This document shows positions 1 through 58,940 of a stretch of 58,940 nt of DNA, one piece after another. The stretch comes from Methanomicrobiales archaeon. GTDB taxonomy: Archaea; Halobacteriota; Methanomicrobia; Methanomicrobiales; JACTUA01. Every line of letters begins with the position of its first letter. The stretch's first letter is position 1. Where the stretch lies: positions 1 to 58,940 of the forward strand of contig JARYLJ010000008.1 in NCBI GenBank assembly GCA_029907705.1, read 5' to 3'. A program made the translations under genes and the position numbers. The notes below the pieces were generated by a model that ran no database searches, had not been told where the DNA came from, and saw only the letters and a list, made by a program, of their open reading frames with translations.

Positions 1-246
1 ATAAGTGGATACAAAAAATTTGGTTTATCGTGATCAAAGGAATTCTACGGAGCCCCATATTGAATCCTGTAATATCTACAGTTGCCACTTCGGGATATGG
101 AGACTGTTTTCCCGTTATCGGTCGGTAGACTTCAATATTTCTCGCCGGTGATCGAAATTTTTCTGGTATGGGTTGAACCGATCAGTTCCATCGTTGGACC
201 GCTTTCATCATTCCAATATATGTCTCCGCCGATCGATCATTCGATC

Positions 247-1413
247 ATGAAGAAGAGTTGCGTTTTTCATCTAAAAGCGCTGGTCATACTTCTGCTTCTC
301 TTCGCAGGAGTGAATGCAGTCAGTGCAGCAGTTGACCTATCCATGAGCAAGACGCCGGCCGGCGGCCCATGTTATGTTGGTGACGGATGCGTCTGGCGTA
401 TCAGTGTATACAACGAAGGCCCAGATGATGCATTCAATATCACCGTGCTGGACGAAATCGACGAAAAAGGCATCTTCGGGAGCTGGAGCGGCGACGGCGA
501 ATTCAACGTGAGCAACGGGGAATGGTTCATCGAAACGCTGGGTAACCGGTCGTATGCGAACCTGTCCATCGATGTCATGTATGAAACGAATGGAACCCAC
601 TGCAATAGCGTCATGATCACCTCCATCAACGACTCCGCGCCAGAGGAGACGGATTCCGATCCCTCGAATAACTATGACACCGCCTGCGTGGATCTCGCCC
701 GAACTGTGAGCGTAAACCTCGTCATCAAGCCCGAGACGCTGAACCTGAATAGCAGGGGCGTCTTTTCCGTCTTCATCGATGTCGAGGGGATCGGGGATTC
801 CGGTACTGTCGATCTCAATGACATCAACATCACCTGCGGTGAGGCAATACTCAGGAAGCTGATGCCCGCCGGTGCGGTTGATGGGGATGAGGAGAATGGA
901 GATGCGGTGAAGAGCAACAGACAGAGGATCATCGCGAAGTTCGAACGGACCCATCTGAATACCACAGCAGGAGATGCCGTGGAGATCAACTGCACAGGAT
1001 ATGTGACTGTCGGGGGAGAGAGGATCAAAGTGGAAGGAAGCGATACAATCAGGGTGATACATGAGAAGAGGCTGTCGATTCCATTCCTGAACAGGCTCCT
1101 CGCATTCTTCGGAATATCCACAGGTAGTGATGAGGAAGTTGGCGGAGAGACAGCGTATGAGGACGAGGCTGTGCCCGACATCCCCTACAGGAATCTCGGA
1201 CAGGCAAAGAAGTCGATGAAGGAAGTAAGAGAGGATAAGGGGGGCAGCGGAGAGGAGGTCGGACAGGAGACTTTCGGATCGGAGAAGGGCAGGAGCGATG
1301 AAGAGAGAGGCGGGGGCATGGCGGAAGAGAAGGGCAAGAAGCGGCCTGATTGGGCAGGGAGTGCCGTTCAACCTCAATCGGAAAGGAACAGAGGAAATGC
1401 GAAAAATAACTAA
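247..1413 (+). CDS. Secreted DUF11-type surface protein
   Basis: The predicted 388-residue protein begins with a signal peptide (MKKSC, then a hydrophobic run ending near residue 30 at VSAA). A DUF11-like beta-sandwich follows at about residues 30-135 (SMSKTPAGG, VYNEGPDDAFNITV). A second domain at about 150-275 has the KPETLNLNSRGVF motif common in methanogen surface proteins. The last 90 residues are highly charged, rich in Glu, Lys and Gly, with no C-terminal membrane helix. Several N-glycosylation sequons (NIT, NVS, NRS, NLS, NGT) fit an exported glycoprotein. The reading frame is open further upstream to position 82, but the signal peptide sets the start at 247; no clear ribosome binding site precedes it. 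Function beyond a cell-surface role is unknown. Confidence 0.75.
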   Translation: MKKSCVFHLKALVILLLLFAGVNAVSAAVDLSMSKTPAGGPCYVGDGCVWRISVYNEGPDDAFNITVLDEIDEKGIFGSWSGDGEFNVSNGEWFIETLGNRSYANLSIDVMYETNGTHCNSVMITSINDSAPEETDSDPSNNYDTACVDLARTVSVNLVIKPETLNLNSRGVFSVFIDVEGIGDSGTVDLNDINITCGEAILRKLMPAGAVDGDEENGDAVKSNRQRIIAKFERTHLNTTAGDAVEINCTGYVTVGGERIKVEGSDTIRVIHEKRLSIPFLNRLLAFFGISTGSDEEVGGETAYEDEAVPDIPYRNLGQAKKSMKEVREDKGGSGEEVGQETFGSEKGRSDEERGGGMAEEKGKKRPDWAGSAVQPQSERNRGNAKNN

Positions 1414-1807
1414 TTTAACCATTCTTCAATTTTTACTGCGATCGCGTGTCACTGTCTTTGCCATATGTCGCGGAGAGAGAAGAACTTCGCCTGGCGGAGC
1501 CGGTTTGTATCATCAGATCCATCAGAACCCTTCAATCGCGTCATTTTGGCCGTATACAGATATCGTCATCTGATATCTTCGTTCCAGAGGAAATTTTGAA
1601 CGATTCGGTTGATAAATCGGCATGTTGAGGCTATCCACAGATCGAATCCTTCACATATCGAAGGGAGGATGGAAGGCAGAGGGAGGGATGACATGTTTTA
1701 ATAGGATGGACTGTCTATTTTATTGGAACCATTACAGGCGATATTGCGGTTAAATCGTCCATGACCCCCTGTATCCACCTGTTACACTGTATGGTTGACC
1801 ATCAGAT
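1414..1807. other. Intergenic, nothing recognised
   Basis: About 390 bases between the DUF11 gene and tRNA-Thr. Short open frames here have no recognisable protein features. The AT-rich bases around 1695-1735 may include the tRNA promoter, but no box is convincing. Confidence 0.5.
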
Positions 1808-1880
1808 GCCTTCGTGGCTCAGTCGGTAGAGCGCTTCCTTGGTAAGGAAGAGGTCGCGGGTTCGATTCCCGCCGAAGGCT
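1808..1880 (+). tRNA. tRNA-Thr (anticodon GGT)
   Basis: The cloverleaf is complete. The acceptor arms GCCTTCG (1808-1814) and CGAAGGC (1873-1879) pair perfectly. The D arm is GCTC/GAGC. The anticodon stem is CTTCC/GGAAG around loop TTGGTAA, giving anticodon GGT. The T arm is GCGGG-TTCGATT-CCCGC. The discriminator is T1880, and CCA is not encoded. No intron is present. Confidence 0.97.
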
Positions 1881-2454
1881 TGATTGACATTCCTGTTCAG
1901 ATCATATCGGGTTAAGGTAAATTTCCTGAATAAAAAAGGACAGGGGACGTTTTTCAGACTCGGAAATCTCTCTGACTTGAATATGATCCCTCTGAGATAG
2001 TAGTGGTTTTTTTCCGGCGCATTTATTTAGGGCCATTTCATTCTCTTACACATGAAAGGGCCGTCTTCTTTCTTTTTGATGAAAAATCAGGGGCAACTCC
2101 TGGAGAGCTGGAAGATGACAGGCTGGATGAAACTGATCCGGGTCGTTCTTCTCTCAACCATACTCGTTCTGATACCGATATCTGCTTCTGCCATTATATT
2201 GCCGGAAACTGGATGCCGCTGTCCCCCATCGGCCTCGATTTCAATGGTTCATCCACCCGCACCAATCCCGATCTTCCGTATTACGGGTACCTCCAGTGCA
2301 TGTACGGGAATTATCCAATGACGCCGTATCTCGTGTCAGGCATCGGGGCAGAGTTCGACGTTAAAGTAGGCTCGAATCTCTACCCGGAGTTCCAGAGCCG
2401 GTATGGAGGGATAAATGAATTCGGCACGTTCAGCAAGGGGGCAGTCGCAGGAGG

Positions 2455-3468
2455 GTGATCCAGTTCAAAGTGGAGCCGAACCGCATCTCCCCGATATACT
2501 ACGAGAACCCAATGTACGGAAAGCCGTTCACCAATGCCTACCTCTATCATTTTTACAAGAATTCACTCATCTCCACCTTCATCATGAGTTTCGAAGAGAA
2601 CGATGCAAAGATGATCGCGATGCTCGATAACCTTGAATCCTGCGGCATGGGCATCGTGGAAGGAGGCACGGAGGTGAAGAACTGCACCGACGAGTGCACT
2701 TCGAAGGCGCCTCATCTCGTGTGGGATAGGGAGAGCGAATATCCCGAATGCAGCTGCATCTACGAGAAAGGGTACGAGATACAGGACCTCGGAACGACTG
2801 TCCGCTGCATCGCATGCACCGACATCTGCAGGCAGAAGGATCCATACTCCGTTTACAACGAGGAGGATAGCGCCCCAAACGCCTGCGAATGCGTCTGCGA
2901 AAGGGGGTTTGAACCGGCGGGTTCGGGTCTGTGCAAAAAGGTGAAATGCCCGTCCAATGCGACCAATACTGCCGATATGACCGTCTCCTGCCCCCAGGGA
3001 AGGATCATCAGCCGTAACTGCTGCTGCGACGAGGGGTTTCTTCTGTACAATGGCGAGTGTGCCGCCGCTGGATCGGCAGAATCCGATTATTTCATCCAGC
3101 CGGTGACAGCTGAGATCGCCATCGGTGAAACTGCACAATTCTCCGTCGTGGAAAAGAAGCTTGGGCGCTACAACCCGCTGGGTAACGACAGGATTCGGTG
3201 GAGCATTGCCCAGGCGAAATCCGTCAACCCCTACCTCCAGACGGCGGAGATCGGAACAATCGATGGATCGGGCCACTTCGCGGCGAAGAGTGCAGGAACG
3301 TGCACGGTCATCGCGACCCTGAGGGATCAGATCAAATTAAAGGCAGATGTGACGGTCAGGTGCCCCGATGAGAAGAAGGGAGATCTCAATCAGATTTTCC
3401 GGCTCTATATGGCAAGAATTCCCACGGGACCCATCATCCGGGATCTCGCCGCCAAGAACGTCTCCTGA
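2455..3468 (+). pseudogene. Fragment 1: Cys-rich repeats plus Ig-like (Big_2-like) domain
   Basis: This is the frame-1 portion up to the TGA at 3466-3468. The first 80 residues match nothing I know. Residues about 80-205 hold three Cys-rich EGF-like modules (CTDECTSKAP, CECVCERGFEP, CCCDEGFLLYNGEC). Residues 215-305 resemble a Big_2-type immunoglobulin-like fold (AEIAIGETAQFSV, IDGSGHFAAKSAGTCTVIA). The GTG at 2455 is only the first possible start in this frame and lies inside the reconstructed gene. The same frame continues after the stop, with only CCATTCTCATCG separating the TGA from the next ATG. Confidence 0.65.
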
Positions 3469-3480
3469 CCATTCTCATCG

Positions 3481-4380
3481 ATGAATCCCGGTCATGCGAC
3501 AAATCTGATCTCCCTGAACAATAAGGAATACGAGGGTTATGCGTGTGGTGGCTATCAGGGTATGGTGCTCAAATTCCTCCACGATATTCAGTCGAATCCA
3601 GCTGAGTGCACCCTCCTCAACGGGTATGAATTCGGCCCCATCGAGGGCTCCTATGGGGGGCATCATGCCATCGTGATATATCCCGAGGGCACCAGCTGGA
3701 AGGAGACCGGAACTGTGCTCGATCCCTGGTACCACCAGAGGCCCGAGTATATGGCCATCGGCACCTGGGAGAAGGTCTTCTCTCCAGTTACCGGTGATAC
3801 GAGTTCCAGTTATCGTCACATCTACCCTACCACCCGGGACTCCAGCGATTTTAAGAAATCCGCGTGGACGGCCGCAGAAGCCTATACGAAAGAGCTCTCC
3901 ACGCTGGGGGGGCTCATTAAGTGTCCGGTCGATCTGAGCATCGACGATGCCTCCGGAAAGAGGAAGGAGATTCGGGGCGATGGCACACCGGTGAATGAGA
4001 TCGCAGGTGGGTATCTCCTGCGTCAGGCAGATGGGGAAGGGGGGTACGAGTATTATTTCCATATCGATCAGGCCCGACCATCATCCTTCACCCTGCATAT
4101 GACGGGCCAGTCGACCGGTTCATTCGAGGTGTTGCTGTATAACCGTGGAACGAACACCTTCTCGCTTTTCGGGGCACACACGATTCGCAGAGGAGAGACC
4201 GCCACGATCTCGTTCACCCCGTCGAACCCTGCCCCTGTCCTGCAGCTTCCCGATAGAACCAGCCTCCGACCCATCCAGTTCAGCGGGTCGAATGACTTTT
4301 CCGCCCTGGTTTTCGAATCCCGGAGCCGCCCTCCCGGCACAACTGTCCAGGTTCCGCTCACCCTCGTCGATGGGAGGTAA
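3481..4380 (+). pseudogene. Fragment 2: Cys-His hydrolase-like domain and start of cohesin domain
   Basis: In the same frame as fragment 1. The sequence YACGGYQGMVL (about residue 20) and GGHHAIVIYP (about residue 60), followed by TVLDPW, give a Cys...His...Asp order like papain-fold or transglutaminase-like enzymes. This assignment rests on motif order only. A beta-rich segment follows at about 180-280. The last residues (GTTVQVPLTLVDGR) are the first strand of a cohesin-type domain, which is cut by TAA at 4378-4380 and resumes in frame as RIGNMDLVLRYNP. Confidence 0.6.
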
Positions 4381-4392
4381 AGGATCGGGAAT

Positions 4393-4869
4393 ATGGATCT
4401 CGTGCTCCGCTACAATCCGGCGGTCCTGAAGGCAAGGGAGGTTCGCAGGGGAGAACTGACGGAGAACTCCCTATTCGACTTCAATATCCAGGGAGACCGC
4501 ATACGAATCGGAATTGCCAGCAGGGATGGATTCCAGGGGGAGGGTTCTCTTGCCGAGATAAGGTTCGACGTGGTGGGAGCCGCAGGATCCATCTCTCCGC
4601 TGCGCATCGAGAGCGTGAGTGCGAACCGTGCGATTGACAGTGCAACCCTCGTCATTCCCACAGAGGGTGGTGTGCTCACTGTCATCAGCCCTGCTCAGGC
4701 CACCCGTGGCGATGCCAGTGGTGACAGGAGAGTGCGGGCTCTCGACGCACTCATCGCGCTGCAGATGGCGGTTGGAAAGCGGGCGGAGGATCTGACGCTG
4801 GATATGGATGATAACGGAAAAATCACCTCGCTGGATGCACGCCAGATCCTTAAAATGGCGGTGGAATGA
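4393..4869 (+). pseudogene. Fragment 3: rest of cohesin-like domain plus type I-like dockerin
   Basis: Residues 1-95 are the body of a cohesin-like domain (MDLVLRYNPAVLKA, then GSLAEIRFDVVG). Residues about 105-158 are a dockerin with two calcium-loop repeats. The first is GDASGDRRVRALDALIAL. The second is DMDDNGKITSLDARQIL. This is the C-terminus of the broken gene. The stop at 4867-4869 overlaps the ATG of the next gene. The piece lacks a signal peptide and could not be exported alone. It could be translated only if it starts internally or if the stop at 4378 is read through. Confidence 0.7.
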
Positions 4870-5456
4870 TGCAGATGTATGGAGCTCTGAACATGCAGGC
4901 AAAGGGAATGGTACTGGTGGTGCTCGCCATACTCCTGCTCGCAGGAGGCGCGACCGCCCTGAAGGTGAATGCGGCCGATGCCGCAGGCGCAGAGGGGAGC
5001 ACGGTGAAACTCGATCTCATGTTCGCAGGAGCGGTGAACGTGGGGAGTATGGATCTGATCCTTGCATATGATGCCGGTGTTGCGAAGGCGACCGGCGTCG
5101 AGGTCGGTCCTCTCGCGAAGAATGCATACCTCGAATACAATATCGAAAGACCAGGGGGGGTGAGGGTCGCGATCGCCGATTCGAATGGCATTGCGGGAGA
5201 CGGAGCGGTGCTCACTGTCTCATTCCTTCTCACCGGCTCCATGGGTTCGCAGTCCGGCGTATCCATTCGGGAAGCGACGGTCCATTCGCTGGAACTCGTC
5301 GAGATCGGCACGCAAACCGAAGACGGAACATTGAAGGTGTCAGCCGGTCCCGAGCCCACGAGAGCCGGTGAAGGGCTCGTAGTCCCGACGATCGCAACCG
5401 GGGCATTCTTCGCAGGCCTTCTTCTCTTCCAATGGAGGCATCGAAGATCGGGATGA
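4866..5456 (+). CDS. Membrane-anchored cohesin-domain protein
   Basis: An intact protein of about 190 residues. It has a signal peptide (MVLVVLAILLLAGGATAL), one cohesin-like domain at about residues 35-160 (GSTVKLDLMFAGAVNVGSMD through GTLKV), a short linker (AGPEPTRAGEG), and a C-terminal transmembrane helix (TIATGAFFAGLLLF) ending in a basic stop-transfer tail (QWRHRRSG). The domain is close in layout to the cohesin half of the gene just upstream. The ATG overlaps that gene's stop, indicating one transcript; ATG at 4875 is better placed relative to GGTGG at about 4859-4864. Inference: it may be the cell-surface anchor for dockerin-bearing proteins such as its neighbour. Confidence 0.75.
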   Translation: MMQMYGALNMQAKGMVLVVLAILLLAGGATALKVNAADAAGAEGSTVKLDLMFAGAVNVGSMDLILAYDAGVAKATGVEVGPLAKNAYLEYNIERPGGVRVAIADSNGIAGDGAVLTVSFLLTGSMGSQSGVSIREATVHSLELVEIGTQTEDGTLKVSAGPEPTRAGEGLVVPTIATGAFFAGLLLFQWRHRRSG

Positions 5457-5476
5457 TGCATCTCGGAGTAATTTGA

Positions 5477-5511
5477 GGGTATCCCTTCGAATACCCCCCT
5501 TTTCCTATTTT
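5477..5511 (+). terminator. Hairpin plus T-rich tract after cohesin gene
   Basis: GGGTAT (5477-5482) pairs with ATACCC (5491-5496) around an 8-base loop and is followed by a C/T-rich tract (5497-5511). It lies 20 bases after the cohesin gene stop. Confidence 0.45.
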
Positions 5512-5775
5512 AGACGGCACCCTTCCTATGACGATGTGACACGAGAGATCACGTTAAAGATCTGCTGCCGGGCGCTGACCTGCATCCCCTTCAGAAACGA
5601 ACTGTTTCGTTCCCCCAGAAATCGATCCGATTCGTTCCATTCCTCGTATCAGCGAATGCCTTTCAATGTTGCCTGATCGATGGTATGCATATTGAAGCGA
5701 ACTCATGCCGAACCGTATGATTAAGTAGGATGATTGGAGATACTTCCTTCGTTCGAGGAACGGGTGGTGCGATAA
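5512..5775. other. Intergenic, nothing recognised
   Basis: About 260 bases before the ATPase gene. No RNA gene or repeat is recognised. An open frame on the minus strand lacks protein-like composition. Confidence 0.4.
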
Positions 5776-7017
5776 GTGAGGATCGAGGAACTGACCGTCA
5801 AACAATTCAAGACCTTCAGGGAATTGAAACTTGAACTGGACCCTTACAATGTGATCATCGGCATCAATGCAGCAGGAAAATCCAATTTCATCGATATCTT
5901 TAGATTCCTGAGGGATATCGCGGCAAGGGGCATTGCGGATGCAATCTCCCTGCAGGGAGGTGTCGATTGCCTTCGGAATCTCTGCATCGCCTCCGATGAA
6001 CCGCTCTGCATCGAGATGAAGGTCGAATGCAGATCGAAGCCGCTGAGGTTCCAGCTGTGTGTAGAAGAAGCCCGCTTCATGGAGATCGAGGTGGATTCGT
6101 GGTCCTATGGCCTGAGGATACCCGTCATCCACTCGATACCGCCCCTCGAGGAGCGGGTAAGTGCGTCCTGCCGTTTCAGGAGGATACCACTGCCAGGGAA
6201 GGAGATCTCCACGGTCGAAGGCGAGATCAGCATCTCGAGGAATTCGGAAGGCGAATTGGAGTATCGGATCCTCCCGCCGGAGGCAGACGCCATTGTCAGG
6301 AGCCTTTCAGGTCAGCCGGAGCGCATATCCACGGAGAGATCCATACTGGAAGAACCCTTCTGCATCCCTTTCTTCTCGCCCCTCATTTACACCATCAGAA
6401 TCTTCTTTGCAAATATGGGGATATACGATATCGACCCGAACCTCTCGAAGAGACTTTCGCTGACGGGGCCGGTCACTCTCGAACCGGATGGCAGCAATCT
6501 TGCCATCTCGCTGCAGCACCTTCTGATGGACGAGAGAAAGAAGGAGGAGTTGCTCGTTCTCCTGAACGACATTCTTCCCTTCGTGGAGGATGTCGAGGTG
6601 AGTACGTTCCAGGGACTTTCACCCGTCGCCAGTCTCAGAGAGAGCTACTGCGGGGGGAGGTTCACACCGGCAAACCTTCTCTCGACCGGCACCGTTCATC
6701 TCACTGCGCTTCTCCTCATCCTGTACTTCGAGGACAGAGTCCCCATCGTCCTCGAAGAACCTGTTAGGAATCTCCATCCATTCCTCGCCTCCCGTATCAT
6801 GGAGATGATCAGGGATGTCTCCATCCGCCTGGAGAGGCAGGTCATTCTCACCACCCATCACCCCACCATCGTCAAGCATGCAGGCGAGCGTATACTCCTG
6901 GTCAAGAGGGATGCCCTGGGTTACTCCTGCATCATCAGACCCCACGAGCGCGATGAGGTAAGGGCTTTTCTGCAGGATCTGGGAATCGAAGATCTGTTTG
7001 TACAGAATCTCCTGTGA
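5776..7017 (+). CDS. RecF/OLD-like AAA (AAA_21-type) ATPase
   Basis: A 413-residue ATPase of the ABC/SMC-like RecF-OLD group. Features visible are: FKTF..LKLEL N-terminus; Walker A GINAAGKSN at about residues 29-37; signature-like LLSTGTVHL at about 302; Walker B plus catalytic acid IVLEEP near 327; D-loop-like NLHPFLAS; and switch His in LTTHHP at about 358. The start is GTG at 5776. It is followed after 9 bases by a TOPRIM-like gene. This pairing is typical of two-gene nuclease/ATPase defence modules (PARIS, OLD/Gabija-like) and of AAA_21-DUF4276 pairs of unknown role. The antiphage role is inference from arrangement; the ATPase family call is firm. Confidence 0.8.
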   Translation: MRIEELTVKQFKTFRELKLELDPYNVIIGINAAGKSNFIDIFRFLRDIAARGIADAISLQGGVDCLRNLCIASDEPLCIEMKVECRSKPLRFQLCVEEARFMEIEVDSWSYGLRIPVIHSIPPLEERVSASCRFRRIPLPGKEISTVEGEISISRNSEGELEYRILPPEADAIVRSLSGQPERISTERSILEEPFCIPFFSPLIYTIRIFFANMGIYDIDPNLSKRLSLTGPVTLEPDGSNLAISLQHLLMDERKKEELLVLLNDILPFVEDVEVSTFQGLSPVASLRESYCGGRFTPANLLSTGTVHLTALLLILYFEDRVPIVLEEPVRNLHPFLASRIMEMIRDVSIRLERQVILTTHHPTIVKHAGERILLVKRDALGYSCIIRPHERDEVRAFLQDLGIEDLFVQNLL

Positions 7018-7026
7018 GGTATCCGG

Positions 7027-7599
7027 ATGCCTCCACTCTATATACTCCTCGAGGGAAACGATGATGAACGCTTCTTCAACAGGGTCCTCCTTCCGTACTT
7101 CGAGGCACATGGTCACTCCGTTCACATCTGGAAGTACGCATGCGAAAAGCGAAAAACTACGATACAGTTCCTCAAATCCCTGAAATCTCAGGGGCTCGGA
7201 TTCATATTCGTGCGTGATATCGATAGCGCCCCCTCGGTCAGGGCTAAGAAGGAAGAACTCATCCGTACCTATGAGGGGCTCACGGAGGAGAGAATTGCGG
7301 TGGTCGTGATGGAGATCGAGAGCTGGTACCTGGCAGGCGCCGACAGAGAGCTGCTGAAGAGATACTGTATAAATCCTGCGTTCTTCACAAGCACCGATGC
7401 CCTGACGAAGGAGGGGTTCAACCGGCTGATCCCGCGGCGCATTCCGAGGGTCGTGTTCATGCAGGAGATACTCCGACAGTTTCATATCGGGCAGGCAAGG
7501 GAGAGGAACAGATCATTCCAGTATTTCACCGAACGGTGGATGGAATGGCGGGAGGGGCATAATCCCTGTACAACGATCTCACGCCGAGAAAAGGGGTGA
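7027..7599 (+). CDS. TOPRIM-like protein (DUF4276/DUF4435-like), partner of ATPase
   Basis: A 190-residue protein. Near the N-terminus LLEGNDDERFF supplies the first TOPRIM acidic residue. FVRDIDSAPS at about 63-72 supplies a DxD. VVMEIESWYLAG at about 96-107 resembles the conserved E.E.W/L strand of DUF4276 proteins. Length is normal for DUF4276. It sits 9 bases behind the ATPase gene and is surely co-transcribed. By analogy with OLD/PARIS it would be a metal-dependent nuclease controlled by the ATPase; that is inference, and which DUF applies is uncertain. No membrane segment or signal peptide is present. Confidence 0.65.
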   Translation: MPPLYILLEGNDDERFFNRVLLPYFEAHGHSVHIWKYACEKRKTTIQFLKSLKSQGLGFIFVRDIDSAPSVRAKKEELIRTYEGLTEERIAVVVMEIESWYLAGADRELLKRYCINPAFFTSTDALTKEGFNRLIPRRIPRVVFMQEILRQFHIGQARERNRSFQYFTERWMEWREGHNPCTTISRREKG

Positions 7600-7948
7600 C
7601 AAATGTACGTGAAAGTTCGATCCTCTCCTGCACCTTGATATTCATGGATGACGGGGGATGCCACACTCATCGATATGGATGGCGATGTGTGTGATGGAGG
7701 GCTGATCCCCGATCATGGGTTCGATCGGGCAGGGCTGTACGGAATGCGTCGACGATATTCAGAAGAGGATTCAGATGATGATATCATAATATATATGTTA
7801 TTTAAAAATTAATTGTCAAGAAAAATTAATGAGAATATCATAATTATAAAATTTATCAAAATTTAAATTATTATTACCTAAAATTAAATTAAATTATAAT
7901 TTTTCAATTATAGAAAGGTATATATTTTAATTTTACTTATAATTTTTC
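7600..7948. other. Gene-free stretch with strongly AT-rich segment
   Basis: The first half has ordinary composition and holds a hairpin (CCCGATC / GATCGGG at about 7707-7728). From about 7780 to 7948 it is almost pure A/T, very unlike the surrounding GC-rich genes, and ends at the start codon of the next gene. It must hold the promoter of that gene; individual boxes cannot be singled out because TATA-like words occur throughout. Confidence 0.6.
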
Positions 7949-8575
7949 ATGGACGATTACTGGGACACATTGAACGCGAGAGTGAAATCCGCCGAGGCGT
8001 TCATCCTCGGAAAGGACCTCAGGCCCGGTTCATTCCCGAGCCAGCATGCATACAGCGATGCGAAGGAGACAAAACCAATCAAGTCTCTCGAGGATAACCA
8101 CCGAATCAACGATGAAGGATTACTGCCGAATCTCACGGTATATTCTCCTGCCTATACCACTTTCGATCAGCTCAAGAACACGATCGAGGATGGCAGAAAT
8201 GCATTCAACAATCTCATCCTCATGACAACCATTGCGTTCTTTGCAGGTCTTCTCCTTCTCCTCCTCGCCGGGGTCGCCGGTCTCTTCCTCCAGAAGGATG
8301 TCGCAGCGGCGATTCTGGGGATCTTCGGCATCTCTGTCCTGCTGGCCATGTTCATCATGAACCCGAAGGAGAAGATCCAAGTGGCGCTGATGAATATGAT
8401 ACAGGCTCAGGCGATCTATCTGGATTATTACAACCAGATGCAGATCTGGATGCTCTCGTCCAGAAAAGCCACCACGTCGGATGAGCGTAGACAGGCGAGC
8501 GAGGCGCTCCATACCGCGACCACCTTCACCCTCAGGGCGCTGCAGGAGTACATAGGTCCCACAGATCAGCGATGA
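7949..8575 (+). CDS. Two-helix membrane protein (possible TRADD-N-associated-type)
   Basis: A 208-residue protein without signal peptide. Soluble polar residues 1-88 are followed by two adjacent transmembrane helices at about 91-112 (LILMTTIAFFAGLLLLLLAG) and 119-141 (AAAILGIFGISVLLAMFIM). An amphipathic C-terminal helical region follows (EKIQVALMNMIQAQAIYLDY). The helix pair followed by an IQ..L...IQAQ segment recalls two-helix membrane modules associated with TRADD-N in conflict proteins; this resemblance is from memory and weak. It stands alone downstream of the ATPase/TOPRIM pair after an AT-rich spacer, so it may be a third member of that locus or unrelated. Confidence 0.6.
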   Translation: MDDYWDTLNARVKSAEAFILGKDLRPGSFPSQHAYSDAKETKPIKSLEDNHRINDEGLLPNLTVYSPAYTTFDQLKNTIEDGRNAFNNLILMTTIAFFAGLLLLLLAGVAGLFLQKDVAAAILGIFGISVLLAMFIMNPKEKIQVALMNMIQAQAIYLDYYNQMQIWMLSSRKATTSDERRQASEALHTATTFTLRALQEYIGPTDQR

Positions 8576-8799
8576 AGGCATGAGGAGATACCCGGGTCGC
8601 AGGGAAGGGATTCGTAAAAAAACCGTAGAATGTTCGACCAGGTAACCTCTATAAATATTTTTATAATAATTGCGCAATAAGGGCCATCGGGACATCCAGC
8701 GGCATTCCTCCCCAACAATACGCGGGACAACGCATCATCATCACGGACACGAGAGCGATTCCTCGTTCCTTTTCCGGATGAACTTTTCAGCGATCGGGA

Positions 8800-8881
8800 A
8801 CTGCATGCATATGGCGGCATCGGTCCTTCTGATCACGATAACACGAGCGCTATTGTATACCCTGAACTCCCTGGTATATTT
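8800..8881 (-). repeat. Dispersed repeat, copy D
   Basis: Read on the minus strand, 82 bases align without gaps to copy A (11627-11708) at about 67% identity by hand count. Conserved words include GAGTTC, TATCG and ATGCATGCAG. It lies in the spacer before the glycogen phosphorylase gene. Substitutions are mostly transitions. Confidence 0.6.
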
Positions 8882-9342
8882 TTAATTCGAAGTCCTGACA
8901 GAAAGTCTGCTGGAAAGAGGAGGAGACAGGCGGATCCCGATATACCGTCGAAGGCGGAGGGCCCATCTCCACCGATGGCGCATTATGAGATTTCTCTTTC
9001 CAAAAAAACGATCGCCTGCAGGTGCGATCCATCACCTATCCGTGCCCAAGATTGGATTCGTAACATCGGGGGGGCCCTGCACCCCGTACCGGATATTGAA
9101 AACCCTTCGTTTCAGGACACCTTAATATTATATCCTAGAAGCAGTTTTCAATGCCTCAATAATTACCATCGAGGTGCGCCCCCCCCATGTTTCTTGCATG
9201 GATAAGGATGGGGACAAAACAGAAGGAAAGATAATATTTTTCCAAAATCTCGAAAAATAAAGTTATTAACCCTCCTATTATCTGATATGTGATCGATAAC
9301 AACCCGCTACGCTTATGGACACAACCTTCAAACCTGAAGACG
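8882..9342. other. Upstream region of glgP
   Basis: Mostly featureless. An AT-rich run at about 9230-9265 (AAAATAAAGTTATTAA) is the likely promoter of the phosphorylase gene. The stretch 8576-8799 on the other side of repeat D holds a TATAAATA-like run at about 8650 and nothing else recognised. Confidence 0.4.
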
Positions 9343-11499
9343 ATGGACTCCAGCCTTAAACGCATTAAAAGAGAACTCTTTCCACATGTCCCCGAGAGGA
9401 TATCGGGCCTCGTCGACCTCTCCTACAACCTCTGGTGGACGTGGACGACCGAAGCGAAGATGCTCTTCAAGCAGCTGAACCGCCACGCCTGGATCGAGAG
9501 CATCCATAATCCTGTGAGGATGCTCCGTGATCTCCCGGAAGAACTGCTGAACGCGAAGGCTGAGAGTCCTCAGTACCTCCGACACTACGACAGTGTGATA
9601 GAGAGGTTCACGCGATACCTCCATTCCGGAGGCACCTGGTTCTCGGAGGAGTACAAAGGTGGAAAAAAATACCATATCGCATACTTCTCAGCCGAATATG
9701 GGTTGCACCACTCGCTTCCGTTCTATGCAGGCGGCCTCGGGTTTCTGGCAGGGGACCACCTGAAGGAGAGCAGCGATCTCGGCGTCCCAATGATGGCGGC
9801 CGGCTTCATGTACGGACAGGGATATCTGCATCAGCATATCCGGGCAGATGGGTGGCAGGAGGATGTGACGGAGACGCTCGATCGTGAAGCAGCACCGGTG
9901 ACCAGGGTACCCGTGGATGGTACCGAGCAGGTGATCTTCAAAATACCTTTTATCAATCCGCCGATTCATGTGGCGGTGTGGAAGGTGGCAGTCGGCAGGG
10001 TCCCTCTATATCTGATGGACACGGATATCGCGCAGAACGATCCCTCCAACCGTTCAATATTCCTCCGCCTCTACACAGGCGATACCGAATGGCGCCTTAA
10101 GCAGGAATTTGTGCTCGGTGCGGGGGGTTGCATGATGCTCCACCGTCTCGGGCTGGAGCCTTCGATCCTCCACCTGAACGAAGGGCACACGGCATTTGCG
10201 CTCCTCGAGCGGATCAGGAGGCAGGTTGGAGAGGGAGAACCGCCGGAGAAGGTGCTCCAGGAGGTGAGGAGGACGAGTATCTTCACCACGCATACACCCG
10301 TTCAGGCAGGACATGACCGGTTCCCTTCATCGCTGGTCGAGAGGTTTTTCTCCGATTATTACCCCCAGCTCGGCCTGGATCGTCAGGATTTTCTGAAGCT
10401 CGGCGCGGATCCGATGAACAGGGATGTGTTCAATATGACCGCACTGGCGATGAGACTCTGCGATTTCAGGAATGCGGTCAGCAGGGAGCATGCACACGTA
10501 ACCAGGAGGATGTGGAGGCCCCTCTTTTCGGTAAATTCAGAGGCCGATGTGCCGATAGGCCATGTGGACAATGGTGTCCACCTCCCCACGTGGCTTGCGT
10601 CCCATATCGAATACCTGCTGGAGGGTTATATCGGCCGGTTCCATCCATGCTGGATCGAATACCACGACAGCCCCCTCATGTGGGAGCTCGTGAAGGAGAT
10701 ACCGGAGAAGGATCTCTGGCTGATCCATCAGTCTCTGAAGAGGCAGCTGTTCAATAGAATCAGGGAATACAAACGCTGGAGGTGGACCGAGAGAAGGGCG
10801 GATCCGATGAACATCGTGGCAGGCGGAATCCTTCTCGACCCGAACGCACTCACCATCGGATTCGCAAGGCGCTTCACCTCCTACAAGAGGGCCGATCTCA
10901 TCTTCAGCGACCTCGAACGACTGAAGCGGATGCTGAACAGCAGGTGGAGACCGATACAGATCATCTTTGCCGGCAAGGCGCACCCGGACGACCAGGAGGG
11001 CAAGAGGATCATCCAGAGGATCTACCAGTATGCAGAGCGACCGGATTTCGGCGGGCGGATTGCATTCGTCGAGGATTACGGAGAACAGATCGCGCAGTAC
11101 CTTGTTCACGGCGTCGATGTCTGGCTGAATACCCCCGTCCGCGAACTGGAGGCATCCGGGACGAGCGGGATGAAAGCAGGAATGAATGGGGTGCTGCATT
11201 TGAGCGTCCCCACCGGCTGGTGGCTGGAGGGGTATGACGGAGAGAATGGTTGGGTGATTGCGGATGGAGAGAAGGAGAGGGGTGGAAAGAGCGAGGCGGA
11301 ATCTCTGTACGACCTGCTCGAAAGAGAGATCATCCCTCTGTACTATAATGTGTCAGAGGACGGGATCCCTCACCTCTGGATAAAGAAGATGAAGCAGGCG
11401 ATGGCGAGCATCTCCCCCAGGTTCTCTGCGAGGCGGATGATGAAGGATTATGTGAGAAACTACTATATTCCTGCACTTTCGAGCATTAAGCTGCGGTGA
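9343..11499 (+). CDS. glgP: Alpha-glucan (glycogen/maltodextrin) phosphorylase
   Basis: Phosphorolysis of alpha-1,4-glucans to glucose-1-phosphate in the cytoplasm. The protein has the short archaeal/bacterial alpha-glucan phosphorylase layout (about 718 residues). It shows the N-terminal LSYNLWWTW motif, FSAEYGLHHSLPFYAGGLG, LNEGHTAFALLER, FTTHTPVQAGHD, and the PLP region with GFARRFTSYKRADLI, FAGKAHP and LEASGTSGMKAGMNGVL, the GTSGMK part being the classic phosphate/PLP-binding signature. The frame is open to a GTG at 9289; ATG 9343 better matches the expected N-terminus, though leaderless use of 9289 cannot be excluded. It is monocistronic with long spacers on both sides. Role: mobilising reserve glycogen. 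Confidence 0.93.
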   Translation: MDSSLKRIKRELFPHVPERISGLVDLSYNLWWTWTTEAKMLFKQLNRHAWIESIHNPVRMLRDLPEELLNAKAESPQYLRHYDSVIERFTRYLHSGGTWFSEEYKGGKKYHIAYFSAEYGLHHSLPFYAGGLGFLAGDHLKESSDLGVPMMAAGFMYGQGYLHQHIRADGWQEDVTETLDREAAPVTRVPVDGTEQVIFKIPFINPPIHVAVWKVAVGRVPLYLMDTDIAQNDPSNRSIFLRLYTGDTEWRLKQEFVLGAGGCMMLHRLGLEPSILHLNEGHTAFALLERIRRQVGEGEPPEKVLQEVRRTSIFTTHTPVQAGHDRFPSSLVERFFSDYYPQLGLDRQDFLKLGADPMNRDVFNMTALAMRLCDFRNAVSREHAHVTRRMWRPLFSVNSEADVPIGHVDNGVHLPTWLASHIEYLLEGYIGRFHPCWIEYHDSPLMWELVKEIPEKDLWLIHQSLKRQLFNRIREYKRWRWTERRADPMNIVAGGILLDPNALTIGFARRFTSYKRADLIFSDLERLKRMLNSRWRPIQIIFAGKAHPDDQEGKRIIQRIYQYAERPDFGGRIAFVEDYGEQIAQYLVHGVDVWLNTPVRELEASGTSGMKAGMNGVLHLSVPTGWWLEGYDGENGWVIADGEKERGGKSEAESLYDLLEREIIPLYYNVSEDGIPHLWIKKMKQAMASISPRFSARRMMKDYVRNYYIPALSSIKLR

Positions 11500-11626
11500 A
11501 CATCGAAATGCGCATCGTGAGCTGAATCCTCGGGCCCTCGCTTTGAGGCGATGGAAAACGGCATCATCTTTTTACATTTTATATGCAGGCCATCCAGGTA
11601 AATGGCGATTTCCTTATTTGGAGTGG
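11500..11626. other. Spacer after glgP
   Basis: No gene seen. The T-rich run CATCTTTTTACATTTTAT at about 11565-11582 is a plausible archaeal terminator for glgP. Confidence 0.35.
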
Positions 11627-11775
11627 AAGTACATCCGAGAGTTCGGGATTTACCGTATCGCTCACGATATCGCGACCGGATCGAACGCCATGGCCTTATG
11701 TATGCAGTATAAGGATAACGAACGCGTTTCACTCCATATCATATTCTCAATGTATGCAGGGGATCGCACGAAGTT
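11627..11775 (+). repeat. Dispersed repeat, copy A (reference copy)
   Basis: The 82-base core 11627-11708 matches copy B (50940-51021) at 59 of 82 positions without gaps, copy D at about 55 of 82, and copy C with one gap. Similarity to B continues through GGATAACGAACG (11713 on) to GCAGGGGATCGCACG near 11755-11772. In one frame the core reads KYIREFGIY...HDIATGSN...MQ; differences from B in the words KYIR and HDIA are synonymous, which suggests a decayed coding origin. Confidence 0.65.
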
Positions 11776-12254
11776 CCATCCGAATAGAACGGAGAATCGC
11801 ATGTGAGGGCGAAAGAGGAGTCTTTGGAGCGTTTGAAAAATTAAGAACCATCAGTGTGCGGCTGATCCTGAGAACGAAGGATCGATCGGTGCACTTTAGA
11901 AACCGGCATTTTCGGCAAAACCATCGTGTCCTGGCGTATTGATACCCGTATATCCCAGAAGTTCATCCAGGATTGATACGTGAAGGCGGCCACATCGATT
12001 TTAATGCCGGTTCTCTCTACATGATATGCCACCACGCCTTCTGTCGTTGAACGAGGAAATTTCACTTTCTATCCACAAGAGATGGCAGATGCTGCACCCC
12101 GAAAGTCTGCCATATAGAACGATCTCCTGCGAGGATTCGTGGCGATTATTGGATGGGCCATAAAAACGAGATGAACCACAGATCGCCTCTGCTGCTCTTA
12201 TGCCCTTCGCAGGTTCTTTTCTGCTCGATAAAGGAAAAAAGATGTATGACGGTA
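11776..12254. other. Intergenic, nothing recognised
   Basis: About 480 bases between repeat A and mscL. A stretch read on the minus strand near 11900-11960 is weakly similar to the repeat family (GGGATATACGGGTATC) but not enough to call. T-rich words near 12225-12250 may terminate mscL. Confidence 0.35.
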
Positions 12255-12683
12255 TCACTTCTTAGGCTTCAGCAGGTCCCTGATCTCAGTGAGGAGCTGC
12301 TCCTCCTTGCTCGGAGCCGGCGGAGGTGCAGGTTTCTTCACCTCCTCCTTCTTCATCTTGTTCATCTGCCTGATGACGAGGAATATGACGAATGCAACAA
12401 TGAGGAAGTCGATGATCGTGTTGATGAATGCACCGTATGCGATGACGGGGGCGCCCGCCGCCCTCGCTTCAGACAGACTGGTAAAACCGCCTTTTCCTGT
12501 CAGATCGATGAACAGATTTGCGAAATCGATATCCCCGAGCAGCAGCCCGATCGGGGGCATGATCACATCGTTCACGAGGGATGTCACGATCTTTCCGAAG
12601 GCGGCACCGATGATGATACCGATCGCCAGATCGACGACATTGCCCCTCATGGCAAATTCCTTGAACTCCTGCATAATTCCCAT
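12255..12683 (-). CDS. mscL: Large-conductance mechanosensitive channel MscL
   Basis: A homopentameric osmotic safety valve of the cytoplasmic membrane. The 142-residue protein has an N-terminal amphipathic helix ([19 protein letters not shown]), pore-lining TM1 ([20 protein letters not shown]), a periplasmic-side loop ([16 protein letters not shown]), TM2 ([20 protein letters not shown]) and a charged C-terminal bundle ([15 protein letters not shown]), all in canonical order. The start is ATG at 12683, with GGAGG 9 bases upstream; the GTG at 12689 overlaps that site and is less likely. It is a single gene. Confidence 0.95.
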
Positions 12684-12891
12684 AGTCACTCCTCCTTACA
12701 GAGAAGAGACTGAATCACAAAGTATTTAAATCGGTCTAATTTGTTTTATCCGGGATGGGGAGTCGAAGGATATGGAGCAGGTCTTCGGACTGGTCGGATG
12801 ATCGTTGATCCCTCGATTTTACATCGATACGAAATCCATCTCCTGGTCATCTCCCATATCCAGTCATTTTTATTGGCCCTGTCTTGAAAGG

Positions 12892-12899
12892 TATAAATA
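12892..12899 (+). promoter_or_regulatory. TATA box of aromatic operon
   Basis: TATAAATA lies about 27 bases (centre to position) before an ATG at 12923, which would make that short leader ORF start at or next to the 5' end of the mRNA. It is the best promoter candidate for the operon beginning at 13110. Confidence 0.5.
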
Positions 12900-12922
12900 C
12901 TCCCCTGACCTATATAGACACA

Positions 12923-12970
12923 ATGCAGGGTGGATGCCTTTTCCCCGGTGAGGGGCTTTATCAGAAGTAG
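12923..12970 (+). CDS. Putative 15-residue leader peptide of aro operon
   Basis: ATG 12923 to TAG 12970 encodes MQGGCLFPGEGLYQK, containing one Phe and one Tyr. Its ATG would be at the transcript's first bases if the TATA box at 12892 is used. The ORF overlaps both arms of an inner hairpin (CCCC 12943-12946 / GGGG 12952-12955) and the 5' arm of an outer stem. Aromatic codons are few, so an attenuation role is only a hypothesis. Confidence 0.3.
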   Translation: MQGGCLFPGEGLYQK

Positions 12971-13037
12971 CGGGCAGCATGCACCCATAGCAGAAGAGCG
13001 GCCGGTACCATTTTTCGAGGGCTTTATCGGAACTTCA
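12928..13037 (+). promoter_or_regulatory. Structured leader of aro operon
   Basis: Outer stem: GGGTGGATGC (12928-12937) with GCATGCACCC (12977-12986), one mismatch. Inner hairpin: CCCC-GGTGA-GGGG (12943-12955). A related word, GAGG(G)GCTTTATC-GAA, occurs twice (about 12951-12967 and 13017-13032). Together these suggest a structured, possibly regulatory, 5' leader of about 190 bases. Confidence 0.4.
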
Positions 13038-13109
13038 GGTTCTATTCTGGCCCCCTATTGCATGTTTTTTGGCTATTGGTATTAGACGCTCTCTCACGCA
13101 GGGGAGTGA

Positions 13110-13910
13110 GTGAGAACTGTGAGAGGAAAAGAAATCAGACTGGAACGGATCATCGATCGGAACACGAGAAAGACGATCATTGTACCCATGGATCATGGGG
13201 TGACGAACGGCCCCATCGCGGGATTGATTGATCTGAGTACCGCGGTGAATGCGGTTGCAGATGGAGGGGCGAATGCGGTCATCGGGCATATGGGGCTGGC
13301 CCTTCATGGTCACAGGAAGAGCGGACGCGACATTGGCCTGATCCTCCATCTCTCGGCCAGCACATCCATGGGCCCCGATCCGAACGAGAAGGTGATCGTG
13401 AATACGGTGACGAATGCACTGAAGATGGGTGCCGACGGCGTATCCATCCATGTGAACCTCGGTGCCGAGTCTGAGGCACAAATGCTCTCGGATCTGGGCA
13501 GAATCGCGATAGAATGCATGGAATGGGGGATGCCGCTCCTCGCAATGATGTACCCGAGGGGTAGGAAGATCGCGGACGAACGGAATGTGGACCACGTGAA
13601 GCATGCGGCGAGGGTCGCATCTGAAATCGGTGCTGATATCGTGAAGACGGTCTATACCGGGGATCCCGACAGCTTCCGCGAGGTGACCAGGGGCTGCCAG
13701 GTGCCCGTGGTCGTGGCAGGGGGGAGCAAGACGGACGACAGGGCAACCTTCGAGCTGATCGAGGGGGCGATGCAGGGAGGTGCAGCTGGCATCTCCATCG
13801 GAAGGAACGCCTTCCAGCACAGGAACCCCACCCGGTTCGTGCAGGCGGCGTCCCTGATCGTGCATGACGGAAAGACCGCAGAAGATGCATTGAGGTTTCT
13901 CAGGGAGTGA
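13110..13910 (+). CDS. 2-amino-3,7-dideoxy-D-threo-hept-6-ulosonate synthase (class I aldolase)
   Basis: First enzyme of the archaeal DAHP-independent route to 3-dehydroquinate, condensing L-aspartate semialdehyde with a 6-deoxy-5-ketofructose derivative. The 266-residue aldolase-fold protein has VPMDHGV (catalytic Asp), AVADGGANAV, MMYPRGRKIADER (catalytic Tyr) and DIVKTVYTGDP (Schiff-base Lys); these match the Methanocaldococcus MJ0400 type as I recall it. The start is GTG 13110 after GGGGAGTGA; GTG 13119 is an alternative. It heads an eight-gene operon and overlaps the next gene by 4 bases. A class I fructose-bisphosphate aldolase is the alternative function; context favours aromatic synthesis. 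Confidence 0.85.
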   Translation: MRTVRGKEIRLERIIDRNTRKTIIVPMDHGVTNGPIAGLIDLSTAVNAVADGGANAVIGHMGLALHGHRKSGRDIGLILHLSASTSMGPDPNEKVIVNTVTNALKMGADGVSIHVNLGAESEAQMLSDLGRIAIECMEWGMPLLAMMYPRGRKIADERNVDHVKHAARVASEIGADIVKTVYTGDPDSFREVTRGCQVPVVVAGGSKTDDRATFELIEGAMQGGAAGISIGRNAFQHRNPTRFVQAASLIVHDGKTAEDALRFLRE

Positions 13911-14698
13911 TGGATATGATTGGAAAGGAGATCAGGCTTGAGCGTATCATCGACAGAAATACGAAGAGGACTGTGATCATCCCGATGGACCATGGGTTCA
14001 CACTCGGTCAGATCCAGGGGCTGACGAACATGACGGAGATCATCTCAGAGGTGAGCGAGGGCGGTGCGAATGCGATCATCCTTCACAAGGGGATGGTGAA
14101 GAGCGGACACAGGAAGTCCGGACGGGATATCGGGCTGATCGTGCACCTCTCGGGGAGTACGTCCCTGAATCCCGACCCCAATGATAAGGTGATCGTCTGC
14201 TCGGTGGAGGAGGCGGTGGCGATAGGTGCCGATGCGGTCTCCATCCATGTGAACCTGGGAGCTCCGAACGAATCGAAGATGATCGAATCGGCCGGTGCGA
14301 TCGTGAGGGACTGCAACCGGTGGGGTATGCCGCTGCTCATCATGATCTACCCGAAGGGAAAGGATATCAGTGGAACCTCGCCACAGGCGGTCGGGCACTG
14401 CGTCCGGGTCGCCGAGGAGCTGGGCGCCGATCTCATAAAGACCAATTACACCGGCAATAAGGAGAGTTTTGCGAAGATCGTGAAGGCCTGCTCGGTCCCT
14501 GTGCTCATCGCCGGGGGCGAGAAGGCCGGTGACGAGGAGACGCTCGTCGCCATAAGGGACGCGATCGATGCAGGTGCAGCGGGGGTCTGCATGGGGCGGA
14601 ATGCATTCCAGAGAGATAACCCCCGGCAGTTCGTCCGTTCCATCTGCCATGTGGTGCATTACGGGGTCGATCCCGAACACGCACTGGGGATGAAGTGA
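13907..14698 (+). CDS. Second ADH-synthase/class I aldolase paralogue
   Basis: A 263-residue tandem paralogue of the preceding gene, sharing GKEIRLERIIDRNT, GGANAI, GHRKSGRDIGLI, VSIHVNLGA and WGMPLL. Catalytic residues are kept: PMDHGF, IYPKGKDI, LIKTNYTG. It differs from its neighbour at the substrate side (HGFTLGQ instead of HGVTNGP; SGTSPQA instead of ADERNV). One copy may be ADH synthase and the other an aldolase making the ketofructose-phosphate precursor or fructose-bisphosphate; the sequence alone does not decide. ATG 13907 overlaps the previous stop, and its own stop overlaps the next ATG. Confidence 0.8.
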   Translation: MMDMIGKEIRLERIIDRNTKRTVIIPMDHGFTLGQIQGLTNMTEIISEVSEGGANAIILHKGMVKSGHRKSGRDIGLIVHLSGSTSLNPDPNDKVIVCSVEEAVAIGADAVSIHVNLGAPNESKMIESAGAIVRDCNRWGMPLLIMIYPKGKDISGTSPQAVGHCVRVAEELGADLIKTNYTGNKESFAKIVKACSVPVLIAGGEKAGDEETLVAIRDAIDAGAAGVCMGRNAFQRDNPRQFVRSICHVVHYGVDPEHALGMK

Positions 14699-15684
14699 TG
14701 AAATCCTTCTGGGTGGATATCCGGCCCTGGGACAAGAGGCTCGTCACCGCCGCGATCGAGAGCGGTGCGGATGCGATCATCGCCGAGGACGCGGCAAAAG
14801 TGCACGAGCTGGGCAGGGTGATGGTGATATCGCCTGATGGGGATCTGGTGCCGGGCAGGGATATATTCGAGGTCGAGGTCATGGACGGGGAGAGCGAGGC
14901 CCGGGCGGTTGCACTCTCGGAGAGGGGCCCGGTGATCGTCTCCACCTCCAACTGGAAGATCATCCCGCTGGAGAATCTCGTCGCCAGATCTGACAGGATC
15001 GTCGCAAGAGTGAGGGATGCAGATGAGGCGAGGGTCGTCCTCTCGGTGCTCGAGAAAGGCGTACATGGCGTCCTGCTCGAGACGAAGGATCCCTCGGAGA
15101 TCCGTAGGACTGCCTCCCTGCTGCAGGAGGAGTCGCTTCATGTGGATCTGGAGGAGTTCGAGATAAAAGAGATAAAGAATGTGGGTATGGGGGATCGGGT
15201 CTGCGTGGATACCTGCCATATGATGGCCGATGGAGAGGGGATGCTGGTGGGGGATACCTCATCCGGTTTCCTCCTCGTGCACGCGGAGACGCTCGTGAAC
15301 CCCTACGTGGAGCCGAGGCCCTTCCGTGTAAATGCGGGGGGCGTCCATGCATACTGCCTGACACCCTCGGGTCGGACCTCGTATCTATCAGAGCTGAAGG
15401 CAGGCAGCGATGTGCTGGTGGTCGACAGGGAGGGCCGAGGCAGAGAGGCGATCGTCGGACGGGTGAAGATAGAGCGCAGACCGCTCATCCATATAAAGGC
15501 GGACGGCATTCATGGATCAGCGAGCCTTATCGTCCAGAATGCAGAGACCATTCGCCTCGTATCTGCGGAAGGAGTGCCTGTCTCTGTCGTTGCGCTGAAG
15601 GCGGGAGATCGTATCCTCGGCTGCAGCTCGAGTCCGGGAAGGCATTTCGGTATACAGGTGAGAGAGAGCATCATCGAGAAGTGA
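14698..15684 (+). CDS. aroB': 3-dehydroquinate synthase II (archaeal type)
   Basis: Converts 2-amino-3,7-dideoxy-D-threo-hept-6-ulosonate to 3-dehydroquinate by oxidative deamination with NAD. The 328-residue protein matches the archaeal DHQS II family (MJ1249 type): N-terminal KSFWVDIRPWDKRLVTAAIE, central VGMGDRVCVDTCHMM..GEGMLVG, VEPRPFRVNAGGVHAYC and FLLVHAETL. ATG 14698 overlaps the previous stop (TGATG). It acts directly after the ADH synthase encoded upstream, so these genes replace bacterial aroG/aroB. Confidence 0.93.
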   Translation: MKSFWVDIRPWDKRLVTAAIESGADAIIAEDAAKVHELGRVMVISPDGDLVPGRDIFEVEVMDGESEARAVALSERGPVIVSTSNWKIIPLENLVARSDRIVARVRDADEARVVLSVLEKGVHGVLLETKDPSEIRRTASLLQEESLHVDLEEFEIKEIKNVGMGDRVCVDTCHMMADGEGMLVGDTSSGFLLVHAETLVNPYVEPRPFRVNAGGVHAYCLTPSGRTSYLSELKAGSDVLVVDREGRGREAIVGRVKIERRPLIHIKADGIHGSASLIVQNAETIRLVSAEGVPVSVVALKAGDRILGCSSSPGRHFGIQVRESIIEK

Positions 15685-15688
15685 TAGA

Positions 15689-16534
15689 GTGCAGGTCTGC
15701 ATCATCGGCGGAACCGGCAGAATGGGGAGGCTCTTTTCAAGGGTCTTTGATTGTGCCGGCTGGGATGTCGTCCCTGCGGGGAGGACGACAAAGACGAGGA
15801 AGGAGGAATGTATTGGAGAGAGCGAGATCGTCATGATATCGGTTCCGATAAGGGAGACGGTGGTTGTGATTAGGGAGATCGCGCCCCTCCTCGGGAGCGA
15901 TCAGCTCCTGTGCGACCTCACCTCCCTGAAGACGGAACCGGTCAGGGCCATGCTGGAATCGAAGGCGCAGGTGCTGGGACTCCACCCCATGTTCGGCCCC
16001 ACGGTTGAATCGCTGAAAGGGCAGACGATCGCCGCAACGCCGGCGAGGTGCGCAGGCGATCTCTGTAATCGACTGCTCCGCGTCTTCACCGACCAGGGAG
16101 CCCGGATCACCTTCGCCACCCCCGAGGAGCACGACCGGATGATGGCGGTGGTGCAGGTGCTGACCCATGCGGCCACTCTTTCGCTCGCTGAATCCATGCG
16201 CCTCTTCGGCACCGATCTCTCCAGAGCCAGAAACTTCATGAGTCCGGTATACCGCCTCGAGCTCGGGTTGATCGGCAGACTGCTGGGTCAGGACCCGGCG
16301 CTCTACTGCGATATCATGAGGATGAACCCGCATGGCAGAAACGCCATCGAAACGTTCAGGCGGGCGGCAGAACGGCTGGAGGAGGCGGTGAAGAGCGAGG
16401 AGAGCGGGCGATTCATGCGCCTCTTCGGAGAGAATGCGGAGGTATTTTCTGAATTCGTTCCAGAGGCCTCGAAAGAGACCGATCGGATCATTCGGTTCAT
16501 GGTGGAGTATGAGGATTGCGACACTTGGGCCTGA
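15689..16534 (+). CDS. tyrA: Prephenate dehydrogenase
   Basis: NAD(P)-dependent oxidative decarboxylation of prephenate to 4-hydroxyphenylpyruvate for tyrosine. The N-terminal Rossmann fold has IIGGTGRMGRLF; VMISVPIRETV and LCDLTSLK follow; the catalytic region LGLHPMFGPTVESLKGQ carries the conserved His, and MMAVVQVLTHAATLS begins the helical domain. The protein has 281 residues and no fused chorismate mutase. The start is GTG 15689, 4 bases after the DHQS stop. The C-terminus overlaps pheA by 26 bases. A chorismate mutase was not found in this window. Confidence 0.9.
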   Translation: MQVCIIGGTGRMGRLFSRVFDCAGWDVVPAGRTTKTRKEECIGESEIVMISVPIRETVVVIREIAPLLGSDQLLCDLTSLKTEPVRAMLESKAQVLGLHPMFGPTVESLKGQTIAATPARCAGDLCNRLLRVFTDQGARITFATPEEHDRMMAVVQVLTHAATLSLAESMRLFGTDLSRARNFMSPVYRLELGLIGRLLGQDPALYCDIMRMNPHGRNAIETFRRAAERLEEAVKSEESGRFMRLFGENAEVFSEFVPEASKETDRIIRFMVEYEDCDTWA

Positions 16535-17312
16535 GGGGACCTTCAGTCACGAGCTTGCGCAGGAGTTCGGCGAGAATGAGATCCTTCTGCTCCCCACGAT
16601 CCGTGCGGTCTTTGCACGGGTGGAGCAGGAGGGCTGCATCGGCCTCGTGCCACTGGAGAACAGCGAGGCGGGAGGCGTAGGCGCCACGATGGACGCGCTC
16701 CAGATGTTCGACGTATATATCGTGGGTGAGCTCTTCAGGAAGATTCGTCACCACCTCGGGTCCCGTCTTCCCTTCGGGGAGATCCGGATGATCTATGCAC
16801 ACCCCCAGACACACGAACAGTGCAGTGAATTTCTCGATGCATCCGGCGTGGAGGTGGTGCATACGAGGAGCAATGCGGAGAGCGCCATCGCCGCCCTGCG
16901 CACACCCTTCGCAGGTGCAGTCCTCTCATCGGTGGCCGCAGAGCGCTACAGCATCCCCATACAGCGTTACGAGATACAGAACAGCCCGAACAATATCACC
17001 AGATTCATCCTGATATCCCGAAATCCGGAAATAGAGGGAAAGAAGGCGAAGTGCAGCGTGATCATCGATCCAAAGATCGACAGGGTCGGTCTCCTCCACG
17101 ACCTCCTTGGCGTCTACGCGAAGCGGGGTATCAACCTGACCAGGATCGAATCGCGACCCTCGAAGAGGGGTATGGGCAGTTACATCTTCTTCGTGGACTT
17201 CAACATTGGTGAAGGGATGGAGGAGGCGATGAAGGAGCTGAGATCACTCGCGGTCATGAAGGAGCTGGGCTGCTACGCGGAGGTGAACCCGCAGGAATGG
17301 AGATCGAGATAA
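16509..17312 (+). CDS. pheA: Prephenate dehydratase with ACT domain
   Basis: Makes phenylpyruvate from prephenate for phenylalanine. The catalytic domain (residues 1-175) begins MRIATLGPEGTFSHELA and has GLVPLENSEAGGV and the SNAESAIAAL and SSVAAERY segments. A C-terminal ACT domain (about 185-260; GLLHDLLGVYAKRGINLTRI followed by the ESRP signature) implies feedback control by phenylalanine. The start is ATG 16509, inside tyrA, with GGTGGAG just upstream. The stop overlaps aroA by 16 bases. Confidence 0.94.
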   Translation: MRIATLGPEGTFSHELAQEFGENEILLLPTIRAVFARVEQEGCIGLVPLENSEAGGVGATMDALQMFDVYIVGELFRKIRHHLGSRLPFGEIRMIYAHPQTHEQCSEFLDASGVEVVHTRSNAESAIAALRTPFAGAVLSSVAAERYSIPIQRYEIQNSPNNITRFILISRNPEIEGKKAKCSVIIDPKIDRVGLLHDLLGVYAKRGINLTRIESRPSKRGMGSYIFFVDFNIGEGMEEAMKELRSLAVMKELGCYAEVNPQEWRSR

Positions 17313-18565
17313 AGAAGAAGGAGGGGATCGATGCGGAGTTCATCGCCCCCCCCTCGAAGAGCCACACGCACCGGGCGCTCATCGCATCATCCCTCGCGGA
17401 CGGTGATTCCCTCATTCATGGACCCCTCCTTTCAGACGACATCATGGTGACGGTGGCTTCCCTGAAGGAGATGGGTGTCGTGATCGAAAGGAATAGCGAG
17501 GGGTTCGCCATCGATGGGTGCGGAGGTGCCCTGAACTGCGAAAGGGGCTGCGTACTGGACATGAGGGATTCGGGCACGAGCATGAGATTCTTCTCCGCCC
17601 TCGCGCTGCTCGGCCGCGGTCATGTGACCATCACCGGCAGCCGCAGGTTGAGGGAGAGGCCTCTGGGACCTCTCGCGAAGGCGCTCGGGATGCTCGGCGG
17701 GGAGGTGGTATGGCTGGAGAGGGAGGGGTATGCCCCATTGAGGATTTCAGGCTCCCTCGAAGGCGGCACGGCGGTGATTTCTGCGTCTGAGAGCAGCCAG
17801 TACATCTCTGCGATTCTCCTCGTCGCGCCGTGCGCGAGAAGGGATGTGACACTCACCTGCGAGGGGAGGATCGTCTCCCGCCCCTACATCGATGTCACCC
17901 TCGAGATCATGCGCCTCTTCGGTGCCGATGTGCAGCGGGAGGGCTACTCTGTATTTGGCGTGAGGTCGGGGAGGAACTACAGGGGGAGAGAATACAGGGT
18001 CGAAGGAGATTACTCCTCTGCCGGTTATTTCCTCGCCATCGGAGCGGTCTGTGGCGGCCGGGTAAGGGTGAGGAACCTGCTCCCCGAATCGAGACAGGCA
18101 GATGCGATCCTGCTCGGCGCATTCGAACGGATGGGCTGCCGAATCTCGAGTGGGCCGGAGGGAGTGGTCCTCGAGAGTTCGGGTACTCTGGATGGGATAG
18201 AGATCGATATGTCAGATGCGCCTGATGCGGTACAGACGCTCAGTATGGTGGCGGCGTTCGCCACTACCCCCTCCACCATCAGGGGCATCAGGCACCTCAG
18301 GTGGAAGGAGAGCGACCGGGTCGAGGCGATAACGGATGTGCTCGTGCGTGCCGGAGCTTCTGTGAAGGCAGACGAGGATTCGCTCACTATATGGCCCTCG
18401 AAGCTCCATGGCGCCGAGATCGACCCGAAAGGAGATCACCGGACGGCGATGAGTGCCACAATTCTGGGTCTGGGTACAGGAGGATTCATGATCAGAAATG
18501 CGGAATGCGTCAGCAAGTCATTTCCCGGTTTCTGGAGGGTGCTGGAGGGGGCGGGGCTTCTGTGA
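17297..18565 (+). CDS. aroA: 3-phosphoshikimate 1-carboxyvinyltransferase (EPSP synthase)
   Basis: Transfers enolpyruvyl from PEP to shikimate-3-phosphate. The 422-residue protein has all family blocks: PPSKSHTHRALI (phosphate/PEP Lys), MRDSGTSMRFF, the RERPLGPL loop, ESSQYISAILL, EGDYSSAGYFL, HLRWKESDRVEAI, DHRTAMSATILG and SKSFPGFWRVLE. It overlaps pheA upstream and the shikimate kinase fusion downstream (GTGA overlap), consistent with translational coupling. Confidence 0.96.
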   Translation: MEIEIKKKEGIDAEFIAPPSKSHTHRALIASSLADGDSLIHGPLLSDDIMVTVASLKEMGVVIERNSEGFAIDGCGGALNCERGCVLDMRDSGTSMRFFSALALLGRGHVTITGSRRLRERPLGPLAKALGMLGGEVVWLEREGYAPLRISGSLEGGTAVISASESSQYISAILLVAPCARRDVTLTCEGRIVSRPYIDVTLEIMRLFGADVQREGYSVFGVRSGRNYRGREYRVEGDYSSAGYFLAIGAVCGGRVRVRNLLPESRQADAILLGAFERMGCRISSGPEGVVLESSGTLDGIEIDMSDAPDAVQTLSMVAAFATTPSTIRGIRHLRWKESDRVEAITDVLVRAGASVKADEDSLTIWPSKLHGAEIDPKGDHRTAMSATILGLGTGGFMIRNAECVSKSFPGFWRVLEGAGLL

Positions 18566-19944
18566 AGATCGTGCTGACCGGGTACCGTGGCACCGGGAAG
18601 TCATCCGTCGGAAGGGCGCTCGCCTCCTTGCTTCGCCTGCCATTCATCGACACCGATGAGGAGATCGAAGAGCGAGAGCACAGGAGCATCGGAGAGATAT
18701 TCCGAAACGAGGGGGAGGCATACTTCAGGAGGCGGGAGAGAGAGGTGATACGCGCTCTCAGGGATAAGGAAGGGGTGATTGCCACAGGCGGGGGTGTGGT
18801 GCTGGACCCCGAGAACGTAGAGCATCTCCGTGCACATGGAGATATCTTTCTTCTGTATGCGAGCGAAAGGACGATCAGAGAACGGATAATGAACAGCGAC
18901 CGGCCCCCGCTCACCGATCTCGGGTTCGAGGGGGAGGTGAGTGCATTGCTGGAGAGGAGGAAGATCCATTACCTCTCGGCAGCGGACTTCTGCATAAACA
19001 CGGACGAAGGGACGGTGGAGGAGATCTGCCATGGTATCCGAAGGATAACGATGGAAGGCTCCACAGGGATCTCCGAGAGGGAGAGGGCACTCCGTTTCAG
19101 GGTGTTTCAGGGCCTGCCGCCGGCAGAGATGGACGCGCTCGAAACCGCGTTGCTCCGGCCGCCACGCCAGACGGTGAGACTCTGCGCCATCGCAGGATAT
19201 CCGGTGAGGCACAGCAAGAGCCCCCATCTCTATATGCATCTTTTCCAGCGGTACTCATTGAACTACCACTACACCAGACTGGAGGACCCGGAGATTTCGA
19301 GGATCATGCAATGCTTCGGGGAGCTCGACATGCGGGGTCTCTCCGTCACGATCCCGTTCAAGAAGGCGGTGATCGGGTATCTGGACGAGGTGAGCAGGGA
19401 GGCGGAGGAGATCGGAGCGGTGAATACGGTCATCCAGTGCGGCGGCAGGCGATACGGTTTCAACACCGACTGGGTGGGGGTGAGAGAGCCCCTGCGTGGT
19501 CACAGCGGCGAGCGCGCTGTCGTCATCGGTGCAGGGGGAGCAGCGGCCGCTGCGGCATATGCCGCCCTCTCTCTGGGGATGGATGTGCATATCCTGAACC
19601 GGACGATCGGAAGGGCAAAGGAGCTCGCTGCACGTCTCGGCTGTTCCTCAGGTTCCCTGGACGATCTCGAGTCGATTTCGGCCGGCGTCATCGTGAACGC
19701 GACACCGGTCGGAATGAACGGGGAGGATCGAACGCCTGTGAAACCCGATTGCCTGAGGAAGGGGATGACCATCTTCGACCTCGTCTATACCCCTCCCGAT
19801 ACCCATCTGATCAGGATCGCGCGAAAAAAAGGTTGTGAAACGATCGCAGGTACAGAGATGTTCGTGCACCAGGCGGTGGAGCAGTTCCGCCTGTTCACCG
19901 GCATCAGAGTGACACCCGATTCGGTAAGGGAGTATCTTACATGA
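18562..19944 (+). CDS. aroKE: Fused shikimate kinase (AroK type) - shikimate dehydrogenase (AroE)
   Basis: A 460-residue bifunctional protein. Residues 1-165 form a bacterial-type P-loop shikimate kinase: [11 protein letters not shown] (Walker A, about 7-17), [23 protein letters not shown] and a lid-like DRPPLTD. After a linker of about 30 residues, residues 195-460 form shikimate dehydrogenase: [25 protein letters not shown] (catalytic Lys), [21 protein letters not shown]-binding [20 protein letters not shown] and [10 protein letters not shown]. The order kinase-dehydrogenase skips one pathway step less than a fused neighbour pair would, since dehydrogenase product is the kinase substrate. 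Most archaea use a GHMP-type shikimate kinase instead, so the AroK domain is unusual. The GTG start at 18562 overlaps the aroA stop. Confidence 0.92.
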
Positions 19945-20951
19945 ACACATTCGGTAAACGTTTCAGGTGTACCACTTTCGGCGAGAGCCACGGCAGGGCT
20001 TTAGGTGTGGTGATCGACGGCTGCCCCCCGAAAATACCGCTGGACGAATCCGATATTCAGCCAATCCTCGACCGGAGGCGACCCGGTACGAGCGATCTGG
20101 TCTCGCTCAGAAGGGAGGCGGACAGGGTCGAGATCCTTTCAGGCGTATTCGAAGGGCGCACCACGGGAGCGCCGATTGCGATGATCGTATGGAATGAAGA
20201 TATCCGACCCTCGGATTACGAGGATCTCAGGGAAGTATTCCGTCCGGGCCATGCGGATTACACCTATCTGGCGAGATACGGGTGGAGGGATCACCGGGGC
20301 GGAGGAAGAAGTTCGGGGAGGGAGACGGTCGCCAGGGTCGCGGCAGGTGCGGTGGCGATGAAATGCCTCGGAATCAGGGGGATTACCATCCAGGCAAGGG
20401 TCTCGGGCATCCATGGAGCCAGCTCGCGGGATGCGATGGAGATGGAGATCGTCAGGGCGCGCGACCGCGGGGATTCGGTCGGCGGGGTGGTGGAGATCCG
20501 GGTGAAGGGCTGTCCGGCTGGTCTGGGAGACCCGGTCTTCGATAAACTCGATGCAAGGCTCGCGTACGCGCTCATGGGGATCGGGGCGGTGAAGGGAGTG
20601 GAGATAGGGGAGGGTTTCAGGGCCGCTCTTCTGTACGGCAGCGAGAACAACGACCAGATGGGTAAAGACGGCTTCACGAGCAATCACGCAGGCGGCATTC
20701 TCGGAGGAATAAGCAACGGGAATGAGATCACCATCAGGATCGCGGTGAAGCCCACCCCTTCCATATCCCTCCCTCAGCAGACGATCGATATCCATGGAGC
20801 AGAGCGCGAGATCCGCATCGAGGGCCGTCACGATCCCTGCATCGTTCCTCGCGTGCTCCCGGTGGCGGAGGCGATGACCGCTCTCGTGATACTGGATGCG
20901 CTGCTTGAAAGGGATGCATACGAGGCCTTCAGAGCGCATGCATCCGGATGA
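19941..20951 (+). CDS. aroC: Chorismate synthase
   Basis: FMN-dependent elimination of phosphate from EPSP to give chorismate. The 336-residue protein shows [74 protein letters not shown] as contiguous family blocks, and a C-terminal [18 protein letters not shown]. It overlaps the preceding stop by 4 bases and is the last gene of the aro operon. 3-dehydroquinate dehydratase (aroD) is the one shikimate-pathway step not represented here. Confidence 0.96.
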
Positions 20952-21221
20952 CGGTGCCAGCCCTCATCCACAATGACCTTTCTTCAATCCGGTTTCTCTG
21001 CCGCATCGATGACCAAGCGGCTGCATTCCATCGGTATCAAGATGCGTCTGCCGTATCGCGCCGGAGAGCCGGGGAATTATTGCGATGGCCTCCCCCTGCC
21101 AGGGTGGGATCGATCACGGGGCAGGGAGGATTCTACCGATCGCCCCGATAGCGTTTTGCCTCGCGCCCCTTCCCCCGATGGGCGGTGGTTATATGAATCC
21201 CGCAGGATACCATATAACCGT

Positions 21222-21416
21222 ATGGAAGAGATCGTTGCCAGTATAAAAAAGGAGGATGGGATCCAGGTCGCCTGGCAGAAGCACAACCAGACGAAGGGGA
21301 CGTTCTTCACCTACGCGGAGCTGATCGACATGAAGATCAACGCCCTCGATCTGCTGGAGAACCCGAAGAACTACCTCCTCGATCTGGAGAGGCGCCTGAT
21401 CGTCTTCAGGCGCTGA
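21222..21416 (+). CDS. Small conserved-looking protein, unknown function
   Basis: A 64-residue protein, MEEIVASIKKEDGIQVAWQ... ending [13 protein letters not shown]. It is acidic-basic balanced and predicted mainly helical, without membrane segment or Cys pairs. The start at ATG 21222 is chosen because upstream codons look non-coding. The gene lies 270 bases after aroC and converges with ilvN (stops overlap by 11 bases). I do not recognise the family. Confidence 0.6.
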   Translation: MEEIVASIKKEDGIQVAWQKHNQTKGTFFTYAELIDMKINALDLLENPKNYLLDLERRLIVFRR

Positions 21417-21924
21417 CCCGCTCCTTCGTACTTTTTACGATCTTCGCCCCCCTCTGCAGCGCGATCTTCCCTGTCCTGATCAGCTCCTTGATGCCGTACT
21501 GCCTGAGGAGTTTCTCCAGCGCATCGATCTTCGTTGTATCCCCGGTCACCTCCATGATGACGGTCTTTGCACCCACATCGACGATCTGAGCCCTGAAGAT
21601 ATTCGCCAGCTGCATCACCTCTGCCCTCGTGGATCCCGGTTCCGCGCTGACCTTGATGAGCGCGAGCTCCCTCTCCACGGTCTCTGTTTCCGTGATGTCC
21701 GATACCTTCACCACATCGATAAGCTTGTTCAGCTGCTTCTGCACCTGTTCGAGCTGGGATTCGTCTCCGATGACGACGATGGTCATGCGGCTCATGTTCG
21801 GCTCCTCGCAGGTACCGACCGCGAGGCTCTCTATGTTGAACCCCCTCCTCCTGAAGAGGCCGGCGACCCTCGCGAGCACGCCCGGTTTGTTCTCGACGAG
21901 GACTGAGAGGGTGTGCGCCCTCAT
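21406..21924 (-). CDS. ilvN: Acetolactate synthase, regulatory (small) subunit
   Basis: A 172-residue regulatory subunit of acetohydroxyacid synthase. The N-terminal ACT domain begins [20 protein letters not shown], with FNIESLAVG and MTIVV; the second half ([28 protein letters not shown]) is the AHAS C-terminal ACT-like domain. ACT domains mediate valine feedback in the family. ATG 21924 overlaps the ilvB stop (ATGA), giving translational coupling. Confidence 0.95.
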
Positions 21925-23597
21925 CTCCGCTGCCCCCTGAGCATCTCGTTGATCGCTGCTCCCGCAGGAACCATCGGGAAGACATTCTCCTCCCTCTCGA
22001 TCCTGAAATCGATGATAAAAGGCCCCTCCGTCTCTATCGCCGCCTTCAAGGCCGGGACGACTTCCTCCCTGCTCTCCACGCACATGCCATCGATGCCATA
22101 GGCGGCCGCGATCTTCGCGAAATCAATGGGCGGGAGCTCGGTGTATGAATAACGCCTGTTATAGAAGAGCTCCTGCCACTGCCGGACCATCCCCAGGTAC
22201 ATATTGTTCAGGATGGCGACCTTCACCGGGATGCGGTACTGTGCCACGGTGCCGAGCTCCTGGATGTTCATCTGGAAGGAGCCGTCACCGGCGATATCGA
22301 ATACGATCTCCTCCGGCCTTGCGAAGTGGGCGCCGATGGAGGCAGGGAAACCGTAGCCCATCGTTCCCAGACCACCGGAGGTAAGCCATGAACGGGGTCT
22401 CCTGAAGCAGTAGTACTGCGCGGTCCACATCTGGTTCTGGCCCACCTCGCTAACGATGATCCCCTCGCCCTTCAAGAGACTGGAGAGCTGCTGGATGATG
22501 TACTGCGGTTTCAACCCATCGCCCTCCTCATATCGGAGCGAATGCCTCTCCTTCCATTCGCGGATCTTCGAGAGCCACGCATCCTTCGGGGCCCCCTTCT
22601 TCACCTGGTTGATGATCACCCTCAGCACCGTCTTTGCGTCACCCACGATCGGGACGTCCACCTTCCTGTTCTTCCCGATCTCCGCCGGGTCGATGTCGAT
22701 ATGAATGATGCTCGCATGGGGGGCGAAGGACTGGACCTTTCCGGTGACCCTGTCGTCGAATCTGACACCGACGGCGAGGAGGAGGTCGCTCTCCGTCACG
22801 GCGTAATTTGCATATTCAGTCCCGTGCATCCCGAGCATACCCAGGTTCAGCGGATGGTCGCAGGGTATCGCGCCGAGGCCCATCAGCGTGGTGGTCACCG
22901 GCATCCCCGTGAGCTCCGCCAGCTCCAGAAGCTCCGCCGATGCCTCCGAGAAGATGATGCCCCCCCCTGCATAGATTACAGGCCTCTCTGCCTCCTCGAT
23001 CAGCTCCACGGCCTTTGCAATCTGTTTCGCATGGCCCTTGAAGGTCGGCTGAAACCCGCGCAGCGTGATCTCCTCAGGTATCGCACCCTCCTCCCTGACC
23101 TGGTTGGTCGAGACATCCTTGGGTATGTCGATCAGAACCGGTCCAGGCCTCCCTGTCCTCGCGATGTAGAATGCCTCCCTCACGATTCTGCCCAGTTCCG
23201 ATGTCCTCTTCACCAGGTAGTTGTGCTTCGTGATCGGCATCGTGATGCCGGTGATATCAGATTCCTGGAAGGCATCGTTGCCCAGAAGGGAGGTGGGCAC
23301 CTGGCCCGTGATTGCCACGATCGGTACCGAGTCCATGTAGGCATTGGCAATACCTGTGACGAGGTTGCATGCGCCGGGGCCCGATGTGGCGAGACATACG
23401 CCTACCCTGCCGCTTGCCCTTGCATATCCGTCTGCCGCATGTGCGGCTGCCTGTTCGTGCCTCACCAGTATATGACGGATCGGAGAGTCGTAGAGTTCGT
23501 CATAGATGGGGAGGACCACACCCCCGGGATACCCGAATATGGTATCCACGCCTTCGCGCTGAAGGCTCTCAACAACGATCCTTGCGCCTGATTTCAT
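21921..23597 (-). CDS. ilvB: Acetolactate synthase, catalytic (large) subunit
   Basis: TPP- and FAD-dependent formation of acetolactate or acetohydroxybutyrate from 2-oxoacids, the first shared step in valine, leucine and isoleucine synthesis. The 558-residue protein has [18 protein letters not shown] (catalytic Glu), the FAD/middle domain ([28 protein letters not shown]) and the TPP motif [15 protein letters not shown]...ILNN. The start at 23597 lies inside the preceding gene (29-base overlap). Confidence 0.96.
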
Positions 23598-25077
23598 CCT
23601 CTTCCCTCAGCAAGCGGTTCATGCCCGTGATCACAGCCTCAACACTCGCCTTTATGATGTCCGTGCTGGCACCACGCGAGGTTAATATCTTTCCATCTTT
23701 ACTTAATTTTACCGTTACATCGACCAGTGCATCGGTGCCACCCGTGATGGCATCCACATGGTACTCCTCGAGCCTGATATCTGCCACGTCGGCGACAGAC
23801 CTTCGCAGCGCCTCGATCGCCGCGTCCACCGGCCCTGTACCGATGGATGCACCGGTCACCTCGTCTCCCTTCATCTGGAGGGTGACAGACGCTGTCGGTG
23901 TCACACTGTTCCCGCTCACCACCGTGAACTGCCTGAGCTTCAGGATCGGTTCTGTCTCCATCTGAAGCACGGTCTCCGTGATGGCGAGGAGATCTTCGTC
24001 CGTCACTCTCTTTCCCTCGTCACCGAGCTGTTTGATCCTCTGCACGATCTCCTTCAGCTGGGGGTCGGTCGGATGATATCCACGCTCGGAGAGTGCGGCT
24101 GCGACGGAGGCGGCCCCTGAATGCTTCCCGAGCACGATGCGCCGCCTCCTCCCCACCACCTCGGGTTTGACCGGCTCGTAGGTGCTCGCGTCCCGCAGTA
24201 CGCCGTGAGCGTGGATACCGCTCTCGTGGGTGAACGCCATCTCACCCACGATCGCCTTGTTCACGGGCAATGGCACTCCTGAGAGGCGCGAGACGAGGCT
24301 GGAGAGCGAGTAGAGTTCACCCGTCGCGATCCCGGTCTTTATGCCATAAAGGATCTCGAGGTTCATCACCAGTTCTTCGAAGGGGGTGTTGCCCGCCCTC
24401 TCACCGAGACCGTTCACCGTCGTATGCGCACATGTGGCGCCCGCCCTCAGGGCGGCAATCGTGTTCGCGAGCGCAAAGCCCAGATCGTCGTGGCAGTGTA
24501 TCGAGAGGGGGGCGAGTACCAGCGGGGGGATGATCTCCAGCGCCCGCTCGGGTGTGAGGAGTCCCACGGTATCGCAGAAACAGAGCCGGTCCGCACCGGC
24601 GAGCACCCCTTCCCTGAAGACATGCCTCACAAAACCCTGATCTGCCCTGGAGGCATCCTCGCCCGAGAGTTCCACGATCAGACCCCTCTCCTTGGCGTGG
24701 GTAACTGCTTCCATCGCCATGGAGAAGACCTCTCCCCTCGTCTTCCTCATCTTCTTCTCGATGTGCAGATCGCTCACAGGAATGACCAGATGCACAGAAT
24801 CGGCACCGGCATCCGCTGCATAATCGATGTCCTGCCTCACCGCCCTGACATAGGTGCAGATCTCCACCCCGATGTCTGCGCCCGAGATCAATCGAAGCGC
24901 CTGCCTCTCGCCTTCTGATGCCGCAGCGGAACCCACCTCCACGACATCGACGCCTACCTCTGCAAGTTTTCTGGCAATACTCAGTTTCTCTTCGGGTGAG
25001 AGTGACACACCGGGTGTCTGCTCCCCATCTCTGAGGGTGGTGTCAAAAAATCGAATCTTATCGGCAAATAAAGCCAT
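23569..25077 (-). CDS. cimA: Citramalate/2-isopropylmalate synthase family enzyme
   Basis: An HMGL-like acyl-CoA condensing enzyme of 502 residues. The TIM barrel has [27 protein letters not shown] and metal-binding SIHCHDDLG plus [11 protein letters not shown] LeuA C-terminal regulatory domain follows at about 370-490. Placement directly before ilvB and ilvN supports citramalate synthase (pyruvate plus acetyl-CoA, feeding 2-oxobutyrate for isoleucine); isopropylmalate synthase is the alternative, and the split cannot be made without comparison. ATG 25077 follows GGTGG; a box A-like TTTATAC lies 35-45 bases further upstream on this strand. Confidence 0.85.
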
Positions 25078-25467
25078 CACTCATGGTTTTCCACCTAAAT
25101 AGAATTGAATGCTGCGTATAAATAGATTTGCCAGATTTTTTCCGCTGCAATACCCCTTTTGATCGATATGAAAAAAAATCGCCACACGGTCACCGGCCGA
25201 TGGGCATGACCGGGGGAGCGAATGGTCACCGATCACCCCCCATATCGCAATCCCGAATAAAAATATTCGATACAGCATCTGACCGATTGAACCTCGAATA
25301 TTCTCTATGGCAGCAGTCTTGCATACACGGAAATATAACATCACAAGCAGGGGGATGCCCTGATCCGCCACCGCCGATCCGGCGCATCTGCGTGCGGTTT
25401 CCGTTCTCCTTCGGATCGAAATCCGGATGATCCCTGAATGCACTTGATAATTTGACTGAGGTGCGCT
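25078..25467. other. Promoter region of cimA-ilvBN and spacer
   Basis: The minus-strand box A-like TATTTATAC at about 25116-25124 is the likely promoter of the branched-chain operon, about 40 bases before its start. The remainder shows no gene. Confidence 0.4.
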
Positions 25468-25573
25468 GCGTTCGTTATCCGGACACTACCTGCATTGCAT
25501 CCGACCACAACGTTCGATCTGGTCGCATTGGCATGTCCGATGTCGTGACGCCAGAATTCCCGGATATGCCTCC
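25468..25573 (-). repeat. Dispersed repeat, copy C
   Basis: On the minus strand this matches copy A with one or two small gaps. The identical words are GCGACC-GATCGAACG, ATGCAG and GGATAACGAACGC. It lies in the spacer between the cimA promoter and the end of the argH-gatDE operon. Confidence 0.6.
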
Positions 25574-25806
25574 GTTCGAACTTGTATTAGAAAAAGTGTG
25601 CCCGAAAAAAAGTGAGATATGCGGACCCCGATGGATCTTTGGATCTGGGGGGTTATTCCCGGATGATATCTTACTGACGATGGCCATATTTCAGGTACTC
25701 GTGAGCGTTCGCGTTGGGCGGCTTCAAGTCGCTCATTACAATGCCCCGGAGACCGCATCCGATCAGAAAAAAAGAATGGATGCCATCCCTGGGAATGGCT
25801 GCGGCA
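25574..25806. other. Spacer, nothing recognised
   Basis: About 230 bases between repeat C and the end of the small gene downstream of gatE. No gene or RNA is seen. Minus-strand T-rich stretches near 25755-25775 could terminate that operon. Confidence 0.35.
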
Positions 25807-26166
25807 TCACTGCAGATCCCCGACGTTGCATGCGCCGCCGCGCCTGTAGAGCTCCATGACGCTCTCTGCCTTCTCGTGCGATACCAGCTCGTCGAGTGCA
25901 GATGCAAAACTCTCCATGTCCTCCTCTGGAAGACACCCGAGGTGTTCGGAGCCATCGAGGATCCGATCGGCGATGTATTCGAGCTCCTGGGGATCGAGCC
26001 TCCCGATCCTCCTCCTGAAGTCCTCTCCGTCCTCGGCGACATGGTTCGAGACGGGAGGGAGTATCGAGTGAAACTCGTGCCCGGATTCAGCGCAGATCAT
26101 CTCCTTCAGTTCGGGCGCGAGCTTCAGAAGGATCCGCTGGTCCCTCTCGTCAAGCGTTCTCGTCAA
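25807..26166 (-). CDS. Hypothetical protein in gatDE operon
   Basis: A 119-residue acidic, helical protein (MTRTLDERDQRILLKLAPEL start; PQELEYIADRILDGSEHLGC in the middle; Cys near the C-terminus in RRGGACNVG). It overlaps the end of gatE by 17 bases, so it is very likely co-expressed with the tRNA-dependent amidotransferase. No catalytic motif or known domain is recognised. Protein-like composition and tight operon packing support it being real. Confidence 0.65.
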   Translation of the reverse strand: MTRTLDERDQRILLKLAPELKEMICAESGHEFHSILPPVSNHVAEDGEDFRRRIGRLDPQELEYIADRILDGSEHLGCLPEEDMESFASALDELVSHEKAESVMELYRRGGACNVGDLQ

Positions 26167-28036
26167 TCCGCTTTCCCTCCGTGTTCAACCGCCGCTCATC
26201 CCCTCCAGTGATGCGATCGATGGCGCGGCCGAGCATCGAGGCAATCACCTTTCCATCCACCCTCCCCCTCGCCTCTGCCATCACCACGCCCATCAGTGGA
26301 CCGAGGGCCCTCCTTCCGCGTTCACGCACGAAACTCTCCCTCTCCCTCACGATTCGATCGATGAGTGCTTCAAGACCCTCCTCCGTCATCGGCGGCGCGA
26401 CCTCCTGAATCGCATCCTCCAGACTCTTTCCTCCTGCCATGGACTTCAGGACGGAGGGTATCGCCTCCTTCGCCAATCTGCCTGACTCGACCATGCGGAA
26501 TAATTCGAGGATCTCGCGATCTCCGATCCCGTCGACCTTTATGCCGTCTCTCTTCAGCTCCCGTAGGGTCGAGGCGAGAGTCCGTGCGGCCACGGATGGC
26601 CGGATACCTTCTGAGACCGCTGCCTCGAAGAGCCCGATCCTATCCGAGTATGCGATCTGCCTGGCGACTGCCGGATCGAGGCCCAGATCGCGGACAAAAC
26701 GTTCGGCTCTGACTGACAGGAGTTCCGGAACTTCGATGGCCTCCCATTCCGGAGGGGTCAACCGCACCGGAAAGACATCGGTCTCTGGGTACATTCGCGC
26801 GGCTCCCGGCAGCGGACGTAGGTACGCGGTGCTCTCCCCCTCGCCGAGCATCCTCCGCGTCTCCTCCGGAATCCCAACGAGTGCGAGCTTCGCCCTCTTC
26901 ATCACCTGCCGGGCGGCGCACTCCGCACGCTCCCTCTCCCCTGCCACGAGGACGATGCAGTCTCCTTCGGAGGCTCTCAGCTCCACCCTCAACCTCGAGA
27001 TCTCGCCCTCGCTGATCCCATAGGCGGGTAGCTCATCGGTATGGAATATTCCGCCGACGCCGCATTTTTTTGCATAATCTGCCAGCTCGCTTCCCAGGCG
27101 CCTGCCGGGCTGTATCTCTCTGCCCACGAGCCCTCCGAACTCCTGCAGGAAGACAGCGAGTATGCATGGGGCCTTCTTCAGTATCTTCGAGCCCGTCTCT
27201 GAAAAAAGCGGCGTCACATCCCTGAATTCTTCCATCACCGCAGCGCGCCGCGAGAGCAGTTCGTCCTTTATCGCAAGGAGCGCGAGCTGACGCTTCACCT
27301 CGCCCTTCACCGCGTCCGCGATCAGATCGAGCTCCTGTACGCCCTTGATCTCCACCCTCGCCCCTCCCCTGATGGAGATGTTGATGTCCTGTCTGATCGT
27401 GCCTATCCCTCTCTTCACCCTGCCGGTGGAGCGTAGCACCATGCCGATATACTCCGCCACCTCCTGCACCTCTTCCGGTGTGCGGAGACAGGGCGCCGTG
27501 GAGATCTCCACGAGAGGGATGCCGAGCCTGTCGAGAGAGAATGTCCGATCGTCGACGCGCTGGGCGGCCTCCTCTTCCAGGCAGATCGAGTCGAGCCTGC
27601 ACCCCCCGGGTAGCCGGCCATGCAACGCGACCAGCGCGGTCCTCTGGAAGCCGGTGGTATTGGAGCCGTCGATCACCAGCTTCCTCATCGTATGGACCTC
27701 CTCCACCGGGGTCATGCCGAAGAGCTTCGCGATGGTGAGGGCGATCTCCAGCGCCTCGTTGTTCAGGGGTGCAGGTGGCTCCTCGTCATCCTCGACGAGG
27801 CAAGTGGTGTCGTAGGCATAGTAGGTGAAGCGCCGCTGCGCCATCATCTCCTCCTCGGCGGCACGATCCATCTCCCCCAGTTCCGAGACGGTCGCACGCA
27901 GAAAACGATGGAACTCCGAGTTTCTCTCCTTTATGTCCCGCAGGACCGTCGGACAATGGCAGAAGAGCTTCTCCTCAGTGTCCAGCTGCTGGTGTATCTC
28001 CAGCCCGGCCTTCAGACCGATCGCCTCATAGTCCAT
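26150..28036 (-). CDS. gatE: Glutamyl-tRNA(Gln) amidotransferase subunit E
   Basis: The tRNA-binding and kinase subunit of the archaeal GatDE complex, which turns Glu-tRNA(Gln) into Gln-tRNA(Gln). Of 628 residues, the GatB/E core begins DYEAIGLKAGLEIHQQLDT, with KLFCHCPT (zinc Cys pair), TRKL-type segment MRKLVIDGSNTTGFQRT and GTIRQDINISI. An AspRS-like insertion spans the middle, and a YqeY-like tail (LIDRIVRERESFV, GVVMAEARGRVDGK) ends the protein. ATG 28036 follows GGAGG by 7 bases and overlaps gatD by 11 bases. Confidence 0.95.
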   Translation of the reverse strand: MDYEAIGLKAGLEIHQQLDTEEKLFCHCPTVLRDIKERNSEFHRFLRATVSELGEMDRAAEEEMMAQRRFTYYAYDTTCLVEDDEEPPAPLNNEALEIALTIAKLFGMTPVEEVHTMRKLVIDGSNTTGFQRTALVALHGRLPGGCRLDSICLEEEAAQRVDDRTFSLDRLGIPLVEISTAPCLRTPEEVQEVAEYIGMVLRSTGRVKRGIGTIRQDINISIRGGARVEIKGVQELDLIADAVKGEVKRQLALLAIKDELLSRRAAVMEEFRDVTPLFSETGSKILKKAPCILAVFLQEFGGLVGREIQPGRRLGSELADYAKKCGVGGIFHTDELPAYGISEGEISRLRVELRASEGDCIVLVAGERERAECAARQVMKRAKLALVGIPEETRRMLGEGESTAYLRPLPGAARMYPETDVFPVRLTPPEWEAIEVPELLSVRAERFVRDLGLDPAVARQIAYSDRIGLFEAAVSEGIRPSVAARTLASTLRELKRDGIKVDGIGDREILELFRMVESGRLAKEAIPSVLKSMAGGKSLEDAIQEVAPPMTEEGLEALIDRIVRERESFVRERGRRALGPLMGVVMAEARGRVDGKVIASMLGRAIDRITGGDERRLNTEGKRIDENA

Positions 28037-29261
28037 GGATCGACCTCCGGCAGATCTCTCCACGGAGACTCTGCTGCATCAGGCGGCTGACCTCTTCGGG
28101 GCCCTCTTCCCTCCCCAGGATCCAGGAGAGCTTCACAAGGGCGACCTCCGGCAGCAGATCCTCCCCCTCGATCACCCCCGCGGCGAGTAGGTCCCTTCCC
28201 GTGTCATAGACCCGGTCGCATACGCGCCCATGCAGGCACTGGGAGGTCATCACCACGTGGGTCCCACCATCGATCAGTTCCCTGATCACCGGCACCCAGT
28301 CGCTCCCCACATGACCAAGACCTGTGCCGCTGATGACCAGGCCCTTCATCCCATGGTAGCCCTCCAGTATATCCGGAGGCATCCCGGGGGCGAAGAGCAG
28401 AAGGGCGCATCGAGGCTCCATTTCGGTTTGGAGCGAGAGTGCCCTCTCCCCCCTCCTCACCACCCCGCTGGAGAGCGTCATCTTCAGCGAGGGGTACTCG
28501 ACATATCCGAGTGGCGGGATCCCGATGCTCTGAAATGCATCCCGTCGGGACGTGTGCATCTTCCTCACCCTCGTCGCCCTGTGTATCGCACACCGGTCAT
28601 CGCTGGTGGTATCGTGCATCACCACGGACACTTCGCCCAGTCCGCTCACGGCGGCGACGGCGCTGCATATGGCATTCATCGCGCTGTCACTGCTCGGTCT
28701 GTCGGCAGATCTCTGCGCACCGACGAATACGATGGGGACAGGGGCAGGGACCATGAATGAGATCGCACTGGCGGTGAACGCCATCGTATCCGTCCCGTGC
28801 ATCACGATCACACCCCTCACTCCCCTTTCAATCTCATCGTGGATGGCATGCGCAAGCCGCTGCCATATCGCGATATTCATGTTCTCCGAGAGGATGGTGC
28901 TCACCTGTATGGCGTTGTACCGTGCGATGGAGGTGAGCTCGGGGATCGCACGCAGAATATCCTCGGCAGAGAACTGGCTCGTCACCGCACCCGTCCTGTA
29001 GTCGATCCTGCTCGCGATCGTTCCGCCCGTGGAGATGATGGAGCATTCGGGCAAATCTGGATCCTGCTCGATTCTGGCCAATGGCAGCACGGTTTCGGGG
29101 GATGGACCGATCACCTCCAACCGTGCGATATCGATGCCGATGTTGTAGCCGCTCGAGAGCTTCACCACCGCTCTGCCCTCCCTCTCCGTGATGTACACGC
29201 CCTCGAGGTCCTGATCCCCGACACGACACCGAACGCGGGACCCCGATAACGCCCTCATCAT
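28026..29261 (-). CDS. gatD: Glutamyl-tRNA(Gln) amidotransferase subunit D
   Basis: The asparaginase-like glutaminase subunit of GatDE. The 411-residue protein has an N-terminal beta-barrel domain (GSRVRCRVGDQDLEGVY), then the type I asparaginase fold with SIISTGGTIASR (nucleophile Thr), VIVMHGTDTMAFTASAI (second Thr-Asp) and a Lys-bearing segment KGLVISGTGLGHV. ATG 29261 overlaps the argH stop and has AAGGAG 9 bases upstream. Its stop overlaps the gatE start, matching the need for paired subunits. Confidence 0.95.
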   Translation of the reverse strand: MMRALSGSRVRCRVGDQDLEGVYITEREGRAVVKLSSGYNIGIDIARLEVIGPSPETVLPLARIEQDPDLPECSIISTGGTIASRIDYRTGAVTSQFSAEDILRAIPELTSIARYNAIQVSTILSENMNIAIWQRLAHAIHDEIERGVRGVIVMHGTDTMAFTASAISFMVPAPVPIVFVGAQRSADRPSSDSAMNAICSAVAAVSGLGEVSVVMHDTTSDDRCAIHRATRVRKMHTSRRDAFQSIGIPPLGYVEYPSLKMTLSSGVVRRGERALSLQTEMEPRCALLLFAPGMPPDILEGYHGMKGLVISGTGLGHVGSDWVPVIRELIDGGTHVVMTSQCLHGRVCDRVYDTGRDLLAAGVIEGEDLLPEVALVKLSWILGREEGPEEVSRLMQQSLRGEICRRSIHGL

Positions 29262-30736
29262 GACAGCATCTCCTTCGCCTTTCTCAAAAGAGATGCTTTC
29301 GTTTCGGAGAGAGAGTGTCTGATGCCCTCGAGCCACGCCATATCCCTTCTGACCAGCCGTCTCCTCTCCTTCACCGATGAACGGACTGCCTCCGGCGAAG
29401 GTCCGCCCGGACCCCTCCTCATTGCCACCGCGTGCACCGGGTCGAGTGCGTTTCTGATCATATCCTCCGTGAGGCCCATATCCACGAGCGAGATCCCTTT
29501 GACCTCCAGCGCTGCGCGTTCGAGCATCATCAGATTGATCCCCCCTTTCTTCACGGCACGACCCACGATCGTGTGCGCAGTCCTGAAGGGAATACGGTAC
29601 TCCCGGACGAGGAAATCCGCCAGATCCGTCGCGGTGGAGTAGCCCCTCCCCGACTCCTCCCGCATGCGCTCCCGGTTGAACCTAGCACCGGCATACATCC
29701 CTGAAAGGAGCCTGATGGAACTCCGTGCCTCACTGATCGCCTTCCAGAGGTTCGGCGTCACCTCCTGCAGATCGCGGTTGTAACTCATCGGCAGCCCCTT
29801 CATCGTGGCGAGGGCAGCGACGAGTGATCCGTACACCGTCCCTGCCTTTCCGCGCATGATCTCGGCCGTGTCCGGATTCTTCTTCTGAGGCATGATGGAG
29901 CTCGTTGAACAGAATGCATCCGGGAGTTCCACGAACTGGACAAGACCGGAAGACCAGACGATGAGCTCCTCGCAGCATCTGCTCGCATGCGTCATCAGAA
30001 TGCTGCAGTCCGCAATCGCCTCGAGCAGGAAGTCCCTGGCGGAGACTGCATCCATCGTATTCCCCTCCACCCCGGCGAAACCGAGAAGTTTTGCCGTCAT
30101 CTCCCGATCGATCGGAAAACCCGTGGAGGCGAAGGCCGCCGCACCGAGTGGCGACTGGTTGATCCGGCTGAATGCATGCCTCAGACGCTCGAAATCCCTG
30201 GTGAATGCGGCCTCGAAGGCGAGGAGGTGATGCGAGAGCGTGGTCGGCTGTGCATGCTGCATATGCGTGAAACCGGGCATGATCGTCTCCTGATGAACGG
30301 CCGCCAGATCGAGCAGGACGTCCCTCAGCCCGGCCAGCTCGCCCATCAGCCCGATCACCTCCTCCCTCAGGCGCATTCTGATGCAGGTGGCCACTTCGTC
30401 GTTCCGCGATCTGCCCATATGGAGCCTCCCGCCACTCTCTTCGCCTGCCGCCCTGATCAGGCAGGCCTCTATGCCTGCATGGATATCCTCGTAGCGGATA
30501 TCGAAGGCCTCGGCCGGAACCCCCTTCTCGACAAAATCGAGCAGAATACGCATCATTCCCTGTGCCTCCTCTTTATCCAGGATCTCCCGTTCCACGAGCA
30601 TCGTTACGTGCGCGATATCCACCAGCAGATCCGCCTCGGCGATCCATCTGTCTGCATCCATGGAGGACAGGAAAGACGCGATATCTGCCGATCGATCCTC
30701 CGAAAGCCGTCCCGCCCTGATATGGTCCCTCTCCAA
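29258..30736 (-). CDS. argH: Argininosuccinate lyase
   Basis: Cleaves argininosuccinate to arginine and fumarate. The 492-residue protein of the fumarase/aspartase superfamily shows HMGRSRNDEVAT, GFTHMQHAQPTTLSHHLL, SPLGAAAFASTGFPIDRE and the signature SSIMPQKKNPD with its catalytic Ser. The start is TTG 30736, preceded by GGGAGGGTGA. It is the first gene of the argH-gatD-gatE-hypothetical operon; overlaps throughout suggest one mRNA. Confidence 0.96.
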   Translation of the reverse strand: MERDHIRAGRLSEDRSADIASFLSSMDADRWIAEADLLVDIAHVTMLVEREILDKEEAQGMMRILLDFVEKGVPAEAFDIRYEDIHAGIEACLIRAAGEESGGRLHMGRSRNDEVATCIRMRLREEVIGLMGELAGLRDVLLDLAAVHQETIMPGFTHMQHAQPTTLSHHLLAFEAAFTRDFERLRHAFSRINQSPLGAAAFASTGFPIDREMTAKLLGFAGVEGNTMDAVSARDFLLEAIADCSILMTHASRCCEELIVWSSGLVQFVELPDAFCSTSSIMPQKKNPDTAEIMRGKAGTVYGSLVAALATMKGLPMSYNRDLQEVTPNLWKAISEARSSIRLLSGMYAGARFNRERMREESGRGYSTATDLADFLVREYRIPFRTAHTIVGRAVKKGGINLMMLERAALEVKGISLVDMGLTEDMIRNALDPVHAVAMRRGPGGPSPEAVRSSVKERRRLVRRDMAWLEGIRHSLSETKASLLRKAKEMLS

Positions 30737-30774
30737 GCTCTCACCCTCCCGGAATACTCATCCCTATGAATTGA

Positions 30775-31308
30775 TTAATGCCATCCTTTTCTGGCAGCGA
30801 GTTCAATCGCCCTGACGAGGCTCTCTCTGGGCACGATCGTTGCGACCGGCACGGAGACAAGCCGCTCCACCGTTCCGCTCACGATGGGGGCGCAGACGAT
30901 ACCGATAGCCCCCTCGCGTTCCGCCCTGACAGACGAGACTATGGCATCTTCCAGCGTCTGGACCGGGTACTCGCGCACCTTCACCTGCCGGCCGTCCACC
31001 TCTGTCACCCGCTCCACAATGCCCTCGAGGACTGGCCGTGCGGCGATGATCGCAATGAACTCCCCCTCCTCTGCCCTCGTGAACTCCCTGATCGCCCGGC
31101 AGATCGCTCTGAGCGTCACGATATTGGGTGAGCGGCTTCCCTTGAGGATCTTGTAGAGCGTAGATTGGGCGATCCCACTCCTCCTGGAGAGCTCGCTCAT
31201 GCTCATGCGCAGTTCTTTCCGGAGCATCTCGCTCAGGGTAACCACGAATGCCTCGTCGCTGAGCATCGCCGCCCGCAGCAGGCGATCGATCGGATCGAGT
31301 CTTCCCAT
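30775..31308 (-). CDS. HTH (XRE-like) transcriptional regulator
   Basis: A 177-residue protein. Residues about 33-75 form a helix-turn-helix of the Cro/XRE type (MSMSELSRRSGIAQSTLYKI, SRSPNIVTLRAI). Residues 90-177 form a separate alpha/beta domain of archaeal type (DAIVSSVRAEREGAIGIVCA, VPVATIVPRESLVRAIELA), possibly effector binding. It is divergent from an ABC importer across a very AT-rich 175-base spacer containing a repeated word, so it is the obvious candidate regulator of that importer and of itself. The ligand is unknown. Confidence 0.8.
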   Translation of the reverse strand: MGRLDPIDRLLRAAMLSDEAFVVTLSEMLRKELRMSMSELSRRSGIAQSTLYKILKGSRSPNIVTLRAICRAIREFTRAEEGEFIAIIAARPVLEGIVERVTEVDGRQVKVREYPVQTLEDAIVSSVRAEREGAIGIVCAPIVSGTVERLVSVPVATIVPRESLVRAIELAARKGWH

Positions 31309-31383
31309 AGAGAGTACAGAAGGGATGAATCAGACGATAAAATTTTACATCTGTATACACAAAAATGGACAATAATAACAATA

Positions 31384-31423
31384 TATTATACAATAAGATA
31401 ATTTTAAGCCTATTATTATACAA
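31384..31423 (+). promoter_or_regulatory. Direct repeat of TATTATACAA in divergent promoter
   Basis: The 10-base word TATTATACAA occurs at 31384-31393 and 31414-31423, exactly 30 bases (about three helical turns) apart. It lies in the AT-rich spacer between the HTH regulator and the ABC importer. It may be an operator pair, but chance similarity is possible in so AT-rich a stretch. Confidence 0.35.
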
Positions 31424-31483
31424 ATGAACACATTTTTGATTATAATCGTATAATTTTTATAATAGCGCCACAGAGATTCACTG

Positions 31484-32689
31484 ATGAAAAGAGAGGTTGT
31501 GTTCTTACTCATGGCAGGGGCGGTCATTGCCCTGCTTGCGGTGAGCGGCTGTATGGAAGAGAGGGAACAGGCGCAGGTGAACCTGATATACACCAGAGGA
31601 ACCGGACCCATGCCGATGATGCTGGCGACGAACCAGATCGATGGCTATATCGCATGGCAACCCTTCGTCGAGGTCGGACCTGTGGCAGGGATCGGGAAGG
31701 TCCTCGTCTATTCGCAGGACATGCCGCCGAAGGGGAGATGGACGAGCCATCCGTGCTGCGTTCTCACGGCGAACAATGACATGATACAGAAGAGCCCTGA
31801 ACTGGTGGACGCACTGGGTGCGCTGACGATCCTCGCGACCCAGTATGTGCGCGAACACCCCGCAGAGGCGGCCGATGTCGTGGCGGACTGGCTCGCGGGC
31901 AAGGGCAATTTCACCTACGGAGAGGTGAGCGTCTCCTCTGTCGAGGTGATGAACAGGGCGCTTCCGACCATCGGGTTCGTAAACGAACCCAGCGAGAAGT
32001 GGATCGCAGGGAATCTCGATTTCCTTCATGCACTGAGGGATCTGGGCACCATCAAGGGCCGGCTCTCGAACACCACGGACAATGAGTCGAGGGCGATCCT
32101 CTTCAACAGCGGGCCCTACCACCGTGCGATGGAGATGATTGCGAACGGGACCATCCCCACTCCGCCAAAGGCAGAGAGACAGCTCGGCATCGGGTATCTC
32201 ATGTCCGATCATCACGCCGCACTCTTCGTTGCGGTCAAGAAATGGGATCTCTTCGAGTCCAGCTACAATATCTCCCTCAGGCCCAGAGATCCGGCGCAGA
32301 CCCGCCCCGAGATCGTCGATCTCTATGTGAACGGGGAGAAGGTCGCTGAATTCCGTCTCGTCGCCGGGGATGCCGGGCCTCAGCTGATGCAACTCTCCGC
32401 CACCGATCAGATCCAGTTCGCCTTCGTGGGCAACCCGCCTGCGATCAGTGCGATAGACAGCAAAGTGCCCGTGAGCATACTGATGGCCGTGAATACCGAG
32501 GGTTCCGGGGTCGTGATCGCAAAGGATGCACCTGCTTCTGACTGGACCGGGTTCATCCGCTGGGCAGAGGAGAGAACGCAGAAGAACGAACCCCTTCGGA
32601 TTGCGGCACCCGGCAAAGGCTCCATCCAGGATGTGATGATCAGGTACTCCCTCGAGTCGAGCGGTGTGAAGGTGGTGGAGGTCTCCTGA
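31484..32689 (+). CDS. ABC importer substrate-binding lipoprotein (NitT/TauT type), halves in permuted order
   Basis: The 401-residue protein has a lipoprotein signal (LLAVSGC, lipid Cys at residue 23). Residues about 35-200 look like the C-terminal half of NitT/TauT binding proteins (LATNQIDGYIAWQPFVEVGP, HPCCVLTANNDMI, AADVVADWL). Residues about 215-401 look like the N-terminal half (LGIGYLMSDHHAALFVAVKK, FAFVGNPPAISAI, IAAPGKGSIQDVMIRY). Family members normally run in the opposite order. The ligand is probably a small anion or sulfonate-like compound, but this is unknown. The permease and ATPase genes follow on the same strand. Confidence 0.8.
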   Translation: MKREVVFLLMAGAVIALLAVSGCMEEREQAQVNLIYTRGTGPMPMMLATNQIDGYIAWQPFVEVGPVAGIGKVLVYSQDMPPKGRWTSHPCCVLTANNDMIQKSPELVDALGALTILATQYVREHPAEAADVVADWLAGKGNFTYGEVSVSSVEVMNRALPTIGFVNEPSEKWIAGNLDFLHALRDLGTIKGRLSNTTDNESRAILFNSGPYHRAMEMIANGTIPTPPKAERQLGIGYLMSDHHAALFVAVKKWDLFESSYNISLRPRDPAQTRPEIVDLYVNGEKVAEFRLVAGDAGPQLMQLSATDQIQFAFVGNPPAISAIDSKVPVSILMAVNTEGSGVVIAKDAPASDWTGFIRWAEERTQKNEPLRIAAPGKGSIQDVMIRYSLESSGVKVVEVS

Positions 32690-32968
32690 GGGGTCAAAGG
32701 AACGAATATTTTTAATTTTTGGGCCTCTCCTGAAGAGATGTGCAGGCATCACGACGGCGCCTTTGCACGCGCGTCTTCGGAGAGGGCATGGATGTATGCC
32801 TCCCATGAAATCAAAAAGGCGGATGGGGAGCCATGCTTCCTTCATCGTCAACGTTACCGTGTGCATCGCGGATAGGAACGGAAGAACTGACCCATGCATC
32901 CCCCTGAACCCGAATAAACTAACTTATCTACCATTGCCCACAAAATTGTGCGGAAGGCTGATACAGAG
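32690..32968. other. Spacer between binding protein and permease genes
   Basis: 279 bases, unusually long within an ABC operon. A T-rich run (ATATTTTTAATTTTTGGG, about 32708-32725) could be a terminator for the binding-protein gene, limiting read-through to the permease. No remnant of a missing binding-protein half is found in any frame. Confidence 0.45.
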
Positions 32969-33730
32969 ATGAAGAGATGGACTGGCATCGTTGTCCCGCT
33001 GATGATCATGGCAGGATGGGAGGTGGCCGCCATCCTCATCTCGAATCCGTTCATCCTCCCCAGACTCGGCACCATCGTGGAGGTGCTCATGCGCCCGGCA
33101 GACGACCTGCTCGGGACTGGGAGCCTTCTGTACAATGCCTGGAGGAGTGTTCAGAGGGTCGGGCTCGGTTTTCTCGTTGCAGCACTCATAGGCATTCCCT
33201 GCGGCATCGCGATGGGACGGTACCGCTGGCTGAATCAGCTGATGGACACGACGCTCCAGGCGCTGCGCCCCATCCCACCCCTCGCATGGGTGCCGCTTGC
33301 CCTCGCATGGTTCCGCATCGGGCTCACCTCCATCGTCTTTATCATATTCATCGGTGCCTTCTTCCCCATACTGATCAACACCATCGATGGTGTGAAGTCC
33401 GTGAAGAAGACATGGATGGAGGTCGCGCTGACGCTCGGGACGAGCGAATTCAGACTCCTCACGAAGGTAATACTTCCGGGTGCCGCACCCATCGTATGGA
33501 CCGGCCTCCGCCTGGGATTCGGGATCGCGTGGATGACCGTGGTCGCAGCAGAGATGCTCCCGGGGACCATCTCGGGCCTCGGGTACCTGATCATGTATGC
33601 CTACAACTTCGGTCAGGTAAATGTGATCATCGCAGGCATGGTGGTGATCGGTCTGATCGGGATCGCGATCGACCTGATATTCAAGCAGGGCGAGAAGGTC
33701 TGGTTTGGATGGAGGAGCCTGGAGAGGTGA
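32969..33730 (+). CDS. ABC importer permease (NitT/TauT type)
   Basis: A 253-residue integral membrane permease with about six helices, beginning MKRWTGIVVPLMIMAGWEVA. The SsuC/TauC family pattern is visible (ALRPIPPLAWVPLALAWFRI) with the EAA loop near residues 155-175 (EVALTLGTSEFRLLTKVILP). The ATG at 32969 is preferred over GTG 32948, with GGAAGG upstream. The ATPase gene follows after 4 bases. Confidence 0.9.
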   Translation: MKRWTGIVVPLMIMAGWEVAAILISNPFILPRLGTIVEVLMRPADDLLGTGSLLYNAWRSVQRVGLGFLVAALIGIPCGIAMGRYRWLNQLMDTTLQALRPIPPLAWVPLALAWFRIGLTSIVFIIFIGAFFPILINTIDGVKSVKKTWMEVALTLGTSEFRLLTKVILPGAAPIVWTGLRLGFGIAWMTVVAAEMLPGTISGLGYLIMYAYNFGQVNVIIAGMVVIGLIGIAIDLIFKQGEKVWFGWRSLER

Positions 33731-33734
33731 GCCA

Positions 33735-34502
33735 ATGAAGCTGCGGATCACCGACCTGACCAAGAGCTTCACCCTCGAGGACGGGAACACCATCGAGGCA
33801 CTGGGACCTCTGAACCTCGAGGTCTCCGATGGGGAGTTCGTCTGCATTCTCGGCCCTTCAGGCTGCGGAAAGACGACACTGCTCAGAATCATCGGCGGTC
33901 TGGAGAGGCCCACTTCAGGGACGATAAGCCTGAATAGTGCCACCATCGAAGGTCCCAATCCCTCTATGGCGATGATATTCCAGGAGTACTCACTCTTTCC
34001 ATGGCGATCGGTCCTCGATAATGTCGCATTCGGTCTCGAGGTGAGGGGGCTTCCGAAGGAGGAGCGTCACAGGATTGCACGAAAATACATCGAGCTCGTG
34101 GGACTGAGCGGCTTCGAGGCGAACAAACCGTACGAACTATCCGGAGGCATGCGCCAGCGTGTGGCGGTCGCGAGGGCGCTCGCCATAGAGCCGAAGGTGC
34201 TCCTGATGGACGAACCATTCGGCGCCATCGATGCGCAGGCGAGGAACAAAATGCAGCGGGAGCTCCTTCAGATATGGGAAAAGACGAGGAAGACCGTGCT
34301 GTTCGTCACCCACAGCGTGGACGAGGCCGTGTACCTGGCGGACAGGATCGTCATTCTCACCCGGAGGCCCGGCCGGATAAAAGAGATCGTCCCCGTGCCA
34401 CATCACCATCCGAGGGAACGAACGGAACCATCTTTCGTCGAGATCCGGAGATACGTGCTCAGGCAGATCACCGAGGAGTCGGAGATAGGAACTCCCCATT
34501 AA
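33735..34502 (+). CDS. ABC importer ATP-binding protein (NitT/TauT type)
   Basis: A 255-residue ATPase: Walker A LGPSGCGKTTLL, Q-loop FQEYSLFPW, signature LSGGMRQRVAVARAL, Walker B VLLMDEPFGAID, switch His in FVTHSVDEA. The sequence is typical of SsuB/TauB-like importers. ATG 33735 follows GGTGA. It completes the importer with the binding protein and permease encoded upstream. Confidence 0.93.
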   Translation: MKLRITDLTKSFTLEDGNTIEALGPLNLEVSDGEFVCILGPSGCGKTTLLRIIGGLERPTSGTISLNSATIEGPNPSMAMIFQEYSLFPWRSVLDNVAFGLEVRGLPKEERHRIARKYIELVGLSGFEANKPYELSGGMRQRVAVARALAIEPKVLLMDEPFGAIDAQARNKMQRELLQIWEKTRKTVLFVTHSVDEAVYLADRIVILTRRPGRIKEIVPVPHHHPRERTEPSFVEIRRYVLRQITEESEIGTPH

Positions 34503-34541
34503 TGTTAAATAATGCCGCTTTCCATTAATTATGGCATGTAA

Positions 34542-34559
34542 GCCGGCAGCTTCGCCGGC
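34542..34559 (+). promoter_or_regulatory. Perfect hairpin before rpl10e ribosome binding site
   Basis: GCCGGC (34542-34547) and GCCGGC (34554-34559) pair around loop AGCTTC, a few bases before the GAGGAGGA ribosome binding site of the L10e gene. AT-rich promoter-like bases (34503-34535) precede it. A role in translational control of the ribosomal protein gene, or termination of the ABC operon, is possible. Confidence 0.4.
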
Positions 34560-34580
34560 GGAGCAGAGGAGGATTCAGCG

Positions 34581-35078
34581 ATGGTCAGAAAACCCGGTAG
34601 AATGTATCGGAATCTCTCTAAGAAGGCCTATACAAGGAGAGAGTACATGGGAGGGGTTCCGGGAAGCAAGGTGGTTCAGTTCGATATCGGCAATCTCACG
34701 GCACAGTTTCCCACGGAGATCTCACTCTTGGTTCTGGAGGACTGCCAGATCAGGCACAGTGCACTGGAGGCGGCCCGTATATCGATCAACCGGTGGCTGA
34801 TGAAGGACGTGGGAAGATCGAACTTCTACTTGAAGATCAGAACCTACCCGCACCATGTCCTGAGGGAGCATAAGCAGGCGACAGGTGCAGGTGCAGACCG
34901 TGTCTCCGAGGGGATGCGACTTGCGTTCGGGAAACCTGTAGGTACCGCGGCCAGAGTAAAGTCCCACCAGAAGGTGATCTCTGTCTTCACTACCCCCCAG
35001 TATGTCGACAGGGTGAAGAATGCTCTGGAGCACGGTTCACACAAGCTGCCCTCTCCCTGCAGAATCGTCGTCAGCTGA
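34581..35078 (+). CDS. rpl10e: Ribosomal protein L10e (L16 family)
   Basis: A 165-residue archaeal/eukaryotic-type large-subunit protein equivalent to bacterial L16. The sequence begins [20 protein letters not shown] and has the family segments [34 protein letters not shown] and [16 protein letters not shown]. It is a single gene with GAGGAGGA upstream. Confidence 0.96.
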
Positions 35079-35170
35079 ATCCAAAGGCTATACTCATTTT
35101 TCCGCTCGACAGGTGCCTCCGGCACCAGATTACGGTAAACGATAATAGAGACGGTGGACCATTCTGTACC

Positions 35171-36013
35171 ATGTATCACCCTCACCTCGCCGAGATATGC
35201 GATGCATTAAAAAAAGCGACAATTTCGGCGTTCACCGAGGCAGAGTGTGTCCTCCCCCCCGATGTGAGAGAAGCGATCAGGCGGTCGGCGGAATGCGAAC
35301 GAGATCCTGTGGCACAGCAGGAGCTGAAGAACATACTGGATAACGTGGAGATCGCCGCGAGCAATCGAGTCCCGATCTGTCAGGATACGGGCGTTCCCGT
35401 CTGTTACCTCACCCTGCCTCCGCAGATCCCCTTCTGCAACGAGATCCTCGAAGCCATCGGAAAGGGTGTCGAGGAGGCGACCGAGCTCGTACCCCTCCGC
35501 CCCAACGTGGTCGATCCGTGCACGAGAGAGAACAGGGGAAAGAATGTGGGTGCGGGGATGCCGCTGATCCATGTGAGCACCGCGGACTGCCTCTCCATCA
35601 CTGCATTCCCGAAGGGAGCGGGTTCGGAGAACCTATCGCGGATCGCGATGCTCCTGCCTGCGGAGAGAGAGAGGATTGTGGATTTCGTCGTGGAGACGAT
35701 GCTGATCGCAGGCGGAAGACCGTGCCCGCCCGTCATACTGGGCGTGGGCATCGGAAGCACGTTCGAGGGGGTCGCAGCACTGGCGAAGTTGGCACTCCTG
35801 GAACCCGTGACAGATATGGATCCGTTTGAAAGGGCGCTCTGCGATGCAGTGAACAGGTTGGGGATCGGTCCGATGGGTCTGGGCGGGGAGACGACGGCAC
35901 TCGCCGTGAAGGTGAAGAGGGCGGACTGTCATACGGCGTCTCTGCCAGTGGCGGTGAACGTTCAGTGCTGGGCCTGCAGGAGGGCACGAGTCGTGGTGGA
36001 GGGTCCGTTTTGA
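35171..36013 (+). CDS. fumA: Fumarate hydratase, class I, alpha subunit
   Basis: Fe-S-dependent reversible hydration of fumarate to malate. The 280-residue protein carries the three cluster Cys candidates: VPICQDTGVP (Cys70), IAGGRPCPPVILG, and CWACRRARV near the C-terminus; KGAGSEN is the substrate-binding block. The two-subunit form is usual in archaea. The stop overlaps the beta-subunit TTG start. L(+)-tartrate dehydratase is the close alternative; the neighbouring C4/2-oxoglutarate genes favour fumarase. Confidence 0.92.
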   Translation: MYHPHLAEICDALKKATISAFTEAECVLPPDVREAIRRSAECERDPVAQQELKNILDNVEIAASNRVPICQDTGVPVCYLTLPPQIPFCNEILEAIGKGVEEATELVPLRPNVVDPCTRENRGKNVGAGMPLIHVSTADCLSITAFPKGAGSENLSRIAMLLPAERERIVDFVVETMLIAGGRPCPPVILGVGIGSTFEGVAALAKLALLEPVTDMDPFERALCDAVNRLGIGPMGLGGETTALAVKVKRADCHTASLPVAVNVQCWACRRARVVVEGPF

Positions 36014-36564
36014 TCCTGCACACCCCTCTGGACGAACGAGTGCTCGGGCTCCATGCGGGGGATCGCATACTGCTCTCCGGCACGATCTTCACGGCGCGTG
36101 ACAGGGCGCACGAGAGGATGCTCTCCGAAGGCATCCCATTCGATCCGCGTGGTGCCGTCATCTACCATTCCGGTCCTTTGGTGAAGGAGGGCAGGATCGT
36201 CGCCGCAGGGCCGACGACCAGTGCGAGGCTGGACCCGTTCACTCCCCCCCTGATCGAGGCGGGAGTAAGGGGCGTCATCGGGAAGGGCGGTATGGGTGCT
36301 GATGTCGCACAGGCACTCGTGGGAAGGGGTATTTATCTGGCGTTCACCGGCGGATGTGCGGCACTGGCGGCATCCAGGATGCGTCTGAAGGGAGTGATCT
36401 GGGAGGACCTGGGAATGGCGGAGGCGATATGGATCATCGAATTGAACGAGCTGCCGCTCGTCGTCGGCATCGATGCACATGGGAGGAGCCTCTATGCCGA
36501 GGTTCATCGAACGGCGGAGAGGGCCTTTGCAGAGAGAGAGTATGGAAAGGATGCGATCTGCTGA
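36010..36564 (+). CDS. fumB: Fumarate hydratase, class I, beta subunit
   Basis: A 184-residue swivelling subunit. Family blocks are LHAGDRILLSGTIFTARDRAHER, GPLVKEGRIVAAGPTTSARLD, GVIGKGGMG and AFTGGCAALAA. The start is inferred as TTG 36010 overlapping the fumA stop, with GGAGG 8 bases upstream; no ATG or GTG fits. It acts with FumA. Confidence 0.92.
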   Translation: MILHTPLDERVLGLHAGDRILLSGTIFTARDRAHERMLSEGIPFDPRGAVIYHSGPLVKEGRIVAAGPTTSARLDPFTPPLIEAGVRGVIGKGGMGADVAQALVGRGIYLAFTGGCAALAASRMRLKGVIWEDLGMAEAIWIIELNELPLVVGIDAHGRSLYAEVHRTAERAFAEREYGKDAIC

Positions 36565-36715
36565 ATTTCCCTCCCGGAATCTTCCTGGAGCGCCGTAACG
36601 CTCTATTCGGCGATCTTTCTGCCACCGCATCGATGTGGGCGGCGGAAGCAATGAGCGTCAAGGGCTGTTCGATCGGTGTTAAGTACACATAATTAAATTC
36701 ATCCGGGGTCGAATA

Positions 36716-37009
36716 ATGGTGAAGGACGTTCCCTGCATGAGGCTTGTAATCGACGAGAATCGATGCAAAGGATGCAATCTCTGTGTGCTTGTCTGCCCTT
36801 ACAAGATCTTCAGGGAGGGGAAAAAACCAAATAGAAAGGGGATCGTGGTCCCGGAACTGGATCGACCGGAGAGATGCCCGAACTGCCGGCTCAGGCAGCT
36901 GTATGGCAGAACGATCTGCGGACTCTGCCAGCTGATATGTCCGGATCAGGCGATCGACTGGATCGGGGAGGAGCCGTACGAGCACATGAAGGTGGCGATC
37001 GAATATTGA
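36716..37009 (+). CDS. korD: 2-oxoglutarate:ferredoxin oxidoreductase, delta (ferredoxin) subunit
   Basis: A 97-residue dicluster ferredoxin. The first 4Fe-4S motif is CKGCNLCVLVCP. The second begins CPNC and, after an insertion (RLRQLYGRTI), continues CGLCQLICP. The start is ATG 36716, or ATG 36737 (MRLVIDENRC) if shorter. It lies 151 bases after fumB and is followed directly by the alpha, beta and gamma subunit genes; it passes electrons between the TPP site and ferredoxin. Confidence 0.9.
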   Translation: MVKDVPCMRLVIDENRCKGCNLCVLVCPYKIFREGKKPNRKGIVVPELDRPERCPNCRLRQLYGRTICGLCQLICPDQAIDWIGEEPYEHMKVAIEY

Positions 37010-37011
37010 CG

Positions 37012-38109
37012 ATGCGCAGATTCCTCCAGGGTAATATCGCCTGTGCAGAAGGGGCGATCGCGGCGGGATGCCGGTTCTTCGCCGGTTACCCGATCACACC
37101 TTCGACGGAAGTGGCGGAGCACATGGCCGAACGCCTGCCGAAGATGGGCGGGACATTCATCCAGATGGAGGACGAGATTGCCAGCATCGCCGCCGTCATA
37201 GGGGCCTCCTGGACAGGAAAGCGGGCGATGACCGCTACGAGCGGTCCTGGATTGTCCCTGATGATGGAAAATATCGGGTATGCAGCGATGACGGAGACGC
37301 CGTGTGTCATCGTCGATATCCAGAGGGGTGGGCCGAGCACGGGCCAGCCCACGATGGCATCGCAGGGGGATATGCTCCAGGCGAGATTCGGCTCCCATGG
37401 CGATTACAGCATCATCGCACTCTCTCCATCGGGCGTTCAGGAGATGTACGAGATGACGGTGCACGCCTTCAATATGGCAGACCGTTACCGCATCCCCGTA
37501 TTTCTCATGGCCGACGAGATCGTGGGGCACATGAGGGAGCCGATGGAGGTGCCTGACAGCGTTTTGATCATTCAGAGGAGGCTACTCGAGGAAGAGGGGA
37601 GAAAGCCCTTCGAACCCCGCGAAGACCTCGTCCCCGACTTCCCCCTCTTCGGACATGGGCACTTCGTTCATGTCACGGGGCTTACCCACGACGAGAGGGG
37701 ATATCCCTCCACCTCGAACCCCGAGGTGCACGAGAGGCTCGTGAAGAGGCTCGTGCAGAAGGTCGAGGGGGCGAGGAGGGAGATCGCCATGTTCGATGTC
37801 GTCAACCCGGACGCGGAGGTGGTCTTCGTGTCGTACGGTGCACCGTCGAGATCCGTACAGCAGGTGCTCCATGACTTCCCAGGGGAAGGCTTCGGACACC
37901 TCCGCCTGAAGACGCCATGGCCATTTCCCGAATGGGCGCCTGGACGCTTCGAGAACGCCAAAACCTTCATATTTCCAGAACTGAACATGGGCCAGATGGC
38001 GAGGGAGCTGGAGAGGCATGTAGATCAGCCGGTAATCAGCGTCCCGAAACTCGGGGGAGCCCTCCATTCGCCCGAAGAACTGGCAAAGGTCGCAATGGAG
38101 GAGAGATGA
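37012..38109 (+). CDS. korA: 2-oxoglutarate:ferredoxin oxidoreductase, alpha subunit
   Basis: A 365-residue subunit with GNIACAEGAIAAGCRFFAGYPITPSTE, MEDEIASIAAVIGASWTG, TSGPGLSLMMENIGYAAM and QRGGPSTGQPT, which are standard blocks of the 2-oxoacid oxidoreductase alpha chain. ATG 37012 is used; TTG 37006 is an alternative. Adjacent sucCD points to 2-oxoglutarate as substrate rather than pyruvate or isovalerate. In methanogens this enzyme usually runs reductively, making 2-oxoglutarate from succinyl-CoA. Confidence 0.93.
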   Translation: MRRFLQGNIACAEGAIAAGCRFFAGYPITPSTEVAEHMAERLPKMGGTFIQMEDEIASIAAVIGASWTGKRAMTATSGPGLSLMMENIGYAAMTETPCVIVDIQRGGPSTGQPTMASQGDMLQARFGSHGDYSIIALSPSGVQEMYEMTVHAFNMADRYRIPVFLMADEIVGHMREPMEVPDSVLIIQRRLLEEEGRKPFEPREDLVPDFPLFGHGHFVHVTGLTHDERGYPSTSNPEVHERLVKRLVQKVEGARREIAMFDVVNPDAEVVFVSYGAPSRSVQQVLHDFPGEGFGHLRLKTPWPFPEWAPGRFENAKTFIFPELNMGQMARELERHVDQPVISVPKLGGALHSPEELAKVAMEER

Positions 38110-38894
38110 ACTTCCTCGAATGGTACAGGGTCGACCGTCTACCCTCGATATTCTGCGCCGGGTGCGGGATCGGGACGGTCATCAACTGCACACTCAGCGC
38201 GGTGACGAGCATGGGCTGGAGGAGGAATGACGTGGTATTCCTCTCGGGCATAGGGTGCTCCTCGCGGGCGCCCGGATATATCCGCACCGATTCGCTTCAC
38301 ACCACCCATGGAAGGGCGCTCGCCTTCGCCACAGGCGTGAAACTGGCCGAACCGAGGCTGAACGTGATACTCTTCACAGGCGATGGTGATCTCGCCGCGA
38401 TCGGGGGCAACCACTTCATCCACGCCTGCAGGAGGAATATCGATCTGACGGTGGTATGCGTCAACAACTATATCTACGGGATGACCGGCGGGCAGGGGAG
38501 CCCCACGACGCCGGTGGGGGCGAGGAGCTCCACCACGCCCTATGGCTCGACGGAGACGCCTTTCGACCTGAGCGAACTGGCCATGGCGGCCGGCGCCAAT
38601 TATGTCTCCCGGTGGACTCCCTACCATACGAAGGAGCTGACGGCGGCGGTGAAGGCAGGCCTCGAGACACCCGGCCTCTCCTTCATCGAGGTGATGACCC
38701 AGTGCCCGACGGGTTATGGTCGCGCGAACCGATTGCGGGACGTGAAGGAGTTCATGGAGATATTCAGGATGAGGAGCATGCTGAAGCAGAAGGCCGACAG
38801 GCTCCTGAAGGAGGGCAAACCAGTCCCACCGGATGCGATCGTGATCGGGGAATTCGTCAGGCGGAGCAGGCCGGTGATGGGGAGGAGAGGATGA
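38106..38894 (+). CDS. korB: 2-oxoglutarate:ferredoxin oxidoreductase, beta (TPP) subunit
   Basis: A 262-residue TPP-binding subunit: FCAGCGIGTVINC, SGIGCSSRAPGYI, TTHGRALAFATGVKLA, TPP motif GDGDLAAIGGNHFIHA...VVCVNNYIYGMTGGQ, and C-terminal MTQCPTGYGRANR. ATG 38106 overlaps the korA stop, and its own stop overlaps the korG ATG. Confidence 0.94.
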   Translation: MNFLEWYRVDRLPSIFCAGCGIGTVINCTLSAVTSMGWRRNDVVFLSGIGCSSRAPGYIRTDSLHTTHGRALAFATGVKLAEPRLNVILFTGDGDLAAIGGNHFIHACRRNIDLTVVCVNNYIYGMTGGQGSPTTPVGARSSTTPYGSTETPFDLSELAMAAGANYVSRWTPYHTKELTAAVKAGLETPGLSFIEVMTQCPTGYGRANRLRDVKEFMEIFRMRSMLKQKADRLLKEGKPVPPDAIVIGEFVRRSRPVMGRRG

Positions 38895-39430
38895 GGCACG
38901 AGATCCTGCTGAGCGGATTCGGGGGGCAGGGGATCATCCTCTCCTCTGTCATTCTGGGAAGGGCCGCCGCCATATACGACCTGAAGCATGTGATTCAGAC
39001 ACAGGTGTATGGCCCAGAGGCGAGGGGCGGCGCCTCCATGGGTGGCGTGATCATCGATGACGAGCCGATCCATTATCCGAAGCTCAGGCGGCCGGATATC
39101 TACCTCATCATGTCGCAGGAGGGCTTCGAGAGGTACGGTGCAAAGGCGGAGGCCGGTGCGGTCATGGTGCTCGACTCCGACCTCGTGCAGAGCCGACCGG
39201 GTTGCAGATACTTCGAGGTTCCGGCCACATCGGTGGCGAAGAAGGAGCTGGGAAAGGTGATCGTGGCGAACATCGTGATGCTCGGGGCGCTCGTGAGGGC
39301 GACCGGCGTTGTGAGCGAAGGGGCGATCGAGAGGGCAACCCTCGAAAGCGTTCCAAAGGGGACGGAAGAACTCAATCTGAAGGCGTTAAAGAGGGGCAGA
39401 GAACTGATCATCATGGGAGGTGAAGGATGA
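38891..39430 (+). CDS. korG: 2-oxoglutarate:ferredoxin oxidoreductase, gamma subunit
   Basis: A 179-residue gamma chain: LLSGFGGQGIILSSVILGRA, QTQVYGPEARGGASMGGVII, and ANIVMLGALVRATGVVS near the C-terminus. ATG 38891 has GGAGGAGAGG directly upstream. It overlaps sucC by 4 bases, tying the oxidoreductase to succinyl-CoA synthetase. Confidence 0.94.
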   Translation: MRHEILLSGFGGQGIILSSVILGRAAAIYDLKHVIQTQVYGPEARGGASMGGVIIDDEPIHYPKLRRPDIYLIMSQEGFERYGAKAEAGAVMVLDSDLVQSRPGCRYFEVPATSVAKKELGKVIVANIVMLGALVRATGVVSEGAIERATLESVPKGTEELNLKALKRGRELIIMGGEG

Positions 39431-40509
39431 GGCTGCTGGAATGGGAGGCCAAGGATATCTTCCGAAGTTACGGGATTCCGGTCCCGGAGGGCAGGGTGAT
39501 TACAGACCCGAAGAAGGCGGAGGAGATCTGTTCCGCACTCGAAGGCGATGTGGTGCTGAAGGCACAGGTGGACGTGGGCGGCCGAGGAAAGGAGGGGGGC
39601 GTGCTCTTTGCCGACCCTCTTTCCGTGGCGGATACGGCAGAAACGCTGTTCCACAGAACAATAAAGGGGGTGCCGGTGGAGAGAGTCCTGATCGAAGAGA
39701 GACTCGAGATCCTCCATGAATATTACCTGAGCATCACGATCGACCGTTCGAGCAGGGAGATACTCCTGCTCTTCTCCAGCGAGGGAGGGGTGGATATCGA
39801 AACGCTCGCATCGGAGAGGCCGGATGAAATCAGGAGGATTGCCATACCACCGATTCTTTCGGAGGTCCCTGCCTTCGCAATCAGGGAGCTGGCAAGAGGA
39901 GCGCCCAGGGAGATCGGGTCCATCGTCTCGCGCCTCTACCGGCTCTTCAGGGAGAAGGACGCCGTGCTGGCAGAGATCAATCCCCTCGTTCTCACGCCTC
40001 GGGGCCTCTGTGCGGCCGATGCAAAGTTGATTGTGGACGACAATGCCCTCCAGCGGCAGGGTATCAGCGTGAACCGGTCACTCACGCGGAGGGAACAGGA
40101 GGCAGAGCGCCATGGGTTCTCCTATGTGGAGCTGGAGGGGGATATCGGCGTGATCGGGAACGGGGCCGGCCTCACGATGGCGACACTCGATCTCATCGCA
40201 CAGGCAGGAGGAAGGGCGGCCAACTTTCTCGATGTGGGGGGAGGGGCCGAGAGGGAGCGGGTGATGCATGCGGTCCGCCTGGTCGCAGGGATGCCCTCGG
40301 TCAGGGTGATTCTGGTCAACCTGCTGGGCGGCATCACGCGTTGCGACGAGGTGGCGCATGGCATCCTGGATGCGAATGTGCCTCAGAAAATATTTGTACG
40401 CCTGGCCGGCACGAACGAGGAAGAGGGGAGGAGGATACTCGCAGAGAAAGGGTACCGGATGTTCGACACGATGGAGCAGGCGGTCTACGCCGCCGTGGGG
40501 GTGAGGTAA
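39427..40509 (+). CDS. sucC: Succinyl-CoA synthetase (ADP-forming), beta subunit
   Basis: A 360-residue ATP-grasp subunit: LLEWEAKDIFRSYGIPVPEG, VLKAQVDVGGRGKEGGVLFA, AEINPLVLT, GDIGVIGNGAGLTMATLD, NFLDVGGGAERERV and NLLGGITRCDEVA. It interconverts succinyl-CoA and succinate with the alpha subunit. The stop overlaps the sucD start by one base. Confidence 0.95.
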   Translation: MRLLEWEAKDIFRSYGIPVPEGRVITDPKKAEEICSALEGDVVLKAQVDVGGRGKEGGVLFADPLSVADTAETLFHRTIKGVPVERVLIEERLEILHEYYLSITIDRSSREILLLFSSEGGVDIETLASERPDEIRRIAIPPILSEVPAFAIRELARGAPREIGSIVSRLYRLFREKDAVLAEINPLVLTPRGLCAADAKLIVDDNALQRQGISVNRSLTRREQEAERHGFSYVELEGDIGVIGNGAGLTMATLDLIAQAGGRAANFLDVGGGAERERVMHAVRLVAGMPSVRVILVNLLGGITRCDEVAHGILDANVPQKIFVRLAGTNEEEGRRILAEKGYRMFDTMEQAVYAAVGVR

Positions 40510-41375
40510 TGATCTATGCGGGCAGATACGACGGTGTCATCGTTCAGAACGCGACAGGAAGACAGGGCACCTTCCACATCGGCCTCATGAACGCCTATGC
40601 AAAAGAGATCGGGGGTGTTGGTGTGGTGGCAGGAGTCGCACCCGGGAAAGGCGGGCAGCAGGTGCACGGCGTACCCGTCTACGAGAGCGTGAGGGATGCG
40701 GTGAGAGAGCACGATGCAAACGTGAGTGTCTGCTTCGTTCCAGCCCCTGCAGCAGGCGATGCGATCATGGAGGCGGCACATGCAGGCATGGAGCTGTGCG
40801 TCGTGATCACCGAGCACATACCAGTGCACGACACGATGAGGGCGCTCTCCTATGCGAGACTCAAAGATTGCACCGTGGTCGGTCCGAACTGCCCGGGCAT
40901 CCTTTCGCCGGGAGAGTGCAAACTGGGGATCATACCGGCACATCTCGCCATGCGCGGGCATGTGGGAGTGGTCTCCAGGAGCGGCACACTCACCTACGAG
41001 GTGGTGCACGAACTGACCAGAGCAGGCATCGGCCAGTCCACCATCGTGGGCATCGGCGGAGATCCTGTCATCGGGCAGACCTTCGTCGATGTCCTCGGCC
41101 GTTTCGAGGCCGACGGCGAGACCGAGGCAGTGGTTCTGATCGGTGAGGTGGGCGGTGCGCTGGAGGAGGAGGGGGCGGCAAGCACCGATATTCCTCTGGT
41201 CGCCTATATCGCCGGTCGGACGGCACCGCCCGAGAAGAGGATGGGGCATGCCGGTGCGATTGTGGAGGGCGGTACAGGAGATGCGGCGTCGAAGATGAAA
41301 AACCTGGAGAAGATGGGTGTACCGGTCGCATCGAAACCATCCGAGATTCCCCTGCTGATCCGTGAAATCGTATGA
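40509..41375 (+). CDS. sucD: Succinyl-CoA synthetase (ADP-forming), alpha subunit
   Basis: A 288-residue CoA-binding subunit: [77 protein letters not shown], and the phosphorylated His region [15 protein letters not shown]. It overlaps sucC upstream and dacZ downstream by 1 and 4 bases. Confidence 0.95.
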
Positions 41376-42169
41376 ACGATGAACTGATGATGCGTACCGC
41401 CATCCAGGTTGCCACCGAACTGAAGGCAGCGGCGATCGTTTCCTTCACCAGACCGGTGGAGATCAGTTCCACCACACCCATCGTCTGGGTCCAGGAACTT
41501 CAGCTGGACATACTCAAGGATCTCACGATGGCCGATATCCTGGAGGTATGCGAGCAGCACATGCTGGATGCGGCGATCCAGCTCTATCTCTCGCGAAGAC
41601 TGGAGGACGGCCTCGTGGTGGGTGTCTTCCCCTATGCGATTCTCATCTACGATATGGCGGAGGGAAAGAACTTCATCAATATGAAGGAGTACGAGGATAT
41701 CGTTCCACGCGATGTGATGTATGCCGTACTCCGTCTCGCACAGGAGATCGCGATCGAGGGGCGCGAGGGGAGGAGCATCGGGACCGCGTTCATCATAGGG
41801 GACAGGGATCAGATCTTCTCCCGGTCCAGGCAGTCGGTGCTCAACCCATTCGAAGGGCACGATCTCTCCTCCCGCGACATCAGGAACAGGGAGAACTGGG
41901 AGAGCATCAAGGAGTTCGCCCAGCTGGACGGTGTGTTTGTCATCAGCCGGGATGGCTATGTGCTTGCCGCAGGCCGCTACCTCGACCTGAAGACCCAGCA
42001 GGCGATGCTGCCGGCAGGTCTCGGAGGCAGGCACCGTGCGATCGCGTCCATCACGAAGGAGATACCGTCGGTCGGGGTCACCGTGTCAGAGAGCGGTGGT
42101 GTGGTCAGGGTATTCAGGGATGGCATATGCACCCTCTCGATGAGGTCCGACATCAGGGTGAAGAAATAA
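41372..42169 (+). CDS. dacZ: Diadenylate cyclase (c-di-AMP synthase) DacZ
   Basis: Makes cyclic di-AMP from two ATP. The 265-residue protein has an N-terminal alpha/beta domain (residues 1-100) and a DisA_N cyclase domain at about 110-255: GREGRSIGTAFIIGD, LDGVFVISRDGYVLAAGRYL (the DGA motif here is DGV), and GLGGRHRAIASITKE (RHR motif). There are no membrane helices. The ATG overlaps the sucD stop, so it is translated with the TCA-type genes, an odd partner for a signalling enzyme. c-di-AMP in archaea is linked to osmotic and ion control. Confidence 0.9.
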   Translation: MNDELMMRTAIQVATELKAAAIVSFTRPVEISSTTPIVWVQELQLDILKDLTMADILEVCEQHMLDAAIQLYLSRRLEDGLVVGVFPYAILIYDMAEGKNFINMKEYEDIVPRDVMYAVLRLAQEIAIEGREGRSIGTAFIIGDRDQIFSRSRQSVLNPFEGHDLSSRDIRNRENWESIKEFAQLDGVFVISRDGYVLAAGRYLDLKTQQAMLPAGLGGRHRAIASITKEIPSVGVTVSESGGVVRVFRDGICTLSMRSDIRVKK

Positions 42170-42287
42170 TCAGGCGCATCCCGCCAGGGACTTCATCGTT
42201 TTTCTTCCATGCGGAAAAGCAAATTGTTAAATTTTGACTGTTCCTTCTGTACCTGACAGCAGAGCAGATGAGTGAAAGAGTGACAGC

Positions 42288-43490
42288 ATGAAAAGGGTAA
42301 TCAATGTCGAGGCGATAAAACAGACCCCTGTCGAGAGACAGGATGTCGAGCTCGTGGAGAGGAAGGGGATCGGTCATCCCGACAGTCTTGCCGATGGCAT
42401 CGCCGAATCGGTCAGTCGCGCCCTCTGCCGTGTGTATATCGAGGAATGCGGGGGGGTCCTGCATCACAACACAGATCAGGGAGAGGTGGTGGGGGGAGAG
42501 ACACATCCTGCCTTCGGAGGAGGCAAGTTCACAAAGCCGATTTATGTCCTCGTGGTCGGCAGGGTGACGAAGGAATTCAACGGGATAGACATCCCGACGG
42601 ATTCCGTTGCACTGAGGGCAGCGAGGAACTATCTGAAGCAGGCGCTGCCGGAGATCGATCTGGAGGAGCACGTGGTCGTGGACGTCCGTCTGGGCAGGGG
42701 GTCCACCGACCTCAGAGAGGTGTTCACGTCCTGCGGGAAGAACATCCCGAATGCGAACGATACCTCCTTCGGCGTGGGCCATGCGCCCTTCAGCGAGACC
42801 GAGCTGATCGTGAAGAACGCGAGCGATTACATCGACGGGGTGCTGAGGAAGAAGTATCCGATCTTCGGTTCCGATGTGAAGATTATGGGTCTGCGGAACA
42901 GGGACCGCATCACGCTGACCGTTGCATGCGCGATGGTGGACCGGTACTGCGAGAGCCTGCGGGAGTACCTGGAGATGAAGTCTCTCCTCGCCGAAGAGAT
43001 CGGGCGTGTGGCCGGGCGCTACACGAGCCGGAAGGTGGAGGTGGCGATAAATACCGCCGATCTGATCGATAAGGGCTGTGTATATCTCACGGTGATCGGC
43101 TCATCCGCAGAGATGGGGGACGATGGTTCCGTAGGACGTGGAAACAGGTGCAACGGCCTCATCACCCCGAACAGGCCGATGAGCATGGAGGCGACCAGCG
43201 GTAAGAATCCGATCAACCACATCGGCAAGATATACAACCTCCTCTCCACGAAGGTGGCGCAGGACTGCGTGAGCAGGGTCGACGGGATCGAGGAGATATA
43301 TATCAGATTCCTCTCGAGGATCGGCTACCCCATCGACAAACCCCTCATCGCGAGTGCACAGGTGATCCCGAAGGAGGGTGTAGTGATAGACGAGATCAGG
43401 AACGATATCGAGGAGATCATCGACGAATCCCTCGAGAACGTAACGCAGATTACGAGAATGGTCATAAATGGAGAACTCAGGACGTTCTGA
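42288..43490 (+). CDS. mat: S-adenosylmethionine synthetase, archaeal type
   Basis: Makes S-adenosylmethionine from methionine and ATP. The 400-residue protein matches the archaeal MAT family, distinct from bacterial MetK: VERKGIGHPDSLADGIAES, LHHNTDQGEVVGGE, GRGSTDLREVF, NDTSFGVGHAPFSETE, GRGNRCNGLITPNRPMSMEA and GKNPINHIGKIYN. The upstream 118 bases hold an A/T-rich likely promoter (about 42222-42240). It overlaps hisG by 23 bases, linking it to the his genes. Confidence 0.95.
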   Translation: MKRVINVEAIKQTPVERQDVELVERKGIGHPDSLADGIAESVSRALCRVYIEECGGVLHHNTDQGEVVGGETHPAFGGGKFTKPIYVLVVGRVTKEFNGIDIPTDSVALRAARNYLKQALPEIDLEEHVVVDVRLGRGSTDLREVFTSCGKNIPNANDTSFGVGHAPFSETELIVKNASDYIDGVLRKKYPIFGSDVKIMGLRNRDRITLTVACAMVDRYCESLREYLEMKSLLAEEIGRVAGRYTSRKVEVAINTADLIDKGCVYLTVIGSSAEMGDDGSVGRGNRCNGLITPNRPMSMEATSGKNPINHIGKIYNLLSTKVAQDCVSRVDGIEEIYIRFLSRIGYPIDKPLIASAQVIPKEGVVIDEIRNDIEEIIDESLENVTQITRMVINGELRTF

Positions 43491-44349
43491 TATCGTCAGA
43501 CTTGCGATCCCCAGCAAGGGGAGGATATCCCAGCCGGTCAGGGAGCTGGTGGAGAGGAGCGGTCTGCACATCTCCAATGGTGACTCAAGAAGGCTCGTCG
43601 CAAGGACGCTCGACCCGCATGTGGAGATCCTCTTTGCAAGGCCGATCGACATCCCCTCCTATGTGGAGAACGGGGCTGCAGATCTGGGCATCACAGGTCG
43701 GGATATGATCGCGGAGAGGAAGGCGCGGGTGATCGAGCTCCTCGAACTGGGGCTCGGGGAGGCACACATCGTCGTCGCTGTTCCGGAGAACGCACCGTAC
43801 AGGGGAGTGAAAGACCTTCAGCATGCGAGGGTGGCAACCGAATTTCCTGCGATAGCCTCGTCATATTTCAGTTCGCAGCATGTGGAGACCACACTGGTCC
43901 CGGTGAGCGGTGCATGCGAGGTGACGCCGCAGCTGGGAATTGCGGACGCGATCGTGGATCTGACCAGTTCCGGGACCACCCTGAAGACCCACAATCTCAG
44001 AGTGCTGGCGCATATTCTGCATACGGTGACCGTTCTTATCGGTAACGAGGGGTCCTTACTCCACAAGAAGGATAAGATGGAGGAGATAAGGCTCGCACTC
44101 GAGAGCGTGGTGAGGGCGAGGGGCCAGTGCTACCTGATGATGAATGCCCGGAGGGATCAGGTGGAGGAGATCAAGAGTATACTCCCCGGCCTCTCCGGTC
44201 CGACCGTTATGCCGGTCGCTTCATCCGAGGATCTGGTGGCGGTGCATGTGGTGGTGGAGGAGGAGAGGATATATCAGTTGATCGGGCAGCTGAAGCGTGC
44301 CGGGGCGCGAGATATACTCGTGATGCCCATCGAGAGGATGATCAGGTGA
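43468..44349 (+). CDS. hisG: ATP phosphoribosyltransferase (long form)
   Basis: First step of histidine synthesis. The 293-residue long HisG: RLAIPSKGRI, VENGAADLGITGRDMI, RVATEFPAIASSYF, and phosphoribosyl-binding GIADAIVDLTSSGTTLKTH. The C-terminal regulatory domain (about 215-290) typically binds histidine. The start ATG 43468 lies inside the mat gene. Its stop overlaps the hisA GTG. Confidence 0.95.
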   Translation: MENSGRSDIVRLAIPSKGRISQPVRELVERSGLHISNGDSRRLVARTLDPHVEILFARPIDIPSYVENGAADLGITGRDMIAERKARVIELLELGLGEAHIVVAVPENAPYRGVKDLQHARVATEFPAIASSYFSSQHVETTLVPVSGACEVTPQLGIADAIVDLTSSGTTLKTHNLRVLAHILHTVTVLIGNEGSLLHKKDKMEEIRLALESVVRARGQCYLMMNARRDQVEEIKSILPGLSGPTVMPVASSEDLVAVHVVVEEERIYQLIGQLKRAGARDILVMPIERMIR

Positions 44350-45065
44350 GACGCTTCAGGATATATCCTGCTGTGGACATCATGAATGGCAGGTGTGTCC
44401 AGCTGGTGCAGGGGCAGAGGGAGACGGCAAGCACCTTCGGGGATCCGCTCGAGTGGGCACAGAGGTGGATCGAGGAAGGTGCGACGGGTCTCCATATCGT
44501 CAACCTCGATGGGGCATTCGGTCAGTCGAAGGCGAATATTGAACTGATCCACCGCCTGATTCAGGAGTCGGGGGTGGAGATCCAGCTGGGCGGGGGCATC
44601 AGGAGCATGGAGGATGCGCATGGATGGCTGGATACAGGGGTGAGCCGCATCATCCTTGGTACACTGGCCAGGAGAGAGCCTGATGTGATAGCCACTCTGT
44701 CACGAGATTACGGCCCGGAACGTATCATGGCCGGTGTGGATGCAAAGGGGGACATGATCGTAGTGGAAGGATGGCAGAGAGAAGCGGGGGATTATATATA
44801 CTGGGCCCGCAGATACGAAGCGCTGGGGGCAGGAGCACTGCTCTATACGAATGTGGACGTGGAAGGGCTCCAGAAAGGGATAAGGAAGGAGCCGGTGGAG
44901 AGGATCGTGAGGGCGGTACGGATACCTGTCATAGCGGCGGGAGGCATTTCGAGTACCGAAGACCTCCTCCTCCTCAGGGAGGTGGGGGCGGGGGGTGCCA
45001 TCCTCGGATCGGCGCTCTACAGCGGTAAGATCCTCCTTTCTGAAGCGATCAGGGTGGCGTCATGA
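44346..45065 (+). CDS. hisA: ProFAR isomerase HisA
   Basis: 1-(5-phosphoribosyl)-5-[(5-phosphoribosylamino)methylideneamino]imidazole-4-carboxamide isomerase, a 239-residue TIM barrel. YPAVDIMNGRCVQLVQG supplies the first catalytic Asp, VNLDGAFG and QLGGGIRSMEDA follow, and LLYTNVDVEGLQKG holds the second acidic site; VIAAGGISSTEDL and GAILGSALYSGKI are phosphate-binding. The GTG start at 44346 overlaps hisG; the stop overlaps hisB. Confidence 0.94.
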   Translation: MRRFRIYPAVDIMNGRCVQLVQGQRETASTFGDPLEWAQRWIEEGATGLHIVNLDGAFGQSKANIELIHRLIQESGVEIQLGGGIRSMEDAHGWLDTGVSRIILGTLARREPDVIATLSRDYGPERIMAGVDAKGDMIVVEGWQREAGDYIYWARRYEALGAGALLYTNVDVEGLQKGIRKEPVERIVRAVRIPVIAAGGISSTEDLLLLREVGAGGAILGSALYSGKILLSEAIRVAS

Positions 45066-45649
45066 GTATGCGGAAAGCGGAGATCTCGAGGAAGACCCGC
45101 GAAACAGAGGTCAGGGTGAGGATCAACCTCGACCGCGCGGGTGTGTGCGACGCGAGGAGCGGCATACCGTTCATGGATCACATGCTCTCGTCCATGGCTG
45201 TGCATGGGCATCTGAACCTTCAGATCGAGGCGAGCGGGGATTTGATATCGGACCGACACCACCTCGTAGAGGATGTGGGCATCGTCCTTGGGCTTGCATT
45301 GAAGCAGGCACTGGGAGACGCAGAGGGTATTGCACGGTTTGGACATGCAATCGTGCCCATGGATGAGTCATGTGCCCTCGTGGCGCTCGATCTTGGCGGA
45401 AGGGGCTTTTTGGTCTTCAAAGGCGCCCCTGCAGGCCCATCGATCGATGGGATTCCGAGGGAGATGATCGAGCACTTCTTCTATAGCCTCTGCATCAACG
45501 CCGGAATTACCGCGCACATCAGGAGCCGCGGGGTGAACGATCACCACCGGTGCGAAGCGATCTTCAAGGCGTTCGGTATCGCTCTCTCCCTGGCGGTCTC
45601 AAAGAGCAGAGTCAGGGGCATACCCAGCACCAAAGGCAGTATCGGCTGA
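45062..45649 (+). CDS. hisB: Imidazoleglycerol-phosphate dehydratase
   Basis: A 195-residue manganese enzyme: SGIPFMDHMLSSMAVHG, SDRHHLVEDVGIVLGLALKQAL, EMIEHFFYSLCINAG and NDHHRCEAIFKAFGIAL carry the His and acidic metal ligands. It is not fused to a phosphatase, as usual in archaea. It is the last gene of the mat-hisG-hisA-hisB run. Confidence 0.95.
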   Translation: MSMRKAEISRKTRETEVRVRINLDRAGVCDARSGIPFMDHMLSSMAVHGHLNLQIEASGDLISDRHHLVEDVGIVLGLALKQALGDAEGIARFGHAIVPMDESCALVALDLGGRGFLVFKGAPAGPSIDGIPREMIEHFFYSLCINAGITAHIRSRGVNDHHRCEAIFKAFGIALSLAVSKSRVRGIPSTKGSIG

Positions 45650-46344
45650 ATCTCCAGCATGGAGTGAGTGGCCAGGGGATCGATGGAGAAGGGCGTTTAT
45701 ATCCATTTTTTCCGATGGATAAAAATGTTCAAGTACACCGGAATGCCGGAGCGGCATCTCCTTGCGCGTTCGACGCCATGAAAACCATTGATATACGGTT
45801 GATCTTAACTCGAAAATCGAGATACGGCTCTTTCTGAACAAATTGAATCAATGGTCATATTTCCCTCGCAAAAAGAAAAAGTGCCCCTTCCAGTCGATTC
45901 TGTTCAATAAGGAGTTCATTTGGGAATGATTTTGAGGAGGACAGCGATTCCCCATCCCTCCTGAATCGAGCCCCGGGCGATCTCCGGGATTTGATGTGCA
46001 TATGAAAGAGGTACGGTGCATTCTTTATCGAAAAAATGCATGCATCTAATTACCGCGCTTGTTCCGATCGCTTATGACAGGAGATATGGTAATGCCAGGA
46101 TTCTTGGTTGTACTATTTGTTCGAAATCGTGAAAAAAACGTGCTTTTGAGAAATATGAAAAAAATAGACCCTGATGGATCGTCGAATCTTGAAGGGATAA
46201 AATTCGAGGTCTTTGGAACTTTTCAGCGGCGTCTCGAAAAGACGGCCGTGTAACACAGGCGAGGTATGGATGTGCCGAGGGATCGGTGGCACAGATCAGT
46301 CAGAAGGAGTACGGAAAAAGGTTCCAACCACAAAGTGAAGAGGT
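45650..46344. other. Gene-free stretch of about 700 bases
   Basis: TATCCAT (45699-45705) and ATGGATA (45714-45720) form an inverted repeat near the end of hisB, beside a T-run, and may help terminate that operon. The rest shows no convincing gene; an open frame at 46059-46253 has poor composition and no ribosome binding site. T-rich runs just after the histone gene (minus strand) could be its terminator. Confidence 0.4.
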
Positions 46345-46551
46345 TCAGGCGGACTTTGCCGCCAGGTCGACATCCTCTTCCTTGATCGTCTTGCGTCCCG
46401 CATGCTGTGCCAGTCTGTTCGCCTCCTTTGTCAGGTTGGCTATGTACTCCTCAGCCTTTGCCACGAGCGCAGCCGCAGCATCACTGCCCACGCGTTCAGC
46501 TCCATTCTTCTTTGCTATTCTTACAACAGCAGCAATAGGTAAGTCTGCCAT
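46345..46551 (-). CDS. Archaeal histone
   Basis: A 68-residue single histone fold of the HMf type: LPIAAVVRIAKKNGAERVG, DAAAALVAKAEEYIANLTKE, ANRLAQHAGRKTIKEEDVDL. It binds and wraps DNA as a dimer or longer stack. There is no N- or C-terminal tail. ATG 46551 follows GGTGG; box A TTTATATAC lies at about 46584-46593 on this strand, placing the transcript start only about 10 bases before the start codon. Confidence 0.97.
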   Translation of the reverse strand: MADLPIAAVVRIAKKNGAERVGSDAAAALVAKAEEYIANLTKEANRLAQHAGRKTIKEEDVDLAAKSA

Positions 46552-46714
46552 TCAAATCCACCTCAAAAAAAGGTGTATCGGAGAGTATATAAACTTTCTC
46601 TATATATCTCGATTTTCTGGCTCTCTATTCCAGGTTGGAGCCCCATCTGACCTTCTAATTACATGAAAAACGAGATAATCCAGATAAAAATTATAAGGCA
46701 GGATTGACATTATT

Positions 46715-47491
46715 TTATAATTCAGTTCGATTTATTCCCTTTTTATGTTTTTTTGCAAGCGAATCAGCGAGTAAAATTGCATTGGAATAATCCGGAGAAG
46801 CGCGCGATGTATCCACAAATATTCTGTGGATATTCACCACAGGCGCACCATGACCCCTGCCACCCCCGAGGAGGACCAGGGTTCTGAAGATCAGGTTTCC
46901 TGCAATTCCATCGGGTGCGATGACCACACCGCAGGACTCGACCGCTTCCTCGATGAGAATCTCGCAATGCCGCCCTCCGATGAGGCGGGCAATCAATTCG
47001 GCATCACCGAGCGTCCTGTCCACCGCCGGATGCCTGCCGATATCACCGAGTCTTCCACCGGAGAGGATGCCCACCTCGGTCGGAAGTCCTATTACAGTCG
47101 CCAACGATCTCGCATTTTTGGCCAGGGAGATCCGCTCCGCTACCGTCCAGCCCTCGTCCACCCCCACCGGTGCGAGGAGGAACTTCCTGCCCTTCCCGGT
47201 CTCCAGGAGAGCGACCCTTTCGAGTCTTTCCACCTCCATCGCTGACTTCAGGGCCCTCAGGGCCTCGTTCGCAGGAAGAGAACCCCTCACCGCTGCATCT
47301 ATCTGGCCCTCCGCGAGATCCAGCGCCAGCGCATGTTCGGGCTCCTTATGCACCGCCCTCTCGCACCTCGATGGTGCATCGGGCAGAGATTCCCTCCTGC
47401 CATAGAGGACAGGGACCAGATCTTCGGGGAGGGAGACGAGGCAGGAGATCAATCGTCGGGATTCCCTCCCGACACCGATTCCGATTCTCAT
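46715..47491 (-). CDS. mtxX: Methanogenesis marker protein 4 (MtxX)
   Basis: A 258-residue protein related to phosphotransacetylase-like folds, found in methanogens and annotated as marker 4 / MtxX. Recognisable parts are RIGIGVGRE at the start, GLPTEVGILSGGRLGDIGRH in the middle, and a C-terminal block with VIAPDGIAGNLIFRTLVLLG and SPDYSNAILLADSLAKKH. Biochemical function is not established. The ATG overlaps the stop of marker protein 2 by 4 bases, so the two are translationally coupled. Confidence 0.82.
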   Translation of the reverse strand: MRIGIGVGRESRRLISCLVSLPEDLVPVLYGRRESLPDAPSRCERAVHKEPEHALALDLAEGQIDAAVRGSLPANEALRALKSAMEVERLERVALLETGKGRKFLLAPVGVDEGWTVAERISLAKNARSLATVIGLPTEVGILSGGRLGDIGRHPAVDRTLGDAELIARLIGGRHCEILIEEAVESCGVVIAPDGIAGNLIFRTLVLLGGGRGHGAPVVNIHRIFVDTSRASPDYSNAILLADSLAKKHKKGINRTEL

Positions 47492-48498
47492 ACCACAGGA
47501 ACGATGGGATCAATGAAGAGGCGCATGATGCCGTCGGAGCGAAGGTCGAAGACCGATGTCTGTTCTTCTCCATGCCGAATATCGAGATTGCCTGTGTCTG
47601 TCACATAACCGATCTCCGCAGCGGTCATGCCCACCTCTTCGAACGACTTTATCACCCTTTCCACATGCTCTTCTCTCGCAGTCAGTACAAAACCCATACC
47701 CGGGTACATCCTGACCCAGTGCTCGAACCGTATCCCCTGCCTCTCCAGATTCGGCCTGGGTATCCGATCCAGTTCGATCACCGCCCCCTTGCTGCTCGTT
47801 TCGAGGAGCATGCCGAGGGTCCCGATCACACCCGGATTGCTGATATCCTTCCCTGCGGTGACCAGGTGAGACTCTCCCAGATCCTGCATCAGCTGCACCT
47901 GCCTGCGCACCTCCTCTGCGGTTTTCATCGTCACCGAGTCCCAGTTCAGTATGCAGGATGGATGGACCCTGCCCTCCAGGTCAACTGCGGTCACGATGCG
48001 ATCCCCCTCCCTCGCCGTATGGCTGAAAATCACCGAGTCGAGGCGTGCCACCCCCAGAATGGCGACATCGATGACACTGTATGGCGTATCGGGATGGAGG
48101 TGCCCCCCCACGACAGGAACTCCGAACTGCGCGGAGGCATGGGACATACCCTGGGTGACCTTCTCTCTGATCTCCTCGTTATTGAACGAGAGGACATCGA
48201 CGCAGGCGACCGGCCTACCACCCATCGCGGCAATGTCATGGACATTCACGAGAACCGCACAATAACCGGCCCACCACGGGTCTGCCTCCATCAGGCGGCT
48301 CCAGATTCCGTCGGCAGCGAGCAGGAGCGCCTGGTCCCCATTTCTGATGACGGCCGCATCCTCTCCGAACGACGCGATCACATCAGGTGAGTCGATCTTG
48401 AGGGATCGTATCATCGCACCTATCGCGTGCTTTCTCGTCACCCCTTCGTACTCCCTTACTGCACGCGCCACGGAATCGACGGAGCAATTGTTCTTCAC
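47488..48498 (-). CDS. Methanogenesis marker protein 2 (PurM/AIR-synthase-like)
   Basis: A 336-residue protein of the PurM/SelD/HypE ATP-binding fold. SFGEDAAVIRNGDQALLLAA and NVHDIAAMGGRPVACVDVL match the nucleotide- and Mg-binding segments; GVPVVGGHLHPDTPYSVIDV and AGKDISNPGVIGTLGMLLE are family blocks. It is restricted to methanogens as marker 2; the substrate is unknown. The start is GTG 48498 behind a G-rich Shine-Dalgarno (GGTGGGG). Confidence 0.85.
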   Translation of the reverse strand: MKNNCSVDSVARAVREYEGVTRKHAIGAMIRSLKIDSPDVIASFGEDAAVIRNGDQALLLAADGIWSRLMEADPWWAGYCAVLVNVHDIAAMGGRPVACVDVLSFNNEEIREKVTQGMSHASAQFGVPVVGGHLHPDTPYSVIDVAILGVARLDSVIFSHTAREGDRIVTAVDLEGRVHPSCILNWDSVTMKTAEEVRRQVQLMQDLGESHLVTAGKDISNPGVIGTLGMLLETSSKGAVIELDRIPRPNLERQGIRFEHWVRMYPGMGFVLTAREEHVERVIKSFEEVGMTAAEIGYVTDTGNLDIRHGEEQTSVFDLRSDGIMRLFIDPIVPVV

Positions 48499-48571
48499 AA
48501 CCCCACCGCTCTTGTAGAATCATCCGTTCTCATCCGAGATAATTTATTTGATTAAGGGCGGATCTCTCTCT

Positions 48572-49909
48572 GTGGATTGGGCAGAAAAATACAGGCCGGA
48601 ACACCTGAAGGACGTGATCGGCAACACCCAGACCCTCGGCCAGATGCTCTCATGGGCCAGGAACTGGACTCCCCGAAGCAAACCGCTGCTGCTGTACGGG
48701 AAGCCCGGTACTGGCAAGACCTCGAGCGCCCATGCGCTGGCGAGGGATATGAAATGGGAGGTAGTGGAGCTGAATGCCTCGGATCAGCGCACGAAGGCCC
48801 TGCTCGAAAAGGTCGCCGGTTCATCCTCCACCACGGCTTCGATAAGCGGCGCGGCGAGGCATCTTATACTGCTTGACGAGGTCGACAATCTCCACGGAAC
48901 CGCAGACAGGGGCGGTGCAAAGGCGTTGCTCGAAATCATCCGGCGAAGCGCACAGCCGATCATACTGATCGCAAACAATCTTCAAGGTGTCCCGTCGGAG
49001 CTTCGTATGCAATGCGAACCGATCGTCTTCAGGGCGGTGCAGTCCCGCTCGATACTGCCCCGCCTGAAGTTCATCTGTTCTTCAGAGGGTGTCAGGTGCA
49101 GCGAAAAGATCCTGAAGGAGATCTCCGAGGCGTCCGGAGGAGATGTGCGGGCCGCGATCTCCATGCTTTCGGCGGTCGCCATGGGCGAGAAGGAGGTGAG
49201 CGAAGCGGATCTGGAGATCTCCATGAAGGACGAACGTGCGACGATATTCGACCTCGTGAGCAGGGTATTCAGGAGCGAACCGGACGAAGAGCTGCTCAGG
49301 ACCGCGATGGATATCGTAGAGAGCCCCGATGATATCCAGCAGTGGCTCGAAGGTTCAATTCCCCATCTTCAGGATGGGGAGGCGATCTCCGCCGGCTATC
49401 GTGCACTCTCGAAGGCGGACCTTTTTACAGGCCGGGTGCTGAGGAGACAGTACTATACATTATGGCGATATGCACAGGCAATTTCGCTCGTGGGAGTCTC
49501 GGCAGCCGCCGGAGGCAGAGTCATACACGAGAGGATCATGCCGCCCCCGCGCTGGCATCGCATGAGCACGCTGAGGCGTCAGAAGGCACTGAGAAATGCA
49601 TTGCTGAAGAAGCTCTCCGAGAGGCTCCACATACCGCCCGACGAACTGAGGAACGAGTACCTCACCTCCCTCTCTCTCCTCGTGGAGGCGGATCCGGAAC
49701 GATTCGTCCTCGAATTCGCCCTCGATACCGAGGAACTGAACCTGTTCATCCATGACAGGAAGAAGGCGACAGAGATCATGAAGCGCATGTCGGAGAGGGG
49801 GCCCGTCGTTGCAGGTGCAAAGGCAGGATCGGCTGTTGGTGATGCGGAGGAGGAGAAGCGAACGAGACGCGGGAAGCAGGCGAGACAGAAGCAGACGACC
49901 CTTTTTTAA
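48572..49909 (+). CDS. rfcL: Replication factor C large subunit
   Basis: Clamp-loader subunit that, with RfcS, loads PCNA. The AAA+ domain has DWAEKYRPEHLKDVIGN, Walker A YGKPGTGKTSSAHALA, Walker B LILLDEVDNLHG and a sensor 1 region (IILIANNL). A C-terminal collar domain follows, then a basic tail ending in the PCNA-binding KQTTLF. Length is 445 residues from GTG 48572. TATTTGATTA (about 48545) fits a TATA box 25-27 bases before that GTG, suggesting a leaderless mRNA; TTG 48548 would then lie inside the promoter. Confidence 0.95.
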   Translation: MDWAEKYRPEHLKDVIGNTQTLGQMLSWARNWTPRSKPLLLYGKPGTGKTSSAHALARDMKWEVVELNASDQRTKALLEKVAGSSSTTASISGAARHLILLDEVDNLHGTADRGGAKALLEIIRRSAQPIILIANNLQGVPSELRMQCEPIVFRAVQSRSILPRLKFICSSEGVRCSEKILKEISEASGGDVRAAISMLSAVAMGEKEVSEADLEISMKDERATIFDLVSRVFRSEPDEELLRTAMDIVESPDDIQQWLEGSIPHLQDGEAISAGYRALSKADLFTGRVLRRQYYTLWRYAQAISLVGVSAAAGGRVIHERIMPPPRWHRMSTLRRQKALRNALLKKLSERLHIPPDELRNEYLTSLSLLVEADPERFVLEFALDTEELNLFIHDRKKATEIMKRMSERGPVVAGAKAGSAVGDAEEEKRTRRGKQARQKQTTLF

Positions 49910-49916
49910 TCCCCTC

Positions 49917-50324
49917 TCAGGAGGACGCCCTCGAGCGGTACAGGTGCAGGGTAACACCACAGTCGATGATAGTGCCACCGTCCTCGAAGATCTCGTTTCC
50001 AAGGTGGTAAACAATCAGATCTGCATCCACCAGACTCGAGATCGCGATGAGGGGCGGGACCAGCTCCACACCGGGCCTTACCGCATATATGAGCTCGGCT
50101 CCACGGTAAATCTCCTCCCTCGGCTCGAAGATATCGTCCTCTATCAACTCGATGACACTGTGGCCTTCAGGCAAGGCTATATCGGTGCATCTGACATGCA
50201 CTCCTGCCTCCATCAGCCTCCGTGCCACATCCATGTTTCTCCCGATCCCCACCTCCACCACTCTCGCATAGCGATTCGCGATATAACGAGCGATGCATTC
50301 TTCAATACGCTTATGGTAGGGCAT
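49917..50324 (-). CDS. UPF0146 family protein
   Basis: A 135-residue protein, MPYHKRIEECIARYIANRYA start. The UPF0146 pattern resembles a Rossmann-like methyltransferase fragment (VVEVGIGRNMDVARRL, CTDI) without full SAM motif. The start at ATG 50324 is chosen from the family N-terminus; AAAATATTTTG about 27 bases upstream is a good TATA box for a leaderless transcript. It is divergent from amzA only 16 bases away and converges with rfcL. Function unknown. Confidence 0.8.
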   Translation of the reverse strand: MPYHKRIEECIARYIANRYARVVEVGIGRNMDVARRLMEAGVHVRCTDIALPEGHSVIELIEDDIFEPREEIYRGAELIYAVRPGVELVPPLIAISSLVDADLIVYHLGNEIFEDGGTIIDCGVTLHLYRSRASS

Positions 50325-50326
50325 CA

Positions 50327-50339
50327 CAGAAGTTCTGTT
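50327..50339 (+). promoter_or_regulatory. Palindrome between divergent start codons
   Basis: ACAGAA-G-TTCTGT, a 13-base palindrome, fills the 16-base gap between the UPF0146 ATG and the amzA ATG. With both mRNAs probably leaderless, it sits over both transcription starts, a natural operator position. Confidence 0.4.
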
Positions 50340-50340
50340 A

Positions 50341-50889
50341 ATGCTCGTCAAAATATTTTGGGATGTCGACGCAGCGGAAGGAATGGGGAGACCGGTGGCG
50401 AAGGAGATCGCAGACATCCTCCAGATGGATATCGAACTGGACGAGAGCCCGGTCATGCTCACCGGGTTCAACAGGCATCGAAAGCAGTTCGATGCCGGCC
50501 AGATACTGGAGCGGATCCAACTTTATAAGAAAGGGCATCGGATCCGTGAGCCCGTGCTTCTGGTCACAGGAAAGGACCTCTTCATAAAAGGTTCTGATTT
50601 CGTTTATGGCCTCGCGAAGGAGGCGTTCGGAGCAGCGGTCGTCTCGACTGCCCGTATGCAGGACGAGTTCTACCAGAGGAGGACGGATCTCCATGCGCTA
50701 TGCATGAGGACTGCCACAGAAGGTGCGCACGAGATCGGACATCTCTTCGGGCTATCTCACTGCCCGGACATCTCGTGCGTCATGTTCGCCCCCGAGAACA
50801 GGGATCAGCTCGATCGAAAATCCATATTCCTCTGCAGAGAATGCCGATCGAAGCTCGAATCGGCCATCTCCTCCTCTCACCCGGAATAA
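50341..50889 (+). CDS. amzA: Archaemetzincin zinc metalloprotease
   Basis: A 182-residue metzincin-like protease. The zinc motif HEIGHLFGLSHC (about 128-139) is followed by CVM and a C-terminal CRECRSK, the extra four-Cys zinc set typical of archaemetzincins. The N-terminal LVKIFWDVD and FNRHRKQFDAGQIL match the family. It has no signal peptide and so is cytoplasmic. Physiological substrate is unknown. Confidence 0.93.
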   Translation: MLVKIFWDVDAAEGMGRPVAKEIADILQMDIELDESPVMLTGFNRHRKQFDAGQILERIQLYKKGHRIREPVLLVTGKDLFIKGSDFVYGLAKEAFGAAVVSTARMQDEFYQRRTDLHALCMRTATEGAHEIGHLFGLSHCPDISCVMFAPENRDQLDRKSIFLCRECRSKLESAISSSHPE

Positions 50890-50939
50890 ACCAATCCAGA
50901 CTGAACGATCCATCGGGTTTCTTTCACGAGCTGGAACAG

Positions 50940-51090
50940 AAGTACATTCGGAATTTTTAGATTCACGATATGGATCATGATATTGCGGCTGGATCGAATG
51001 ATATCGCCATATCAATGCAGTTTCAGGATGACAAACGTCCAGCATATCAGTCATGTCTCGGTGCGTGCAGAGGATCGCCCGGGGTACGAT
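50940..51090 (+). repeat. Dispersed repeat, copy B
   Basis: The core 50940-51021 is collinear with copy A (59 of 82 identical, no gaps). Similarity continues to GTGCAGAGGATCGCCCG near 51065-51082. In the frame of A it reads KYIRNF-stop-IHDMDHDIAAGSN...MQF, so a stop codon interrupts it. Confidence 0.65.
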
Positions 51091-51443
51091 CCGAAGGAGG
51101 ACAGGGATTGCCCGCGGGGCGCCATGGGCATAGCCCCCTGAAGCGTTCATCGATCGAAAGCAAACAAAAAAAGAATAATCTCATCATCGAAGGTCGGTTC
51201 GTTTTACTCTCTGAAAAAACATGAAATCCCCGCTGTATTTTTACTCCACGACATGGGTTCTTTCGGTACGGATTCGGAAAGGATTTGAACCCGGACCCGG
51301 CCTGCTGATGCATTTCTGGCGTGTTATATAACGGTTCTGATGAGGTATGGCGATTGTGTCCGGTCCCGATTCATTGCCCAGGGGAATATGATCACAGAGG
51401 ATCCGTACGGATCGCATCTCTGACCCAATCGACCGGATATCCT
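51091..51443. other. Spacer, nothing recognised
   Basis: About 350 bases between repeat B and the end of the RNB gene. A-rich bases at 51165-51180 and short open frames have no protein-like features. No tRNA fold could be completed around 51290. Confidence 0.35.
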
Positions 51444-53003
51444 TCACTTTCTGGCGCTGCGATCGATTTCAATGGCGGAGGCGTGGTTCTCAACTTTCCT
51501 CACGCATGCGAAGTCGATGAATCCTTCTTCCGGCAATGTCCTGAGCAGCCTTACGAGTATCCTGTCCCCCACTCTGAGACCGCGTTCGTTCTCCACCACC
51601 CTGCCCTCCGCCGGAGGGTCCAGAATCCTTGTATATGTACCCTTTTCTGCCGCACCCGTGACGATCCCCTCGAAGGCATCACCGATGCGATCCTCAAGCA
51701 GGATGGCAGCAGCGACCTTTCTCGCGAACCTCGCTGCTTTTTCGGCAGATTTATCCCGATCGGTCAGGTGAGCCGCAAGTTCGTCGAGTTCCTCTGTGGA
51801 ATACGTTAAGGGAGTACCGGCGAGGAGGGACTTTATGAGCCTCTGGTTCACGATATCGACATAGCGCCTGTTCGGTGCCGTGGAGTGGGTATATTCCCTC
51901 ACCTGGAGTGCGAAGTGGCCGATCGGGATCTCTCCCGGAACGAATGGGACGTACTCCCCCGGTCCCATCAGTTTCACAATGGCGAGGGAGAGATCAGGGA
52001 ACCGCTCGGGATCCGCCCTCCTTCTCTCATCCAGGAACCTGGCGAGCGCCTTTGCTTCCGGTCTCTCCGGCAAACCGAATCCATACCTGGCGGCGGTCTC
52101 CACTATGCCTGCCCAGTTCTTCGGGACCCTCACAATCCTCTGGAGCATGGGGATCCGTTCTTGACCAAGGAAATGCACCATCGTCCTGTTCGCGGCCACC
52201 ATCAGCTCCTCGATGATGCGGCGTGCGGTGTTCTGCTCCTGAAGGACGAGCGAACGGACCTCACCTCCTTCGACCACAGGGACAGGTTCGAGTGTCTCCA
52301 GATCGAGCGCGCCCTGCGCCATTCTATGATGGCGCAGCATCTCTGCCACTTCTGCCTGGAGCCGGAGCTGCTCTTCCAGCCCATGGACGGTGCGGACCGC
52401 GTCGGGGATGCCTGATTTACCTTCCAGCCATTCCCCGATCTCCTCGTACACGAGTTTCGCTTTGTTTCTGACCAGCGCCGGGTATATTCCACCGAAGTTC
52501 AGCTCGCCATCCTGCATCACCGCAAACTCAATGACGATGGCATGCCGATCCTGCAGGGGTAGAAGTGAACTCACTCCCTTTGAGAGGCGGTCGGGAAGCA
52601 TGGGGAAGGTCTCGAAGCCCAGATATACCGAGGTGCCATTCGCCAACGCATGCCGGTCGATGGCAGTGCCCTTTTTCACATAATGGTCCACATCCGCGAT
52701 CGCTACGAGCACGCGAACTCCGCCGTTCTCCGACTGTTCGCAGTACTCGATCTGGTCGAGATCCTCGGAATCGATATTGTCGATGGACGACCAGAGCAGG
52801 GGGCGGAGGTCGCGGGTATCCCCACTGAACTCCTGTACATCCTCCCGCAGCAATTCGGCCTCGTGGAGCACCTCGGGCGGAAAGGCCGGCAGGAAACCGT
52901 ACCTCTCCATCGCCCTGCGTGCAATGGCCTTCAGATCGATCCGGCGGCGACTCCCTCTCATCGGCTTCAGAAGGGATCTGCTTCCGTTGCATAAATACCC
53001 CAT
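51444..53003 (-). CDS. RNB-domain exoribonuclease (RNase II/R family)
   Basis: A 519-residue protein. The RNB catalytic domain begins near residue 70: DLRPLLWSSIDNIDSEDLDQ, then VRVLVAIADVDHYVKKGTAID and FETFPMLPDRLSKGVSSLLP, with the conserved Asp cluster. MVAANRTMVHFLGQ, ALQVREYTHSTAPNRRYVDI and a C-terminal S1-like segment (FEGIVTGAAEKGTYTRIL, GDRILVRLL) complete it. RNase R-type enzymes are sporadic in archaea. ATG 53003 has GGAGGG 8 bases upstream; ATG 52961 is the alternative. Confidence 0.92.
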   Translation of the reverse strand: MGYLCNGSRSLLKPMRGSRRRIDLKAIARRAMERYGFLPAFPPEVLHEAELLREDVQEFSGDTRDLRPLLWSSIDNIDSEDLDQIEYCEQSENGGVRVLVAIADVDHYVKKGTAIDRHALANGTSVYLGFETFPMLPDRLSKGVSSLLPLQDRHAIVIEFAVMQDGELNFGGIYPALVRNKAKLVYEEIGEWLEGKSGIPDAVRTVHGLEEQLRLQAEVAEMLRHHRMAQGALDLETLEPVPVVEGGEVRSLVLQEQNTARRIIEELMVAANRTMVHFLGQERIPMLQRIVRVPKNWAGIVETAARYGFGLPERPEAKALARFLDERRRADPERFPDLSLAIVKLMGPGEYVPFVPGEIPIGHFALQVREYTHSTAPNRRYVDIVNQRLIKSLLAGTPLTYSTEELDELAAHLTDRDKSAEKAARFARKVAAAILLEDRIGDAFEGIVTGAAEKGTYTRILDPPAEGRVVENERGLRVGDRILVRLLRTLPEEGFIDFACVRKVENHASAIEIDRSARK

Positions 53004-53666
53004 CAGCCTGCCCTCCGGTACGAACTTCCCCGGTGGGTGTATTTACCCACCGATGGGGTTCAGAGTGGCATTCCGCACCCCATACGTGATGACGATCGAA
53101 ACGACGGCCCCGATACCTCTTCGACGAACCCATCTGCTCTGCCTGCTGGAAGAAGATTGGAGTCATATCGGTCTGGACGCTTCGAGCGCCTTTAAAACAA
53201 TAAAAAGAATTCGATTCACCGACAGACCGATGGTGCGGAGCACGTTGTCCCTCCCAGTATAAATTTCATGGGTGATGTTGAGTTCAAGCTTGATCCGGGC
53301 GTGGTTATTCACTCGATATCGAATTAAACGTTAAGTATATCCCAATTCTTTTACAGTACGGACGGCCGCGACCCGGGCCTCCGGTCCCCCTGCCCCGGCG
53401 CTCTCCTGGCCCATGCACGATCCCATTTCCGATGTTTCGCGGAGGGCAACTGCTGAAGAAATTTTCCAGACTCTCTTACCAGCAGGATCCCCCCTCTGCA
53501 TTGCAGGGGAACATCGCGAGATCCACTGCCAGGGCGATACCTTCGATCCTTCTCATTGACCGCGTCCATGATGACGAGGGTATTTCAGGAAAAGGGGATA
53601 TTCAGATACCGATTGATAGCGAGAATGGAGGTCGAATCTTTCCGTCCTTTGATGCTTTATTCGCCC
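53004..53666. other. Long spacer before the RNB gene
   Basis: About 660 bases. Apart from the palindrome at 53031-53052 and AT-rich segments (53195-53215, 53320-53350), nothing is recognised; a short minus-strand frame at 53351-53569 looks non-coding. Confidence 0.4.
53031..53052 (-). promoter_or_regulatory. Perfect palindrome over promoter of RNB gene
   Basis: CGGTGGGT (53031-53038) and ACCCACCG (53045-53052) flank GTATTT; on the minus strand the centre reads AAATAC and TAAATA, a box A candidate, and the RNB start codon is 28 bases downstream. An inverted repeat centred on a TATA box is a classic archaeal operator arrangement. Confidence 0.5.
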
Positions 53667-54263
53667 TCATTTTCCTTTCCTGAACGAGGAGACGATCTTC
53701 AGTGTCCTCTCCAGGATGCCGCGTTTCCTCACGGGGTACACGTTTTCTGAGACCTGCCTCACGTCCTCGACCGTGTAGAAGGCGTGGGGATTATGCTCCT
53801 TTATCATCCTGATGGTGTCCGGAAGAATCCTGCGGTCCACGATGGTGAAGACCATCTGAACGGGGCCTCTCGCACCGGATGCGTTCACAACGGTAAGGCC
53901 ATAGGATGCCTCCTTGAGCCTGGATATGAGCCTGGAGGCATCCTCCTTCAGTATGACCCTCACCATCACATTGCCGATGGAGAGTTTGTCCTCCAGTGTG
54001 ATGCCGACGAACGTCCCCATCGCGAAGCCGCCTGCGTATGCAAAATAGGTGGCGACGTTGTTCAGGTCCCTCATGATCTGGCCGATGGCTAGCAGCCAGA
54101 TCGAGATCTCGAAGAAACCGAGCGCAGGTGCGAGGTAACGGTACCCCCTCGAGACGAAGATCACCCTGATGGTCCCCAGACTCACATCGCATATGCGTGC
54201 GAGAAATATGAGAACCGGGAGGAGGATCCAGCGGTAGATCTCTCCGATCCCGAGCTCGAGCAT
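53667..54263 (-). CDS. UPF0316 membrane protein
   Basis: A 198-residue protein with three N-terminal membrane helices (about 12-30, 44-64, 68-90; ARICDVSLGTIRVIFVSRG between the first two is a family hallmark, as is AYAGGFAMGTFVGITLEDKL) and a C-terminal soluble DUF2179-like domain (about 95-180; SYGLTVVNASGARGPVQMVF). Function is unknown; an ion or small-molecule sensor role is speculation. It stands alone. Confidence 0.88.
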   Translation of the reverse strand: MLELGIGEIYRWILLPVLIFLARICDVSLGTIRVIFVSRGYRYLAPALGFFEISIWLLAIGQIMRDLNNVATYFAYAGGFAMGTFVGITLEDKLSIGNVMVRVILKEDASRLISRLKEASYGLTVVNASGARGPVQMVFTIVDRRILPDTIRMIKEHNPHAFYTVEDVRQVSENVYPVRKRGILERTLKIVSSFRKGK

Positions 54264-54391
54264 TGCACCTCCTCCTAAGTCAGAAATTTCGAATCTGCCG
54301 ATAAAAGGCTATGCCCTCCCTTCGATGGGATCGTTTACTGCGGGATAAAGGAGATGATGGATGAATAAACGAGCGCGGAACCAGGGGAGGA

Positions 54392-55033
54392 TCATCTGCT
54401 CTCCGCCGCCTCCACCAACCCCGTCTTCTTCTGTTCGAGGAGCGCAATCGCCCTGGATACCTCCTCCCTGACCACCGGCTCCTCGTCTTTGAGGGCTGCC
54501 TGGAGATGTTCTACCGCCCTGAAATCCCCGATCCGACCGAGTGCCCATGCTGCATTCTTTCGGACTTCCCTTTTTCTGTCCTTCAACGCCCGAACGAGCG
54601 GTTCGACTGCACGCACATCTCCGATCCTGCCCAGCGACCATGCGGCCCCCTGCCTGACCCACTTGCTCTCTGAACCGAGTGCTTCGATCAGTGCATCCAC
54701 CGCCGAGGGTTCACCGATCCTGCCGAGCGCCTGCACCGCCATCCACTGGACATCCTCGAAGGGATCCTTCAATGCCTGAATGAGGAATGGTACAGCGCGG
54801 GGATCTCTCAGCTCGCCCAGCGCTTCTGCTGCCCGCCATCGGCTGTTCAGATCCCCTTTTCTCAGATACCTGACGAGCAATCTGAAGTACTTATCCTTCT
54901 CGTCCTCTCTGTCGATCGCATCCCTTTCACCAGCGATATCGGGATCCTTCCTCTCTCCTCCATCCTTCCCGCTCATTTCCTTTGAGGTGACATTATCCTC
55001 CAACTGCAATAATTCTTTGGGCTCTCTCTCCAT
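54392..55033 (-). CDS. HEAT-repeat (PBS lyase-like) protein
   Basis: A 213-residue protein. After a charged N-terminus (1-55), about five HEAT repeats of 31 residues run to the end, each with an A.LG..RD..AV..L..AL.D pattern: SRWRAAEALGELRDPRAVPF, VQWMAVQALGRIGEPSAVDA, VRQGAAWSLGRIGDVRAVEP, VRKNAAWALGRIGDFRAVEH, VREEVSRAIALLEQ. It is probably a protein-binding scaffold; the target is unknown. Repeats are unusually alike, suggesting recent expansion. Confidence 0.88.
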   Translation of the reverse strand: MEREPKELLQLEDNVTSKEMSGKDGGERKDPDIAGERDAIDREDEKDKYFRLLVRYLRKGDLNSRWRAAEALGELRDPRAVPFLIQALKDPFEDVQWMAVQALGRIGEPSAVDALIEALGSESKWVRQGAAWSLGRIGDVRAVEPLVRALKDRKREVRKNAAWALGRIGDFRAVEHLQAALKDEEPVVREEVSRAIALLEQKKTGLVEAAESR

Positions 55034-55252
55034 TCCGGGGACATATCATAAAAAATGAAAACAAGCTCCTAAAGGGGTATTTTCTCGATTCAATACGTTC
55101 TGATGCAGCGAGGGCGGGATCTCCTCGCAACAGGTCCTTCGCATGCAGGGTTCAATCCGAATCAGAAGGGTATGACAGGAGCGTGGGTAATTAACACATA
55201 AAAGAGTGGAACGATGGCGATGGCGGCAGGAGATGCATCTCCCTCATATCCT

Positions 55253-56089
55253 TTATATCCGGCCTGTCACCTCCAGGTTCACATCGAAATTTTTCACCGA
55301 ATGTGTCAGGGCGCCGATGCTGATCATATCGATATCGAGGGAGGCGTAATCGAGCAGGTTCTCCTCCGTCACACCTCCGGATACCTCTATCAAGACCTTC
55401 TTCCGTAATTCGGAGGCTTCGAGCTGCTCGAGAGTTCTCTTCACCTCGATCGGATTCATATTGTCGAGCATCACGATATCCGCGCCGGCCTCGGCTGCTC
55501 TCAGAGCCTCCTCCGCGGAGCTAACCTCCACCTCGACGATGTGGAAGTGGCCGAACCGCCGCGCCCGGCGAATTGCCTCCTCGAGTGGCACGAGTGCGAG
55601 ATGGTTGTCCTTTATCAGGAACATATCACTCAGGGAGAATCTGTGCGGCAGACCACCGCCGAGCATGACTGCCTTCTTGTCGAGGTAACGCAGGCCCGGG
55701 CAGGTCTTTCTCGTGGAGGCGATCTGACACCGGGAGTCGATCGAGGCGATCTTCTCCACCATCGACCTCGTCGCCGTGGCGATGCCGCTCATCCTTCCAA
55801 TCAGGTTCAGCACGGTCCGTTCCACGCTCAGCACCCCCTCTGCCATCCCCTCGATCTCGATCAGCCTCGCTCCCTCCGGTACTCTGGTTCCATCCGTGAC
55901 CATCAACCTTGCATGCAGGCCCGACAGGGAGAGGATCGTCTTCGATTCCTCCAGCCCTGCGACCACCCCCTCGTTCCTCGCGATGATCACCGCCCGGCAT
56001 TCGATGCCCCTGACCAGCATCTCCGAGGTGATATCACCCGCAGGGAGATCCTCCTCGAGAAATCTCATCAGATCTTTCACCGGAATCAT
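55253..56089 (-). CDS. nadC: Nicotinate-nucleotide pyrophosphorylase (quinolinate phosphoribosyltransferase)
   Basis: Makes nicotinate mononucleotide from quinolinate and PRPP. The 278-residue protein has LEEDLPAGDITSE, ERTVLNLIGRMSGIATATRS, STRKTCPGLRYLDKKAVMLGG, HRFSLSDMFLIKDNHLA, VEVEVSSAEEALRAAEAGAD and IEVSGGVTEENLLDYASLDID. It lies downstream of nadX on the same strand across a 315-base spacer; nadA (quinolinate synthase) is not in the window. Confidence 0.95.
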   Translation of the reverse strand: MIPVKDLMRFLEEDLPAGDITSEMLVRGIECRAVIIARNEGVVAGLEESKTILSLSGLHARLMVTDGTRVPEGARLIEIEGMAEGVLSVERTVLNLIGRMSGIATATRSMVEKIASIDSRCQIASTRKTCPGLRYLDKKAVMLGGGLPHRFSLSDMFLIKDNHLALVPLEEAIRRARRFGHFHIVEVEVSSAEEALRAAEAGADIVMLDNMNPIEVKRTLEQLEASELRKKVLIEVSGGVTEENLLDYASLDIDMISIGALTHSVKNFDVNLEVTGRI

Positions 56090-56107
56090 ACTGACCTCAC
56101 AGATGTT

Positions 56108-56209
56108 TCAGATTGAACCTGTTATCCCTTTAATGGCTTCTTCGAGAAGTACCTTCAAACCATTCGATCTCCTCTCATCATTGGAGTCCAAGGGCGCCTG
56201 GCAGATCAC
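56108..56209 (-). CDS. Possible 33-residue small protein upstream of nadC
   Basis: GTG 56209 to TGA 56108 encodes VICQAPLDSNDERRSNGLKV followed by LLEEAIKGITGSI. It is placed 18 bases before nadC. A TATA-like AAATATATAC lies at about 56243-56252 on this strand and GGAAGG directly precedes the GTG. Composition is protein-like with an amphipathic C-terminal helix. No family is recognised; it could also be a leader ORF or chance. Confidence 0.35.
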   Translation of the reverse strand: MICQAPLDSNDERRSNGLKVLLEEAIKGITGSI

Positions 56210-56350
56210 CCTTCCAAATGAGGGAGTCGATCCATATCCCGGAGTATATATTTTTTTGCCAGCAGTCCTCCGCATCTGCCATTGCCTGGTATCCACACCC
56301 TGCTCACCTGCATGAAAGTCCTTTTCCTCTTACGCGAAGAATCCCTCCTG

Positions 56351-56376
56351 CCGCCGCTATGATAGCGGCGGTTTTT
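56351..56376 (+). terminator. Strong hairpin with T-run between nadX and nadC
   Basis: CCGCCGCTA (56351-56359) pairs with TAGCGGCGG (56363-56371) around TGA, followed by TTTTT. In the plus direction this is a textbook intrinsic terminator, but no plus-strand gene ends here. For nadX (minus strand) the T-rich stretch just after its stop (TTTTTTCGTCCTTTTT on that strand) precedes the hairpin. Confidence 0.55.
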
Positions 56377-56404
56377 AAAAAGGACGAAAAAACGCTCTTT
56401 CCGA

Positions 56405-57163
56405 TCATGTTCCCACGACCAGGGGGTTCTCGAGGTTCTTGAGCAGGGTCAGTATGGAGAGCGCAGCGAGGTAACTCGTCGCCGGATTTTCAGGACTGGG
56501 TACGTTCTCCACCCTGATCTCCATCCTTCCGAACTCACCCTCGGCGAAGATCTCGTGGATATTTCTGTCCACTCCGGGATCTGCCCAAATCTCGACGTCG
56601 GCATCCTGCCCTGCGGCGAGGCTCAGCGCGACTGCGACATTGATGTTCTTCGGGAACTGTCTGATGCAGTCCTGTGCCTTCCCGCTGAAGAGCAGCACCC
56701 TTCTGTCCGTCTCCATTCTGAGCGAGGATGGGTTCTTGGTGGTTCTGAGCAGGAGCCGGTCGAAACCGGTGATCTGCCCCACCTTCAGGTTGTCGAGCCC
56801 CAGCACTGCACCGCTCGGGACATAGATCTTCTTCTTCTGCTTGCGTGCGAGATCGACCAGCCTCTCCCTGAATTCAGAGAAGGAGAGAGCCCCGGCGCTG
56901 AGCACCAGGAGATCCTTCCCCTCGGTCAGAATTCTCTCTCCATAGGTGAATACTGCCTCCACAGAGGCCGCTTCCACCACAAGGTCGAAGTCTCCCCTTA
57001 TGAAAGAATCGAAATCGGGATAGACCCTTGCATGGCAGATGGAGCTCAGCAATTCTGCTCTCTCTCGGACCACATCGAAGAGGCCCTCGATCTCTATTCC
57101 GATCCCCTTCATGACGAGAAGTCGTCCTACATTGCCACAGCCCAGAAGCCCGATTCTGACCAT
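56405..57163 (-). CDS. nadX: L-aspartate dehydrogenase
   Basis: NAD(P)-dependent oxidation of aspartate to iminoaspartate, the substrate of quinolinate synthase, replacing NadB. The 252-residue protein has the Rossmann motif IGLLGCGNVGRLL, DLVVEAASVEAV, VLSAGALSF, VPSGAVLGLDNLKVGQITG and FPKNINVAVALSLAAG. It pairs with nadC in NAD synthesis. Confidence 0.94.
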   Translation of the reverse strand: MVRIGLLGCGNVGRLLVMKGIGIEIEGLFDVVRERAELLSSICHARVYPDFDSFIRGDFDLVVEAASVEAVFTYGERILTEGKDLLVLSAGALSFSEFRERLVDLARKQKKKIYVPSGAVLGLDNLKVGQITGFDRLLLRTTKNPSSLRMETDRRVLLFSGKAQDCIRQFPKNINVAVALSLAAGQDADVEIWADPGVDRNIHEIFAEGEFGRMEIRVENVPSPENPATSYLAALSILTLLKNLENPLVVGT

Positions 57164-57454
57164 CGATCATTTGTTGGCGAGTGCAGGGATAAAGCATTTC
57201 GTGATTCTGGCTATCGCTGCCTTTCACAGGCATTTATTCCAACCCATCGTACAGGGCGGCATGACAACCCTCCTTCTTCACAGGCAGCCGGCCGACGGAT
57301 ATAACAACGAGCTCCTTCGAAGAGGACACATAATTCCGGGAGAGGGGGCCTCCTCGGGCATGCGGTGTGGCAAGCGTAAATAAAACACAGTGCCACACCA
57401 TAAAAAAGATCCAGTTAATTATGATCGGATATCGAAAGATCCCTGGGTTCCGGG

Positions 57455-58741
57455 ATGTGTGAATCAGGGCCTAGCAGCCAGATAGAGATCGATAATGACC
57501 GTGGAGATCTGACCGGACTGAAACATCTCCTCGAAGGGCTGAAGGGAAAGAAGTTCCATATCCGTACCTTCGGATGCACCTTCAATCATGCAGATAGCGA
57601 AAGACTCGTGGCAGCCCTTCTGCGCATGGGGTCGACGCCTGCCTCCGAGGAGGAGGCCGAGGCCATCGTGGTGAACACCTGCACCGTCATCCAGAAGACC
57701 GAGCGAAAGGTGCTACGTACACTCGAAAAGTTCCGAACTAGAGACCTGTACATCATGGGCTGCATGCCGAAGGTGCAGATGGAGAAGATCAGACGGGTCT
57801 GCTCACCCGGGGTGATCGATTCCGAAGAACTGCACCTGTGCGCGCCTGAACTGGGCGTGCGGCTGCGCGGTGCAGTCGGTGCAGTGCAGATCGCGGAGGG
57901 GTGCAACGGAGGGTGCCGTTACTGCATCACACGCCTGGCGCGGGGGCCGCTCAGGAGTTATCCAGCTGAAGCTGTGATGAATGCGATTTCACAACTCTGC
58001 GAGAGCGGGATCCGCGAGGTGCAGCTGACAGCGCAGGACGTTGCAGCATGGGGAACAGAGAGGGGAGAGTCCCTGCCGGACCTCCTCGGAGATCTTCTCG
58101 AGCTGGAGGGAGATTTTGCGATCCGGCTCGGCATGATGAACCCGGCCAGCCTGCTCCCCATCTTCGATGAGATCAGACCCTTCTTCGGATCAGAACACCT
58201 TTTCAGCTTCGCACATCTGCCCCTGCAGTCTGGATCTGATCGCGTCCTGAAGGCAATGGGGAGAGGGTATACCTTCGATGATTATCTCGGTATGGCGAGG
58301 GAGCTCCGATCGAGGGTGCCAGACCTCTTCCTCGCAACGGACTTGATTGCGGGTTTTCCCGGTGAAACGGACGGGGATCACCGCCTCTCCCTGCGAGCGA
58401 TGATAGAGATGGAGGCCGAAAAGGTCAACATCACCCGATACTCTCCGCGACCCGGCACAGAGGCTGCTTCGCGATGGGATCCTGTCGACAGGGTGAAGAA
58501 GGAGCGCTCCCGGCAACTCAACAGGATGGCGGAGGAGATCTATCACCGGAAAAACCAGAGGCTGCTCGGAAGTATCTTCCCTGCCACCACGGTGGAGGAG
58601 GTGAGACCGGGTTCGGTGGTTGCAAGGACGCCCGCGTACCGTACCGTGGTACTGAAGGGCCCGTTGCCTCTCGGAGCTGATGTTCTGGTCAGACTAACAG
58701 AGGAGCGGATGCACTATTTCCTGGGGGAGCGGGTGGCCTGA
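57455..58741 (+). CDS. tRNA N6-threonylcarbamoyladenosine methylthiotransferase (MiaB-like, MtaB/CDKAL1 type)
   Basis: A radical-SAM enzyme adding methylthio to t6A37. The 428-residue protein has an N-terminal UPF0004 domain with three cluster Cys (IRTFGCTFNHAD, VVNTCTVIQKTE, IMGCMPK), the radical SAM motif in AEGCNGGCRYCITRLARGPL, HLPLQSGSDRVLKAMGRGY, DLIAGFPGETDGDH and a C-terminal TRAM domain (about 365-425). The archaeal MiaB-like-B branch is likely. The start is ATG 57455; an extra 25 polar residues precede the usual N-terminus, so a later start is possible. Confidence 0.93.
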   Translation: MCESGPSSQIEIDNDRGDLTGLKHLLEGLKGKKFHIRTFGCTFNHADSERLVAALLRMGSTPASEEEAEAIVVNTCTVIQKTERKVLRTLEKFRTRDLYIMGCMPKVQMEKIRRVCSPGVIDSEELHLCAPELGVRLRGAVGAVQIAEGCNGGCRYCITRLARGPLRSYPAEAVMNAISQLCESGIREVQLTAQDVAAWGTERGESLPDLLGDLLELEGDFAIRLGMMNPASLLPIFDEIRPFFGSEHLFSFAHLPLQSGSDRVLKAMGRGYTFDDYLGMARELRSRVPDLFLATDLIAGFPGETDGDHRLSLRAMIEMEAEKVNITRYSPRPGTEAASRWDPVDRVKKERSRQLNRMAEEIYHRKNQRLLGSIFPATTVEEVRPGSVVARTPAYRTVVLKGPLPLGADVLVRLTEERMHYFLGERVA

Positions 58742-58940
58742 CCATATTGCCCCTTTTTCCGGTCGCCTCTCTCCATGGCATACGCCCCTGGAAGGTGGTG
58801 TGCTCCTGCTGACGATCGTGCCAAAACCTTTCACCGATCCGAATCACGGAATGCCATCTTCATTTTAACGACATTTCAGAGATTTGTGCTGTGTTGTACA
58901 ATTCCATTATCGGGCTCCGATTCCAGTTATAGTCCAATAT
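58742..58940. other. Window end, nothing recognised
   Basis: The final 199 bases include a T-rich tract just after the methylthiotransferase stop (CCCCTTTTTCC, about 58750) that may act as its terminator. No gene is seen. Confidence 0.35.

Follow-up and report, generated by a model that had tools for sequence, protein, structure and literature searches.

What non-cellulosomal cohesins and dockerins do in archaea has been a standing question since their discovery in Archaeoglobus, and it is raised again by two adjacent genes, one broken and one intact, in the window analyzed here (the whole 58,940-nucleotide stretch of contig JARYLJ010000008.1 from a Methanomicrobiales archaeon). The initial annotation regarded the two products as an anchor and its ligand, and the pair as a candidate surface-assembly system outside cellulosomes. 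We consider it quite likely that the locus is a copy of an Archaeoglobus-type cohesin-dockerin operon, the secreted partner of which would be held by its dockerin on the cohesin of the anchor, and that this partner is now a pseudogene. The domains, the cohesin folds, the gene order, the conservation of the unit and the loss of the reading frame are established directly at the locus, which contains the following features:

2115..2204, plus strand: signal peptide and start of the broken partner in frame 0 (MTGWMKLIRVVLLSTILVLIPISASA, read directly)
~2195-2215, plus strand: first frameshift (codon-usage scan and stop positions)
2205..2456, plus strand: N-terminal stretch of the broken partner in frame 2 (codon-usage scan and stop positions)
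~2445-2456, plus strand: second frameshift (codon-usage scan and stop positions)
~2680-3065, plus strand: Cys-rich region in frame 1, within 2455..3465, resembling L116/L119
~3090-3360, plus strand: Ig-like domain in frame 1, within 2455..3465 (Big_2 at E 0.1 only)
3466..3468, plus strand: in-frame TGA, with a sense codon in the aligned stretch of relatives
3469..4263, plus strand: enzyme-like domain followed by a beta-rich domain (identity to L107-L113)
3544-3546, 3661-3663 and 3721-3723, plus strand: conserved Cys, His and Asp, respectively, of the enzyme-like domain
4309..4690, plus strand: embedded cohesin, interrupted by a TAA (PF00963, PDB and Foldseek)
4378..4380, plus strand: in-frame TAA inside the embedded cohesin
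4705..4866, plus strand: C-terminal dockerin with two intact calcium loops (PF00404, lineage profile, alignment)
4866..5456, plus strand: membrane-anchored cohesin, open reading frame intact (PF00963, AlphaFold2, Foldseek, tree position)
~4899-4965, plus strand: signal peptide of the anchor
4962-5339, plus strand: cohesin domain of the anchor (PF00963)
~5391-5450, plus strand: C-terminal TM helix of the anchor (hydrophobic helix)

The anchor had been described as a separate protein with a signal peptide, a cohesin-like domain and a C-terminal membrane helix, beginning in an ATGA overlap, and every part of this description was borne out. Its start at 4866 overlaps the end of the upstream gene at 4869 (ATGA at 4866-4869, by direct reading of the sequence), and translation may in fact begin at a later ATG, e.g., that at 4899. 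The cohesin domain scores 34.7 bits with PF00963 against a curated cut-off of 24.1 (E 2.4e-8) and belongs to that family. In the AlphaFold2 model, built from four alignment rows, an all-beta domain (pLDDT ~94, 92-96 per block) is flanked by helices 7-26 and 176-195, and the best Foldseek match is the A. fulgidus cohesin 2xdh (E 5e-13, 2.0 A rmsd), in agreement with the beta-sandwich fold of cohesins. In a tree of cohesins, the protein joins the anchor-type cohesins with a support of 100/99.

The secreted partner has a cohesin of its own, as the initial annotation had proposed. Scored across the one TAA, this embedded domain reaches 42.8 bits with PF00963, and its best match is again 2xdh, both among PDB sequences (E 3e-12) and in a Foldseek search with a less confident model that was folded with the TAA read through (E 1.7e-8); weaker Foldseek matches include related folds in a pilin and in adhesins. 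The C-terminal dockerin with two calcium-loop repeats was also recovered: it matches PF00404 at E 1.2e-4 in the fragment search and with 23.5 bits, against a curated cut-off of 22.9, in the whole-genome search, and a lineage profile with the window sequence among its members gives it 93 bits. Its duplicated calcium-loop/helix motif is that of Dockerin type I, and both loops, DASGDRRVRALD and DMDDNGKITSLD, keep their ligand positions in an alignment with 43 other archaeal dockerins. Structure prediction yielded a cohesin fold for the anchor and the embedded domain, whereas the dockerin part of the AlphaFold2 model has its helices at a low pLDDT of ~27-50, and the dockerin call therefore rests on sequence.

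The domain order is consistent with a simple scheme of surface attachment. The anchor would be exported and would stay membrane-bound through its C-terminal helix, exposing one type-I-like cohesin on the outside of the cell. The upstream gene would encode a secreted protein with a Cys-rich region, an Ig-like domain, a Cys-His-Asp (C-H-D) enzyme-like domain, its own cohesin and a terminal dockerin, through which it would be held at the surface by the cohesin of the anchor. Because the secreted partner has its own cohesin, chaining is possible, i.e., this cohesin could take a further dockerin protein and thus give a short chain. In the present genome, the secreted partner is predicted to be a recent pseudogene, which would leave the anchor intact and its neighboring ligand gone. 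In locus L061 (1288-3973), the imagined chain is split into separate genes for a dockerin protein, a cohesin-dockerin adaptor and a cohesin-TM anchor.

Such a pair is not a new system, because the same two-gene arrangement occurs in A. fulgidus, where binding was shown. In genome G330, which we take to be A. fulgidus, not least because its embedded cohesin differs from the 2xdh sequence at one of ~98 aligned residues, locus L156 (presumably the gene pair named AF2375/AF2376) encodes a secreted protein with a cohesin and then a dockerin, followed by an adjacent gene for a protein with a signal peptide, a cohesin and a TM helix, as in the window; the best PDB match of both window cohesins likewise comes from this species. 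The two loci differ in their cargo (PD40 beta-propeller repeats in A. fulgidus, Cys-rich, Ig-like and C-H-D parts in the window), in the PGF motif at the anchor C-terminus, which the window anchor lacks, and in the cargo gene, which is broken in the window, unlike in A. fulgidus. The A. fulgidus cohesin-dockerin pair serves as a display tool (PMC9705933), and cohesin and dockerin expansions in ANME archaea have been published (PMC9012536, PMC5244752). The proposed surface-assembly candidate is thus a genuine conserved two-gene unit, but its claim to novelty fails, and the window unit belongs to a known kind of archaeal surface-attachment module. A role in tethering functional proteins to the cell surface was similarly proposed for the non-cellulosomal cohesins and dockerins of ANME archaea (PMC9012536, PMC5244752); however, several ANME genomes encode tens of cohesins and dockerins and multi-cohesin scaffoldin-like proteins, whereas four single-cohesin proteins and two dockerins were found in the window genome.

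Cohesins were detected in 48 and dockerins in 119 of the 232 Methanomicrobiales genomes. The two-gene unit is intact, with its genes 3-4 nt apart, in JAAZNH010000005.1 (Methanomicrobiales archaeon) and JAUYTV010000037.1 (Methanoregula sp.), as well as in many genomes of other orders, and JAKLGZ010000098.1 (Methanoregula sp.) has a three-gene version composed of a dockerin protein, a cohesin-dockerin adaptor and a cohesin-TM anchor. A survey of the phylum with the anchor profile gave matches in 99 of 393 genomes, a count that takes in embedded cohesins as well as anchors. We read 25 anchor loci, window included, which were the best-scoring rather than a random set, so that the following counts describe this set only: a cohesin-dockerin ORF lies directly upstream on the same strand, with a gap of at most 31 nt or a short overlap, in 23 loci, and a small dockerin gene directly downstream in 14. 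The general layout is therefore a large secreted protein ending in cohesin and dockerin, then the anchor with signal peptide, cohesin and TM helix, and often then the small dockerin protein; the window shares the order of the first two genes with L156 and 21 further loci. The tree separates anchor cohesins from embedded ones (5 label changes, versus a mean of 22 after shuffling), and on this basis the two appear to be ancient modules that have been maintained independently. The window anchor forms a pair with a second anchor of its own genome, from contig C9 (100/94); both fall in a group from other orders (100/99), away from the Methanoregula-type anchors of the Methanomicrobiales, a placement that suggests either an exchange across orders or an ancient duplication. 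The GC content of the locus (56.4%, versus a window mean of 57.0%) shows no sign of foreign origin in base composition. Two further loci are natural fusions of neighboring operon parts: in L160 (6187-9471), one 1094-aa frame joins an anchor-type cohesin to a large protein, and in L173 (7930-9873), a single frame has both cohesin types in a row.

The relatives of the cargo indicate what docking may be for. The core of the secreted partner, i.e., the Ig-like and C-H-D domains, is 42-45% identical over ~400 aa to six intact proteins from elsewhere in the phylum (L107-L112) and 39% identical to a seventh (L113). These proteins of other methanogens (~480-620 aa) share the core with the window partner, and Cys, His and Asp are invariant in alignments of their family; however, the intact ~600-aa relatives have a C-terminal TM helix of their own (...GLPGFELWMTAFVIFVVMLFRRS in L109) and neither cohesin nor dockerin, whereas the window partner has a cohesin and a dockerin in that place and the TM helix is found on the neighboring protein. 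The region with the Cys-rich part matches another type of protein, L116/L119 (E ~1e-12 to 1e-11), which the cohesin-dockerin end also resembles and which is encoded by full genes in L120 and L121 within four-gene versions of the operon. Thus, the window partner appears to combine parts of two protein types, with the TM helix replaced by cohesin and dockerin. Since relatives of the cargo core carry their own TM helix, dockerin-cohesin docking most likely stands in for direct membrane anchoring of secreted enzyme-like proteins, a view drawn from sequence comparison. This comparison offers a testable answer to the question of function for one class of archaeal cohesins and dockerins, namely, that the pair substitutes for a membrane anchor. 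Searches of Pfam, NCBIfam and PDB with the C-H-D domain, both at the sequence and at the profile level, gave no match; the designation "papain- or transglutaminase-like" would be a reading of the conserved triad.

The reading of the locus as a decayed operon leaves an intact anchor beside a lost ligand. With Pfam and, for dockerins, an additional lineage-specific profile, four cohesins and two dockerins were detectable in the genome, which is a draft of 70 contigs. The second dockerin, of the kind that the initial annotation had suggested looking for elsewhere in the genome, is encoded at the C9 locus (L007, minus strand), where three open genes specify a cohesin protein of 436 aa that has a TM helix of its own, an anchor of 191 aa that is 45% identical to the window anchor, and a 212-aa dockerin protein whose gene overlaps that of the anchor. 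This dockerin gene, beside the second anchor, is the sole intact one in the genome; because the neighboring cargo gene is dead, the window anchor has within its own genome the C9 dockerin at most as a partner. That the window anchor is kept as a docking site for the C9 protein or for dockerins of other cells is a proposal about its present-day role, compatible with the decayed operon, to which we give somewhat less than an even chance. It agrees with the intact state of the window anchor, its clustering with the C9 anchor, and the intact ORF of the C9 dockerin, which is orthologous to the small dockerin directly following the anchors in 13 other loci. Moreover, single anchors of genus g38 coexist with 15-26 dockerins, so that anchor and ligands need not be neighbors. 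On the other hand, the C9 locus has its own anchor, and the alignment with archaeal dockerins shows that the first calcium loop of the C9 dockerin is lost.

The decayed-operon reading itself depends on the state of the upstream gene, which had been called broken and which indeed carries four lesions within 2.75 kb, two of them frameshifts and two in-frame stops. Its reading path runs from frame 0 (2115-~2205) through frame 2 (to 2456) into frame 1 (2455-4866), where codon usage favors frame 1 across ~2440-4866 and where only 2 stops occur between 2455 and the gene end, against >20 in each of the other two frames. The secreted partner thus lacks the intact reading frame of an Archaeoglobus-type operon, and because of these lesions we file the locus as a decayed member of that group. 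An upstream gene that is intact in the living organism and appears broken through assembly or sequencing errors, in a fully working pair, is an unlikely alternative, although it draws on the draft state of the assembly, on frame 1 being codon-typical across 2.4 kb, and on the intact state of the C/H/D triad and of both dockerin loops. Against it stand the four lesions, including two in-frame stops, that share a single gene, as well as the three open C9 genes and a search for in-frame stops with coding sequence on both sides, which found no clear comparable break in coding-strand genes elsewhere in the window (other matches were judged by inspection to be antisense shadows or gene ends). Because the four lesions fall in one gene, they probably reflect a pseudogene rather than random error, with a low probability of assembly error. 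The pair, having a pseudogene for its secreted partner, probably no longer works as encoded. Recoding of the stops was also considered and is not supported, as TGA and TAA occur in one gene together with two frameshifts, and relatives have sense codons in the TGA stretch. Elsewhere in the window, at 53661-55040 on the minus strand, two blocks of coding sequence that share the strand but not the frame adjoin near 54350 and could be two genes or another frameshift.

It is very improbable that the cohesins self-associate or bind non-dockerin targets, with the dockerin as a calcium-folding tail: the A. fulgidus cohesin reportedly forms reversible oligomers, and the pilin and adhesin folds among the weaker structural matches fit such a role, but several orders retain cohesin and dockerin together in a single operon. 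In addition, a published account states that specific and strong bonds of archaeal cohesin-dockerin pairs were verified (PMC9012536, citing Bayer, 1999 and Haimovitz, 2008). A cellulosome was rejected, as the genome has neither a multi-cohesin scaffoldin (each of its four cohesins is alone in its protein) nor plant-wall enzymes, and no GH or CBM domain was matched in its two dockerin proteins. The anchoring scaffoldins of Clostridia are alike in the surface-held cohesin, the dockerin-tagged secreted partner and a possible adaptor with cohesin and dockerin; however, cellulosomes have multi-cohesin scaffoldins and carbohydrate-binding and glycoside hydrolase domains, none of which was found in the window partner, and are anchored by SLH or sortase rather than by a TM helix.

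The wide distribution of the operon, its two ancient classes of cohesin and the regular third dockerin gene seem to be undescribed in the literature searched, in which few subscription papers were covered. We propose, at what we judge to be an even chance, a three-part archaeal surface cassette of cohesin-dockerin cargo, cohesin-TM anchor and small dockerin protein that is conserved across several orders, in which the two cohesin types are anciently distinct, docking replaces direct membrane anchoring, and the third, small protein, whose dockerin sits within or in front of a conserved domain, is an undescribed component capping or cross-linking the assembly.

The small dockerin protein is the regular third gene after the anchor in L120 (4111-4770), L121 (8547-9194), L007 (1796-2434) and other loci. 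In the methanogen versions, the dockerin splits a conserved domain, and in the f9 (Archaeoglobus-like) versions, it lies ahead of the whole domain. A sterol-carrier (SCP2) domain with an inserted dockerin was unconfirmed as an identity for this protein, with one weak Alkyl_sulf_C match (0.11) and no PDB support. Contig C55 of the window genome (L176, 1772-2692) encodes a 306-aa Cys-rich protein that has the C-terminal domain of the small dockerin protein without the dockerin. In another case, genomes G212-G218 of genus g38 and genome G196 have at most 1-2 detected cohesins and 15 to at least 26 dockerins each, which resembles a single membrane socket serving many secreted plugs; with 1-2 cohesins and at least 15 dockerins, the g38 genomes make the one-socket, many-plugs version testable. 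Adjoining the docking locus, the window also encodes (5776-7599) an AAA ATPase (HEC-01A-like, E 1.8e-36) and a small DUF4276-like protein (HEC-01B-like, 3.5e-6), a two-gene unit that by similarity is a candidate phage-defence pair.
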